Source: Prosthecobacter sp. (GTDB lineage: Bacteria; Verrucomicrobiota; Verrucomicrobiia; Verrucomicrobiales; Verrucomicrobiaceae). Taken from it: 48,353 nt of DNA. Below are positions 1 to 48,353 of the stretch, one piece after another (the stretch's first letter is position 1; each line of letters starts with the position of its first letter). Made by a program: the position numbers and the translations under genes. The notes beneath the pieces were generated by a model. The model had not been told where the DNA came from. It saw only the letters and a list, made by a program, of their open reading frames with translations, and made no database searches. Where the stretch lies: contig NZ_JAQSEA010000121.1 in the NCBI RefSeq assembly GCF_029946185.1, positions 1 to 48,353 on the forward strand. Direction: 5' to 3'.

Positions 1-2699
1 CCGATGCCGACGAACGCATGCCGCCAAAAGGCGAGCCCCTTTCGTCGGAGCAGATCGCGTTGGTGCAGACGTGGATCAAGGCGGGAGCTGTATGGCCCGA
101 AAACGCCGCTGACAAAGCGGCCGTCGTGGACAAGCGCCTCCAGCATTGGGCCGTGCAGCCCGTGCGAGCGACTAAAGACGCCTCCATTGACTCGCTGATC
201 AACGCGAAGCTTGCGGAGAAAAATCTCGTGATGTCCCCTGCGTCGGACCGGCGCACCTTGATTCGCCGTTTGAGCTTCGATCTCGTCGGCCTGCCACCGA
301 CCCCAGAGCGGGTGGAGCAGTTTATGAAGGATGCGGATCCGAAGGCGTACGAACGCTTGGTGGATGAACTGCTGCACTCCACTCATTACGGCGAGCGGTG
401 GGCGAGGCACTGGCTCGACATCGCTCATTACGCCGACACGCACGGATTTGAGCGTGATCAATTGCGCCCGAATGCGTGGCGCTATCGAGACTACGTCATC
501 GAATCGCTCAACACCGACAAGCCTTACGATCAATTCATCCGCGAACAGATCGCGGGTGATGTGATCGCGCCGAATGATCCGCACGCCGTCATTGCCACCG
601 GCTTTCTCGCCGCCGGGCCGTGGGACTTTGTTGGGCAGGTGGAAACCAAGAGTGACATGCTCAGACGCGCCGCCCGCGCGGGAGATCTAGATGACATGGT
701 CACGCAGGTTATCACCTCGACGATGGCCATCACGGTGAACTGCGCACGCTGCCACGATCACAAACTCGATCCCATCAAGCAGGAGGAATATTACCGCTTG
801 TGGGCCGTCTTTGCCGGAGCGAAGCGCGGAGACCGCGAGGTGGACGGCGCAGCAGCAAAGCGCATCGCCAGTGAAAAGATACGTTTCACACAGGAATTGG
901 CGGCGGCGCGTGCCCAGATCGCAAAACTTGCCGGTGAAGGCCTCGATCTTGCCGACATGGTGGGCGGTGGTGTCAAAGGACGAGGCATTGATTTGCGCAC
1001 GGGCAATCTGACGACCAGCAAACTAGGCTACCATCGCGATATTCAGACGAACCGCCTGCAACGCATCGAATGGCCCGCTGAAGTGAAGGACGCTGAGCGT
1101 CGGGTGTTGTGGGTCTTCGTGCCAGATGGCCGCAATCCCGTGCCAGTGGCCGCCAAACAAGAAGTCAAAGGACTGCCAGCCACCAGCGGCCACACCTGGG
1201 ATGCGATCCGCAACGGCCCTCTGAACGCACAGCGTAGCACCAAGATCGGCGGCGTAGATTACGCGGAAAAGGACCACTCCATCCTCGGGTTGCACGCCAA
1301 CAGCGGCATCACCTTTGATCTCGCAAAGATTCGAGAGAGCAGTGGCCTCGGCCTCATGCATTTCACCGCCGCTCTCGGCTTCGGTGCCGATGCAGGTGGC
1401 GCAGCCTCACGCGCAGACTTCACTGTGTATGTGGATACTGAGCGCAAATTTCAGAAGCTTAAAATGCGCAAGGATGAATTCACCCATCTCGACATCGCCA
1501 TTCCTGCGACGGCAAAAACCCTCACCCTCATCGCCACCGACGGCGGCGATGGCATCAGCAGCGATCTGCTGTTTCTGGGGGATGCGCGGCTGGTACCAGA
1601 GGTGGAGCACAGTAGGCTCACCGCCGCCGATCAGGAGAAATTGAAACATTTGCGGGCACAAGCCGTCAATCTGGACGCCTCGCTCAAAGCCCTGCCTGAT
1701 CCCGCCAAAGTCTACGCCGTCGTTAGTGAAGCCCAGCCGCCAGTGGTTCAAGTACAGCGCCGTGGCAATCCCGAAGACCCGCAGCAGGAAGTGCAGCCCG
1801 GTGCATTTGCCTGGGCCCCGCACGCCAGCATCGATTTCGGCACGAACGCCATGCCTGAAGGTCAGCGCCGCCGTATGCTTGCGGAGTGGATCACTCATCC
1901 CGCCAGCCCACTCACGAGTCGGGTGCTTGTAAACCGTCTCTGGCACCATCACTTCGGTCAGGGCATCACCACCACCCCCAGCGACTTCGGCCTCGGCGGC
2001 GACAAACCTTCACATCCTGAACTCCTCGACTGGCTGGCCGATGAATTTTTGCGTAGCAACTGGTCGGTGAAGCACATGCACAAGCTCATCGTCATGAGCG
2101 CCGCGTATCGGCAGCAGTCCATTTCCCACAATGAAACCGCTCGGCGTCTGGATGCCCAAAATCGCCTGCTCTGGCGGCAGAATCCGCGCCGCCTGGATGC
2201 CGAGTCCGTGCATGACGCCGTGCTGAGTGTCGCAGGCACTTTGAATCCCGCAATGGGCGGCCCCGGCTATCGCGATTTCAACTACACCGAGGCCTATGCG
2301 CCCATCTACGACTACATCACGCCCGACAAGCCCGAACTCCTGCGTCGCAGCATCTACCGCTTTGTGGTGCGCACCACGCCGCATCAGTTCATGTCCACGC
2401 TCGACTGTCCTGATCCCGCTAATTTTACCCCGGCCCGTGCACAAACCACCACCGCACTGCAGGCCCTCACACTGAGCAACAATGAGTTCATGCTGCAGCA
2501 GGCCAGGAGCCTCGCCACCCTCATTGAAAACAAAACAGACTCACGCTCCGCTGCCATCCGCCGCGCCTTCGCACTCTGTTTCCAACGTTCCCCCACAGAC
2601 GAAGAACTCGCCGTCTCCACCCACCTCGTCGCCGAGCAGGGTCTCTTCGCCCTCTGCCGCATGCTCATCAATGCGAATGAGTTTGTTTACCTCGACTGA
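1..2699 (+). CDS. PSCyt/DUF1549/DUF1553 (PSD1) protein, 5' end cut by window
   Basis: The reading frame is already open at base 3 (codons for DADER precede the Met at 18), so the gene begins upstream of the window. The first ~35 visible residues (MPPKGEPLSSEQI...WIKAGAVWP) are the tail of a Planctomycete-type cytochrome c domain whose CxxCH lies off the window. A DUF1549 domain follows (about residues 55-260 from base 18). It contains the heme-type motif CARCH in VNCARCHDHKLDPI. Next comes a beta-rich insert, then a DUF1553 domain (about 600-890) with SRVLVNRLWHHHFGQGI and SDFGLGGDKPSHPELLDWLA. Such proteins are common in Planctomycetes and Verrucomicrobia and are usually paired with a DUF1501 protein; they are thought to act outside the cytoplasm in degradation of complex carbohydrates, but the biochemistry is not established. 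The DUF1501 partner is here too, two genes downstream. Family assignment is firm, function is not. Confidence 0.93.
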   Translation, partial: DADERMPPKGEPLSSEQIALVQTWIKAGAVWPENAADKAAVVDKRLQHWAVQPVRATKDASIDSLINAKLAEKNLVMSPASDRRTLIRRLSFDLVGLPPTPERVEQFMKDADPKAYERLVDELLHSTHYGERWARHWLDIAHYADTHGFERDQLRPNAWRYRDYVIESLNTDKPYDQFIREQIAGDVIAPNDPHAVIATGFLAAGPWDFVGQVETKSDMLRRAARAGDLDDMVTQVITSTMAITVNCARCHDHKLDPIKQEEYYRLWAVFAGAKRGDREVDGAAAKRIASEKIRFTQELAAARAQIAKLAGEGLDLADMVGGGVKGRGIDLRTGNLTTSKLGYHRDIQTNRLQRIEWPAEVKDAERRVLWVFVPDGRNPVPVAAKQEVKGLPATSGHTWDAIRNGPLNAQRSTKIGGVDYAEKDHSILGLHANSGITFDLAKIRESSGLGLMHFTAALGFGADAGGAASRADFTVYVDTERKFQKLKMRKDEFTHLDIAIPATAKTLTLIATDGGDGISSDLLFLGDARLVPEVEHSRLTAADQEKLKHLRAQAVNLDASLKALPDPAKVYAVVSEAQPPVVQVQRRGNPEDPQQEVQPGAFAWAPHASIDFGTNAMPEGQRRRMLAEWITHPASPLTSRVLVNRLWHHHFGQGITTTPSDFGLGGDKPSHPELLDWLADEFLRSNWSVKHMHKLIVMSAAYRQQSISHNETARRLDAQNRLLWRQNPRRLDAESVHDAVLSVAGTLNPAMGGPGYRDFNYTEAYAPIYDYITPDKPELLRRSIYRFVVRTTPHQFMSTLDCPDPANFTPARAQTTTALQALTLSNNEFMLQQARSLATLIENKTDSRSAAIRRAFALCFQRSPTDEELAVSTHLVAEQGLFALCRMLINANEFVYLD

Positions 2700-2718
2700 T
2701 TCACTCAGCCCTTCCCCA

Positions 2719-4077
2719 ATGAAGAAAAAAATCATTCCATTTCTATTCGGGCTGCTTGCGCCGCTGTCTGCCGCTGATGTGGATTCCGAGTTGGCGCATG
2801 CTTCCACCTGGATTGAATCCTGGCCCGATACGGGGCCTCGCGAAGTCCACGGGGAAATTTGGAACGACGCCATCCAGACCGCCCTCGACAAAGACAATGC
2901 TGCCCATTTGCCGAAGCGCAATCAGCCCTACTACCTCGATGGGCCTATCATCCTGAAGTCCGGCCAGAAACTCACGGCGGATCCAGACGCCGAGATCCGC
3001 CTGAAACCCGGCTGCAACACCTGCATGGTGCGCAACGAGCACATCATCGGATACGCGGACCAACCGGTACCCGAAAACATCAAGCCCGACACCGACATCA
3101 CCATCGAAGGCGGCATTTGGACGACCTTGGCCAATGGCGTGAAGGACAACAACGGCAACCTGCGTGGCGCATCGTCGAAAAAGAATTCCGTGCCCGGCAC
3201 CCACGGCGTCATCCTTCTTCACAACGTCCGCAAGGTGACCGTGCGCAACGTCACCGTGCGTCAGAGCCGGGCCTTCGCAGTGCACTTGGCCAACGTGAAG
3301 GAATTTACCATCGATGGCGTCACGCTGGATCGTCACGGTCGCGACGGAGTGCACGTGAATGCCCCGGCCAGCCAAGGGCTTATCCGTCGCGTGAGCGGTG
3401 TTTCGCATGATGACACCGTCGCTCTGAACGCTTGGGAATGGAAAAACTACGCGCCTAGCTTTGGGGCCATCCATCACATCGTCATCGAAGATGTGCATGG
3501 CTCGCCCGATGGCGTCCCGTCGGCAAATTCCATCCGTATGCTCCCCGGTGTGAAACGCTTCAGCGACGGCTCCACGCTCGACTGTCCCATCCATGACATC
3601 ACGGTGCGTGACATCACCGACATCCAAGACTTCAAGCTCTACGACCAGCCCAACCTCGAAGTAGGGCGTGACAACGACGCCAGCGTTGGCATCGGCACGC
3701 TGCGCAGAATCGTCTTCGAAAACCTCACCTTGAGCCGCCCCGGCAGCATTCAGGTGCATGCCAACATCGACGGCCTGGCCGTGCGCGACGTGAAGCTTAA
3801 CTTCCCGCTCGCCGCAGATTTCCACCTCATCGAACTCGGCCCGAAATCGCAGACCTACAAACACAAGTCGGACGCCCCGGCTACCTGGACCGAAATCTTC
3901 TCTCCCGACCTCGACTGCACCATGCGCAACCTGAGCGTCTCGGGCGTTCGCATTCACGAGACATCAGCCGATTTGCCCATCAAGCAAGTCGTTCACGTCA
4001 TCGAACTGAAGCCCAACCCCGACTACCCCAAGACCACGCCCAAAGGAGGCACCGGCAAAGGCATTTGGATTCGCTGA
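2719..4077 (+). CDS. Secreted right-handed beta-helix protein (GH28/pectate-lyase-like)
   Basis: A 452-residue protein. The start at 2719 is chosen because it opens a signal peptide (MKKKIIPFLFGLLAPLSAADVD); the frame extends upstream but only into the previous gene. The body shows beta-helix texture: repeated short strands such as ITIEGGIW, VTVRNVTVRQ, FTIDGVTLD, ITVRDITDI and IVFENLTL. DRHGRDGVHVN and HDDTVALNAWEW resemble the DG(V/I) and DD catalytic region of family 28 polygalacturonases, which suggests a periplasmic or secreted polysaccharide-acting enzyme. Substrate cannot be read from the sequence. It starts 19 bases after the DUF1553 gene and ends 11 bases before the DUF1501 gene, so the three are probably co-transcribed. 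Confidence 0.85.
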   Translation: MKKKIIPFLFGLLAPLSAADVDSELAHASTWIESWPDTGPREVHGEIWNDAIQTALDKDNAAHLPKRNQPYYLDGPIILKSGQKLTADPDAEIRLKPGCNTCMVRNEHIIGYADQPVPENIKPDTDITIEGGIWTTLANGVKDNNGNLRGASSKKNSVPGTHGVILLHNVRKVTVRNVTVRQSRAFAVHLANVKEFTIDGVTLDRHGRDGVHVNAPASQGLIRRVSGVSHDDTVALNAWEWKNYAPSFGAIHHIVIEDVHGSPDGVPSANSIRMLPGVKRFSDGSTLDCPIHDITVRDITDIQDFKLYDQPNLEVGRDNDASVGIGTLRRIVFENLTLSRPGSIQVHANIDGLAVRDVKLNFPLAADFHLIELGPKSQTYKHKSDAPATWTEIFSPDLDCTMRNLSVSGVRIHETSADLPIKQVVHVIELKPNPDYPKTTPKGGTGKGIWIR

Positions 4078-4088
4078 ATCACACCACC

Positions 4089-5528
<1,440 letters not shown>

Positions 5529-5546
5529 CCCAGTCCTCATTTTTAC

Positions 5547-6530
5547 ATGTCCCAACCCCACATCGCCATCATCGACTGGACCACCTCTCCGCAGGGTGAT
5601 CCCGAGTCCGCCATCGAGCGCCAGATTATCGGCGCCGTCGCACGCATCACGCGCACACTCTGCGAAACCGACGCCGATTTGACGGATGAAGTCACCACCG
5701 CAGACGCCATCATTATCTGGCACAACATGCCACTCACGGCCAACGGCATCGCGAAGCTTCAGCACTGCCGCGCCATCATTCGCAATGGCGTAGGCTTTGA
5801 CAGCGTGGATGTCGTTGCCGCACGCGAGCGCGGTATCGCCGTGTGCAATGTACCCGACTACGGCACCGAAGAAGTCGCCGACCACGCCATCGCGCTCGCC
5901 ATGGCGTTGTGCCGTCAAATCATGCCGCTGGATGCCGAAGCAAAGCAACTCGGCTGGCACATCTGTATCACCCCAAAACTCCGCCGTATCAGCACCCTCA
6001 CCTTCGGCATTGTTGGCCTTGGCCGCATTGGCACCGCAACCGCGCTGCGTGCGAAGGCACTCGGCTTTCGTGTGATTTTCTATGATCCCTATCTTCCCAA
6101 TGGCGCCGACAAGGCCGTCGGCATCGCCCGCATCCGCACGCTCGACGAACTCCTCGCGCAAACCGACGTCCTCTCGCTGCATTGCCCGTTGAATCAGGAA
6201 ACGCATCACCTCATCGCCGAGCGGGAACTGGCACTGCTCAAGCCTTCCGCCTTTGTCGTGAACACAGCGCGTGGCAGCGTCATCAAGAAGGCCGCCATCC
6301 TCGCTGCACTGCGCGAAGGCCGAATTGCTGGCGCCGGACTCGATGTCATCGAAGATGAACCCCTGCGCACCGCCGAAGAAGCCGCCACGCCAAATCTCAT
6401 CGTCACCTGCCACGCGGCGTTTTGCAGCGTGGAGAGCAAGATCGAAATGCGCAGCACCTCCGCCCGCATTGCACTCGCCGCCGTGCGCAATGAGCCGCTA
6501 GAAAATGTGGTCAACGACGTTTGCTCCTGA
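5547..6530 (+). CDS. D-isomer-specific 2-hydroxyacid dehydrogenase (CtBP-like)
   Basis: A 327-residue NAD-dependent dehydrogenase of the D-2-hydroxyacid family, nearest in style to the C-terminal-binding-protein-like branch (NGVGFDSVDVVAARERGIAVCNVPDYGTEEVADHA). The Rossmann motif is GLGRIGTATALRAKALGF near residue 155. The catalytic set is present: Arg in VVNTARGS, Glu in DVIEDEPL, and His in VTCHAAFCS, where the usual PHxA is changed to CHAA. It begins 18 bases after the DUF1501 stop and may share its transcript, suggesting a step in handling a sugar-acid product. The substrate is unknown. Confidence 0.9.
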   Translation: MSQPHIAIIDWTTSPQGDPESAIERQIIGAVARITRTLCETDADLTDEVTTADAIIIWHNMPLTANGIAKLQHCRAIIRNGVGFDSVDVVAARERGIAVCNVPDYGTEEVADHAIALAMALCRQIMPLDAEAKQLGWHICITPKLRRISTLTFGIVGLGRIGTATALRAKALGFRVIFYDPYLPNGADKAVGIARIRTLDELLAQTDVLSLHCPLNQETHHLIAERELALLKPSAFVVNTARGSVIKKAAILAALREGRIAGAGLDVIEDEPLRTAEEAATPNLIVTCHAAFCSVESKIEMRSTSARIALAAVRNEPLENVVNDVCS

Positions 6531-6579
6531 GAAGCTCTATTGTGATCTTATTAAAATCTTCTCCTTCAAAGGCCGCCCC

Positions 6580-7185
6580 ATGAATCTCCGTCGTTTTCTC
6601 GCCGCTACTTTCGCACTCTCCCTCGTCTCAGCGGCTTTATCGGGGGAAGCCAAACCACTGTTGCACGATCATGTTTTACCGGTCGTTGCCACGCCTGATT
6701 TCAAGGCACCGCTGGACGCCAGCTTCAGCATTGCCAAAGGGAAGTGGACTCCGCAGGACGGGGTGCTGAGCGTGCTGGATCTGCCGGAGCAGAAGCACAT
6801 CCCCGTGCTGCATCACAAAGTAGGCCTGGCAAGCGCCACAATTGAAGTGGAGTTTTTGATCGAAGGCCCGGGCAGCTTCCTCGTCGGTTGTGATTCCGAC
6901 AAGCATGTGGGCCGGGTTGTCGTTGGCGCTGCGGGTCTGAGCATCGCAGAAGATTCGGTGAAGCCCTCTCACACCATTGCCAAACTGCCGATGACAGTGA
7001 AACCCAACGAGTGGCACAAGCTGCGCGTCGAATGGCAGGGCGATCAGATGGCCGCCAATCTCGACGGCCAGGAACTGCGCGCCCAGCATGCTTTTCTCGC
7101 GACGCCGAAGTCTCGCAGCTGGCTGGCAGCGGGGAAGTCCGTGAAAGTGCGCAATCTCAAGATCAGCGGTGAGGCAAAGCCATAA
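6580..7185 (+). CDS. Small secreted protein, DUF1080/LamG-like
   Basis: A 201-residue protein with a signal peptide (MNLRRFLAATFALSLVSAALSG). The start at 6580 is chosen because it opens that signal; the frame extends 25 codons further back into the previous gene. The mature part has the pattern of a concanavalin-like jelly roll: FSIAKGKWTPQDGVLSV, then TIEVEFLIEGPGSFLVG, then KPNEWHKLRVEWQGDQMAANLDGQELRAQH, and VKVRNLKISG at the end. This resembles DUF1080 (3-keto-disaccharide hydrolase) proteins, which are often secreted next to PSCyt genes. It is shorter than most of them, so either a minimal binding domain or a divergent member is possible. Confidence 0.75.
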   Translation: MNLRRFLAATFALSLVSAALSGEAKPLLHDHVLPVVATPDFKAPLDASFSIAKGKWTPQDGVLSVLDLPEQKHIPVLHHKVGLASATIEVEFLIEGPGSFLVGCDSDKHVGRVVVGAAGLSIAEDSVKPSHTIAKLPMTVKPNEWHKLRVEWQGDQMAANLDGQELRAQHAFLATPKSRSWLAAGKSVKVRNLKISGEAKP

Positions 7186-7198
7186 ACGGCTGCTTCTC

Positions 7199-7348
7199 AT
7201 GAAATGCATCTGTTCCCTCTTGGTGCTGCTCGGAGTTCTCTGGGGTGACATCCAGAGCGCAGAACCTCAGACGCTGCTCGAAGAAACGTCCACCACTGAG
7301 CTGTCCAAAGACAGGTTCTGGGGTCTCGGCACTTGTTTCGCGAGCTGA
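7199..7348 (+). CDS. Possible 49-residue secreted peptide or gene remnant
   Basis: An ATG 13 bases after the previous stop opens a 49-codon frame ending TGA at 7346-7348. It reads MKCICSLLVLLGVLWGDIQ followed by SAEPQTLLEETSTTELSKD and a short tail. The start looks like a real signal peptide and the spacing fits an operon, but the body stops abruptly, ending a few bases before the convergent membrane-protein gene. It is either a very short secreted protein or the 5' remnant of a truncated gene. No clear ribosome binding site is seen. Low confidence. Confidence 0.3.
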   Translation: MKCICSLLVLLGVLWGDIQSAEPQTLLEETSTTELSKDRFWGLGTCFAS

Positions 7349-7351
7349 AGA

Positions 7352-7975
7352 TCAGCGGGTGATTCCGCTGCGGCAGCGGATGATCACCGCCGCGAGGGTC
7401 GCCCCCACGAAATTGGCAACGAGATCCCAGCCGGTGTTCTCGTAGCCGCCCACGTTGGTATTGGGTATCGTCAACACGGCGATGAACTCGATGACTTCAT
7501 TCAACGCACCGAAACCCATGCCGCCAGCCGCACATAGGGTGAGCATGCCGAAAGTTGGGCGCACAGCGCTGCCATCAGGCTGACGCAGGGCCTTGCTCAA
7601 AAGGTGCCAGCAGAGCCAGGTGGTGACAGCAAAGCCGTAAGCATGGACGATTTGGTCATATTTCAGCCAATGCGGCATGATCCAGGCACTGTAGAGCACC
7701 GCCTGGTCACCATTGTAAGGCCAGCCGGAGGGAAGGGGGCACAGGCCGCCAGCCATGTGGGCGAATCCCCACAACGAAAAGGCCCACAGCAGCGGTGTCG
7801 TGAGCCCCACGCTTCGATGGACCGCGCTCATGACCCCGATCAGTAGGAGCATGACCACAATGTAGAAAATGAACTCGCTGTTGCCTTGGACAATGGCCCC
7901 AATGACGGCTGTGAGCATGTAGGCGGAATTGAACAGAATGACTGTCAGCGGCTTCGCGGTGGGGGCAGGGGGCAT
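7352..7975 (-). CDS. DUF2238/YjdF-like integral membrane protein
   Basis: A 207-residue multi-pass membrane protein. The start at 7975 (MPPAPTAKPLTVILF) is preferred because the 60 codons upstream are Arg/Cys-rich, unlike a membrane protein, and reach into the divergent gene. Several hydrophobic segments are visible (AYMLTAVIGAIVQ, FIFYIVVMLLLIGVMSAV, GFAVTTWLCWHLL, GGMGFGALNEVIEFIAVL, VANFVGATLAAVII). The FGALNEVIEF and NTGWDLVANFVGA motifs are characteristic of the DUF2238 (YjdF) family. Function is unknown; it may be transcribed alone. It is divergent from opgG across a ~100-base intergenic region. Confidence 0.82.
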   Translation of the reverse strand: MPPAPTAKPLTVILFNSAYMLTAVIGAIVQGNSEFIFYIVVMLLLIGVMSAVHRSVGLTTPLLWAFSLWGFAHMAGGLCPLPSGWPYNGDQAVLYSAWIMPHWLKYDQIVHAYGFAVTTWLCWHLLSKALRQPDGSAVRPTFGMLTLCAAGGMGFGALNEVIEFIAVLTIPNTNVGGYENTGWDLVANFVGATLAAVIIRCRSGITR

Positions 7976-8075
7976 GCGGAGAAGATGCAACGCCTGACCG
8001 CGCCTTTGGCAAGAGCTTCCTGCTACACCGGTTGACTGGCACCCTGCGTGCTGCATCCTAGCACACCCCTCCCGC

Positions 8076-9593
8076 ATGAAATTCATCCTCCCGTTTGCCG
8101 CTCTGGTTCTTTCCGCATCGCCGAGCTTGGCCCAGATCGCCTTGGAATCGGTCAAGGGCTTTGCCGATCTCGAAAAAGTGGCTGCACAACTGGCACTGCA
8201 GCCCTATCAGGCACCGACGCAGAATCTGGATCCGTTCTTCGAGGGGTTGAAATACGATGGTCATCGGCAGATCCGCTTCCTAGGCGACAAGGCGTTGTTT
8301 GCCGACCAGGGCGATGCGTTTCATGTCGAGTTCTTCCATCCCGGCTGGATGTTCAAAAAGCCCGTCGTCTTTTACAACATCAAGGAACCCCAGACTGTCG
8401 ATGTCCCCTTTGACCGCAGTCATTTCGAATACGGCGACCTCAAAATCCCGGCGAATGCAAAAAATCCTGTGGGGTACGCCGGCTTCCGCGTGCTGGCGCC
8501 GGACTCCCTGATCAAGCGCCCCTTCGAGTTCATGGTGTTCATGGGAGCCAGCTACTACCGTGCGGTGACCACTCAGCTCGGCTACGGCATCTCTGCACGC
8601 GGGGTGGCGGTGAACACCATCGGCGGTGCACCGGAAGAGTTTCCTGACTTCACGCATTTCTGGTTTAAGCAGCCAAAAGCAGGAGAAAAGTCCTTCAAAT
8701 TGCTCGCGCTGCTCAATGGGCCGAGCATCACCGGCGCGTATGAGATTGAATCCACCCCCGGAATCAGCACAGAGATGAGGATCAAGGCCACGCTGCATCT
8801 GCGCAAGCCGGTGAAGATGCTGGGCATCGCACCGTTTTCGAGCATGTTCTGGTTTGGCGAGAACTCGCATCCGAAACCCTATGATTTCCGGCCCGAGGTG
8901 CATGACTCGGACGGTTTGCAGGTCGAAATCAAAGACGGGCCGTCCATCTGGCGTCCGCTTGATGTGAGTCGGGACTTGCGCTTGAGCATTTTTGAAACGG
9001 ACAAGCTCAAGGGCTTCGGCCTCGCGGAACGGGACCGTGACTTCAACAACTTCCAGGACCTCGAAGCCAACTACCATCGCCGTCCCGCGGTGTGGGTGGA
9101 GCCGGTGAGCGGATTTGGCAAAGGCGCGGTGACGCTCGTCGAACTGTCCAGCGGCGAAGAAACCTGGGACAACATCGTGGCGATGTGGAAACCGGATATT
9201 CTGCCCGCAACGCCTGCTGAGCCGCTCAAAGTCGAATACAAGCTGCACTGGCTCGATCAACACCTGCCCGGCGCTTTGTGCAGAGTCATCAGCACCCGGC
9301 GTGGCTTTGTGATGGACGCAGATGATCACCTTTACGTCGTCGATTTTGCCAAAGGTGTGGATAACGGTGCGGCCAAACCCAAGGACTGGACACCTGAAAT
9401 CGATGTGGTTCTTAGCAGTGGGGAAGCCAAAATCCTGGACAAGCGCGTGATGCGCAACAGCGAGACCGGCGGCTGGCGAGCCTTCTTCAAGCTCGACATC
9501 CCTGAGACTTCCAACCTCTTGGAAATGATGATGGAGTTGAAAGACGAGAAGAAAGTCATTTCTGAACGCTGGATGTACCAATGGCGTCGCTAA
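8076..9593 (+). CDS. opgG: Periplasmic glucan biosynthesis protein OpgG/OpgD type
   Basis: A 505-residue secreted protein (signal peptide MKFILPFAALVLSASPSLAQ) with full-length similarity in pattern to MdoG/OpgG: F.DLEKVAAQLALQPYQAP near the start, IRFLGDKALFADQGDAFHVEFFHPGWMFKKPVVF, GYAGFRVL, EFMVFMGASYYRAVTTQLGYGISARGVAVNT, and YHRRPAVWVEP with VTLVELSSGEETWDNIVAMWKP in the C-terminal half. In Proteobacteria OpgG acts in the periplasm on the backbone of osmoregulated periplasmic glucans made by the membrane glucosyltransferase OpgH. No opgH is next to it here; it instead overlaps rsgA by 13 bases, which suggests translational coupling. OpgG and OpgD paralogues cannot be told apart from this alone. 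Confidence 0.9.
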   Translation: MKFILPFAALVLSASPSLAQIALESVKGFADLEKVAAQLALQPYQAPTQNLDPFFEGLKYDGHRQIRFLGDKALFADQGDAFHVEFFHPGWMFKKPVVFYNIKEPQTVDVPFDRSHFEYGDLKIPANAKNPVGYAGFRVLAPDSLIKRPFEFMVFMGASYYRAVTTQLGYGISARGVAVNTIGGAPEEFPDFTHFWFKQPKAGEKSFKLLALLNGPSITGAYEIESTPGISTEMRIKATLHLRKPVKMLGIAPFSSMFWFGENSHPKPYDFRPEVHDSDGLQVEIKDGPSIWRPLDVSRDLRLSIFETDKLKGFGLAERDRDFNNFQDLEANYHRRPAVWVEPVSGFGKGAVTLVELSSGEETWDNIVAMWKPDILPATPAEPLKVEYKLHWLDQHLPGALCRVISTRRGFVMDADDHLYVVDFAKGVDNGAAKPKDWTPEIDVVLSSGEAKILDKRVMRNSETGGWRAFFKLDIPETSNLLEMMMELKDEKKVISERWMYQWRR

Positions 9594-10711
9594 GTCTCAT
9601 CGATCTGGGTTGGAACGAGTTCTTCGCGAAACACTTCGAGCCGTTTCGCGAGCAGGGCTGGAAACCCGCGCGCCTGATCCGCGACAACAAGATCAGCTAC
9701 GGCGCGCTGCTTGAAGACGGCACGAACGGCTTCGATGAATTTGAGGTCATTCTGGGCGGCAAAGTTTATCACGATGCTGAAACCGATGCCGAACTTCCTG
9801 CCGTGGGGGATTGGGTGGCGCTGGAAGTTGGCGGCGAAAACGGTGACAACATCATTCGTGCCCGCCTGCCGCGCCAGACCTGCTTCTCACGCAAAGCCTC
9901 CGGTTTCAGCGCAGAGGAACAAGTCATCGCCGCAAACGTAAACGCAGTCATCGTCGTTACCGATGCCGGGCCGGACTACAGTCTGCGCCGCATGGAGCGC
10001 TACTTCACCCTCATCGCCCGCAGCGGTGCGAAGGCGGTCGTCTTGGTCAACAAGTCCGACCTTTATCCCGACAAGCAAAATCAAGAGGCCGCCGAGGCGA
10101 TCCGTGCACTGAATGCGGATGCCGACGTGCATGTGACCAGCGTCAAGAAACGCAAGGGGCTCAAAGTACTGAAAGACTACCTCAAGCGCGGTCAGAGCGT
10201 GGCCGTGATTGGTTCCAGTGGCGTCGGCAAGTCCGCGTTCGTCAATCTGCTGCTCGGTGAGGACTGGCAGTGGGTGGATGAAGTGAACGAAGTCACCGGC
10301 AAAGGCCGCCACACCACCACCGCGCGCGAACTGCTCGTGCTCGATAAAGGTGGCATCCTCATCGACAATCCCGGCATCAAAGAGGTGCAGATGTGGACGA
10401 ATGAGACCACGCTACGCGAACGCTTTGCCGACATCGAGAAACTCGCCGGGCAGTGCAAATACCACGACTGCAAGCACGGCACCGATGCCGGCTGCGCCAT
10501 CCGCACTGCCGTGGAGGCTGGAACCCTCGATGCCGAGCGCTACGAAGGCTATCTCAAGCTGGAGGATGAAATATCCAAGCTGCGCAAACAGCGCAAAAAA
10601 CGCCAGATGACCGTCGAACGCCGCAACAAACGCGATCACAAAATCAAAGCGCGCAATCGTGTCGACCGCGAGGATATCGAGCGCGATTTGAAACCGAGGT
10701 CGCGAGGTTAA
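9581..10711 (+). CDS. rsgA: Ribosome small-subunit-dependent GTPase RsgA
   Basis: A 376-residue circularly permuted GTPase. The motifs appear in permuted order: G4 (VVLVNKSDLYP, ~residue 155), then G1 (GSSGVGKSAFVNLLLGE, ~205), G2 (GRHTTT) and G3 (DNPGIKEV, with Asn in place of the usual Thr). A zinc-binding C-terminal segment follows with CKYHDCKHGTDAGC. An OB-fold N-terminal domain (VGDWVALEV) precedes the G domain. The lysine/arginine-rich tail fits rRNA contact. RsgA releases RbfA and checks maturation of the 30S decoding centre. The start lies inside opgG (overlap 9581-9593). The stop overlaps that of the convergent transpeptidase gene by 4 bases. Confidence 0.95.
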   Translation: MASLSLIDLGWNEFFAKHFEPFREQGWKPARLIRDNKISYGALLEDGTNGFDEFEVILGGKVYHDAETDAELPAVGDWVALEVGGENGDNIIRARLPRQTCFSRKASGFSAEEQVIAANVNAVIVVTDAGPDYSLRRMERYFTLIARSGAKAVVLVNKSDLYPDKQNQEAAEAIRALNADADVHVTSVKKRKGLKVLKDYLKRGQSVAVIGSSGVGKSAFVNLLLGEDWQWVDEVNEVTGKGRHTTTARELLVLDKGGILIDNPGIKEVQMWTNETTLRERFADIEKLAGQCKYHDCKHGTDAGCAIRTAVEAGTLDAERYEGYLKLEDEISKLRKQRKKRQMTVERRNKRDHKIKARNRVDREDIERDLKPRSRG

Positions 10712-11421
10712 TCTTTTGTTACACTCACCGGAGAACCGTTGAGCACCCATTCGTAGAAGAACTTCGCCGGATTACCGTCTGTCAGTGGCACTCGAATGCA
10801 GCCATGGGAGGCAGGGTAATCGGGAACACTGGTGAACCCATGAATGAAGACGTTGCCATTGATCTGCACGCTCCATGGCATCGGTGCATTGTGATAGAGG
10901 CTGGAATGATGCATGCGCGTGCGGAATGGCCCGGCGCGGAATTCACCCGCTGGCGTGCGCCCATCGCGGCCGGAACTGATGTGGGTTTGAAGCACCAAAC
11001 GATCTCCCTGCCATCCCTGAAGCTGCTGATTCTTGAGGCTGACCACCACTCGCTGTGCCCCGGCCTTCAACGTGAATCCACGAAACAAACCTCCTACTTT
11101 CACACGACCTTCTTCATCCATTGGCGACACCTGTGCTCCGGCCTCAGCCAGGAGATCCAGGCTGACCAGTTCAGTGCCGTCCGTCAGCGTGCGCAGTGAG
11201 CCTGCTCGTAATCCCAGTTCATTCAGCAGCAAGACCCTGCCCATTTCATCTCGCCCTACAGGCCATTTCAACTCATCGAGGGCTTCATTCACCGGTAGAA
11301 ACAGTTTCCCAGGCTCGGCGGCGAAGGTGATGGCATCAATCGTTGCTCCGCAAGTAGGGGAGGCCAGCGTGAGGCACGCCAATAGAGAAAAGAGCAGCGC
11401 GATTGCGCATCGTGAAATCAT
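10708..11421 (-). CDS. Secreted L,D-transpeptidase (YkuD domain)
   Basis: A 237-residue protein starting at ATG 11421 (MISRCAIALLFSLLACLTLA, signal peptide); an in-frame TTG at 11436 is the alternative. The N-terminal half resembles a copper-amine-oxidase-N-like or SH3-like substrate-binding region (KLFLPVNEALDELKWPVGRDEMGRVLL). The C-terminal YkuD domain carries HGFTSVPDYPASHGCIRVP, with catalytic Cys near residue 208 and the upstream His conserved. Such enzymes form 3-3 crosslinks in peptidoglycan or attach proteins to it in the periplasm. It is convergent with rsgA, sharing 4 bases. Confidence 0.9.
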   Translation of the reverse strand: MISRCAIALLFSLLACLTLASPTCGATIDAITFAAEPGKLFLPVNEALDELKWPVGRDEMGRVLLLNELGLRAGSLRTLTDGTELVSLDLLAEAGAQVSPMDEEGRVKVGGLFRGFTLKAGAQRVVVSLKNQQLQGWQGDRLVLQTHISSGRDGRTPAGEFRAGPFRTRMHHSSLYHNAPMPWSVQINGNVFIHGFTSVPDYPASHGCIRVPLTDGNPAKFFYEWVLNGSPVSVTKD

Positions 11422-11542
11422 AGAAGTTCGGTTCAAGATACGAAGGAACTGAAGCAGTCTTTACCCTCTTCCTACTGTCCATGCTTATTCACTAACAAAT
11501 TCCACCGGCAAAGCAGCCGCAGATGCGCTAATACATGCATTA

Positions 11543-12295
11543 ATGCCTCCCCAGCCACCCCCCACCCGTACCGGCCTCGCCCGCGCCATGTCAAAGCTCG
11601 GCTTCTGCTCACGCAGCCGTGCCACCGAACTGATCCGTATGGGCAAGGTGAAGGTAAACCTCGTCGTGCGGAAGAATCCGGAGTTCCCCGTGGTGCTCAA
11701 AAAGGACGTCATCATCATGGATGACGTCAGCATCAATCAGGCACCGCGTCTCTACGTCATGCTCAACAAGCCGCGCGGCCTCGTCACCAGCGCCTCGGAC
11801 GAACTCGGCCGCGAGACCGTGTTCTCCTGCTTCGAGAATTCCAAGCTCCCGCACCTCTCCCCTGTGGGCCGGCTGGACAAAGCCAGTGAAGGCATGCTGC
11901 TTTTCACCAATGACAACGCTTGGGCCGACACCATCACCAATCCCGACACCCATCTCGACAAAACCTATCACGTTCAAATCAGCGGCACCCTCGACGAGAA
12001 GCGCCTCGCGCAGATCAGACTGGGAGTCGTTGACGAGGAGCTAGGTGACCACCTCTCCGCCAAAGTCATCAAAATCCTCCGTGCCGGCGAAAAGAACATC
12101 TGGCTGGAAGTCGTCCTCGATGAAGGCCGCAACCGCCACATCCGCCGCCTGCTCGAAGCCTTCAACATCGAAGTCCTCCGCCTCGTCCGCGTCAAAATCG
12201 GCATGCTCGTCCTCGGCAACCTGCAAAAAGGCCAGTGGCGGGAACTCACCAAGTACGAAGTCTTGAAATCGCGTGAGCCGCAGGAACTGCGGTAA
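11543..12295 (+). CDS. RsuA/RluB/RluE/RluF family pseudouridine synthase
   Basis: A 250-residue protein with an N-terminal S4 RNA-binding domain (LARAMSKLGFCSRSRATELIRMGKVKVN) and a pseudouridine synthase domain. The catalytic motif is GRLDKASEGMLLFTND, in which the Asp is the nucleophile. MLNKPRGLVTS and EGRNRHIRRLLEAF are the other family motifs. It isomerises uridine in rRNA (RsuA in 16S; RluB/E/F in 23S). Which site is modified cannot be decided here. Intergenic space before it is 121 bases and AT-richer, a likely promoter region. Confidence 0.93.
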   Translation: MPPQPPPTRTGLARAMSKLGFCSRSRATELIRMGKVKVNLVVRKNPEFPVVLKKDVIIMDDVSINQAPRLYVMLNKPRGLVTSASDELGRETVFSCFENSKLPHLSPVGRLDKASEGMLLFTNDNAWADTITNPDTHLDKTYHVQISGTLDEKRLAQIRLGVVDEELGDHLSAKVIKILRAGEKNIWLEVVLDEGRNRHIRRLLEAFNIEVLRLVRVKIGMLVLGNLQKGQWRELTKYEVLKSREPQELR

Positions 12296-12304
12296 GCCGC
12301 GTCA

Positions 12305-13909
12305 TCACGTCCTCAACTGATCCCAGCTCAGTTTAAAGCGCGCCAGATACTTCTTCAGCCGATCCGCATCGTTCATCTTCGAACGCTTGGCCCGCGAAAC
12401 CGCGAACAGCTTGCGTCCGGCATCCGAGAGCGTCTTGCTTTCTCGACAGACCTGCAAAACAAAGTCGAGCTGAGCCAGATCAAACGGATCAATCTCCGCT
12501 CTCTGTGCCTCCGTCAGCACCGCGCATTCTCCGCCTGATGCTGAAGCACCAGCATCCCGCCATCCTTCGCGCAAACGTGCAGCCTCCGTCTCCACGCACC
12601 CCACCGTGATTCTCCCCTTCGGGGCCAGCGTCGCCATGCGCGTCACCGCCGCATTCAGGTCGCGGAAATTGGCGCTCCATTTCGCTTCGGGACTGCGCGC
12701 AAATTTGAGGAAGGCCTCGCGCGCCTCCTTGTTCATGCGCACCTGCCGCCGATGCGACTTAGCATAACGATCCAACTCGAAATCAAGGTTCGCAGCAATG
12801 TCTTCGCGGCGCTCGGCGAGACTCGGCAGCGTGAAAGTCCATAGGTTGATGCGCGCGAGCAAATCATCGCGAAATTTCCCATGAGCCACCTGCACCCGCA
12901 GATCACGATTCGTTCCCGCGATGAGTTGAAAGTCACTCTGCACAGCCTTGTCAGCGCCCAGCGGCAGGAAGGTCTTGTCTTCGAGCGCCCGCAGCAGCAT
13001 CGCCTGCTCATCCAGTCCCAGCTCGCCGATCTCATCCAGAAAAATCAGCCCCTTGTCCGCCTCCTTCAGCAGTCCCGGCCTGTCCGACTGCGCCCCCGTG
13101 AATGATCCGCGCTTATGACCAAACAACGCCGACATCGCCTGATCTCCACGCAGTGTGGCGCAGTTCACTTCAACGAATTTGCCGCTGAGGCCAGCGCGTG
13201 ACCGCCGCAGATCGTAGATGCGGCTGCCCAGCATGGATTTGCCCGCACCCGTCGGCCCCATGATGAGAATGGGAGCCTTCGAATTGACCGCCACAAGTTC
13301 GATCTGCTCGATCAGCTTGTTGAAGCCCTTGCTTTTCGTGGCGATGCCGCTCTTCAGGAAATCCAGCGTGCGCTCCTGCTCCTGCGCAAAGCGCGTGGAG
13401 AGCCGGTCATACTTCGACAGATCAAGATCAATGATCTCATAGCGCCCCGACGCCTTCGCATCGCGTCCGCCTTCGCGTGAGGGCGAAGTTTGCAGCAGCC
13501 GTGCCGGGATGAAGTTCGCCTCATTCAGCAGGAACCAGCAGATCTGCGCCACATGCGTTCCCGTCGTGAGATGGATCAAGTAGTCCGCCCTCTCCGGATC
13601 AAAGCTGTAGCCACGCACGAAATCATAGAGCCGTTCATACACCTCCTGCAAATCCCACGGATCCTTCAGCGCAAACTCATGCACCACCACCTCTGTTTCA
13701 GGCGACACCTTCTTGATGTCCGCTTTCACCTGCCGCGCCAGATCCGCAAACTTCGGCTCCGCCAGCAGTTCCAGCCGCGCAATCAGCAAATCCTCCTGCT
13801 GACACATCGCCACCGTAGGCCGCCATTTGGACCATCGTTCCGGCCCCGCCGCACGATCCAAGTTCGATCCGAGGAATCCAAAGACTGTGGTTGGGTTGCT
13901 GGCTGGCAT
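12305..13909 (-). CDS. rtcR: RtcR, sigma-54-dependent activator of RNA repair genes
   Basis: A 534-residue bacterial enhancer-binding protein. The start at 13909 (MPASNPTTVFGFLGSNLDRAAG) matches the RtcR-family opening; an upstream in-frame Met at 13981 would add an unlikely hydrophobic stretch. Residues ~1-185 form the N-terminal CARF-like sensor (VFGFLGSNLD...RWSKWRPTVAM; HLTTGTHVAQICWFLL). The AAA+ core has Walker A GPTGAGKSMLG, the sigma-54 contact loop GSFTGAQ, Walker B GLIFLDEIGEL, and sensor and Arg-finger residues in FRDDLLARINLW. A C-terminal HTH region ends the protein. In E. coli and Salmonella RtcR is turned on by damaged-tRNA ends and drives rtcBA. Here it faces a sigma-54 promoter at 14049-14064, so the arrangement is conserved. 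Confidence 0.95.
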   Translation of the reverse strand: MPASNPTTVFGFLGSNLDRAAGPERWSKWRPTVAMCQQEDLLIARLELLAEPKFADLARQVKADIKKVSPETEVVVHEFALKDPWDLQEVYERLYDFVRGYSFDPERADYLIHLTTGTHVAQICWFLLNEANFIPARLLQTSPSREGGRDAKASGRYEIIDLDLSKYDRLSTRFAQEQERTLDFLKSGIATKSKGFNKLIEQIELVAVNSKAPILIMGPTGAGKSMLGSRIYDLRRSRAGLSGKFVEVNCATLRGDQAMSALFGHKRGSFTGAQSDRPGLLKEADKGLIFLDEIGELGLDEQAMLLRALEDKTFLPLGADKAVQSDFQLIAGTNRDLRVQVAHGKFRDDLLARINLWTFTLPSLAERREDIAANLDFELDRYAKSHRRQVRMNKEAREAFLKFARSPEAKWSANFRDLNAAVTRMATLAPKGRITVGCVETEAARLREGWRDAGASASGGECAVLTEAQRAEIDPFDLAQLDFVLQVCRESKTLSDAGRKLFAVSRAKRSKMNDADRLKKYLARFKLSWDQLRT

Positions 13910-13912
13910 TAC

Positions 13913-13937
13913 GGATAAATAACTATCCAAAAGGATA
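13913..13937. promoter_or_regulatory. Interlocking inverted repeats upstream of rtcR
   Basis: The order GGATA (13913-13917), TATCC (13924-13928), GGATA (13933-13937) gives two overlapping inverted repeats, spaced by 6 and 4 bases. They lie 4 to 28 bases before the rtcR start, in an AT-rich stretch, and about 110-135 bases upstream of the sigma-54 promoter on the other strand. That is a normal distance for an activator upstream site, and it would also permit autoregulation. Assignment to RtcR is inference. Confidence 0.4.
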
Positions 13938-13956
13938 AAATAAAGCAAAAATATCA

Positions 13957-13984
13957 AGTGTGGCGAACATCGATAAAACACACT
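13957..13984. promoter_or_regulatory. Inverted repeat AGTGTG-n16-CACACT, possible RtcR upstream site
   Basis: AGTGTG at 13957-13962 and CACACT at 13979-13984 are exact inverted 6-mers separated by 16 bases (centre to centre 22 bases, two helical turns). The site lies 65-92 bases upstream of the sigma-54 promoter, a usual place for an enhancer-binding protein dimer. Which of this and the GGATA/TATCC repeats binds RtcR, if either, cannot be decided from one sequence. Confidence 0.4.
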
Positions 13985-14048
13985 AAATTTTTTCTTTCCC
14001 TGATTCTACAAGGCTTCCAGCCTCATCAGCCCCTCCCGTGCCAGGTAT

Positions 14049-14064
14049 TGGCACGCCACTAGCA
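14049..14064 (+). promoter_or_regulatory. Sigma-54 promoter of the rtc operon
   Basis: TGGCACGCCACTAGCA matches the sigma-54 consensus TGGCACG-N4-TTGCW at all fixed positions except one (TAGC for TTGC). The GG (-24) and GC (-12) doublets have the right spacing. Transcription should start near 14075, leaving a leader of about 310 bases before the slipin ATG at 14387. It points away from rtcR into the slipin-rtcB genes, exactly as expected for an RtcR-activated promoter. Confidence 0.85.
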
Positions 14065-14085
14065 TTAGTATATCCCGTTCTCCAA

Positions 14086-14192
14086 CTCCATGCGGTGACC
14101 AGCGGCGATGTGCCAATGGGAGCTGCGCATCGGTGAGGAGGGCGATCCTCTGGTAAAGGACTAACATCCTGGGGTTCGATCCCCCATTTTTT
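14086..14192 (+). ncRNA. tRNA-like (Y-RNA-like) RNA in the rtc leader
   Basis: A perfect T-arm is present: stem TGGGG (14170-14174) with CCCCA (14182-14186) around the 7-base loop TTCGATC, which has the TTCRA signature of a TpsiC loop. Upstream, TCCT (14146-14149) pairs with AGGA (14157-14160) around CTGGTAA, a D-arm-like hairpin containing GG. A mutually exclusive alternative pairs GAGGA (14135-14139) with TCCTC (14146-14150), and AGGA (14157-14160) with TCCT (14167-14170). An 8-bp helix (14106-14113 with 14125-14132, one G-U) precedes these. There is no acceptor stem or normal anticodon arm, and six T follow the T-arm (14187-14192), so it is not an ordinary tRNA. Bacterial Y RNAs that mimic tRNA are known in rtc operons; this is a candidate of that kind, but no Ro-binding motif was confirmed. 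Confidence 0.6.
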
Positions 14193-14195
14193 CTT

Positions 14196-14342
14196 CCCGG
14201 ATGGCCGGGGTGAACGCCTGCCGTGAAAGCGGTGGGCGGACACAACGGCTCGGTGACTTTGCGAGCTGTCAGGCACTCGCGGCGAAGGCCGCCGCGAGCG
14301 GGCAGCCAGGCAGTTCCCGTCATCAGCCGCCAGCCATCCGGG
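14196..14342 (+). ncRNA. Multi-branched structured RNA domain in the rtc leader
   Basis: CCCGGATGGC (14196-14205) is the exact reverse complement of GCCATCCGGG (14333-14342), giving a 10-bp closing helix. Inside it are three strong hairpins. The first pairs 14215-14223 with 14230-14238 (9 bp, two G-U) around TGAAAG. The second pairs 14245-14252 with 14262-14269 (8 bp, one G-U). The third pairs 14276-14284 with 14290-14298 (9 bp, perfect). A weaker CGGG/CCCG pair (14299-14302 with 14316-14319) may form a fourth. The domain ends 44 bases before the slipin start. It could be a second small RNA, a processed leader, or a translation control element; no known family was recognised. Reading through it as an N-terminal extension of slipin (ATG 14201) is unlikely. 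Confidence 0.5.
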
Positions 14343-14386
14343 CGGGAATCATTTTTCAAAACCAACACACATCCATCCCAATCTCG

Positions 14387-15115
14387 ATGACCTCTTTCAT
14401 CACCATCTTTCAACCCGCTCCTAGTTTCAGCTTCGTGATTCATGATCACGAAATCGCCCTGCATTTTCGCAACGGCTCCCACCTCGGCGTGCTTACTTCG
14501 GGCAAGCATCGCTTCTGGACCGCTGGGCATGAGGTGAAGCGCGTGGATACCCGCGAACAGATGATCCTCATCCAAGGCCAGGAACTCCTCACCGCCGATC
14601 AGGTTGCGGTGAAACTCAGCGTCGTCGCCGTGTATCGCGTGGCGGATGCGCTGACCATGCACCGCGCCTCCGCTGATCCTTTGGCGGTGCTCTATGTCGA
14701 AATCCAGCTCGCCCTGCGCCAAATCGTCGCCGCTGAAAATGCCGAGGCCTTTCTCCAGCTGAAAAGTGGACACGGGGCCAGGCTCCTGCCGCTCATCGCA
14801 GATCGCGCCGCTGCACTCGGTCTCAAAGTGGACCGTATCGATATCCGCGATGTCATGCTCCCCGCCGAACTGAAGCGCAGCTACATGGCCGTGCTTCAGC
14901 AGCGCCAGGAATCCAGCGCCGTGCTCGAAAAAGCCCGCTCCGAAACCGCCGCCCTCCGCAGCCTCGCCAACGCCGCCAAACTCATGCGCGACAACCCCGA
15001 ACTCCTCTCGCTCCGTTACCTGCAAACGATTCAGGAAATCGGAACCAGTGTCGGCAACACGCTGGTGCTGGGGCTGACCGATAGCGAGAAGCTGCATGCT
15101 GCAATGAAGTCGTAA
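14387..15115 (+). CDS. Slipin / SPFH (band 7) domain protein of the rtc operon
   Basis: A 242-residue SPFH-domain protein. The start at 14387 (MTSFITIFQPAPSFSF) is chosen because the 62 codons upstream fall in the structured RNA and look non-coding. SPFH features are VIHDHEIALHFRNGSHLGVLTSGKHRFW, KRVDTREQMILIQGQELLTADQVAVKLSVVAVYRV and LGLKVDRIDIRDVMLPAELK, followed by a helical region (YMAVLQQRQESSAVLEKARSE) and LRYLQTIQEIG. No obvious transmembrane helix is present, so it may be soluble or peripheral. Slipin-like genes recur in bacterial rtc operons, but their role in RNA repair is not known. Being first after the sigma-54 promoter, it is probably induced with rtcB. Confidence 0.88.
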   Translation: MTSFITIFQPAPSFSFVIHDHEIALHFRNGSHLGVLTSGKHRFWTAGHEVKRVDTREQMILIQGQELLTADQVAVKLSVVAVYRVADALTMHRASADPLAVLYVEIQLALRQIVAAENAEAFLQLKSGHGARLLPLIADRAAALGLKVDRIDIRDVMLPAELKRSYMAVLQQRQESSAVLEKARSETAALRSLANAAKLMRDNPELLSLRYLQTIQEIGTSVGNTLVLGLTDSEKLHAAMKS

Positions 15116-15176
15116 TCAAAACCTCCTGCCCCTGTTGCATGCGCAAGCAGGTGCTTCCAACCATCGATACCTTTTT

Positions 15177-16667
15177 ATGTCCACCTCACCATTCCACATC
15201 ACCGCCGAAGCTGAAGCCATCCTGCCTGCCCGCAACAACGCCGGTAAACCGATCACCGTGATCGGTACCGAGGCCATCCGTTCTGGCTTTGACGCCTCCT
15301 GCATCGAGCAGGCGCTCAACTCGCGCTCGGCTCCGGGCGTGACAGATCTCGTGCTCAATCCCGACGCGCACTCCGGTTACGGCGCACCGGTCGGCTGCGT
15401 GATGGTTTCGCCAACCCACATCTATCCAGGCCCGGTCGGCGTGGACATCAAGTGCTCCATGTCGCTGCTGCAGATGAACATCCCTGCCGACGCGATCATG
15501 GACAAAGCGATCCGCCGCCAGCTCATCGACGCCATTTTAACACGTACTCCCACCGGCGCAGGCCGTGGCCAGCGCGAGGCGAAAAAATCGCGCCGCGTGT
15601 CCGTCGATCTCGGTGTGCAGGTGTGCACCGAAGGCGCAAGCAAGAGTGTGTGCGAAGCACTCGGCATCCCGCCGGAGTGGGCGCTTCGCTGCGAAGACAG
15701 CGCGCACCTCGGCCACGATGGCAACGTCTCCACGCTGCACGAGCGTCTGGAAAAAATGCGCTCGTTCAACGGCTTCGCCGGATTTGAAAACAAGATGATG
15801 CAACTCGGCTCCTACGGCGGTGGCAACCACTTCGGTGAGTGCGAGATCGTGCAGCTTGCCGATGACGCCGCCATGCGTTCCACCGCCGAAGTTTTCGGTC
15901 TGCGCGACAATCACGTCGCCTTCTTGAGCCACTGCGGATCACGCGGGTTCGGAAACATCCTGGCGCAGCGTCAGTTCAAGGCGCTGGAAGGTTTCTTCCG
16001 CACCTGGGGACTGTCCTTTCCTGCCGATGACAAACAGCTCGTCTATGCACCGCTCGGAACTCCCGAGGCGGACGCGTATCTCGATGACATGGCGCTCGGG
16101 GCGAACTTCGCCACCGTGAACCACATGCTCATCAATGCCCTCGTGCTGGAAGCCTTCCAAGAAGTGCTGCCAGGGACGACGGGTGAGCTCGTGTACTTCA
16201 TCAGCCACAACATCGCTCGTCAGGAAGTGGTCGATAACCAGCTCGCCTGGGTCCACCGAAAGGGCGCCACTCGTGCCTTCCCCGGTGGGCACCACGCCCT
16301 CAAAGACACCCCTTTCGCCAACACCGGTCACCCCATCCTCCTGCCCGGAAATCCGCGCGATGGCTCCGTGATCATGGTCGCGAAACCCGATGCCGTGAAA
16401 AGCTGCTACAGCGTGAACCACGGTGCCGGCCGCTGCATGGGTCGCAAAGCCGCGGCTCGTACGCTCGATCAAAAGAGTGTCGATGCCGACTTCGAAACCC
16501 ACGACATCCTCTACAATGCCCGCCAATACCCAATCGACGAAGCCCCCAACGCCTACAAGGATTTCAAAGAAGTCCTCCGCAGCGTCGAAGCCGCCGGTCT
16601 CGCCCAGCAGGTCTGCAAACTCAAAGCCCGCTTTGTCATCAAAGACGCAGCGGAGGCGGATGATTGA
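15177..16667 (+). CDS. rtcB: RtcB RNA-splicing ligase
   Basis: A 496-residue RtcB family ligase. The start at 15177 (MSTSPFHITAEAEAILPA) is chosen because upstream in-frame residues are atypical. Metal and active-site motifs in order are NPDAHSGYGAPVGCV, GVDIKCSM (Asp90, Cys93 as Mn ligands), GGGNHFGE, FLSHCGSRGFG, ISHNIARQE, and SVNHGAGRCMGRKAA, where His415 is the expected guanylylation site. RtcB joins RNA 3'-phosphate or 2',3'-cyclic phosphate to 5'-OH ends using GTP and Mn. The metal loop reads GVDIKCSM instead of the common GVDIGCGM, indicating a distinct clade. It starts 61 bases after slipin. Confidence 0.96.
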   Translation: MSTSPFHITAEAEAILPARNNAGKPITVIGTEAIRSGFDASCIEQALNSRSAPGVTDLVLNPDAHSGYGAPVGCVMVSPTHIYPGPVGVDIKCSMSLLQMNIPADAIMDKAIRRQLIDAILTRTPTGAGRGQREAKKSRRVSVDLGVQVCTEGASKSVCEALGIPPEWALRCEDSAHLGHDGNVSTLHERLEKMRSFNGFAGFENKMMQLGSYGGGNHFGECEIVQLADDAAMRSTAEVFGLRDNHVAFLSHCGSRGFGNILAQRQFKALEGFFRTWGLSFPADDKQLVYAPLGTPEADAYLDDMALGANFATVNHMLINALVLEAFQEVLPGTTGELVYFISHNIARQEVVDNQLAWVHRKGATRAFPGGHHALKDTPFANTGHPILLPGNPRDGSVIMVAKPDAVKSCYSVNHGAGRCMGRKAAARTLDQKSVDADFETHDILYNARQYPIDEAPNAYKDFKEVLRSVEAAGLAQQVCKLKARFVIKDAAEADD

Positions 16668-16693
16668 ATAATTAAAACACAAAACCGGTCATC

Positions 16694-17278
16694 ATGAACG
16701 CAACCGACTTCAAGAATCATATCACTAAAATCAGACCTGGGGATGCGATTGCCAGCATTACTCCCCAACGTAACTTTAACATCCTGGCGTACTCCTATGG
16801 CGAAGCTGCGGAAATGCTGTCGAAGCACATTGGTGAAGAAGGGTTTTATAAAGACCTCGCTATACATCCAATCTGCTTCTTGTATCGCCACTCGCTCGAA
16901 TTGAGCTTCAAGCAAATTGTTTGGGATGGACGTCGGCTACTTGGAGAAAAAGCAAGGGTAGAGGAGTTGTGTCGAAGCCATGAAATCCAATCACTCTGGA
17001 CTGAAATTGAAGCCATTATGAATGCTGTGTGGCCTGAACTGCCATTCCCCGAAGCGGCACTAATACTACGGGAAGTTGTAGCTTGGTTTCATGGGGCAGA
17101 TCCAGGCAGTCTTGCCTTTCGGTATCCTTTTGATAAGAAACTTCAGGGTAATTTGACTGAACTCAGCCATATCAATCTGTCCACACTTGTGGAGGCGATG
17201 GAGATCTCGACGCGCTTTCTTGGGGGAGTGGCAAGCGCGGTGAGCGAATACTTGTCGGCGCAGCGAAATACTTGGTGA
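16694..17278 (+). CDS. Unknown helical protein between rtcB and rtcA (possibly HEPN-like)
   Basis: A 194-residue, largely helical protein, 26 bases after rtcB on the same strand. I do not recognise the family with confidence. Segments such as ICFLYRHSLELSFKQIVW (Arg65-His66) and CRSHEIQSLWTEIEAIM resemble small helical HEPN-like domains, some of which are RNases, but the canonical Rx4-6H motif is not clear. Its base composition is visibly more AT-rich than rtcB and rtcA, which suggests recent acquisition. The stop at 17278 directly abuts the stop of the convergent kinase-like gene. Position implies expression with rtcB; a role as RNase, toxin or RNA-repair accessory is speculation. Confidence 0.65.
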   Translation: MNATDFKNHITKIRPGDAIASITPQRNFNILAYSYGEAAEMLSKHIGEEGFYKDLAIHPICFLYRHSLELSFKQIVWDGRRLLGEKARVEELCRSHEIQSLWTEIEAIMNAVWPELPFPEAALILREVVAWFHGADPGSLAFRYPFDKKLQGNLTELSHINLSTLVEAMEISTRFLGGVASAVSEYLSAQRNTW

Positions 17279-17866
17279 TCATCTTACAATGCCTGACTGA
17301 GATTGCAGTTCATTCGATGGCTTGCACACCAGCACATCAATCGGCACCAAGCCATTGTCTGTCGCCAGTACATTGTTCGGCTCAGCATCCGACACGAGCA
17401 AGTTGTCGTCCTTCCGATACCAAGCGTCGCCAAAGCGAGTGCGATGCAACACAAACCCACGACACACCATGAACTCTCGAATCTCTGCCAGCGTGGCGGC
17501 TCGACCTCGAATGACCGGCTGGCGGCTTACCACCCGCAGGCGCCGCCCTTCGCCATGGACACCGAGAATCTCCCAATCCAAACCGAAGACCTCATTGGTG
17601 AGAGCAACGCGCGCTAAATATTCGGGGAGGCTGGCGAACTGTTTCGGGCCAAAAACACGACCAAATTCACCTGCATGGGTGGCTTTGATCACATGGCTTT
17701 CACCCTGCACGAACCAAACTTCATGCTCAGATCCCCGAGCCGAGCCAAATCCTGGCGGCAATGGGACTTGCTTCAATGGAAGAGGTTCGTCCATCGCCTC
17801 CAGAGCGGCAGGGCAGACTTGGTGTCGCGACCTGCCTTCGCGTGGGCTGAGACCTGCCGCTTCCAA
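17279..17866 (-). CDS. Kinase-like protein (polyvalent-protein-type Ser/Thr/Tyr kinase fold), start unclear
   Basis: A frame of 195 codons from TTG 17866 (first ATG at 17794, MDEPLPLKQ). The pattern is a small kinase-like domain of the sort found in phage/plasmid polyvalent proteins: GSEHEVWFV (glycine loop), HVIKATHAGEFGRV (Lys), YLARVALTNEVFG, RLRVVSRQP, then DAEPNNVL (catalytic-loop-like, Asp and Asn) and GLVPIDVLVC in place of DFG. Another minus-strand frame, 17773-17964 (MKMMQTDAQRLSHEDRLRI...), overlaps its start in a different phase and may be the real N-terminus separated by a frameshift. It sits in opposite orientation between the rtcB side and rtcA, so it interrupts the operon. Substrate unknown. 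Confidence 0.6.
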   Translation of the reverse strand: MEAAGLSPREGRSRHQVCPAALEAMDEPLPLKQVPLPPGFGSARGSEHEVWFVQGESHVIKATHAGEFGRVFGPKQFASLPEYLARVALTNEVFGLDWEILGVHGEGRRLRVVSRQPVIRGRAATLAEIREFMVCRGFVLHRTRFGDAWYRKDDNLLVSDAEPNNVLATDNGLVPIDVLVCKPSNELQSQSGIVR

Positions 17867-18001
17867 TCTTCATCGTTCATCGGAACCTGTGTTTCGACGA
17901 TTCGTCTGATGCGCAGCCGATCTTCATGGCTGAGGCGCTGAGCGTCGGTCTGCATCATTTTCATTTTTTTATCTTAGTTCAATTTCGAACGTCAAACAAA
18001 C

Positions 18002-19027
18002 ATGAAATCTTCCCCCACACTCCAAATTTCCGGCGACTCCGGTGGTGGGCAACTCCTGCGCTCATCACTCTCCTTGGCGCTTATCACCGGACAGACGTTT
18101 CGCATGACCAACATCCGAGGCAAGCGCCCGAAGCCGGGCCTGATGCGTCAGCATCTCACCTGCGTGAAGGCAGCGGCAGAAGTTTGCGGCGCAAGCGTCG
18201 ATGGTGCTGAACTCGGCTCGGTGGAACTCGTCTTCAGCCCCGGCAAAATCATGGGCGGAGATTACTCCTTCGCCATCGGTTCAGGCGGCAGCACCACTCT
18301 CGTGTTGCAGACCCTGCTCCCTGCTTTGCTGCACGCCAATGGCGCGAGCAAGGTCCGCATCGAAGGCGGCACACACAATCCCATGGCACCTCCGTTCGAG
18401 TTCATCGAGCAATGCTATCTGCCGGTGATTCAACGCATGGGCGTGCAGGCCACGGCGTCCCTAGAGCGTCATGGATTCATGCAAGCAGGCGGCGGCGTGA
18501 TCACAGCGAAAATTGATCCCATCAAGAAATGGAAGAAGCTGAAACTCATCGAGCGCGGCGAAGCTGTGGAGACGTTTGGGCGTGTTCTCCATGCGCATCT
18601 GCATCGAGACATCGCGGAGCGTGAAATCAGCGTGGCCTCCCAAATCTTGGAGTGGCCGGTGAACCAAATCGAACTCCGCTATGCAAATGACAGCTCCGGC
18701 CCGGGCAATACGATTCTGCTGGGGGCGCGTTTTGCCAACGTGTGTGAAATCAGCAGTGGCATCGCGCAGATGGGGAAGTCCGCAGAAAGCGTGGCGACCG
18801 GCGCGGCGAAAGGCCTGCGTTCCTACCTCGCCTCGCCTGCACCCGTGGGCGCACACCTCGCGGATCAACTGCTGCTGCCAATGGCCCTGGCAGGAGGTGG
18901 CGTGTTTCACACACTGTCGATCACCGATCACTCCCGAACGAACATGGCACTAATCGAGCAATTCCTGCCGGTGAAGTTCACCGTGGAGGAACTGGAGCCG
19001 GGGGTAAAACAACTCCGCTGCAACTGA
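18002..19027 (+). CDS. rtcA: RNA 3'-terminal phosphate cyclase RtcA
   Basis: A 341-residue RtcA. Motifs are ISGDSGGGQLLRSSLSLALITG near the start, RPKPGLMRQHLTCVKAAAEV, the central FAIGSGGSTTLVLQTLLPALL, EGGTHNPMAPPFEFIE, and ITDHSRTNMALIEQFLP, where His310 corresponds to the nucleotidylated His of E. coli RtcA (His309). It converts RNA 3'-phosphate to 2',3'-cyclic phosphate through RNA-AMP and can also adenylylate 5'-phosphate ends. It usually follows rtcB; here two inserted genes, one antisense, lie between, so it may rely on its own promoter in 17965-18001 or on read-through. Confidence 0.95.
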   Translation: MKSSPTLQISGDSGGGQLLRSSLSLALITGQTFRMTNIRGKRPKPGLMRQHLTCVKAAAEVCGASVDGAELGSVELVFSPGKIMGGDYSFAIGSGGSTTLVLQTLLPALLHANGASKVRIEGGTHNPMAPPFEFIEQCYLPVIQRMGVQATASLERHGFMQAGGGVITAKIDPIKKWKKLKLIERGEAVETFGRVLHAHLHRDIAEREISVASQILEWPVNQIELRYANDSSGPGNTILLGARFANVCEISSGIAQMGKSAESVATGAAKGLRSYLASPAPVGAHLADQLLLPMALAGGGVFHTLSITDHSRTNMALIEQFLPVKFTVEELEPGVKQLRCN

Positions 19028-19042
19028 GGCCGCCGCGCGCCA

Positions 19043-20119
19043 TCACTCCGCCCAGGCTTCACGCAGCAGGCGGAGATAATTGCCATGCATGATGTTGGCG
19101 ATATCTTCATCTTTATAGCCTCGTTTTTTGAGCATGGCAGGGATGCGTGAAAGGTCAGCAATGGTGTCCAGATCCTCCGGCGTCTGCTCCGTGCCGTAGC
19201 CGCCATCGAGGTCCGTACCGATGCCGCTGTGCAAAGCGTTGCCCGCGAGCTGGCAGACGTGGTCGATGTGGTCGCAGATGACTTCGAGCTTGAGGCCCGC
19301 TTCCTTCGGGGTCGTCTTGCCACGCACCCATTCCGGAACCATCATCCATGCATCGAGAGCAGCACCCACAACACCGCCGCGTGCGATGAGGGCTGTGAGC
19401 TGATCATCGGAAAACTGACGTGGATCTGGGACGAGAGCGCGGCAGTTGCTGTGGCTGGCCCAGACGGTCCCCTGATGAATGTCGAGCGCCTGCCAGAAGC
19501 ATTCATCACTGAGATGCGTGACGTCGAGGATCATCCCCAGCCGGTCCATTTCCTTGATCAACACTTTGCCAGCGGCGGGCAGGCCTCCGACTTGATCGTG
19601 ACCCAGAGCGTAACGACATACGCCATAGTGCGCCGGCCCCATCGCACGCAGCCCCTGTTCCCAGGCTCTTTCGAGATGTCCTACGGTACGGATGGAGTCG
19701 GCACCCTCAAGGCTGAGGATATAGCCGATGGCTTTTTCGTCATCGGGAATCGAGGTGTTGTTCCAAAGAGCCAACATTTCGTCGAGCTCGCGCAGATTGG
19801 TGATCTGGCGCATCTCGCCGACTTCCTCCATGGCACGATACCATGCCAGCTGGCCCTGTGTTTCCGCCCACGCCTGCTCCGCTGACATCCACCCGGCGAT
19901 GGGCGATGGACCCGGCATGCAACCCGCGAGCTGCGTGGCGACGCAGATGCCCACCCTGCCACGCCGCATGTCGGGAAAGGCGGTGGTGCCGCGGGCACGG
20001 CCTTTGCCGGTCATGCCCGACTCACGACGGCGAATCTCATGCGCGGAAAGGCGCAGGTCGCGGTTGAAGCCGCCGAGGGCGTTGAGACTGAGGTCGAGGT
20101 GGGCGTCGAAGGTGAGCAT
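19043..20119 (-). CDS. Membrane dipeptidase (peptidase M19)
   Basis: A 358-residue M19 (renal dipeptidase) family metallopeptidase. The zinc-site residues are in sequence: HLD (His7, Asp9) in FDAHLDLSLN, SLEGAD (Glu), LDVTHLSD (His), WASHSNCRA (His), and GIGTDLDGG (Asp). No signal peptide, so probably cytoplasmic. M19 enzymes cleave dipeptides, including some D-residue dipeptides. It is convergent with rtcA with 15 bases between the stops. A strong RBS is not evident. Confidence 0.94.
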   Translation of the reverse strand: MLTFDAHLDLSLNALGGFNRDLRLSAHEIRRRESGMTGKGRARGTTAFPDMRRGRVGICVATQLAGCMPGPSPIAGWMSAEQAWAETQGQLAWYRAMEEVGEMRQITNLRELDEMLALWNNTSIPDDEKAIGYILSLEGADSIRTVGHLERAWEQGLRAMGPAHYGVCRYALGHDQVGGLPAAGKVLIKEMDRLGMILDVTHLSDECFWQALDIHQGTVWASHSNCRALVPDPRQFSDDQLTALIARGGVVGAALDAWMMVPEWVRGKTTPKEAGLKLEVICDHIDHVCQLAGNALHSGIGTDLDGGYGTEQTPEDLDTIADLSRIPAMLKKRGYKDEDIANIMHGNYLRLLREAWAE

Positions 20120-20250
20120 GGGAAAGTATGAAGAATGATGAAAAGCGAAATGACAAGCCGGGCGATCGCGAGACAGACTACCGAAAGGTGCCCATAGGGC
20201 GAGCGCAGCAAATCAATGGAAGCGTCATTCTACGCAGACAGAATGGGGCG

Positions 20251-20934
20251 TCATTCAAAACGATAGCCTGCGCCATGAACGGTGCGGATGATGCGCGGCT
20301 GGGCCGGGTCTTTCTCGATGCGTTTGCGCAGTTGCGAGATGTGCTGGTCCAGCGCGCGGCTTTCCGGGAAGTAATCCACGCCCCAGACTTCGTCGGCTAG
20401 GGTGTTGCGGTCGATGACCTTGCCCCGCCGTTCATACAGAAGCCGCAGCACTTTCACATCGCGTGGACTCAGGGCCAATTCCAGCTTCTCACGATAGGCG
20501 CGCAGTTCCGTGGGCACGATCCGCAGATCGTCCATGGTGAAATCATCGTCCGTCCTGCCGCCGCCACGCGAAGCCGTGCGGCGCAAGATGGCGCGGATGC
20601 GGGCGATGATCTCCTTCACACCAAACGGCTTGGTCATGTAATCATCCGCACCGAGTTCAAGTCCCAGGACAGTGTCGATCTCCTCGGCCTTCGCCGTGAG
20701 AAAGAGGATGGGCACCTTTTCATCCTGACGGCGGATCTGTTTGCAGACCTCATAGCCGTTCAGGCCGGGCATCATGACATCCAGGCAGACGAAGTCGGGA
20801 CTTTCAGCGCGGAAAAAATCCACCGCCTGCAGGCCGTCGCTGGCGGGGATGACTACGTAGCCTTCCATGGTGAGCACTTCGCGCAGCGCATCGCGAGTGT
20901 GGTCGTCGTCTTCGGCGATGAGTATTTTGGTCAT
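20251..20934 (-). CDS. OmpR-family response regulator
   Basis: A 227-residue regulator: receiver domain (residues ~1-120) with acidic pocket ILIAEDDD, phospho-acceptor Asp52 in VCLDVMMPG, Thr in FLTAKA and Lys in DYMTKPFG, then a winged helix (~130-227; LSPRDVKVLRLLYERRGKVIDRNTLADEVWG, RTVHGAGYRFE). Its ATG overlaps the stop... of the kinase gene upstream by 4 bases (ATGA), so the pair is co-translated. Targets are not apparent in the window. The 131 bases between this gene and the M19 gene hold nothing I can identify. Confidence 0.94.
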   Translation of the reverse strand: MTKILIAEDDDHTRDALREVLTMEGYVVIPASDGLQAVDFFRAESPDFVCLDVMMPGLNGYEVCKQIRRQDEKVPILFLTAKAEEIDTVLGLELGADDYMTKPFGVKEIIARIRAILRRTASRGGGRTDDDFTMDDLRIVPTELRAYREKLELALSPRDVKVLRLLYERRGKVIDRNTLADEVWGVDYFPESRALDQHISQLRKRIEKDPAQPRIIRTVHGAGYRFE

Positions 20935-22610
20935 GACTGGTTGGGGAGGGTGAGAATGAAGCGTGCGCCTTCGCGGTAATTAGCACAGACCGTGAGTGAA
21001 CCGCCATGCAACTGTGCCAGTTCGCGCGAAATGGTCAATCCAATGCCAGTCCCACTGACACCTTCGGCAAGGTCGGAGCGGAGGCGTTCAAAAGGCTCGA
21101 AAACCGTGCGGCGCTTGCCGGAAGGAATGCCGGGGCCTCGATCCTCCACAATGATGCGCGCGTTGCGCTCGTCATGCTCCGTACGAATGGAGATCCACTT
21201 GCCCGGATTGGCGTATTTATCGACGTTGGAAATGAGATTGCCGAGGATCTGCTCGATAGCGTCCGGGTCGGCCATGACGGTCTCTGGCCCGTTCAGGGAG
21301 GTGTCTATTTCAAAGCCTTTATTCTCAAGCAGCGGCTTCCAGAACTCGGCAATGCGTGACACATTTTGATCCAGCGCTGTCGGCTTGGGCTGTATGGTCA
21401 GCTTGTCACGCTGTTGGCGCGCGTAGTTGAGGACGTTTTGGATCAGGCGGTCCAAGCGGCAGGTTTCAGCCTCCACCACACCCAGCTGGCGTTTGGCAAT
21501 GGTGTCCCCCTGCGACTCAGCGCGATGCGCGGCCATTTCGGCGTAGAGGCGTATATTGGTCAGCGGCGTCTTCAGTTCATGTGAGATCTGATTGACGAAA
21601 GTCACGCGCTGCTGCGCCACACGGATCTCACTGGCGCTCTCATGGAAATAGAGCCACCCGACCACAAACACGAGCACAATGCCGGAACTGACACCGAGCA
21701 AGATCGGAAAAAGGTAAGGCTTCGGAAATTCCTCATTCGCGGGAGTGTAGGCCATCTCCCATTGTGAGAGCGGCTCCGAACAGGCCCGGTGGGCAGCAGG
21801 AGGGCTTTCAGAACCAGGCAGCTTCTTGCCCCATTCGTGCAGAGGAATGCCTTTGACCGTAGTCAGCATCATGCGCCCGGGAGGAATGGCCAGTCCGGGC
21901 TGCGGCAGGCGCTGAAACAGGGAGTTCATCAGCATCTGCGGGTTCATCAAGGCGCAGCTCAGACTGCCGTCGGCAAAACGATGCCAGTAAATGAAAACGG
22001 AATCACCCACATGCCAGCCGCTCCAGGACATGGGGGGCTCAGACTGCACCGGCCGGTCGTCAATGTGGAAGCCAAACATCTTGATGTAGGTCATCCACTG
22101 GGAGGAGCGCTGTTGAATGGCTGAAAGCTTGCCTGGAACATAGATACGCTGAAACGGCGGGCCACCATCTTCCAGGACGGAGACAAATTGCGGCATGCTG
22201 TCCGGGTTTCTAGTAGCTTCCAGAATCGCTTGGATGCGGTCGGGAGCGCTAAAAATCGGCCCCGGCTGATAACCCGCCGAACCCTCAAATGCCTCAAGTG
22301 GCACTGTTTCTCCTTCTCCACTCAATGACCAAGTCTGAGCGATCCAGGGGTGCTTGGCCAGCCGCTGGGACATCAGACGGGCTGAGCCGATGCTCTGCGC
22401 ACCCCAGACATCGAGTCGGTCGGTAAGCTGCCTCATGTCATGTAGAAGATGTTGATCTGCCGAGCTAAGGCGCTCAGCCAGAATGGCCTGCATGGAGGAT
22501 TCCGTGCGCTTTTCCGCATCCCGAATGAGATAAGTTCCCAGCCACGCCAGCAGAGCCAGTGGCAGAACCACTAGGATGGTGAACAGGATCGTGGAGCGAC
22601 GTTGCTGCAT
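20931..22610 (-). CDS. Sensor histidine kinase
   Basis: A 559-residue membrane kinase. An N-terminal transmembrane helix (TILFTILVVLPLALLAWLGTYLI), a ~270-residue extracytoplasmic sensor region without a recognised domain, a second helix (YLFPILLGVSSGIVLVFVVGWLYF, ~320-345), then HisKA (VNQISHELKTPLTNIRLYAEM; phospho-His) and HATPase_c (N box ILGNLISNVDKYA; G boxes DRGPGIP and GTGIGLTIS). It partners the downstream OmpR-type regulator with a 4-base overlap. The signal is unknown. Confidence 0.94.
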   Translation of the reverse strand: MQQRRSTILFTILVVLPLALLAWLGTYLIRDAEKRTESSMQAILAERLSSADQHLLHDMRQLTDRLDVWGAQSIGSARLMSQRLAKHPWIAQTWSLSGEGETVPLEAFEGSAGYQPGPIFSAPDRIQAILEATRNPDSMPQFVSVLEDGGPPFQRIYVPGKLSAIQQRSSQWMTYIKMFGFHIDDRPVQSEPPMSWSGWHVGDSVFIYWHRFADGSLSCALMNPQMLMNSLFQRLPQPGLAIPPGRMMLTTVKGIPLHEWGKKLPGSESPPAAHRACSEPLSQWEMAYTPANEEFPKPYLFPILLGVSSGIVLVFVVGWLYFHESASEIRVAQQRVTFVNQISHELKTPLTNIRLYAEMAAHRAESQGDTIAKRQLGVVEAETCRLDRLIQNVLNYARQQRDKLTIQPKPTALDQNVSRIAEFWKPLLENKGFEIDTSLNGPETVMADPDAIEQILGNLISNVDKYANPGKWISIRTEHDERNARIIVEDRGPGIPSGKRRTVFEPFERLRSDLAEGVSGTGIGLTISRELAQLHGGSLTVCANYREGARFILTLPNQS

Positions 22611-22670
22611 GCGCGGGCGGATAATTTAGCCTCGCGATTTATCCGGTCATCTAAAATTTATAAAAACCAT

Positions 22671-22702
22671 AAAAAAGTCAGGGCGGACTTTTCAGCCCGC
22701 CC
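22671..22702 (-). terminator. Rho-independent terminator of asd
   Basis: Read on the minus strand: GGGCGG and CCGCCC (22697-22702 and 22681-22686) form a 6-bp GC stem around a 10-base loop, followed four bases later by TTTTTT (22676-22671) and then another T-rich run. It lies 110 bases after the asd stop and before the kinase gene, so asd and the two-component genes are separate transcripts. Confidence 0.75.
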
Positions 22703-22812
22703 CGGTCATTACAGGTGTTTCCAACAGCTAGAAGGATAACCCTACACTAAAAAATAATGGATCAATAAGCCCAAGCCGATGGCGCGAGTTTCAATGACCT
22801 CGTCCTGTACAA

Positions 22813-23838
22813 TTACACCAAGCACTCTGCAATCTGCACCGCATTCAGCGCCGCACCTTTGAGGAGCTGGTCGCCGACGACCCAGAAGCACAGGCCGTTA
22901 TCCAGCGCGCAATCCATGCGGATGCGGCCGACGGCACAGTTGTCACGGCCCGCGATGTCGAGAGCCAGCGGATACTGCTTGTTCGCAGGATCGTCGAGAA
23001 CATCCAGACCCGGAGCCTTGCTGAGCACTTCACGCGCCGCTTCCACCGTGATGGGCTTTTCAAACTCAGCGCTGATCGAGATGCTGTGCGCACGGAAGAC
23101 CGGGATGCGCACACAGGTCACAGACGCACGGAACTTGTCGTGGTGCATGATCTTGCGGCCCTCGTTCTCCATCTTCATCTCCTCCTTGGTGTAGCCAGAA
23201 TCGAGGAAGGAATCCACATGCGGGATGGCATTGAAAGCGATCTGGTGCGGATAAACGTGCGGCTTGCTGTCCAGCTTCGCGGCATCCCAGGCGCGGTTCT
23301 CGCTGGCCCATTCGCGGGACTGGTTGGCCAGTTCTTCAATCGCCTGCGCTCCCGTGCCAGACACAGCCTGGTAGCTGGAGGCAAAGATCCGCTTCACACC
23401 AAACGCCTGATGCAGCGGATACAGCGCCATCAGCGAGATCGCAGTCGTGCAGTTCGGATTGGCGATGATGCCCTTGTGAGACTTCACGTCCGCAGCATTG
23501 ATCTCCGGCACCACCAGCGGCACGCTCGGGTCCTGACGGAAGAAGGAGGAATTGTCCACCACCACCGCACCGGCTTTCACCGCATGCGGCGCAAAATCAC
23601 GCGAGATACCGCCACCCGCGCTGAACAGCGCGATGTCGATCCCCTTGAAGGAATCCGGGGTCAGCTCTTGAATGGTGATGTCTTCGCCCTTGAACTTCAG
23701 CTTCTTGCCAGCGCTGCGTGCGGAGGCAAGGAGGGTAAGCTGGCCGACGGGAAACTTGCGCTCTTCCAGGCAGCGGATCATCTCCGCGCCCACAGCGCCT
23801 GTGGCTCCGACGATCGCGACATTCTTCAGGGTGCTCAT
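22813..23838 (-). CDS. asd: Aspartate-semialdehyde dehydrogenase
   Basis: A 341-residue enzyme. It begins with the NADP-binding motif VAIVGATGAVGAEMIRCLEERKFP and has the catalytic Cys in NPNCTT (~residue 130). QAVSGTGAQAIEEL and RIPVFRAHSISISAEF are family motifs, the latter carrying the substrate-binding Arg. It reduces aspartyl phosphate to the semialdehyde in the lysine/diaminopimelate, threonine and methionine pathways, in the cytoplasm. Length is normal for the family. It appears monocistronic with its own terminator at 22671-22702. The 275-base space before the Nudix gene carries its promoter region and the palindrome listed separately. Confidence 0.96.
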   Translation of the reverse strand: MSTLKNVAIVGATGAVGAEMIRCLEERKFPVGQLTLLASARSAGKKLKFKGEDITIQELTPDSFKGIDIALFSAGGGISRDFAPHAVKAGAVVVDNSSFFRQDPSVPLVVPEINAADVKSHKGIIANPNCTTAISLMALYPLHQAFGVKRIFASSYQAVSGTGAQAIEELANQSREWASENRAWDAAKLDSKPHVYPHQIAFNAIPHVDSFLDSGYTKEEMKMENEGRKIMHHDKFRASVTCVRIPVFRAHSISISAEFEKPITVEAAREVLSKAPGLDVLDDPANKQYPLALDIAGRDNCAVGRIRMDCALDNGLCFWVVGDQLLKGAALNAVQIAECLV

Positions 23839-24084
23839 GGTAATCTACTAACGATGGGTTGGTTCAAAGGGGCCGCGATAATAAAGCCTCGCCCACCGGA
23901 TGCAAGGCCCGGTAAAGGGGCAAGCAGCGCCCCTCCCTCTTCAGAATCCTTCTCCTCCTCTTACCCATACTCCTCCTCCCAGATCGTCCTCGATCCAACT
24001 GCGCCTCCGCACCCCCTCTGAAAATTCCCAGCCTTTTTTCCGCCTTTTGCGTTTTTTTGCGGCCATTAAATCTCCCCTTTGACT

Positions 24085-24103
24085 TAGTGTTATATTAACA
24101 CTA
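24085..24103. promoter_or_regulatory. NrtR-type operator palindrome
   Basis: TAGTGTTATATTAACACTA is a perfect inverted repeat with 8-bp arms and a 3-base centre. It ends 10 bases before the GTG start of the Nudix-winged-helix gene, inside a GC-rich neighbourhood that makes the AT-rich site stand out. NrtR regulators bind palindromes of this size in front of NAD-metabolism genes and respond to ADP-ribose, so autoregulation of the downstream operon is likely. Binding itself is inference. Confidence 0.75.
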
Positions 24104-24113
24104 TATATCGTGT

Positions 24114-24809
24114 GTGAAACACACTTACGAATACCCTCGCGCAGCCCTCACCGTGGACTGCGTCGTCTTCGGCTTCGACAGCGGCGCAGCGGGACTCCAG
24201 GTCCTCCTCATCCGCCGTGGCCTGGAGCCCTTCAAAGATCACTGGGCCCTCCCCGGCGGCTTCGTCCGCCTCGAGGAAACCCTCGACACCGCCGCCCGCC
24301 GCGAGCTCGAAGAAGAAACCGGCCTCAAAGACCTCTTCCTCGAGCAGCTCTACACCTTCGGCACCGTCAACCGCGATCCCCGCGAGCGCGTCGTCAGCGT
24401 CGCCTACTACGCATTAACGAAACCCGTCGCTCACACCACCGCCGCCTCCACAGACGCCGCCGAAGCCCGCTGGTTCCCTGTGTCCGACATCCCCGCCCTC
24501 GCCTTCGACCACGCCGAAATCTTCACCGCCGCCCTCACCCTCCTGCGCAGCAAGCTCACCTACCAGCCCGTCGGCTTCGAGCTCCTCCCCCCCAAGTTCA
24601 CCCTCACCCAGCTCCAACGCCTCTACGAAAGCGTCCTCGGCACCGACATCGACAAACGCAACTTCCGCAAAAAAGTCCTCAGCCACGACCTCCTCATCCC
24701 CCTCAAAGAACAACACCGCGAAGGCCCCCACCGCCCCGCCCAGCTCTTCCGCTTCGACCCCGTGAAATACGAGCGCCTCAAAAAGAAGGGATTCCTTTTC
24801 GAAATATGA
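24114..24809 (+). CDS. Nudix hydrolase with C-terminal winged helix, NrtR-type regulator
   Basis: A 231-residue protein from GTG 24114. N-terminal Nudix domain with an intact Nudix box ([20 protein letters not shown] then ETGL), so it may still hydrolyse ADP-ribose-like substrates. The C-terminal part ([28 protein letters not shown]...) is the winged HTH of the NrtR family. NrtR members sense ADP-ribose products of NAD turnover and repress NAD-related genes. A matching palindrome lies immediately upstream. The stop overlaps the start of the next gene (ATGA, 24806-24809), and the downstream genes all concern ADP-ribose, which supports a local regulator. Confidence 0.9.
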
Positions 24810-25744
24810 ATACAACTAAACACATCCTCGGCGGTCTCTACGGCTCACTCGTCGGCGATGCTCTTGGCGTCCCCGTCGAGTTCGCTCCCAGGTCTAGTCG
24901 CAAAGACGATCCCGTGACGGGCATGCGAGCCCGAGGCATGCATTGTCAACCCGCCGGGACTTGGTCAGACGACGGCTCTCTGCTGCTTTGTGCTGTGGAA
25001 AGTCTTGCTCAGAAAGGCTTCGATCCGTAAGACATGGGCGAGCGCTTTCTGCGCTGGTTTGATACCGGCTTGTGGGCCGCTCACGGCCTTGTGTTCGACA
25101 TTGGCAATGCCACACGCAATGCACTCGATCGTATCAGCCTGGGCACCCCGGCAGGGGAGGCCGGAGGACGTGATCCGTATGACAACGGCAACGGCTCGCT
25201 CATGCGCATCCTGCCTGTAGTACTTGCCAGTTTCCAGATAGACGAGGACACCTTCATCACACGCCTTGAACGGGCCTCGGCCATCACCCATGGCCATGCA
25301 CGTTCAAAGATGGCGTGCGTGTTCTTTGGCTTCATAGCGCGCGCTCTTCTGGGAGGACTCACACGTGAAGACGCTTTGCGCCAGGCGCAGGCATGTTTTG
25401 CCGGAAGCTACGAACGCAGCGGCGAATTTCCGCACTTCGCAGCAGTAATGAGGGACGATTTTGCCTCGACCTCCGAACGGCGCATTGAATCGGGCGGCTA
25501 CGTCATAGACACACTCACCGCCTCGATCTGGTGCCTGCTCACCACCAACAGCTTTTCTGACTGCGTTCTTAAAGCCGTAAACCTCGGCGACGACACTGAC
25601 ACCACCGGCTGTGTGGCCGGCGGACTCGCTGGCGTGTTTTACGGAGTGGAGGCGATTCCAGCAGACTGGCTCGCTGCATTGCCAAGGCAGGAAGATCTCA
25701 GAACGTTGTTCAGCCAATTTGGGAAATCCCTTTCGGAACCATGA
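24806..25744 (+). pseudogene. ADP-ribosylglycohydrolase interrupted by an in-frame TAA
   Basis: A DraG-type ADP-ribosylglycohydrolase frame of 313 codons carrying one internal stop, TAA at 25028-25030, after ...AQKGFDP. The frame resumes unchanged (DMGERFLRWFDTGLW...) to a stop at 25744. Both sides hold family motifs: GGLYGSLVGDALGVPVEF and GTWSDDGSLLL before it; NGSLMRILP, ITHGHARSKMACVFF and VNLGDDTDTTG after it. A Gln, Glu or Lys codon at that position would be normal. All flanking sequence looks intact, so the stop is a recent nonsense mutation, a sequencing error, or recoded. A separate product could start at ATG 25034 but would lack the first metal-binding motif. Overlaps of 4 bases link it to both neighbours. 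Confidence 0.85.
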
Positions 25745-26667
25745 ATCACACGACTCATTCGAATCGCGACCTCAGTCTCCAGCGCGCCCTGCTGTCCCTT
25801 GACGGCCTCTCACTCGGTGATGCCTTCGGACAGATGCTTTCGACTTGTGCTCGCAGTGCCAGGCGCGTCATTGAGCGCGATGGCCTGCCTCCCGGCCCGT
25901 GGTGGCATACGGATGACACTCAGATGGCAATGGCCATCGTTGAGGAGCTGAGTGACCATGGTCAAATCGCGGCAGATTCTCTGGCGCATCGTTTTGCACG
26001 GCGCTATCAGGATGATACCGGTCGAGGTTATGGTAGAGGCGCACGGATGCAGTTGGAAGAGATCGCCCGCGGAGCGAATTGGCGAGAGACTTCGATGGCG
26101 GCATTCAGCGGACGTGGCTCGAAGGGCAATGGCAGTGCCATGCGTTCCGCCCCGTTAGGTGCGTGGTTTGCAGATAACCTCGGGAAAGTCGTTTCGGAGA
26201 GTTATCAGTCATCGGTGGTGACACATGCCCATGCGGAAGGAATAGCTGGCAGCGTCGCGGTATCACTGGCGGCGGCGATGGCGTGGAATACAAGATTATC
26301 GTCTCTAGATGATGCCCGCCAAGCCACTTGGGAGGCTGTTTTGGAGCACACACCCACTGGAGAAACCCACGAAGGCATTCGCAAGGCACGACTCGTGCCG
26401 TTGGAAATGTCAGCCGAAAATGCTGCGCGAATTCTTGGCTCCGGTTTTCTCGTCACGGCGCCTGACACAGTGCCCTTTGCCATCTGGTGCGCGATTCGTC
26501 ATCTCGACAACTATTACGAAGCCTTGGTCAACACACTCGAAGGTGATGGCGACTGTGATACCAACTGCGCCATCGTCGGTGGGATAGTGACACTTCGAGT
26601 AGGACATGAGGGTATTCCTCCACTGTGTCTGAAGTCTCGCGAGCCTCTCGATCTAGAATGCCAATGA
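25741..26667 (+). CDS. ADP-ribosylglycohydrolase (DraG type), second copy
   Basis: A 308-residue ADP-ribosylglycohydrolase family member, only distantly like its neighbour. Metal-site motifs are [27 protein letters not shown] (Asp pair), [22 protein letters not shown] and [17 protein letters not shown], which replaces the usual GGDTDT. The enzyme class removes ADP-ribose from Arg, Ser or other groups, or splits small ADP-ribose adducts. It overlaps the previous gene by ATGA and precedes the macro domain gene by 43 bases. Confidence 0.9.
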
Positions 26668-26710
26668 CGCCAGACATAACAACTGGCACGCCGACCTTCC
26701 TTCGATTCCC

Positions 26711-27223
26711 ATGAACGCCATCCTGCAAGCCATCCAGGCCGACATCACCACCCTCGACGTGGATGCCATCGTCAACGCCGCCAACTCCTCCCTCCTCGGT
26801 GGTGGCGGTGTGGACGGCTCGATCCATCGTGCGGCAGGCGAGGAACTGACCCGTGAATGCATGGGCCTCGATGGCTGCGAAACCGGACAGGCCAAGATAA
26901 CCCAAGGCTATCGGCTCAAAGCCCGGCACGTCATTCACACCGTTGGCCCCGTCTGGCATGGCGGCACCCATGGCGAGCCGGAGTTGCTGCGCTCATGCTA
27001 TGCCAACTCCCTGCGAATCGCAGCAGAGCACAACCTCACCAGCATCGCCTTCCCCTGCATCTCCACCGGCATCTACCACTTCCCGCCAGATCAGGCCGCC
27101 CAGATCGCCGTCGAAACCGTGCGCGCATTTCTCGCCACACCTTCATCCCTGCAACAGATCATCTTCTGCTGCTTTGCCGAGGCGGATCGCCTGCGCTACG
27201 AACAGTTGCTCCAAAAATCATGA
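26711..27223 (+). CDS. Macro domain protein, O-acetyl-ADP-ribose deacetylase/ADP-ribose hydrolase type
   Basis: A 170-residue single macro domain. Characteristic elements are [36 protein letters not shown] (ADP-ribose pocket, here given in parts: [17 protein letters not shown]), [20 protein letters not shown], and the second loop [14 protein letters not shown]. Length and motifs match the YmdB/MacroD branch, which deacetylates O-acetyl-ADP-ribose and removes ADP-ribose from acidic residues. It acts in the cytoplasm. With the Nudix regulator and glycohydrolases it completes an ADP-ribose reversal set. The stop overlaps the next start (27220-27223). Confidence 0.94.
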
Positions 27224-27615
27224 CGGATTCATCTTCAACTCCGCGTCGTCACGGTTTCCGTTGCTCGATTGGGGATGCGCTCATTCTTGCCGCAGGGTTG
27301 GGCCTGTCCTGCTGGCTTCACGCCCTCGACTTCCCGCTCGCGTGGATCGTCCCCGCCGCCCTCGGCCACTTCTTCCTCTTCTGCAATGTCTTCCTCGTCT
27401 GGCGTCGTTGGGAACTGCTCTGGGCTTCAGCATTCGTCCTCAATGTCGCCGCGCATCTGGCACTCGGCTCACTCGACTGGCTCTCGCCCCTGCTGTTTCA
27501 ATTGCCCATCACCGTCCTCGTCATCATCTGGCAGATCCGCTCGCCATGGTATCACGGCATCTTGGCCGAACAGCTAAACCCGCGACTCAAAGAGTATCTA
27601 GCAGGTCGCCAGTGA
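27220..27615 (+). CDS. Small unknown membrane protein at the end of the ADP-ribose operon
   Basis: A 131-residue protein with about four hydrophobic helices ([68 protein letters not shown]). The start at 27220 overlaps the macro domain stop by ATGA; longer upstream frames are shadows. It ends with [16 protein letters not shown] do not recognise the family. Translational coupling implies joint expression with the ADP-ribose genes. Confidence 0.75.
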
Positions 27616-27627
27616 GGCAAAAGCCTC
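27614..27627. terminator. Short hairpin between convergent genes
   Basis: GAGGC-AAAA-GCCTC forms a 5-bp hairpin exactly between the stops of the membrane protein gene and the convergent NTF2-like gene. There is no T run on either side, so a role as a bidirectional terminator is only possible. Confidence 0.25.
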
Positions 27628-28016
27628 TACGCCTCCATCGCCCGCCACATCGGCTGCGTGTCCGCAAACATCCGAAACCGCGCGATCTTGCCCTCTCTCA
27701 TATCATACACATGCGCCACCGCCGTACGCATAGCTTTCCCCGTCGCAGGTGAGGCCCCGCTGTAATGTCCGAGCACAACGACACGGTCCTCTGTGGCAAA
27801 CATTTCTTCTTCATTGAAGGCGAATCCCGTCCAGCGTTTGGCATTGGCACGGAAGACATTCTCAATCACAGCGGCGGCACCGTGCCAAGTTGAGCCGCCG
27901 GGGAACCCCGCGCTCTGCTGCCAGACAAGGTCGTCGGTGCAGAGCGCGGTGAAGGCGGCGTCATCACCTGCGCGCATGGCGCGGTACATTTCGCGGATGG
28001 TTTCGAGCTGGGTCAT
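27627..28016 (-). CDS. NTF2-like / SnoaL-like protein
   Basis: A 129-residue protein with the cone-fold pattern of the NTF2-like superfamily: LETIREMYRAMRAGDDAAFTALCTDDLVW, WHGAAAVIENVF, EEMFATEDRVVVLGHYSGASPATGK, and HVYDMREGKIARFRMFADT. Members bind small hydrophobic ligands or act as isomerases and hydrolases; no specific substrate can be read. It is last in a minus-strand run, 12 bases after the SDR gene, and probably under the same TetR-type control. Confidence 0.85.
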   Translation of the reverse strand: MTQLETIREMYRAMRAGDDAAFTALCTDDLVWQQSAGFPGGSTWHGAAAVIENVFRANAKRWTGFAFNEEEMFATEDRVVVLGHYSGASPATGKAMRTAVAHVYDMREGKIARFRMFADTQPMWRAMEA

Positions 28017-28028
28017 GACGCACGGATG

Positions 28029-28790
28029 TTACTGCGCGAGGAGGCCACCGTCCACATTCAGCGAAGTGCCGGTGATGAAGGAGGCAGCGTCGCTGGCGAG
28101 GAACAGCACTGCATTGGCGATCTCCTCGGAGCGGCCTAGGCGGCCCACGGGATGCAGTGAGCGCATGTAGGCGAGCGCTTCTTCATTCCCACCGCCGGTG
28201 AAGCGGTTCATCATGTCGGTTTCGATCGCAGCAGGTGCCACGGCGTTCACCCGGATGCCCTGTTTGGCATATTCCAGCGCAGCGGCTTTGGTCAGGCCTT
28301 CCACAGCATGCTTGCTGGCGACATAGACGCTGGCTCCCGCCATCCCGACATGCCCGGCGACGCTGCTCGTATTGATGATCACACCACCACCCTGCTTCAG
28401 CATCACAGGAATCTCATGCTTCATCGAGGTGATCGCGCCCCACACATTGATGTCAAAAGTGCGGCGATAGTCGGCCTCGACTACGTCCACGATGGGCCCG
28501 GTGAGTTCGATGCCAGCATTGTTGAAGGCGACATCGATGCGGCCATACGTTTCCACCGTTTTAGCCACGAGAGCCTCAACGTCAGCCTCCACGGCCACAT
28601 CAGCTTTCACGAAGGTGGCTTCACCACCCGCAGCTTTGATTTCAGTCACGACCGCCTGGCCTTCGGCCTCACGGCGACCACTGACGATGACTTTAGCTCC
28701 GGCCTTGGCGAAGGCGAGAGCGCTGGTTTTGCCGATACCGCTGGTGGCTCCTGTGATGAGGACGACTTTGTTTTGGAATGAGGTTTGCAT
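28029..28790 (-). CDS. SDR family oxidoreductase
   Basis: A 253-residue classical short-chain dehydrogenase/reductase. It has TGATSGIGKTSALAFAKAG (cofactor loop), FNNAGIE, catalytic Ser in INTSSVAGHVG, YVASKHA (Tyr and Lys), and IRVNAVAPAAIETDM. SGRREAEGQ after strand two suggests NADP preference, though this is uncertain. The C-terminal SLNVDGGLLAQ is typical. Substrate unknown. It lies 47 bases after the DUF5069 gene and 12 before the NTF2-like gene. Confidence 0.93.
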   Translation of the reverse strand: MQTSFQNKVVLITGATSGIGKTSALAFAKAGAKVIVSGRREAEGQAVVTEIKAAGGEATFVKADVAVEADVEALVAKTVETYGRIDVAFNNAGIELTGPIVDVVEADYRRTFDINVWGAITSMKHEIPVMLKQGGGVIINTSSVAGHVGMAGASVYVASKHAVEGLTKAAALEYAKQGIRVNAVAPAAIETDMMNRFTGGGNEEALAYMRSLHPVGRLGRSEEIANAVLFLASDAASFITGTSLNVDGGLLAQ

Positions 28791-28837
28791 GAGAATAGGG
28801 TGTTGAGAGTGTGATTAGAGATTTGGGAGAGATTGGA

Positions 28838-29281
28838 TCAGGCTTTGCCGCCAAAGGAGACGTGATCGTCGAAATCGAGAAAGTCGAACCACGTGCCAAT
28901 GTCTTCACGTGCGCTCCCGCCTGCTTTGGCAATTTGCGCGCTGATGTATTCGCGGCTTTCGTTATCGCTAGGCACGGCAGCTTCACGGAATTCGCTCCAG
29001 TGGGAGATCTCGTAGTCGCTGCGTTTGTGCAGGGCGCTCGTTTCGATCCAAGAGAAGACCGCTGCATCGCCGAGATCCTTGGACACTTCACTTTTCAGGG
29101 CTTCGTGGTCGATGCCCGTGAAACTGAGAAAGCGCTGATCGAGCGGGCAGTTGTAGTGATACTCGCCATTTTTACCGGCGATTTCAGCGCGGCATTTGTC
29201 GAGCATGCGTGGCAGGAGCACGTAACCGCCGAGGCGGACGCGTGGGCTGCGTGGGGGACGTTGGGTAAGGTCGATGGACAT
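28838..29281 (-). CDS. DUF5069 domain protein
   Basis: A 147-residue protein. It begins DLTQRPPRSPRVRLGGYVLL and continues PRMLDKCRAEIAGKNGEYHY, then CPLDQRFLSFTGID, which I recognise as the DUF5069 signature common in Verrucomicrobia. No signal peptide or membrane helix. No function is known. It lies between thioredoxin and SDR genes; a redox or small-molecule stress role would be only an inference from context. Confidence 0.9.
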   Translation of the reverse strand: MSIDLTQRPPRSPRVRLGGYVLLPRMLDKCRAEIAGKNGEYHYNCPLDQRFLSFTGIDHEALKSEVSKDLGDAAVFSWIETSALHKRSDYEISHWSEFREAAVPSDNESREYISAQIAKAGGSAREDIGTWFDFLDFDDHVSFGGKA

Positions 29282-29319
29282 GGTGTGTGTATGTGTTTGA
29301 TCTTGGGGAGATTGAAAAA

Positions 29320-29634
29320 TCAGGCGACGAGTGCGGCTTCGAGGAAGCCCTTGCTTTTCACTCCTGTGATGGTGTTCACAGGCTGGCCGTTTTTGAACAC
29401 GATGAGTGTCGGGATGGCGCGGATGCCGAAGCGGGCCTGGAGGTCAGGGAAGGCGTCCACATCCACCTTGGCGATGGTGGCTCGTCCCGCCTGCTCGGTG
29501 GCAAGCTGGTCGAGGATGGGCGACATCATTTTGCAGGGGCCGCACCACTCCGCCCAGAAGTCCACAAGGACGGGCTGGTCAGTGCTGGAGAGGGTGGCGT
29601 CGAAGGTTTCGGTGGTGAGCGCGATGGGTTTCAT
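29320..29634 (-). CDS. trxA: Thioredoxin
   Basis: A 104-residue single-domain thioredoxin with active site WCGPC (Cys31, Cys34), VDFWAEWCGPCKMMSPILDQLA, cis-Pro motif RAIPTLIVFKNG, and GVKSKGFLEAALVA at the end. It has no signal peptide and is cytoplasmic. It leads a minus-strand operon whose upstream region (29635-29689) holds a palindrome matching the one before the adjacent TetR gene, so this copy is probably inducible rather than the housekeeping thioredoxin. Confidence 0.94.
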   Translation of the reverse strand: MKPIALTTETFDATLSSTDQPVLVDFWAEWCGPCKMMSPILDQLATEQAGRATIAKVDVDAFPDLQARFGIRAIPTLIVFKNGQPVNTITGVKSKGFLEAALVA

Positions 29635-29654
29635 AGGGGTGTCGGGTTTAAAAA

Positions 29655-29670
29655 TAGACCGGTCGGTTTA
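29655..29670. promoter_or_regulatory. TetR-type operator upstream of thioredoxin
   Basis: TAGACCGGTCGGTTTA is a 16-base inverted repeat with one mismatch in its arms (TAGACC / GGTTTA). It lies 20 bases before the thioredoxin start and matches the site at 30292-30307 at 13 of 16 positions. The pair suggests that the TetR protein between them controls both promoters. Confidence 0.65.
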
Positions 29671-29689
29671 TAAGCGACCAAAAAGAAAA

Positions 29690-30277
29690 TCAGGGGGTGA
29701 GCTGTGTGCGGATAAAATTCAGTGCGTCGCGCGGAGGCGTCGCGTCGCGGCAGATAGCAGAGCGCTGCATGGCTCCATTCCAGAGGTCATGAATGATGGG
29801 GGCCATTTCGGCAGGGCGGACAGTCTTGGCGATCTTCTCTTTCTCAATACCTTCCTGCAGCACCTGCTCCAGAATGGCGATAGCTTCACGATTTCCTGCC
29901 GCAAGCACCTCGCGCATCGGTTCGCTCATATCAGCGACTTCAGCAGCGAGTTTGAGCACCAAACATGGGCATTTTCCCTTGGTTTCGAGCACGCGGCAGA
30001 TCGTGCCTTCACAAAAACTGAGAAGCCTTCGCAGCGGATCTGGCTCAGGCGTGGCAGAGAGCAACATCTGTGTTTTGTAGGCGGTGGCATCGGCGACGTA
30101 GTGTTTCAGCATATCCACGCCAAACTGTTCCTTGGATTTGAAGTGGTGGTAGAACGAGCCCTTGGGCACCTTCACGGCTTCAAGAATCTCCGTCAGCCCA
30201 ACCGAATGAAAGCTCTTCTCGAGCATCAGCCCTTCGGCTGCGTCGAAAATGCGTTCTTTGGTTGTTCGGTCACTCAT
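29690..30277 (-). CDS. TetR/AcrR family transcriptional regulator
   Basis: A 195-residue repressor-type protein. The N-terminal HTH is clear: TKERIFDAAEGLMLEKSFHSVGLTEILEAVKVPKGSFYHHFKSKEQF. The C-terminal ligand domain contains RVLETKGKCPCLVLKLAAEVADMSEPM, with the closely spaced Cys-Pro-Cys common in the TetR_C group whose members control reductase or oxidoreductase genes. It probably represses itself and the thioredoxin-DUF5069-SDR-NTF2 run through the two matching palindromes. The inducer is unknown; electrophile or quinone sensing through the cysteines is a reasonable guess only. Confidence 0.92.
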   Translation of the reverse strand: MSDRTTKERIFDAAEGLMLEKSFHSVGLTEILEAVKVPKGSFYHHFKSKEQFGVDMLKHYVADATAYKTQMLLSATPEPDPLRRLLSFCEGTICRVLETKGKCPCLVLKLAAEVADMSEPMREVLAAGNREAIAILEQVLQEGIEKEKIAKTVRPAEMAPIIHDLWNGAMQRSAICRDATPPRDALNFIRTQLTP

Positions 30278-30291
30278 GATAATGGAACGAA

Positions 30292-30307
30292 TAGACCAAT
30301 CGGTCTA
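30292..30307. promoter_or_regulatory. TetR-type operator upstream of the TetR gene
   Basis: TAGACCAATCGGTCTA has perfect 6-bp inverted arms around a 4-base centre. It lies 14 bases before the TetR start, in the position of an autoregulatory operator, and is the closest match in the window to the site at 29655-29670. Confidence 0.7.
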
Positions 30308-30396
30308 ATCCGTCAAATTCATTTTTTGATTTCTGCAATCCTGCCTGCTGATGCTATGAAACCAAGTTCTCGCGTGCAGTCGATCATTCAATCCCC

Positions 30397-30861
30397 ATGA
30401 ACCTCACCCATCCACACCTCGAAGTCAGCATCGGCACGCAAAGACTGCGTTTGTTTGATGACATGCGTCTGATACGCGAGTGGGCCTGCAGTACATCAAA
30501 ATTTGGTATCGGCTTCACCGAAGGTAGCAACAAGACACCGCTGGGCCGCTTTGTGGTGATGGAAAAGCACGGCGATGGCGCGGAGAGCGGCACCATTTTC
30601 AAAGCGCGCCAGCCCGTCGGTCGCTGGTCGCCCGGAATCGAAACAAAATCCGATCTCGTACTCACACGCATTCTCTGGCTGCATGGCACCGAGCCACGCA
30701 ATGCCAACACCTACCAGCGCTACATCTACATTCACGGTACCAACGATGAAGTATCCATCGGCCGCCCCGCCAGTCACGGCTGCGTACGCCTGCGCAATCA
30801 GGAGATGATTGAGCTCTTTGGTCTCGTCCCAGAGGGAACGCCCGTGTGGATCGAGGAGTGA
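30397..30861 (+). CDS. Short L,D-transpeptidase (YkuD domain)
   Basis: A 154-residue YkuD-domain protein with almost nothing outside the catalytic domain: VSIGTQRLRLFDDMRLIREWACST near the start, KTPLGRFVV, and IYIHGTNDEVSIGRPASHGCVRL with catalytic Cys at about 129. It lacks a recognisable signal peptide, unusual for a peptidoglycan crosslinking enzyme, so it may be exported unconventionally or have another role. Its stop is 23 bases from the convergent hydrolase stop. Confidence 0.9.
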   Translation: MNLTHPHLEVSIGTQRLRLFDDMRLIREWACSTSKFGIGFTEGSNKTPLGRFVVMEKHGDGAESGTIFKARQPVGRWSPGIETKSDLVLTRILWLHGTEPRNANTYQRYIYIHGTNDEVSIGRPASHGCVRLRNQEMIELFGLVPEGTPVWIEE

Positions 30862-30884
30862 GCCCGCAGCTCTGATTCACTTCC

Positions 30885-31754
30885 TCACTGCAGCAGCCCG
30901 AGCGACTTCAGAAACACATCCGTCTTCTGCATCGTGTCGTCATAGAGCGGCTTGCTGCGCATGAGGTAGCCATGGGCGCCGCCTTCGTTGATGTCGAGTT
31001 CGCAGCGGTTGCCCGCCTTCAGCATGGCGTCATGAAAGGCCTTGGCCCCTGCAAAGGGCGTGACAGTATCGCCGGTGCCGTGGAAGATGATCGTGGGTGG
31101 CAGGCCTGCGCGCACGTGATTTACAGGGGACAGCTCCTCCCAGCGCTCGCCGATCTTCGCGTTTCCATAGCCCTCCTTGGAGGTGTCGATCACGGGAAAG
31201 AGCAGCACCAGCGCGTTTGGGACAGGTGAGACCTTGAGGTCATCGCTGTCTTCATTCACGTTGTCAAAAAGAGCCGTGGCGGCGGCGAGGTGGCCACCTG
31301 CCGAACCGCCGCTGACGATGATCCTCTGCGGATCGATGCCCAGCTCAGACGCATGGGCGCGGATGTAGCGCACAGCGGAGCGCGCATCCTTCACGCAATC
31401 AAAAACGCTCACGCCCGTCTTCGCGCTGTGCAGACGGTACTGCATGCTGATGCCCACAAGGCCGAGCTTCGCGTAGTGCGCGGCGAATGGATACATGCGC
31501 GGCGGGGCACCACCCGTCCAGCCACCGCCGTGGATGATCAGGTAGCAGGCCCGCTGGTCGCCCGCTTTGAATCCTTGAGGCCCAAACACGTGCATCTCCA
31601 GTTCACGGCCTGCGATTTTCTTGTAAACGAGGATGCGCGAGGGTTTGAGGTTAGCTCCGAGCTTGTCCACCGCATCAGGCGCTTTCGTTTTAGCGGGAGT
31701 CTGCGCGTGAAGAGTCGCTGCAAGGAGCAAGGAAAGAAGGGCAAGGCATTTCAT
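30885..31754 (-). CDS. Secreted alpha/beta hydrolase (esterase/lipase type)
   Basis: A 289-residue protein starting at 31754 to give a signal peptide (MKCLALLSLLLAATLHAQ); an upstream in-frame start at 31802 overlaps the next gene. It has the oxyanion motif HGGGW (~75), the nucleophile elbow VSGGSAGGHLAAA, FHGTGDTVTPFAGA (Asp) and NEGGAHGYL (His), so the triad is complete. Pattern fits the BD-FAE/acetyl-esterase group. Likely acts on acylated carbohydrate in the periplasm. Confidence 0.9.
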   Translation of the reverse strand: MKCLALLSLLLAATLHAQTPAKTKAPDAVDKLGANLKPSRILVYKKIAGRELEMHVFGPQGFKAGDQRACYLIIHGGGWTGGAPPRMYPFAAHYAKLGLVGISMQYRLHSAKTGVSVFDCVKDARSAVRYIRAHASELGIDPQRIIVSGGSAGGHLAAATALFDNVNEDSDDLKVSPVPNALVLLFPVIDTSKEGYGNAKIGERWEELSPVNHVRAGLPPTIIFHGTGDTVTPFAGAKAFHDAMLKAGNRCELDINEGGAHGYLMRSKPLYDDTMQKTDVFLKSLGLLQ

Positions 31755-31783
31755 GAGAGGAAGGAAACAGGAGACCTTGAATT

Positions 31784-33046
31784 TTACTGCCTCCCGAAGC
31801 AATAGGCGTATTGATTTGAGCGCAGGAAAATCTGACCGTCGCTGACCCCGGGGCTGGCGTTGGTGATGCTGGTGTCGTCTGCGATAACGTTGGTGGCGAG
31901 AAGTTCGAACCGGGGCTTCGCGGCTAGGACGTAGGTGCCGGTTTCGCGGCCCACGCAGTACAGCCGGTCTCCCGCGAGCAATGGGGTGGAATACCAGCGG
32001 TCACGTTTCTGGCGCGAGGCGAGCGGCTGCTCATAAACCACGGCACCGGTCTTCGCGTCGAGGCAGGTGGCGACGCCGCGTGAGTCGTTGATGAAGTAGA
32101 GATGCCCGTCTTTATAAACGGGCGAGCCGACGTTGCTGCCCTTTTGCGCCTGCCAAAGCAGGTGAGTGGCGCTGACATCGCCCGAGCCACCGGCGCGCAC
32201 GGCCTGGCATTGACCTCCGGGATGGCCGAGGACAAAGATGATGCCGTCATGCGCGACGATGCTGGGGCAAAGCTCGGCTGCCTTGATGCTGCTGCAGAAC
32301 CAGAGTTCCTTGCCGTCCGCAGGATCAAAGGCGCGGAGCTTGCCGTTCGAGTTCACCACGAGTTCGTCATGCCCATTGACCTTGACGAGGGCCGGCGTGT
32401 TCCAGGACGCGGGAAAGCCGCTGACACTCCACACGGTCTTTCCGGTTTTGCGATCAAGCGCGAGAAGCTGGTTGCTTTCGTGCGCCGCATTCACGATGAG
32501 CAGATCTCCATAAAGAATGGGCGAGGAACCGACACCCCATTCGTGCGCCTTTTCACCGACGCTGACATTCCAGACTGGTTTGCCATCGACGGTGTAGGCA
32601 AACAAGCCAGCGTTTCCCATGAAAAAGAACACGCTTTTGCCATCCGTGACAGCCGAGCTCGATGCGTAGCCATGTGTGGTGATGTAGCTCCCGGTGAAGG
32701 GCTTGTTCGGCAAATCCGTCGCAATCTCATGATTCCAAAGAATCTTGCCGGACTGTCTGTCCAGGCACAAGGCGTGGCGTTTCAGGTTCTTCATGTCGCC
32801 AGGATTCTTCACATCGATGCCGTAGCCGCTGTAGCAGGTGAGGAAGACCTTGCCGCTGCTGATGACCGGGCTCGATGAACCAGGCCCCGGCAGTTTCGTG
32901 CGCCAGACGAGATTCTCCTTCTCACTCCACGTCAGCGGCAGATTAGTGTCCGTGGTGACACCGTCGGCGGTGAGACCTCGAAACTGCGGCCAGTCAGAGG
33001 CGTGAATGGAAACAACAGCTGCGGCGAGGAAAATGAGCGGCTTCAT
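31784..33046 (-). CDS. Secreted PQQ-like beta-propeller repeat protein
   Basis: A 420-residue protein starting at 33046 (MKPLIFLAAAVVSIHASDWPQFRG; signal peptide). WPQFRG after the signal is typical of Planctomycete/Verrucomicrobial PQQ-like propellers. Blades repeat the pattern GKVFLTCYSGYG, LDRQSGKILW, LDRKTGKTVW, FDPADGKELWF, LDAKTGAVVYEQ. No enzyme-type catalytic Asp/Cys pair was noted, so it may be a binding or structural propeller. It lies 29 bases upstream of the esterase gene, in a likely operon. Confidence 0.92.
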   Translation of the reverse strand: MKPLIFLAAAVVSIHASDWPQFRGLTADGVTTDTNLPLTWSEKENLVWRTKLPGPGSSSPVISSGKVFLTCYSGYGIDVKNPGDMKNLKRHALCLDRQSGKILWNHEIATDLPNKPFTGSYITTHGYASSSAVTDGKSVFFFMGNAGLFAYTVDGKPVWNVSVGEKAHEWGVGSSPILYGDLLIVNAAHESNQLLALDRKTGKTVWSVSGFPASWNTPALVKVNGHDELVVNSNGKLRAFDPADGKELWFCSSIKAAELCPSIVAHDGIIFVLGHPGGQCQAVRAGGSGDVSATHLLWQAQKGSNVGSPVYKDGHLYFINDSRGVATCLDAKTGAVVYEQPLASRQKRDRWYSTPLLAGDRLYCVGRETGTYVLAAKPRFELLATNVIADDTSITNASPGVSDGQIFLRSNQYAYCFGRQ

Positions 33047-33254
33047 GGATGACAGCCAAACGCCACCAGACAGCACCTCATTGCATGAAGACCGGTATAG
33101 AGCGCATTGAAGGCGGTCATCTGGCCCTGTTCGGCTTGCGTGGCTGGATCGGATGCCCGATGCCGGAAAAGAAAGCCATCGTCGGTGGGAGGCGCGTCCG
33201 TGAGCACGACAGAAGCGGACAAGGATTCAGGCGCACGGCGGAGATTATGCCGAA

Positions 33255-34622
33255 TCATAAATCCGGATCACCCTGCTCTCGCCGCCAGTTCTCCAGCCGG
33301 CCTTTCAGGTCGTTCCGTGTCGTCTTGTGAGCAGGATCTCCGCTGAGGTCGTGCAGCTCATCGGGGTCGGTCTGCAAATCAAAGAGCTGCTCCCTTCCCA
33401 CCTTCGGGTACAGCACAAACTTCCAGCGCTCATCGCAAATCATGCGCTGAGTATCGGTGAAAACGCCGGTGACGAAATCATGTGCACGGTCGGTTTGCTG
33501 CCGCAAAAGCGGCGCGAGGCTCTTGGACTGCACGCTGGATGGAATCGCGGTCCCGCTGAGTTCGCAAAGCGTGGGGAAAAGATCGCTCAGGTTCACCAAC
33601 GCAGCGCTGCGTTCATTCTTCGGCAGACCGGGGCCGCAGATGATCAGCGGGCTGCGAATGCTGTGCTCATACTCGTTTTGTTTGCCGATCAGCCCATGGC
33701 TGCCGAGCGCCAGCCCTTGGTCGCTGGTAAAGATAATGATCGTGTCATCAGGCGCTGGCAGCGCAGCGAGAATGCGGCCGAGTTGCGCGTCGAGATCCGT
33801 GATCATGGCATAGTAAATGGCGAGTTCCTCACGCACATCGCCGGGGGTGCGCGGCGTCGGCAGCAGCCGTTCATCGCGCCCGTCGATGTTGCCGTGATCA
33901 AAGGGATGCTTCGGGGCAAAATTGGCCGGCAGCGGCATTTTTGCGGCAGCATATCTGTCCTTCATGCCAGCCGGCCACTGGCGTGGATCGTGGGGAAAAG
34001 CGAAGTTCACATGCAGGAAGAGCGGTTTGTCCTGTGGTGCTGTCTTGACCGTATGAATGGCACCATCGGCGATGTGCCGGCTGTTGTCGGGCTGAAGGCC
34101 GACGCCTTTGCCGAGTTCGGCCTGATTGGTTTCATCCTTGAATGTCCATCCGCGATACCCCGTGAGCGGGCGTCCACGATCGTCGATGTCCGGTTGCGTC
34201 ACGCCCTTGCCGCCGCCGCTGGAATAAAGGCCGCTTGTGGTGGTGTAGCCGCGCTGTTTGGGATGGCCGTCGTTGTGCCATTTGCCCGTGTAGCAGGTGT
34301 GATAGCCAGCCTTTAGCAGCGTGCCGCCGAGCGTGGCGAGGGTGGGATCAATCGCGCCGCCAGGATATTTTGGCAACGCTTTGAAGGCCGGGGTGCCGGT
34401 GAGGATCTGCGCACGGCTCACATGGCAGATCGGATAGCCCGCATAAGCACGGGAGAAAGAGGTTCCCCGAGTCACGAGGCGGTCGAGATTCGGCGTGTCG
34501 ATGGCGGCGTTGCCAAGCGCATGGATCGTATCCGCTCGCTGGTCATCAGCGACGATGAACAGAATATTCGGCGCAGCATGGAGGCTGGTGCCGAGTGTCA
34601 GGAGGAAGATCAGCAGGCGCAT
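33255..34622 (-). CDS. Secreted sulfatase
   Basis: A 455-residue sulfatase from 34622 (MRLLIFLLTLGTSLHA, signal peptide). Residues upstream in the same frame belong to the next gene's shadow. PNILFIVADDQRADTI provides metal Asp residues. The formylglycine region reads YPICHVSRAQILTG (Cys66), with Val where the signature CxPSR or CxASR has Pro/Ala. Further motifs are GYHTCYTGKWH, FLHVNFAFPHDP and IIIFTSDQGLALGSHGLIGKQNEYE. It resembles the iduronate-2-sulfatase-like group in length and C-terminal LPKNERSAALVNLSDLFPTLCELSG. Needs a formylglycine-generating enzyme elsewhere. Confidence 0.93.
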   Translation of the reverse strand: MRLLIFLLTLGTSLHAAPNILFIVADDQRADTIHALGNAAIDTPNLDRLVTRGTSFSRAYAGYPICHVSRAQILTGTPAFKALPKYPGGAIDPTLATLGGTLLKAGYHTCYTGKWHNDGHPKQRGYTTTSGLYSSGGGKGVTQPDIDDRGRPLTGYRGWTFKDETNQAELGKGVGLQPDNSRHIADGAIHTVKTAPQDKPLFLHVNFAFPHDPRQWPAGMKDRYAAAKMPLPANFAPKHPFDHGNIDGRDERLLPTPRTPGDVREELAIYYAMITDLDAQLGRILAALPAPDDTIIIFTSDQGLALGSHGLIGKQNEYEHSIRSPLIICGPGLPKNERSAALVNLSDLFPTLCELSGTAIPSSVQSKSLAPLLRQQTDRAHDFVTGVFTDTQRMICDERWKFVLYPKVGREQLFDLQTDPDELHDLSGDPAHKTTRNDLKGRLENWRREQGDPDL

Positions 34623-34653
34623 GCGAGCATAACGCTGCGAATCATGTCTCCCA

Positions 34654-35421
34654 TCAGGCTTTCTGTCCGTCGCCGAGCGCTGCCATATACACCTCGCGCA
34701 GGCGCTTGGTGAATTCCGCCGCACTTTCATCCGGTGGGCTGGCGAGCGGCTCGCCCAGGGTGATGCGCATGCGGATTTTTTTGTCCGGCAGATGCCAGAG
34801 CGTCCAGCCCTTGGAGAGGTAGTCGCTGTTAGTTTCGATGAACACCGGCCACACCGGTGCGCTCGACTGCGTGGCGATGACGCCAAGGCCGCCCTGGAGG
34901 GTGTTGACGCAGTTTTCCAGTTTCCGCGTGCGTGTTCCTTCCGGGAAAAACAAGAGCCGGTCGCCCTGGCGCAGCGCTTCGATGGAATGCTGCAGCATTT
35001 TATGCGCGGGTTTGTTGGGGATAAAGCCCGCCAGCTTGGCGGCACCCCGTAAAAACGGATTGTGCATCAATGAAGCCTTTAAAATACAGCGCAGGCCATG
35101 AATTTTGGAGAGGATGAAGACCGCATCCCAAAGCGCCGGATGGTTGGGCGCAATGATCAGCCCGCCTTCGACACCTTCCAGCGCCTCAAAGCCGATATAT
35201 TTGCACTCATACACACCGCAAAAGCGCAGGAATGTGAGGAAGACTCGGAACGCCACGCTCAGCAGCCATTGGCCCAGCGCACGGGATTTTTCCACAGGAA
35301 GGACCGGAACCAGCGCCGCACCTGCCAGGACAAACAACAAGCCCCCGATAGCCCAATAGATCATGCTCAGCAGCAGCACGACGACATGCCACATTTGAAT
35401 GAACACACGACAGACCGCCAT
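34654..35421 (-). CDS. 1-acylglycerol-3-phosphate acyltransferase-like (PlsC domain)
   Basis: A 255-residue membrane-anchored acyltransferase. The start is uncertain: 35421 (MAVCRVF) is chosen, with 35394 and 35490 as alternatives, the latter overlapping the divergent fabZ-like gene. An N-terminal hydrophobic stretch (VVVLLLSMIYWAIGGLLFVLAGAALV) is followed by the catalytic NHPALWD (His94, Asp99 from 35421), FIPNKPAH, and LLFFPEGTRTRKLE (substrate phosphate binding). It sits back to back with a FabZ-like gene, suggesting a lipid function. Confidence 0.88.
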   Translation of the reverse strand: MAVCRVFIQMWHVVVLLLSMIYWAIGGLLFVLAGAALVPVLPVEKSRALGQWLLSVAFRVFLTFLRFCGVYECKYIGFEALEGVEGGLIIAPNHPALWDAVFILSKIHGLRCILKASLMHNPFLRGAAKLAGFIPNKPAHKMLQHSIEALRQGDRLLFFPEGTRTRKLENCVNTLQGGLGVIATQSSAPVWPVFIETNSDYLSKGWTLWHLPDKKIRMRITLGEPLASPPDESAAEFTKRLREVYMAALGDGQKA

Positions 35422-35477
35422 CGCTGGCGCGCATCTTGGTGTTTGCTCTGTGAGTGAATCTTGAATAAGTCCACAGC

Positions 35478-35918
35478 ATGCCATCTTCACCCGACCTAAT
35501 TCAAGCGCTTTCCTCCCTGCCGCACGGTTCTGAGTTTCGCTTCATCGACGAAATTGTTGAACTTAATCCGGGTGCCTCCGCCAAAGCAGTGTGGCAGCTC
35601 AAGGGGGACGAGGAATTTCTCCGCGGTCATTTCCCCGGTGCCCCGCTCATGCCCGGTGTTCTCATGATTGAGGCGCTGGCCCAGCTCGGGGGTATTCTCA
35701 TTCAAACCCGCCCCGGCGAAGCCCCGCTCAAAAACATGCGTCTCACCGCAGTGCGCCAGATCAAAATTCTCGGCAGCATCACGCCCGGTCAGTCGCTACA
35801 CCTCAGCGGCACACTGCAGGGCATGCTCGGCAATCTCGGGCAGGTCAGTGGCGAAATCTGCGATGATGCGGGCAATGTCATCCTCACGGGGGCTGTCACC
35901 CTCGCGGGAGAGAGCTGA
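35478..35918 (+). CDS. FabZ-like 3-hydroxyacyl-ACP dehydratase
   Basis: A 146-residue hot-dog-fold dehydratase. The catalytic helix region is RGHFPGAPLMPGVLMIEALAQ, with His51 and Glu65 in the positions of FabZ. FRFIDEIVELNPG and KILGSITPGQSLHLS are family features. It removes water from 3-hydroxyacyl-ACP in fatty acid or related synthesis. Whether it is the main FabZ or a specialised copy (as in aryl polyene or other lipid loci) cannot be decided. Its stop directly abuts the convergent histidine kinase gene. Confidence 0.88.
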   Translation: MPSSPDLIQALSSLPHGSEFRFIDEIVELNPGASAKAVWQLKGDEEFLRGHFPGAPLMPGVLMIEALAQLGGILIQTRPGEAPLKNMRLTAVRQIKILGSITPGQSLHLSGTLQGMLGNLGQVSGEICDDAGNVILTGAVTLAGES

Positions 35919-38135
35919 TCACTTCGGCAGGCGCAGCATGAAACACGCGCCGTCCTTGTGCGTCGCATCCAGCGTGATCGCGCCCCCAAGAGCCGTGGCC
36001 AGCCTGCGGCACAGGGCGAGACCCAGCCCGACACCGGGTGCCGAATGTGCCGCCTGATCCGCGCTCTTGTGAAAGGGGTGGAAAATCCGCCGCTGCTCGC
36101 TGCGTGAGATGCCACCGCCGTGGTCGCGAACGCGCAACATCGCAAACTTGCCGCTCGTGTCTGCCTCCACATGGATCACCGGCTCTGCCGAACGCGGAGC
36201 GGCGTATTTGCAGGCATTGTCCACGAGATTGAAAAGGATCTGCTCCACCGCTGCCGCATCCACATGCAGCTCAGTTTTGCGGTCCGCTTCCGTGGCTTGC
36301 ACGCGCACCGCCATTCCGCAGTCATCTGCGCGTTGCTGCAAGCGCGGCAGGATGCGGTCCAGCAGCTCGCCGATTGTGATGTTCTCAGCTCTCGCCTTCG
36401 CACTGCCTCGTTCGAGCCGGGCATAGGCGAGCACGTTTTCGACGAGATGGCTCAGACGGCTCGCCTCACCGGTCAAAGTGTCGAGATAGCTCTTCCGCTG
36501 CGCCTCATCGGTCACCATGCCATCCGCCAGCATCTCGGAGTAAAGGCGAAACGTGGTCAGCGGAGTGCGCAGCTCATGCGTCACGGCAGAAACGAAGTCA
36601 GCGCGGCGCTCACTCAGCGCCACGGTGCCAAACAGCACGATCCCCACCGCCACGGCCGCGAGCAGGACGCATGCGAGCGCGATGCCCAGAGATCTGCGCA
36701 GCGGCGTCCAGAATGGCAACGAGGGGAGCTGGATGGCACCCGGTACCAGCCGTACCGGCAGTGCGGCGAAACGCAGCGGATCGTCATTCGGGCGTGCGCC
36801 GGCAGTGGCATTTGCCGCAGGCTCCAGCTTAGCATCAGGAAACAGATCCGTGATCTCACGCAGCAGGGCTTCACGCAGTGCAGGCCAGTCCAGCCACACG
36901 CCCTGCACCATGCGCACACCATCCACGAAGGCTTCGCGGGTCAGCATCAGGTTGCTGCCGAGCCACACACCCTGAAAGGGTCGCGAACTGTTCGCGGTTG
37001 CAGTGTTTTTGGGTGGAGGTGTGCTAGAAGGAGCCGCTGCGGCAGGCACATTGCCCAACGAGCGGGCTGCGCCATCCGCCATCGGGTCCAAAGGCATCGG
37101 CGCGGGAGCTGGTGCAGGAGCCAGCGCCAGCGTTTGCTGCCGAGGCGACATTTGCTTGTCATCCATCGACTTGGCAGCCGGTGCAGAGGATACGGCGGAG
37201 CCGGATCCACTGCTGCGGTCTGCCGGTTTCGCGGATTCTTTTTTCAAAGCCTTCCCCGGTTCAGGCTTGGCCTCAGCATCTTTTTCTTTGGAGTATGCCA
37301 GTGCGCTGGCGCTTTCCTTCATCTTGATCTGCGGCTGCTGTTTCATGGCCTCCTCGGCCTGCAGGTTGACCGCGCGATTGCGCGAGAAATTCTCCGTGGT
37401 ACTCAGCACCCTCTGCTGGGCCGCCACCTGCCCCTGCTGCGTATTCCAGGCCGGGTTGCGTGGCAGTTTGGCATCACTGCCCTCGGCGGCTTTTGAATCA
37501 TCAATGTCAAAGCGGGCCACGCAGGCCATCTGAGCGAGCAGTTGGCGATTAAGCACGGTGGTGGGCGCAGGGGCAGGTGGTGCCACACGTGTGCTGCGCC
37601 ATAAGGAGGAATCACGCTGCGGCTGCGGCGTGATCACATTCATCGGCTTGGCGAGCAATTCGCGCAATCCGCTCAGGCGTTGCTCACTGCGAGTGAGGTC
37701 ATCTGCATTGATGAACTGCGCCAGCGCCAGGGTGCGCTCATCGTTTTGCGGCACCTGCGGGGACCGCACCTGGCCGCGTGAATCCATCTGAAAATACAGC
37801 AGCACATGCTCAGGTATTTCTGCCAGCAACGGTGAGGGCAGCAGCACCTCTCCCTTCGCCACATTGTCATAGGCTTTGTTGACCAGACCTTCGGGCGAAT
37901 GGAACGGACGAAAATCATAGGGAGGTCGCGCATTTTCGCGGATCATGAGCGCACTCGCCTGGAAATCGAGCCGCCACAGCGCCAGCCGCACACGCTCCTG
38001 CTGGTCGGCCTCACGTGCCGCCGTTTCCCGCTCACGCTCCAGCGCCAGTGTGTGCCAGCTCACCCACGCCATCGCCGCGATCAGCAGCCCGAGGCAGGCG
38101 ACGAAGGTGATCCAGATATGGAGCGGTTTGCGCAT
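35919..38135 (-). CDS. Sensor histidine kinase with long Ala/Pro/Gln-rich extracytoplasmic region
   Basis: A 738-residue kinase from ATG 38135 (MRKPLHIWITFVACLGLLIAAMAWVSW; first helix); an in-frame TTG at 38144 is the alternative. The extracytoplasmic part is about 460 residues and includes a low-complexity stretch (AKPEPGKALKKESAKPADRS, then TLALAPAPAPAPMPLDP, PSSTPPPKNT) and a folded part (GVWLGSNLMLTREAFVDGVRM). A second helix follows (LGIALACVLLAAVAVGIVLFG). Cytoplasmic HisKA (DFVSAVTHELRTPLTTFRLY) and HATPase (EQILFNLVDNACKYA, DHGGGISRSE, GVGLGLALC) are intact. It pairs with the response regulator 11 bases upstream. The VWA genes in the same run may supply its signal. Confidence 0.93.
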   Translation of the reverse strand: MRKPLHIWITFVACLGLLIAAMAWVSWHTLALERERETAAREADQQERVRLALWRLDFQASALMIRENARPPYDFRPFHSPEGLVNKAYDNVAKGEVLLPSPLLAEIPEHVLLYFQMDSRGQVRSPQVPQNDERTLALAQFINADDLTRSEQRLSGLRELLAKPMNVITPQPQRDSSLWRSTRVAPPAPAPTTVLNRQLLAQMACVARFDIDDSKAAEGSDAKLPRNPAWNTQQGQVAAQQRVLSTTENFSRNRAVNLQAEEAMKQQPQIKMKESASALAYSKEKDAEAKPEPGKALKKESAKPADRSSGSGSAVSSAPAAKSMDDKQMSPRQQTLALAPAPAPAPMPLDPMADGAARSLGNVPAAAAPSSTPPPKNTATANSSRPFQGVWLGSNLMLTREAFVDGVRMVQGVWLDWPALREALLREITDLFPDAKLEPAANATAGARPNDDPLRFAALPVRLVPGAIQLPSLPFWTPLRRSLGIALACVLLAAVAVGIVLFGTVALSERRADFVSAVTHELRTPLTTFRLYSEMLADGMVTDEAQRKSYLDTLTGEASRLSHLVENVLAYARLERGSAKARAENITIGELLDRILPRLQQRADDCGMAVRVQATEADRKTELHVDAAAVEQILFNLVDNACKYAAPRSAEPVIHVEADTSGKFAMLRVRDHGGGISRSEQRRIFHPFHKSADQAAHSAPGVGLGLALCRRLATALGGAITLDATHKDGACFMLRLPK

Positions 38136-38146
38136 GGGGTTCAAAA

Positions 38147-38833
38147 TTAGACAAGCTGGTAGCCTTTGCCGCGTACGGTGACGATCACACGTGGTGCTTC
38201 GGCATCATCTCGCAGTTTGTGGCGCAAATTGGCAATGTGCATGTCCACCGTGCGTGTTTCCGTCTGCTGGTTCTCGATGTGCCAGACGCGCTGCAGCAGT
38301 TCCTCGCGCGAAACGGGCCTGCCGCGATTCAATGCAAGATAGCGCAGCACGTCTCGCTCGCGCTCGGAAAGCTCCGCACTCTCTCCATTGCCAAAACTTG
38401 CCACGCTCTTCCCGAAATCAATCGTCGCCGTGGTGATCGTGAGCGTTTCACTCACCGGCTGGCGTTCGGGCGCACGGCGCAGCACCGCCTCGACACGGGC
38501 GAGCAATTCCCGCACGCTGAAAGGCTTCACCACATAGTCATCTGCACCAAGTTTCAATCCGCGCACACGGTCATTTTCTTCTCCGCGTGCCGAGAGGATG
38601 ATCACCGGGGTTCCGGGCCGCTCACGTCGCAGGGCTTTCAGGATGTCAAAGCCGCTCGCATGCGGCAGCACCAGATCGAGCAGCATGAGGTCGAAGGTCG
38701 AACTCAGGGCCAGTTTCATGCCCTTTTCACCATCGCCCGCCTCCAGCGTGGTGTGACCGGCGAACTTGAGCGCATCCAAAACGCCGCGACGGATCGCGGC
38801 GTCGTCTTCAACGACTAAGATGGTGGAAGGCAT
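38147..38833 (-). CDS. OmpR-family response regulator
   Basis: A 228-residue regulator: receiver (ILVVEDDAAIRRGVLDAL; Asp53 in LMLLDLVLP; Lys in DYVVKPFSVREL) and winged helix (ELSERERDVLRYLALNRGRPVSREELLQRVW; ETRTVDMHIANLRHKL; TVRGKGYQLV). It precedes its kinase by 11 bases and follows the VWA protein gene by 16 bases on the same strand, so four genes form one likely operon. Its targets may include that operon. Confidence 0.94.
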   Translation of the reverse strand: MPSTILVVEDDAAIRRGVLDALKFAGHTTLEAGDGEKGMKLALSSTFDLMLLDLVLPHASGFDILKALRRERPGTPVIILSARGEENDRVRGLKLGADDYVVKPFSVRELLARVEAVLRRAPERQPVSETLTITTATIDFGKSVASFGNGESAELSERERDVLRYLALNRGRPVSREELLQRVWHIENQQTETRTVDMHIANLRHKLRDDAEAPRVIVTVRGKGYQLV

Positions 38834-38849
38834 AAAGAAGATTAAAGGG

Positions 38850-40010
38850 TCATTTCTCCCACGCGATGCCTTTTTTCTCGGCCTGGGAGCGCAGCGCTTT
38901 GGTCATGGCGGTGTCGAGGGTGTCGGTCTTGGCGGATTCTTTGCGTTGCGTTGCAACGTAGGCCTCACGCTCCTTGTTCAGGGCAAGCACCTGCTTCTGG
39001 ATCTCAGCACGCTCAGCGGTTTTCTTCTCAAGGTAGGCCTTGCGCTCTTCGGCGCTCATCTTCTTCATCTCCTCAGGCAGGTCGGCTTCCTTGACCTTCG
39101 TGATGTCGAAGTCCTTCTGCTTGCTGGCATCCACGAGGTCCCAGCCGGTGTTGAAGTAATTTGCGCTGGCTTTGCTGACGATGCGCTGAACCTGCGCACC
39201 GGATTCGGCCTTGGCGGCGGCGTTGCCGTCCTGGACGACCTGGCGTGCCTTGGCCATTGGGGCCTCCTTGCCATAAGAGACGTAGGTCTTGTTCAGTTCT
39301 TCGTTGAGCTTCACGATCTCCTTGTCCTGCGGCGCTTCGATGTGAACAATGGCCTGATTCTGGTCGATCACGAGGTATTTGCCGTCGGCGAGCAGCGCTC
39401 CCTGGTTCCAGTTCTCCGCGATGCCCTGAGCCTCGCCACCGCAATGGATGGTGTTCACGATGATGCCCTTGGCGATGGCGTTCTGGCAGCTCTTTTTGGA
39501 ATCCACCGGCCCTTGGGTAAAGGGTTCATTGCCAGCGATGAAGATTGCCTTGTACACCTTGGGATTGGCATCCCAGGCAAGGTCTTTCGTCGCCCGCTGA
39601 ATCACCGCACCACAGTATTCATCACCGCCGTTCGTCGTCAGGGCGAAGAGATTTTCGGACACTTTGTCGAGATCTCGGGTGAGCGGCTGAATCTGGCGAA
39701 TCCAGTTCTCTTTCGCCCGTAGCGAAGACTTGCCATATTCATACAGCGCCACCTGAACGACCGGTGTTTTGCCGTCCTGTTTCGCGGTGATGAATTCATT
39801 GACGAGCTTCCAAATCTGAGTCTTTGCCTGCTCGATGAGGCCGCTCATGCTGCTGCTGGTGTCCAACAGCACGGCGATCTGCACGAGAGGGGTGTCAGCG
39901 GCGGTTTCGACTTTCGCGACTTCCGCCACGGGTGCGGGTGGTGGAGCATCTTTGGCGATGGCGAGGCACGCGGACAGGGCCGTGGCGATGAGGATGTATG
40001 GCGTTTTCAT
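38850..40010 (-). CDS. Secreted VWA domain protein
   Basis: A 386-residue protein with a signal peptide (MKTPYILIATALSACLAIA) and a von Willebrand factor A domain (~44-230). The MIDAS motif is complete (DTSSSMSG, Asp50; TTNGGDEYCG supplies the Thr/Asp). A highly charged helical C-terminus (KKMSAEERKAYLEKKTAERA and continuing) suggests a coiled coil. Metal-dependent adhesion or scaffolding outside the cell is the likely role. It lies 33 bases after the VIT/VWA gene. Confidence 0.9.
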   Translation of the reverse strand: MKTPYILIATALSACLAIAKDAPPPAPVAEVAKVETAADTPLVQIAVLLDTSSSMSGLIEQAKTQIWKLVNEFITAKQDGKTPVVQVALYEYGKSSLRAKENWIRQIQPLTRDLDKVSENLFALTTNGGDEYCGAVIQRATKDLAWDANPKVYKAIFIAGNEPFTQGPVDSKKSCQNAIAKGIIVNTIHCGGEAQGIAENWNQGALLADGKYLVIDQNQAIVHIEAPQDKEIVKLNEELNKTYVSYGKEAPMAKARQVVQDGNAAAKAESGAQVQRIVSKASANYFNTGWDLVDASKQKDFDITKVKEADLPEEMKKMSAEERKAYLEKKTAERAEIQKQVLALNKEREAYVATQRKESAKTDTLDTAMTKALRSQAEKKGIAWEK

Positions 40011-40043
40011 GGATGTGTTTGTGGATGGGTTGATGGGAAAATT

Positions 40044-42188
40044 TCAGCGGATGAGGACCCGTTGGCCGCGATGCTGCAGCAGCAGTTCGCCACGCAGGGC
40101 CAGAAGGCCTTGGCGGTTGTCGGCGGCGAGTTCATCGACCAAGCGGCCAAACTCTACGCTGCCGATCTCAATGGTGCGGTCAGGGGCGCGTTCGCTCTTG
40201 GCGGCGCTGGCATCGGTCCAGCGATTGCCTTTGTTGAAGAAGGCTCCAGCCCGGCATTGCTGCACGCTGGTGATCTCGATGGCCTGCATCTTGTCATCGA
40301 GGAAGCGATTGCGGACGTTAAGCTGCTTGGATTCGGCGGCTTTCTTCAGATTGTCTTCCTGAGAGACGGCGGCAGGACCACTGCGCATCTTCATCGCCTT
40401 GTCGCTGTAGTTGTAGGCGGCCTTGCCGGCATTGGCAGTCACGGCGGCGAGTGAAGTTCCCTCTTCAGCCAGGAAGGCAGTGTATTCCGTGAGGATGCCA
40501 AACTGCGTCGAGAGACGCACAATTTCATTTACCAGCTCAGTCGTGCCACCTGTTGCACCATCTGCGCCGAGGTCACGGATCGCCTCGCTAAGCACGGCGA
40601 TCTTGTTGCTGGCCCAGAGGCGGGCCACAAAGGCGTTTGCGGTGCTGGCCTTGTCGAGATTGAAGGTGAAATCGAACTTCCGCTCTCCCTCAGCCGCAGC
40701 ACCCGTGAGCTGGAAATGCAGCGGGGACTCACCACGATAGGTGCCGGACAGGAGAATCTGCTCTCCCTCAAACACATCGGGCAGGGGAGAGGGGATGAGA
40801 TCGCTCACACGATTCGGGTCATCCACCCGCACCGCCGGTTTGGTGAGCAGCGGCCCACGCAGACGATCAAACACACGGCTGACTTTGACCTCCACATCTT
40901 CCTTGGGCAGAACAAATTCCGCGCTGGCGCGGGTTTCGCGGGCGATGCGTGCGAGCAGTGGCGTGTTCACGTCCACACCGACACCAAAAGTGAACACACG
41001 GCGCTGGTTCGGATTCCCCTTGGCGACGGTCTCACGGATCGCTTTCTCCGATGTCTGGCCGATGGTGGGCAGGCCGTCGGTGAGGAAGAGTACGATGGGC
41101 AGCATGCCTGCGAGCGGCTTCTGACGCAGCGCCTCGACGATGGAGTCATGGATGTTGGTGCCGCCGCTCACGCGCAGGGCGCTGATGTAGTCGCGGGCCT
41201 GCTTCGTGGTCTCAGCGGTTTTGATCACCGGCTGTGCGGCGAACATTTCGACCGCTTCGTTGTAAACGATGAGGTTGAAGCCCTCGCCGTCGTTCAAGCC
41301 TTCGATCACCTGCAAGGCGGCTGCCTTCACCTGATCAAGCTTCGGTCCTGCCATGCTGCCGCTGCGATCGATGACGAGGGTGACTTCTCGCAGGATCGGT
41401 TTCGCATCCGCTTTGGGCTTTGGCGGGGCGATCATCACGAGAAAATAGCCGCCGCCGATCTTTGGGTCGGGATAAGCAAGCAGCGAGGCGGTCATTTCAT
41501 CCTTTGTTTCGCGCAGCAATGACACGCGGAAGGCACCTGGGTCTTTGGTATCGCAGGAAAGGCTCGCGGTGTTGCCATTGGGTTGTTTGGCGGAGATCTC
41601 GTGGCTTGGAGAATAGAGCGAGGCGATGCGTGTGGTGGAATGGATGCGCATGGAGAGCTTCCATGGCACCGCGTATTCCACTGATTCTGAGCGTGGAAGC
41701 AGGTAATCGAGCCGCGCGCCGTCGGCTTCGAGGAGTTGCTCATAGGTCACGCGCACTTTCTGGGTGCCGTTGGCCGGGACCGGGAAGACGCTCGATTTGA
41801 CGACGGCATTGCCGACGAACTCCAGCAGCGCCGGATCCCGCGTCTGTGCAACGATGGTGTCGTAGATGCGTCGAGCTTCCTCACGTGGCAGTAATTTGGC
41901 CGTGCCCTCGGAATTGCCGCCCTCAAAGGCGAAGGACTTCAGCACCGCGCCGGTCGGTACGGGGACGAGTAGTTCGGATTCCTGCGGGCGCCCGGTGGGA
42001 TTGCGCAGGGCGATGTCGAGGGTGGTCGTGGCGATTTGATCCGCGATGTCGATGTGGGCATCGACCTGGGTCACCTGCACGGGCTGGGAGTGAATGATGC
42101 GAGTATTGGGGGAAATCCACGCTGGCTGGCGGAAATCCTGCGCAATCAGGGGCACGGTGAGGAAAAGGGCACAAAGAGTCGTCTTCAT
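40044..42188 (-). CDS. Secreted VIT/VWA domain protein
   Basis: A 714-residue protein with signal peptide (MKTTLCALFLTVPLIA), an inter-alpha-trypsin-inhibitor VIT domain (~25-230; VDAHIDIADQIATTTLDIALRNPTGRPQESELLVPVPTGA and KVRVTYEQLL) and a VWA domain (~265-440) with MIDAS VIDRSGSMAGPK, SGGTNIHDSI and FLTDGLPTIG. The last ~270 residues are a C-terminal extension with LSTQFGILTEYTAFLAEEG, typical of this family. First gene of the minus-strand VWA-VWA-regulator-kinase run. Role unknown; probably at the cell surface or periplasm. Confidence 0.92.
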   Translation of the reverse strand: MKTTLCALFLTVPLIAQDFRQPAWISPNTRIIHSQPVQVTQVDAHIDIADQIATTTLDIALRNPTGRPQESELLVPVPTGAVLKSFAFEGGNSEGTAKLLPREEARRIYDTIVAQTRDPALLEFVGNAVVKSSVFPVPANGTQKVRVTYEQLLEADGARLDYLLPRSESVEYAVPWKLSMRIHSTTRIASLYSPSHEISAKQPNGNTASLSCDTKDPGAFRVSLLRETKDEMTASLLAYPDPKIGGGYFLVMIAPPKPKADAKPILREVTLVIDRSGSMAGPKLDQVKAAALQVIEGLNDGEGFNLIVYNEAVEMFAAQPVIKTAETTKQARDYISALRVSGGTNIHDSIVEALRQKPLAGMLPIVLFLTDGLPTIGQTSEKAIRETVAKGNPNQRRVFTFGVGVDVNTPLLARIARETRASAEFVLPKEDVEVKVSRVFDRLRGPLLTKPAVRVDDPNRVSDLIPSPLPDVFEGEQILLSGTYRGESPLHFQLTGAAAEGERKFDFTFNLDKASTANAFVARLWASNKIAVLSEAIRDLGADGATGGTTELVNEIVRLSTQFGILTEYTAFLAEEGTSLAAVTANAGKAAYNYSDKAMKMRSGPAAVSQEDNLKKAAESKQLNVRNRFLDDKMQAIEITSVQQCRAGAFFNKGNRWTDASAAKSERAPDRTIEIGSVEFGRLVDELAADNRQGLLALRGELLLQHRGQRVLIR

Positions 42189-42290
42189 GCCGCTAGGGTG
42201 GTTTAGAAGGCATGCGGCGTCTGTAAACGCACTGTAAAGGGTGGGAAAATGCCCTGACTGGCCCTAGACAGGGGAGCGAATCCGGCGGCC

Positions 42291-42329
42291 CAACTGGAAC
42301 TCCCCCTTGCCAAGCTGGGAACTCCCCCC
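42291..42329. repeat. Two short direct repeats before secG
   Basis: AACTGGAACTCCCCC (42292-42306) is repeated, with small changes, as AAGCTGGGAACTCCCCCC (42312-42329). They lie 18 bases before the secG start in the 158-base intergenic space between divergent genes. They could be an operator or a dispersed genome repeat; I cannot say which from one window. Confidence 0.4.
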
Positions 42330-42346
42330 ATATTCGCGCCCCTTTT

Positions 42347-42955
42347 ATGGACATCTTCATTGGAATTCTTACCGTAGTCGAAGTCATCGTCTGCCTTCTG
42401 CTCATTCTCGTCGTGCTTATGCAGCGCCCACGTCAGGAAGGCCTCGGCGCCTCCTTCGGCGATGCCGCCGCCAGCCAGGTCTGGGGAGCGCAAACCACCA
42501 ACGTGCTGCAGAAGTTCACGGTCTATCTGGCCATCTTTCTTTTTGCCCTGACCATCCTTCTGGCAGTGCTCGTGAGCCGCCACCAGAACGGCAGCAAGGC
42601 CCCGTCTCTCTTTGGAGATGCCAAGCCTGAAGCTGTGGCCCCTGCCGCCTTGTCTGAGGATGAACAGGCTAAAGCCAAGATCATGGAAAAAATCCAGGAA
42701 GCGGTGAAAACGGAAAACGCCAAAGCCGCGGCTCCTGCCGTTGGCGAAGCGCCAAAGCCTGCTCCTGCTGGGACACCTGCTCCGCCGATGACGCCGGCAG
42801 GAACTCCAGCCGTCGCACCTTCCGCAGCGGCTCCCAAGCCAGCTACGACCCCGGCCCCTGCTGCAAAGCCTGCACCTGCGGTGACTCCTGCTCCGGCACC
42901 CGCTGTGACGCCAGCTCCGACCCCGGCCCCTGCTCCCGCAGAGCAGCCGAAGTAA
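42347..42955 (+). CDS. secG: SecG preprotein translocase subunit with extended C-terminal tail
   Basis: A 202-residue protein. The first ~80 residues are SecG: helix VVEVIVCLLLILVVLMQRPRQEGLGASFGDAAASQVWG (cytoplasmic loop with the conserved QRPRQEGLGA) and a second helix TVYLAIFLFALTILLAVLVS. About 120 residues follow that are not part of SecG: a charged stretch (EDEQAKAKIMEKIQEAVKTE) and an Ala/Pro/Thr-rich tail (TPAPAAKPAPAVTPAPAP). SecG assists SecYE in protein export. A strong terminator follows at 42983-43015. Confidence 0.92.
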   Translation: MDIFIGILTVVEVIVCLLLILVVLMQRPRQEGLGASFGDAAASQVWGAQTTNVLQKFTVYLAIFLFALTILLAVLVSRHQNGSKAPSLFGDAKPEAVAPAALSEDEQAKAKIMEKIQEAVKTENAKAAAPAVGEAPKPAPAGTPAPPMTPAGTPAVAPSAAAPKPATTPAPAAKPAPAVTPAPAPAVTPAPTPAPAPAEQPK

Positions 42956-42982
42956 GCGACGCTTCGCTTTGAATTTCACGCC

Positions 42983-43015
42983 AAGGGCACGACGCGAGTC
43001 GTGCCCTTTGTTTTT
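42983..43015 (+). terminator. Rho-independent terminator of secG
   Basis: AAGGGCACGAC (42983-42993) and GTCGTGCCCTT (42998-43008) form a perfect 11-bp stem with a GCGA tetraloop, followed by a T-rich run to 43015 (TTTGTTTTT). It lies 28 bases after the secG stop and separates it from the large gene downstream. Confidence 0.93.
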
Positions 43016-43106
43016 ACGGGGGATGCGGCATGTGCATTTCCGATAGTTTGCCGTGCGAAAACGGGCTTCACATGGTGCGTTGGTTCTGCCTACCATCGCA
43101 CCAACC

Positions 43107-46100
43107 ATGAAACGTTTCCTTTTCTGTCTCGCGCTTGCATCGTCCTGCGTCATTTCGCATTCGTCTGTCGCTGCGGAGCCGCTGCGCGTTTTCATACGCT
43201 CGGGTCCGAAGTCCCATGGGCCAGGGGCGCATGATCATCCTTCTTTCCTGCGGGACTGGGTGCCGTTGCTGAATGAGCGTGGAGCCAAGGCGACGGGTGG
43301 GGATGCATTTCCCACCAAGGAGCAGCTGGATGCTACGGATGTGCTTATTTTGCATCTCGACAGCGGTGGCGACATCAAGATCGGGCAGGAGCGGAAGGAT
43401 CTGATGGACTACTTGAAGCGCGGTGGTGGCATTGTGACGATCCACGCGGCATCGGTGTCCAAAGACCATGACTGGTTCAAGGGCATCATTGGCGGGTCCT
43501 GGCACCATGGGCAGACGAAATGGCGGGAGGGGCCGATGCATTTGTACTTCACGGATCATGAGAATCCGATCACGAAGGATGTGTCGAATTTCGCAATGGA
43601 TGATGAGATTTACTACGACATGGATGTGCTGCCGGAGTGCCACATTCTTGCAGGAGCTTACACACCGAAGCCTGCCGGGGTGCGGAATGAAAAGGCAGCC
43701 AAGCGCGCCGCTGAAATCACGAAGGGAGGCAAGGAGGTCAGCATCTATGATATCCAGCCGCAGATGTGGACTTATGAGAAGGACGGCTACCGTTCTTTTG
43801 TTTCCATCCCCGGTCACTATTACGAGAATTTCAGCCGCCCGAATTTTCGTGCGATTTTGCTGAGGGGCATCGCCTGGGCGGGGAAGAGGGAGAATGTGGA
43901 TGAGCTGTGCAAGCCGGAGGAGCTGGGGGACAATCTGCGGTATGTGGAAGGTGGACCCACGCGGCCGGAGAAAGCAGCGGAAAAGCTGGAGGTGCATCCG
44001 GAATTTGACATCTCGCTGGTGGCGAGCGAGCCGCTGATCAACAAGGTCATGAATGTGGACTGGGATGAGAAGGGCCGCATGTGGGTTTGTGAGACGCCCG
44101 AGTATCCGAATGGGCGGCGGGAGCTGAATGTGGAGAAGTGGAAGGACAGCGGGTCGTGGACGAAAAAGTATGACCGTGATCCGATCGACCGGATTTCGAT
44201 TCTCACGGACACGAATGGGGATGGGGTGATGGACAAGAAGCATGTCTTTGCGGACAAGCTGGAACTCGTCACGAGCTTCTGTTTTTATAAGAATGGAGTC
44301 ATCGCCTGTGCGGCACCGGACATCTGGCTTCTTGAGGACACGGATGGGGATGACACCGCTGACAAGCGGACGAAGCTTTACACGGGTCTTGGGACGGGAG
44401 ACACGCATGCGGTGATCAACAACCTGCGCTGGGGTCTCGATGGCTGGGTGTATGCCACGCATGGATACAGTTCAGGGCATGTGACTTCGGCTGATGGTAA
44501 GCAGGATTTTGGTACGGATGGCAGTGGGGTGGTGAGGTTCAAGCCTGATGGCAGCGCGTTTGAGCAGTATGCTTCACGCGGTGGGAATACGTGGGGGCTA
44601 GACATCACGTGGGATGGTCAGGTGTTCTTCACGCAGCCGACGAGTGGGAATCATTTCCTGCATGTGGTGCTGCCGGAGTATGTGCTGGCAAAGGGCAAGC
44701 TGCCTGGGGTCATGGGAACGAACGGCATGCTGCCGAAGGAGCCGACGTATCCGCTGATGTCATGGCCGGAGCAGGCGTATGTGCAGATCGATCAGGTGGG
44801 GAGCTACACGGCTGCGGCGGGGTGCGCGATTTATGAAGGTGGTGCGTGGCCGGAGAAGTGGAACTATAGCTACTTCTGCACGGAGCCGACGCTAAACATT
44901 GTCAGTCACTTCTTTGTTGAGAAAGACGGTGTGACTTACAAGGCGCATCGTGAAGCGGGGCGTGAGAAGACGGAGTTCATTCGCAGCAAGGATTTGTGGT
45001 TCCGGCCGATTGAAAATCGCGTGGGTCCTGATGGTGCGTTGTACGTGGTGGATTTTTACAATCAGGCGGTGATTCACAATGATACGCGCGGACCGATCCA
45101 TGGGCCGGCCAATGCGGCGGTCCGTCCTGATCGTGACCATTATTTTGGCCGTATCTGGAAGGTGCAGCACAAGCAGGCGAAGCCGGTGGCGGGAAGCTTT
45201 TATCATCATGGCTCGGATTCCAAAGGCACGATGGGGACTGCCGCATTGAAGATATTCGATGATGCAGAAATAAGGCAAAAGACCCGGGAACAAAAGCAGG
45301 CCTCAGCTCCCGATCTCGATGCACTGATGAAAGTGGCGGCGGACAAAAGCGAAGATGAATCGGATCTCTCTGTGAAGTTGATCGAGCAATACGTCACGGC
45401 AGATGATGACTGGACCAAGTCTTCGATCATAGCGAGTGCGGTCGTATCGAGGACAGCGTTCCTGGTTGTGTCGCAAAGCTTGGGTTATCGAGAGCCTGAC
45501 AAAGTAAGTTCGCTCGTGTCCGCATTGGTTCCCCATGTACTGGATCCACGTAGCACAAAAGATGATCCACAGATGGCGCGCAAAGCGCTTCTTGGTTCTT
45601 TGCTCAATGTGCTTGCGGTCCCGCAACGAGAAGCATACGGCTTAAAGATCATCATCCTGCAAGGCATCGCGCAGCAGTTCGATGAAGTTCCAGAGCTTAA
45701 ACCTGCCCTCGTGGTTTCGTTGAAGAAGCTTCTCGCGCAGCCTGCGCTTGCTGCTGCTGCGTTGCCGCTGGTGGTGAAGTGGGACAAGGCGGGTGTGCTT
45801 GCGGCTGAGGTCAAGGCGCAGATTGCCAGTCTGACTGCCAAGCTGGAGGACAAGGCTGCAGCTATGGGGGATCGCATTGCGGCAGCCAAGGCTCTCATCG
45901 GCATTGGTGGCGAGGCGAGTGCGCTGGTGGTGGGGGCTTTGGCGCGTCCGGATTCGCCTGCAGCGCTCCAGGCGGCGATCATTGCGGCGATGGATGAGAA
46001 GGGGAGTGTCACGGAGCTCGTGGGGAACTTGAACGGGCTGAAAGCGGAACTGCGAACGCAGGCGTTTGATGCGATCTTGAAACGGCCTGAGGCTTCGCTG

Positions 46101-48077
46101 GAGCTGCTGGCTTCGATTCAGAATGGGAAGATTGATCCGAAGGAAATTGGGCCAGGAAATATTGCGCGGCTGCGGACGCATCCGAACAAGCAGGTGGCGA
46201 AGCAGGCGAATGCGATGATCGACAAGCTGAATCCGAACGCGAAGGCGAAGAATGACATCATCGCGCAGCTCACACCGGAGGTGGAGAAGCCGGGGGATGC
46301 CGTTAAGGGCAAGGCAATGTTTGCTCTGGCCTGTGCTGTTTGTCATAAGCTGGGAGATCTGGGGCTGCGGGATGTGGGGCCGCAGCTCACGGGGATGGGC
46401 GCGCACGGCCCGGCGGAGCTGCTGGTGCATATTGTTGATCCGAACCGGGAGGTGGATCCGAGTTTCTGGGCCTGGAACATCACGACGAAGAAGGGCGAGA
46501 CGCTTGCGGGTGTGATCATCACGGAGAATCAGGCCAGCCTCACGCTGCGCAACCAGGTGGGTGATTTTGAGATCAGGAAGGATGACATCGCCACTCGTGA
46601 AAACACTCGGCGAAGCCTCATGCCGGATGGGCTGGATGCGCTGGGTGCTGAGACGCTGCGGGATATTCTGGCTTTCATCTGCGGCGGGGAGCAGAAGTTC
46701 CGGGTGGTGGACCTGCGCACGGCTTACAATGCTGACAGCCGTGCCGGCATTTTTGCGAAGGAAGATGCGAAGGACCAAACGGTGACGCTGCACAAGTTTG
46801 GCAACGTGACGGTGCATGGAGTGCCGTTTTTTGTGATGGATCCTGAGAAGTCGCAGACTGGCGCGAGCATCATCGCCCTCAAAGGGGGTGGCAAAGGTAC
46901 CGTGGCCGAGACTTTCGCTGAGAAGATTGAGATCGACACGGGTGCCACTGCGGCCAGCTTGCACTTCCTCGGTGGCGTTGCTGGCTGGGGTTGGCCCTTC
47001 GGCGGGGACAAAGCTCTTGGGCAGCCTGCGATGACGGTTCACGTCGAATTTGCCGATGGGGACAAGGAAAGCATTGTGCTCAAGAATGGCGAGCACTTCG
47101 CCGACTACATCGGGAAGGCCGAAGTGCCGCTGAGTGATGATGCGGGCGATTTCACACGTCGCGGTCAGCTTCGTTATTTCGCGATCAACTTGAAGAAGAA
47201 AGGCGCGCTCAAGAAGCTCACGCTGGAGACCAGCGGCAGCATCGTCACGCCTTGCACGGTGGCGATCACCGCGAGTGCTGAGCCGGTGAAACAAGGTGAG
47301 ACGGTGTCCAAACCAAAAGCGAATGTGAACGTTGGCGCTACGCCAGAAACCGGCCCCAAAGAAGGGGGCAAAGGCGACGGGCCGCTGGTGCCTGCGGCGC
47401 CGGTGCAGTGGGAGGCTGGGAAGACGAAGGTGCTGGTGATCGGCGGCGGGTCATCGCACAACTTTGCGAAGTTTTTTGGCGAGACGGATGTGGCCACGCT
47501 GAAGGCTGCGGGCTTCACGGTGCATTACACGGAGGATCGTGATCAAGCGGCGGCTGAGCTTGCGAATGCTGATGTGGCGATCATCAGTGTGAACCGGAAG
47601 TTTTTTGACACGGCGGTGTATCGCAAGGCGCTGATGGATTTCGCTGCTGCGGGCCGGGGTGTCATCATGCTACATCCTGGTACGTGGTATGGCTTTGGTG
47701 GATGGCCTGAGTTGAATGCGCAGATCGTTGGCGGTGGGGCGCGGGGGCATGACAAGATTCATCCTTTTGAGGTGAAGGCGGTAAAGGGGGGGCATCAGAT
47801 CATGGCGGGTGTGCCTGCGAGCTTCACCGTGGAGGACGAGTTGTATTATGTGAATGCGGAGCCGGAGAAAATTCCGGCAGGGACGGCGAAGATCACGGTG
47901 CTGGCGGAGACGAGTCCGAGCGACAAGTACAAGGCGGCGCATCCGAGTGTGTGGATCACGGAGCATAAGAAGGCTAGGATCGTGGGCATTGCTCTCGGGC
48001 ATGATGCGCGGGTGCATGATTTGAGGCCTTATCAGCAGATCCTCACGAATGCGGTGAAGTGGGTGAGTGGGAAGTAG
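43107..48077 (+). CDS. 1656-residue ThuA / beta-propeller dehydrogenase / cytochrome c / ThuA protein
   Basis: Start at 43107 opens a signal peptide (MKRFLFCLALASSCVISHSSVAA); the frame continues 18 codons upstream. Order of parts: ThuA domain (~25-275; LILHLDSGGD, VTIHAASVSKDHDWFKGIIGGSW, MDDEIYYDMD); PVC-type PQQ/dehydrogenase-like propeller (~300-745; FDISLVASEPLINKVMNVDWDEKGRMWVCETPEYP, NRVGPDGALYVVDFYNQ); helical HEAT-like region (~790-1040); cytochrome c with heme motif CAVCH (from residue ~1076) and a Met in LTGMGAHGPAE; a beta-rich module (~1210-1400); then a second ThuA domain (~1440-1655; TKVLVIGGGSSHNFAKFF, MLHPGTWYGFGGWPEL, VEDELYYVN). Each part is common in Verrucomicrobia as PVC heme-binding dehydrogenases, but ThuA domains at both ends are notable. 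Probably periplasmic sugar or polyol oxidation; substrate unknown. Confidence 0.92.
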   Translation: MKRFLFCLALASSCVISHSSVAAEPLRVFIRSGPKSHGPGAHDHPSFLRDWVPLLNERGAKATGGDAFPTKEQLDATDVLILHLDSGGDIKIGQERKDLMDYLKRGGGIVTIHAASVSKDHDWFKGIIGGSWHHGQTKWREGPMHLYFTDHENPITKDVSNFAMDDEIYYDMDVLPECHILAGAYTPKPAGVRNEKAAKRAAEITKGGKEVSIYDIQPQMWTYEKDGYRSFVSIPGHYYENFSRPNFRAILLRGIAWAGKRENVDELCKPEELGDNLRYVEGGPTRPEKAAEKLEVHPEFDISLVASEPLINKVMNVDWDEKGRMWVCETPEYPNGRRELNVEKWKDSGSWTKKYDRDPIDRISILTDTNGDGVMDKKHVFADKLELVTSFCFYKNGVIACAAPDIWLLEDTDGDDTADKRTKLYTGLGTGDTHAVINNLRWGLDGWVYATHGYSSGHVTSADGKQDFGTDGSGVVRFKPDGSAFEQYASRGGNTWGLDITWDGQVFFTQPTSGNHFLHVVLPEYVLAKGKLPGVMGTNGMLPKEPTYPLMSWPEQAYVQIDQVGSYTAAAGCAIYEGGAWPEKWNYSYFCTEPTLNIVSHFFVEKDGVTYKAHREAGREKTEFIRSKDLWFRPIENRVGPDGALYVVDFYNQAVIHNDTRGPIHGPANAAVRPDRDHYFGRIWKVQHKQAKPVAGSFYHHGSDSKGTMGTAALKIFDDAEIRQKTREQKQASAPDLDALMKVAADKSEDESDLSVKLIEQYVTADDDWTKSSIIASAVVSRTAFLVVSQSLGYREPDKVSSLVSALVPHVLDPRSTKDDPQMARKALLGSLLNVLAVPQREAYGLKIIILQGIAQQFDEVPELKPALVVSLKKLLAQPALAAAALPLVVKWDKAGVLAAEVKAQIASLTAKLEDKAAAMGDRIAAAKALIGIGGEASALVVGALARPDSPAALQAAIIAAMDEKGSVTELVGNLNGLKAELRTQAFDAILKRPEASLELLASIQNGKIDPKEIGPGNIARLRTHPNKQVAKQANAMIDKLNPNAKAKNDIIAQLTPEVEKPGDAVKGKAMFALACAVCHKLGDLGLRDVGPQLTGMGAHGPAELLVHIVDPNREVDPSFWAWNITTKKGETLAGVIITENQASLTLRNQVGDFEIRKDDIATRENTRRSLMPDGLDALGAETLRDILAFICGGEQKFRVVDLRTAYNADSRAGIFAKEDAKDQTVTLHKFGNVTVHGVPFFVMDPEKSQTGASIIALKGGGKGTVAETFAEKIEIDTGATAASLHFLGGVAGWGWPFGGDKALGQPAMTVHVEFADGDKESIVLKNGEHFADYIGKAEVPLSDDAGDFTRRGQLRYFAINLKKKGALKKLTLETSGSIVTPCTVAITASAEPVKQGETVSKPKANVNVGATPETGPKEGGKGDGPLVPAAPVQWEAGKTKVLVIGGGSSHNFAKFFGETDVATLKAAGFTVHYTEDRDQAAAELANADVAIISVNRKFFDTAVYRKALMDFAAAGRGVIMLHPGTWYGFGGWPELNAQIVGGGARGHDKIHPFEVKAVKGGHQIMAGVPASFTVEDELYYVNAEPEKIPAGTAKITVLAETSPSDKYKAAHPSVWITEHKKARIVGIALGHDARVHDLRPYQQILTNAVKWVSGK

Positions 48078-48353
48078 GGCAGAGATCGGAAAACTTATCT
48101 CATGGTCTGGCGGCGACGTGGCTCATCAGCTGCGTCTGCCGCTTGCCTGCTATAGCATTTTCCGAAACTGATTTCCGGAATGGCGCGTGTGGAGGCACTC
48201 TGGCTCATGAGCTTTGAAAGTCGTGGAAACTTTCGGTTTTGCGGCCAAGGGGCGAAGAGGCAGAGGGAGCAGAGAAAATAGATCTTATACCCAGAGCCGA
48301 TGAACATGAGTCTGAATGAATGGCAGTCTGTTAAGAGAGTTTGCGGTGGTTTT
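48078..48353 (+). other. 276 bases without an assignable gene; possible gene start at the right edge
   Basis: Nothing convincing is encoded here. GAAAGT (48216-48221) and ACTTTC (48229-48234) form a 6-bp hairpin followed by GGTTTT, a weak candidate terminator for the large gene. An ATG at 48300 (or 48306) opens a frame reading MNMSLNEWQSVKRVCGGF that is still open at the window edge. It may be the start of a further gene but is too short to judge. Confidence 0.3.

Follow-up and report, generated by a model that had tools for sequence, protein, structure and literature searches.

A structured leader RNA with a tRNA-like segment precedes slipin in RtcR-linked RNA-repair operons

We analyzed a 48,353-nucleotide stretch of DNA from Prosthecobacter sp. 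(contig NZ_JAQSEA010000121.1; hereafter the window), which contains an RNA-repair locus with genes for RtcR, slipin, RtcB and RtcA (Table 1). The RtcR product matched the NCBIfam RNA_repair_RtcR family above its cut-off (5.8e-237); its open frame opens with GTG at 13981, and homology begins approximately 30 codons inside. Slipin, rtcB, a 194-residue protein (16694-17278, between rtcB and rtcA) and rtcA run divergently from rtcR, and a kinase-like gene on the reverse strand sits between rtcB and rtcA, just ahead of rtcA. The 194-residue protein had no match in Pfam, NCBIfam or PADLOC. An earlier reading made from the letters of this DNA (hereafter the sequence-only reading) found no Ro gene in the window. 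Because the TROVE profile (PF05731) is weak in this clade, in which a known Ro protein scores 21.2 against a cut-off of 23, the Ro search was repeated with a clade-specific Ro protein as query. Neither the profile nor the protein search found Ro in the whole genome (95.86% complete), which extends the earlier claim beyond the window.

Table 1. Genes and leader elements of the RNA-repair locus, in window coordinates.
Feature	Position	Strand	Evidence
rtcR, σ54 activator for RNA repair	12305-13981	-	PF06956, 7.1e-80; Sigma54_activat, 6e-48
σ54 promoter, TGGCACG-N4-TAGCA (TGGCACGCCACTAGCA)	14049-14064	+	1 mismatch from the consensus used
Domain I, long stem with inner hairpin (GGCGATGTGCC)	14079-14141	+	Alignment A5, helices 1-4
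GGTAA, proposed D-loop	14152-14156	+	Letters present, no conserved stem
tRNA T-arm, TGGGG-TTCGATC-CCCCA, 5 bp, loop TTCRANY	14170-14186	+	Pattern match
Domain III, closing stem with two arms	14192-14344	+	Alignment A5, helices 5-12
slipin (SPFH/Band 7 protein), first gene past the leader	14387-15115	+	PF01145, 5.1e-25
rtcB, RNA ligase	15180-16667	+	PF01139, 1.6e-99
rtcA, RNA 3'-phosphate cyclase	18002-19027	+	PF01137, 1.3e-76

Ahead of slipin, and pointing away from RtcR, is a σ54 promoter. It had been described as near-perfect, in agreement with its single mismatch and with a core that is invariant, save for one base, across nine leaders of the same genus. Two σ54 sites were found in the 48 kb against 0.52 expected, so that the window promoter alone is not above chance. 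From the promoter spacing, transcription is expected to start at approximately 14074-14076. Within the order to which the window belongs, a σ54-type site was present ahead of slipin in 15 (strict pattern) or all 16 (loose pattern) of the 16 loci in which slipin is the first gene. The same patterns occurred in 7/42 (strict) and 17/42 (loose) Ro-first loci and in 1/12 and 3/12 RtcB-first loci, and a recount over loci of the family gave 25 of 30. The idea that one promoter pattern serves most RtcR loci was dropped, given the 7-17 matches among the 42 Ro-first loci; for this reason, the short Ro-first and RtcB-first leaders were judged by the distance between RtcR and the gene.

The 144-nt segment described by the sequence-only reading (14049-14192) is the first half of a larger structured leader of approximately 270 nt, and the two structured domains that flank the tRNA-like segment had gone unremarked. 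The leader consists of domain I, the tRNA-like segment and domain III, in this order, and ends about 43 nt short of the slipin start. Of 68 genomes searched in the family, nine had a blastn match to 14040-14390, its own among them, and all nine belong to the window's genus. These nine leaders align in register, with strong conservation of the promoter core, the 5' domain and the 3' domain. We folded them together with one sequence from another genus (alignment A5, 10 sequences). The consensus fold had 63 pairs, 16 of which showed two-sided changes: four in helices 1 and 3 of domain I and 12 in domain III. None of 500 shuffles reached the observed values on any of five measures, a test that relatedness may inflate; slid controls, which preserve relatedness, gave 1-5 two-sided pairs. 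The folding energy of the whole leader (14075-14390) was low (z = -4.8), and shorter pieces were unremarkable (z = -0.62 for a 126-nt segment and +0.54 for a 48-nt segment). Because the 126-nt segment alone folds unremarkably, the case stands on conservation and on the fold of the whole leader, which is a conserved multi-domain RNA. Rfam recognized no family in it at the gathering cut-off. At E<=10, the region 13900-14500 gave weak matches to unrelated families and none to the tRNA or Y RNA (YrlA) models with which the sequence-only reading had proposed to search.

Within the tRNA-like segment, the 5-bp T-arm around TTCGATC was confirmed exactly as read earlier. The sequence GGGGTTCGANYCCCC has one exact match in the window (0.53 are expected when two mismatches are allowed), and the arm is followed by a run of T residues (TTTTTT) that occurs in none of eight same-genus relatives. 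Among the nine leaders of the genus, the loop is TTCGATC in the window and TGCGAAT or TGCGATT in five, and the T-arm is missing in three; it is therefore dispensable in this genus. Domains I and III, in contrast, persist and covary. The D-arm-like hairpin of the sequence-only reading was not confirmed, as folding favored a different hairpin in this region, no D-stem conservation could be seen by eye across the slipin leaders of the order, and the part that recurs is the letters GGTAA. ARAGORN found no tRNA gene in the window and recognized neither an acceptor stem nor an anticodon arm, the absence of which had been noted before and also agrees with the Rfam result.

We further compared 17 slipin leaders across the order. 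Six carry a TTCRA arm of 4 bp or longer (L028, L054, L075, L084, L111 and L115), five a TGCGA arm (L002-L005 and L008) and two from another genus a GNRA hairpin instead of the T-arm (L112 and L113); no T-arm was present in three (L009, L122 and L123). In L116, TTCGA with 3 bp was seen by eye, and the contig ends before any slipin. The operons of L112 and L113, whose slipin leaders have a GNRA tetraloop in place of the T-loop, contain both slipin and Ro. GGTAA was found in 5 of the 17 (L028, L075, L084, L111 and L115), and the TGCGA group has AGTAA or AGTAGA. Taken as positions 18 and 55, the exchange of GGTAA/TTCGA for AGTAA/TGCGA is suggestive but probably happened only once.

RtcR was found in 106 of 386 sampled genomes of the order. 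We classed 87 RtcR-adjoining stretches, 80 of which had a first gene (these counts are over related genomes); no gene was obtained in the other seven (L064, L083, L092, L104, L108, L110 and L116). Slipin was first in 16 loci, at a median of 484.5 nt from the RtcR match; the corresponding figures were 42 loci and 204 nt for Ro, 12 loci and 225 nt for RtcB, and five loci and 298 nt for RtcA, and in five of the 80 the first gene was far away. A T-arm (TTCRA, at least 4 bp, interval up to 500 nt) was detected in 6/16 slipin-first and 1/42 Ro-first loci, and in 0/12, 0/5 and 0/5 loci with RtcB, RtcA and a far gene, respectively. Thus, in the window's order the leader precedes slipin and not Ro. The suggestion that it represents a Ro-independent version is supported by 12 of the 17 genomes with slipin leaders, in which a Ro protein search found no Ro, and not by the other five: Ro was in the same operon in two (G064 and G065), and a distant Ro-like protein was encoded elsewhere in three (G004, G024 and G050).

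In Ro loci of the order (among L044-L121), T-arm RNAs were located after Ro, mostly between Ro and RtcB, with up to six in one locus (L067). Examples, in the RtcR-left orientation, are L044:2077, 2219 and 2358, and others were seen in L049, L063, L067 and L069. The YrlA cut-off was passed by two RNAs in L044 and by two on the other strand in L117; no YrlA was detected at gathering in L112 and L120. At L089:431 (RtcR-left), a T-arm followed by GTAGCTCAGATGGTAGAGC, the order of YrlA, is located in an operon leader, and this operon has RtcB and no hit to Ro or slipin.

Searching plasmid records by tblastn, we found rtcR adjoining slipin in Citrobacter and Burkholderia. The Citrobacter intergenic stretch contained the promoter and an arm of 4 bp (GTGGG-TTCGATT-CCCAA). 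Two Burkholderia leaders were called tRNA-??? by ARAGORN, one of which (L126) was above the Rfam tRNA cut-off, and a Photobacterium leader had two tandem units, one undefined and one tRNA-Met(cat). The slipin of Burkholderia stagnalis (L126:3050-4639, 530 aa) appeared by eye to have a duplicated N-terminal part.

A contig scan with a proteobacterial slipin query gave 538 confirmed loci, of which the best 80 were analyzed; the counts that follow are not independent, since these loci are relatives of one another and were chosen as the best of 538. A T-arm was present within 500 nt upstream of slipin in 72 of these best 80 of 538, at 185-424 nt before the gene, as compared with 58/4000 dinucleotide shuffles, 20/684 other windows of the same loci (some of these arms being tRNA arrays) and 0/80 on the reverse strand. 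Thus, the tRNA-like element that the sequence-only reading placed ahead of repair genes, behind a σ54/RtcR-type promoter and with no Ro, is recurrent. Five of the eight misses (L134, L137, L140, L144 and L146) had, by eye, GGGTTCGANTCCC on a shorter stem, and the other three (L156, L161 and L169) had no T-arm. Among the 110 arms there are 29 different stem sequences, and their outermost pair, which lay outside the selection, pairs in 96 of 110. As a control, 11 other slipins were hand-picked from the plasmid hits, and a T-arm was found with one (L212). The promoter pattern was present in 67 of the best 80 stretches. In these stretches, which reach up to 3 kb on each side, RtcR was found in 67 and Ro in none of the 80. 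Genes downstream of slipin included RtcB (59 of the best 80) and a nucleotidyltransferase (40), and an RtcB or RlaP-type gene was present on the same strand in 68; the E. coli protein was identified as RlaP by PF10127 (1.4e-96). PA4582 is probably the rtc-linked slipin.

Alignment of 19 enteric sequences (A7) revealed two-sided changes in 25 of 46 pairs, and none of 500 shuffles reached the observed measures. The A7 consensus predicted the T-arm unprompted and had the same three-part order as in the window's genus. By eye, the enteric domains I and III had no sequence likeness to those of the window, and what the two have in common is the order and the T-arm. The conservation that the sequence-only reading had made its test was found in part: by eye there is no conserved D-stem and the T-arm is missing in three of nine same-genus leaders, but it covaries across the wider family. 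We propose a family, the slipin-operon tRNA-like leader, in which a promoter, domain I, a tRNA-like segment and domain III are followed by slipin; this arrangement is found in the window, in relatives and in enteric leaders. Of 5426 complete E. coli genomes, 1620 carry the E. coli leader (L128) at a cover of 80% or more; in one example, the leader is followed by slipin and a nucleotidyltransferase gene, with yjbD on one side and a zeta-toxin family gene on the other. In E. coli L128 and L211, a slipin-RlaP operon has a σ54 site and a tRNA-like leader, and rtcR does not adjoin it. Slipin leaders L165, L174, L189 and L207 are downstream of arrays of ordinary tRNA genes.

Many proteobacterial leaders contain whole tRNA-like units. 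Among the best 80 of 538 loci, 40 had leaders with ARAGORN calls, which numbered 47 in total, one or two units in each and two in a row in seven loci. The anticodon was undefined (???) in 16 calls, and the other 31 were spread across 12 amino acids, with five tRNA-Met(cat). In eight Pseudomonas loci, seven of which had two cloverleaf-like units and one a single unit, the D- and T-arms were constant and the anticodon loops differed in length and letters. Leaders of 8 of 20 proteobacterial loci examined passed the Rfam tRNA cut-off (RF00005); apart from tRNA, no Rfam family, YrlA included, was detected at gathering in the leaders of these 20 loci. Since the anticodon is not conserved, the mimics are, judging from sequence, mostly not decoding tRNAs. 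Contrary to expectation, CCA stood at the offset typical of tRNA in 20 of 114 T-arms, genuine tRNA arrays included; its absence was therefore dropped as an argument against tRNA, and some mimics may be aminoacylated. Because ARAGORN labels some of the mimics as tRNA genes, genome annotations may do so too.

We lean towards the view that the window encodes a Ro-independent, RtcR-induced leader RNA that mimics tRNA and serves, next to slipin and the repair enzymes, as a decoy or scaffold. RtcR is described as activated by, and sensing, damaged tRNA (Hughes et al. 2020, PMC7790460), so the leader RNA would be made when tRNAs are broken, and in large amounts. It would then be cut from the mRNA, or fold free of it, and act in trans as a tRNA mimic, drawing tRNA-directed enzymes to slipin, RtcB, RtcA and RlaP. 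The enzymes drawn might be the nuclease that does the damage, or else repair enzymes and enzymes that bind the elbow. Leaders that keep the elbow and not the anticodon would suit a nuclease decoy or a repair-enzyme scaffold near slipin, and in Ro-less operons the leader could have a role similar to that proposed for Y RNAs in Ro operons. Within the genus of the window, the tRNA part appears to be reduced to the T-arm and in the course of being lost, so most of the function may here reside in domains I and III. Retention of domains I and III after loss of the tRNA part suggests that a slipin-side function resides in these domains and that the mimic is an added module. Mimicry of tRNA is not essential everywhere, because the T-arm is lost in the three same-genus leaders, in L112 and L113 and, by eye, in L156, L161 and L169. 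Two further points count against the preferred reading: the window T-arm lacks an acceptor stem, and some mimics of the wider family come close to real tRNAs, as with the five Met(cat) calls, the Photobacterium Met(cat) unit and the 20 T-arms with CCA.

The main rival, a minority possibility in our judgment, is a cis-regulatory leader whose fold governs how the slipin mRNA is translated, processed or kept stable, with the tRNA-like part admitting enzymes that process or bind tRNA and report its state. Position speaks for regulation in cis, as the leader is directly upstream of slipin in the examined loci and domain III stops about 43 nt (window) or a few tens of nt (enteric sequences) before the start codon; moreover, the core domains outlast the T-arm. 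However, in the consensus folds of both groups domain III leaves the start codon and the stretch just before it uncovered, and whole tRNA-like units, in tandem in 7 of the best 80 of 538 loci, exceed what a simple switch needs. Neither in the window leader nor, tRNA apart, in those of the 20 proteobacterial loci did Rfam recognize a riboswitch or any other family. It is improbable that the window T-arm is a vestige, or an intrinsic terminator or attenuator, in a family whose ancestor had a tRNA mimic. The hairpin with its T run does score as terminator-like, and the arm is changed or lost in eight of the nine same-genus leaders, but the T run is lacking in all eight aligned relatives, the window loop matches the tRNA consensus at all positions, and GGTAA with TTCGA is found again in other genera (L075, L084, L111 and L115). 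A conserved intrinsic terminator was rejected, since among these leaders the T run is confined to the window.

That the leaders hold ordinary tRNA genes, or tRNA remnants left by integration of mobile DNA, is very improbable. Such genes would account for the ARAGORN and Rfam tRNA calls in many leaders, for CCA at the tRNA offset, for the five Met(cat) calls and for the location of L165, L174, L189 and L207 after real tRNA arrays. They would not account for undefined anticodons in 16 of 47 calls and the scatter of the rest across 12 amino acids, for the many leaders with a T-arm alone, for placement at 185-424 nt before slipin in the 500-nt search or for the compensatory changes. Even less credible is that the region codes for an N-terminal extension of slipin starting at the in-frame ATG at 14201: relatives have indels of 1, 2 and 6 nt, of which the 1- and 2-nt ones break the frame and count against the extension, and the base pairing covaries.

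tRNA-like RNAs of RNA-repair operons have hitherto been tied to Ro and YrlA. The slipin leaders are a second class, which allows the purpose of such RNAs to be tested without Ro. They occur in named species of Pseudomonas, Burkholderia and other Enterobacterales and in E. coli, as well as in the window's order, and their presence in about three in ten of the searched E. coli genomes makes the purpose testable in a laboratory strain. If the preferred reading is true, the rtc-linked slipin would gain a candidate RNA partner.

Bacterial Y RNAs are a close comparison. YrlA Y RNAs (RF02553) and the slipin leader are both non-coding, with a tRNA-like module, an RNA-repair operon and an RtcR context. 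The YrlA module has a T-loop and a GG-containing D-loop, whereas the window has an exact T-arm and a D-stem that is not conserved. YrlA-type RNAs in Ro loci of the order form arrays after Ro and, by eye, have a permuted arrangement of T-arm, acceptor hairpin, D-arm and pairing stem; slipin leaders, in contrast, are first in the operon, carry either GGTAA ahead of the T-arm or complete tRNA-like units, and have two other domains on their flanks. The window RNA does not match YrlA at gathering or, in 13900-14500, at E<=10, and the Ro neighbor of YrlA was not found in this genome by profile or protein search. Kinship with Y RNAs, as proposed by the sequence-only reading, thus gained no support from YrlA or from domain I. 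In domain I, AGCGATATGCCCAAGGAAGCT resembled the Y RNA motif GGCGAATGCCCGAGGAACT by eye, and this candidate homology was rejected with a weight matrix built from 115 Y RNA motif windows: in 17 leaders scanned for the 5' stem motif that Y RNAs of the order's Ro loci show (GGCGAATGCC..ACTACAT), with 60 shuffles each, the best scores were equaled by 3-48 of the shuffles.

Comparison with tRNA itself (RF00005) separates the window, which keeps the T-arm only, from the proteobacterial leaders that pass the tRNA cut-off. A cloverleaf with a 7-bp acceptor and D-, anticodon and T-arms was seen by ARAGORN and Rfam in part of the wider family and not in the window, and the wider-family mimics differ from tRNA in their variable or wrong-sized anticodon loops. 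Structured RNAs share a general T-loop motif, a U(U/G)NRA loop. UUCGA of the window and UGCGA of five relatives fit it.

E. coli rtcBA and Salmonella rsr-yrlBA-rtcBA have RtcB, RtcA and RtcR activation by damaged tRNA in common with the window locus (PMC7790460). The tRNA-like domain of YrlA was proposed as a possible competitive inhibitor of a tRNA nuclease (Hughes et al. 2020, PMC7790460). The main text of that paper does not mention slipin, and its passages do not describe the slipin leader. In the literature searched, tRNA-like RNA and slipin were not found together, and an earlier description (Chen et al. 2014; Burroughs and Aravind 2016) is possible; the passages that pair RtcR with slipin are unrelated to the leader.

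The two classes may be linked by descent. At E<=1, leaders of 8 of 9 Pseudomonas, Photobacterium and betaproteobacterial loci gave YrlA matches of 26.5-36.6 bits, below the cut-off of 69; six Pseudomonas leaders scored 33-37 bits and a seventh 26.5. In another search, the leader of L159 scored 33.4 bits and seven other loci had no YrlA match, and real tRNA arrays and the L165 leader reached up to 26.3 bits. In L159, L162, L163, L168, L181 and L182, the sub-cut-off matches lie at or across the junction of the tandem mimics. One possible origin of the permuted YrlA module is the place where T-arm and D-arm adjoin in these tandem mimics, which we offer as a lead and not as proof of descent. In a broader proposal, to which we give slightly less than even credence, slipin leaders would be a widespread and hitherto undescribed class of RNAs, induced through RtcR and σ54 and bearing one or two non-decoding mimics, that are Ro-independent counterparts of Y RNAs and link membrane scaffolds of slipin to the sensing and repair of tRNA damage, with the YrlA module possibly derived from them.
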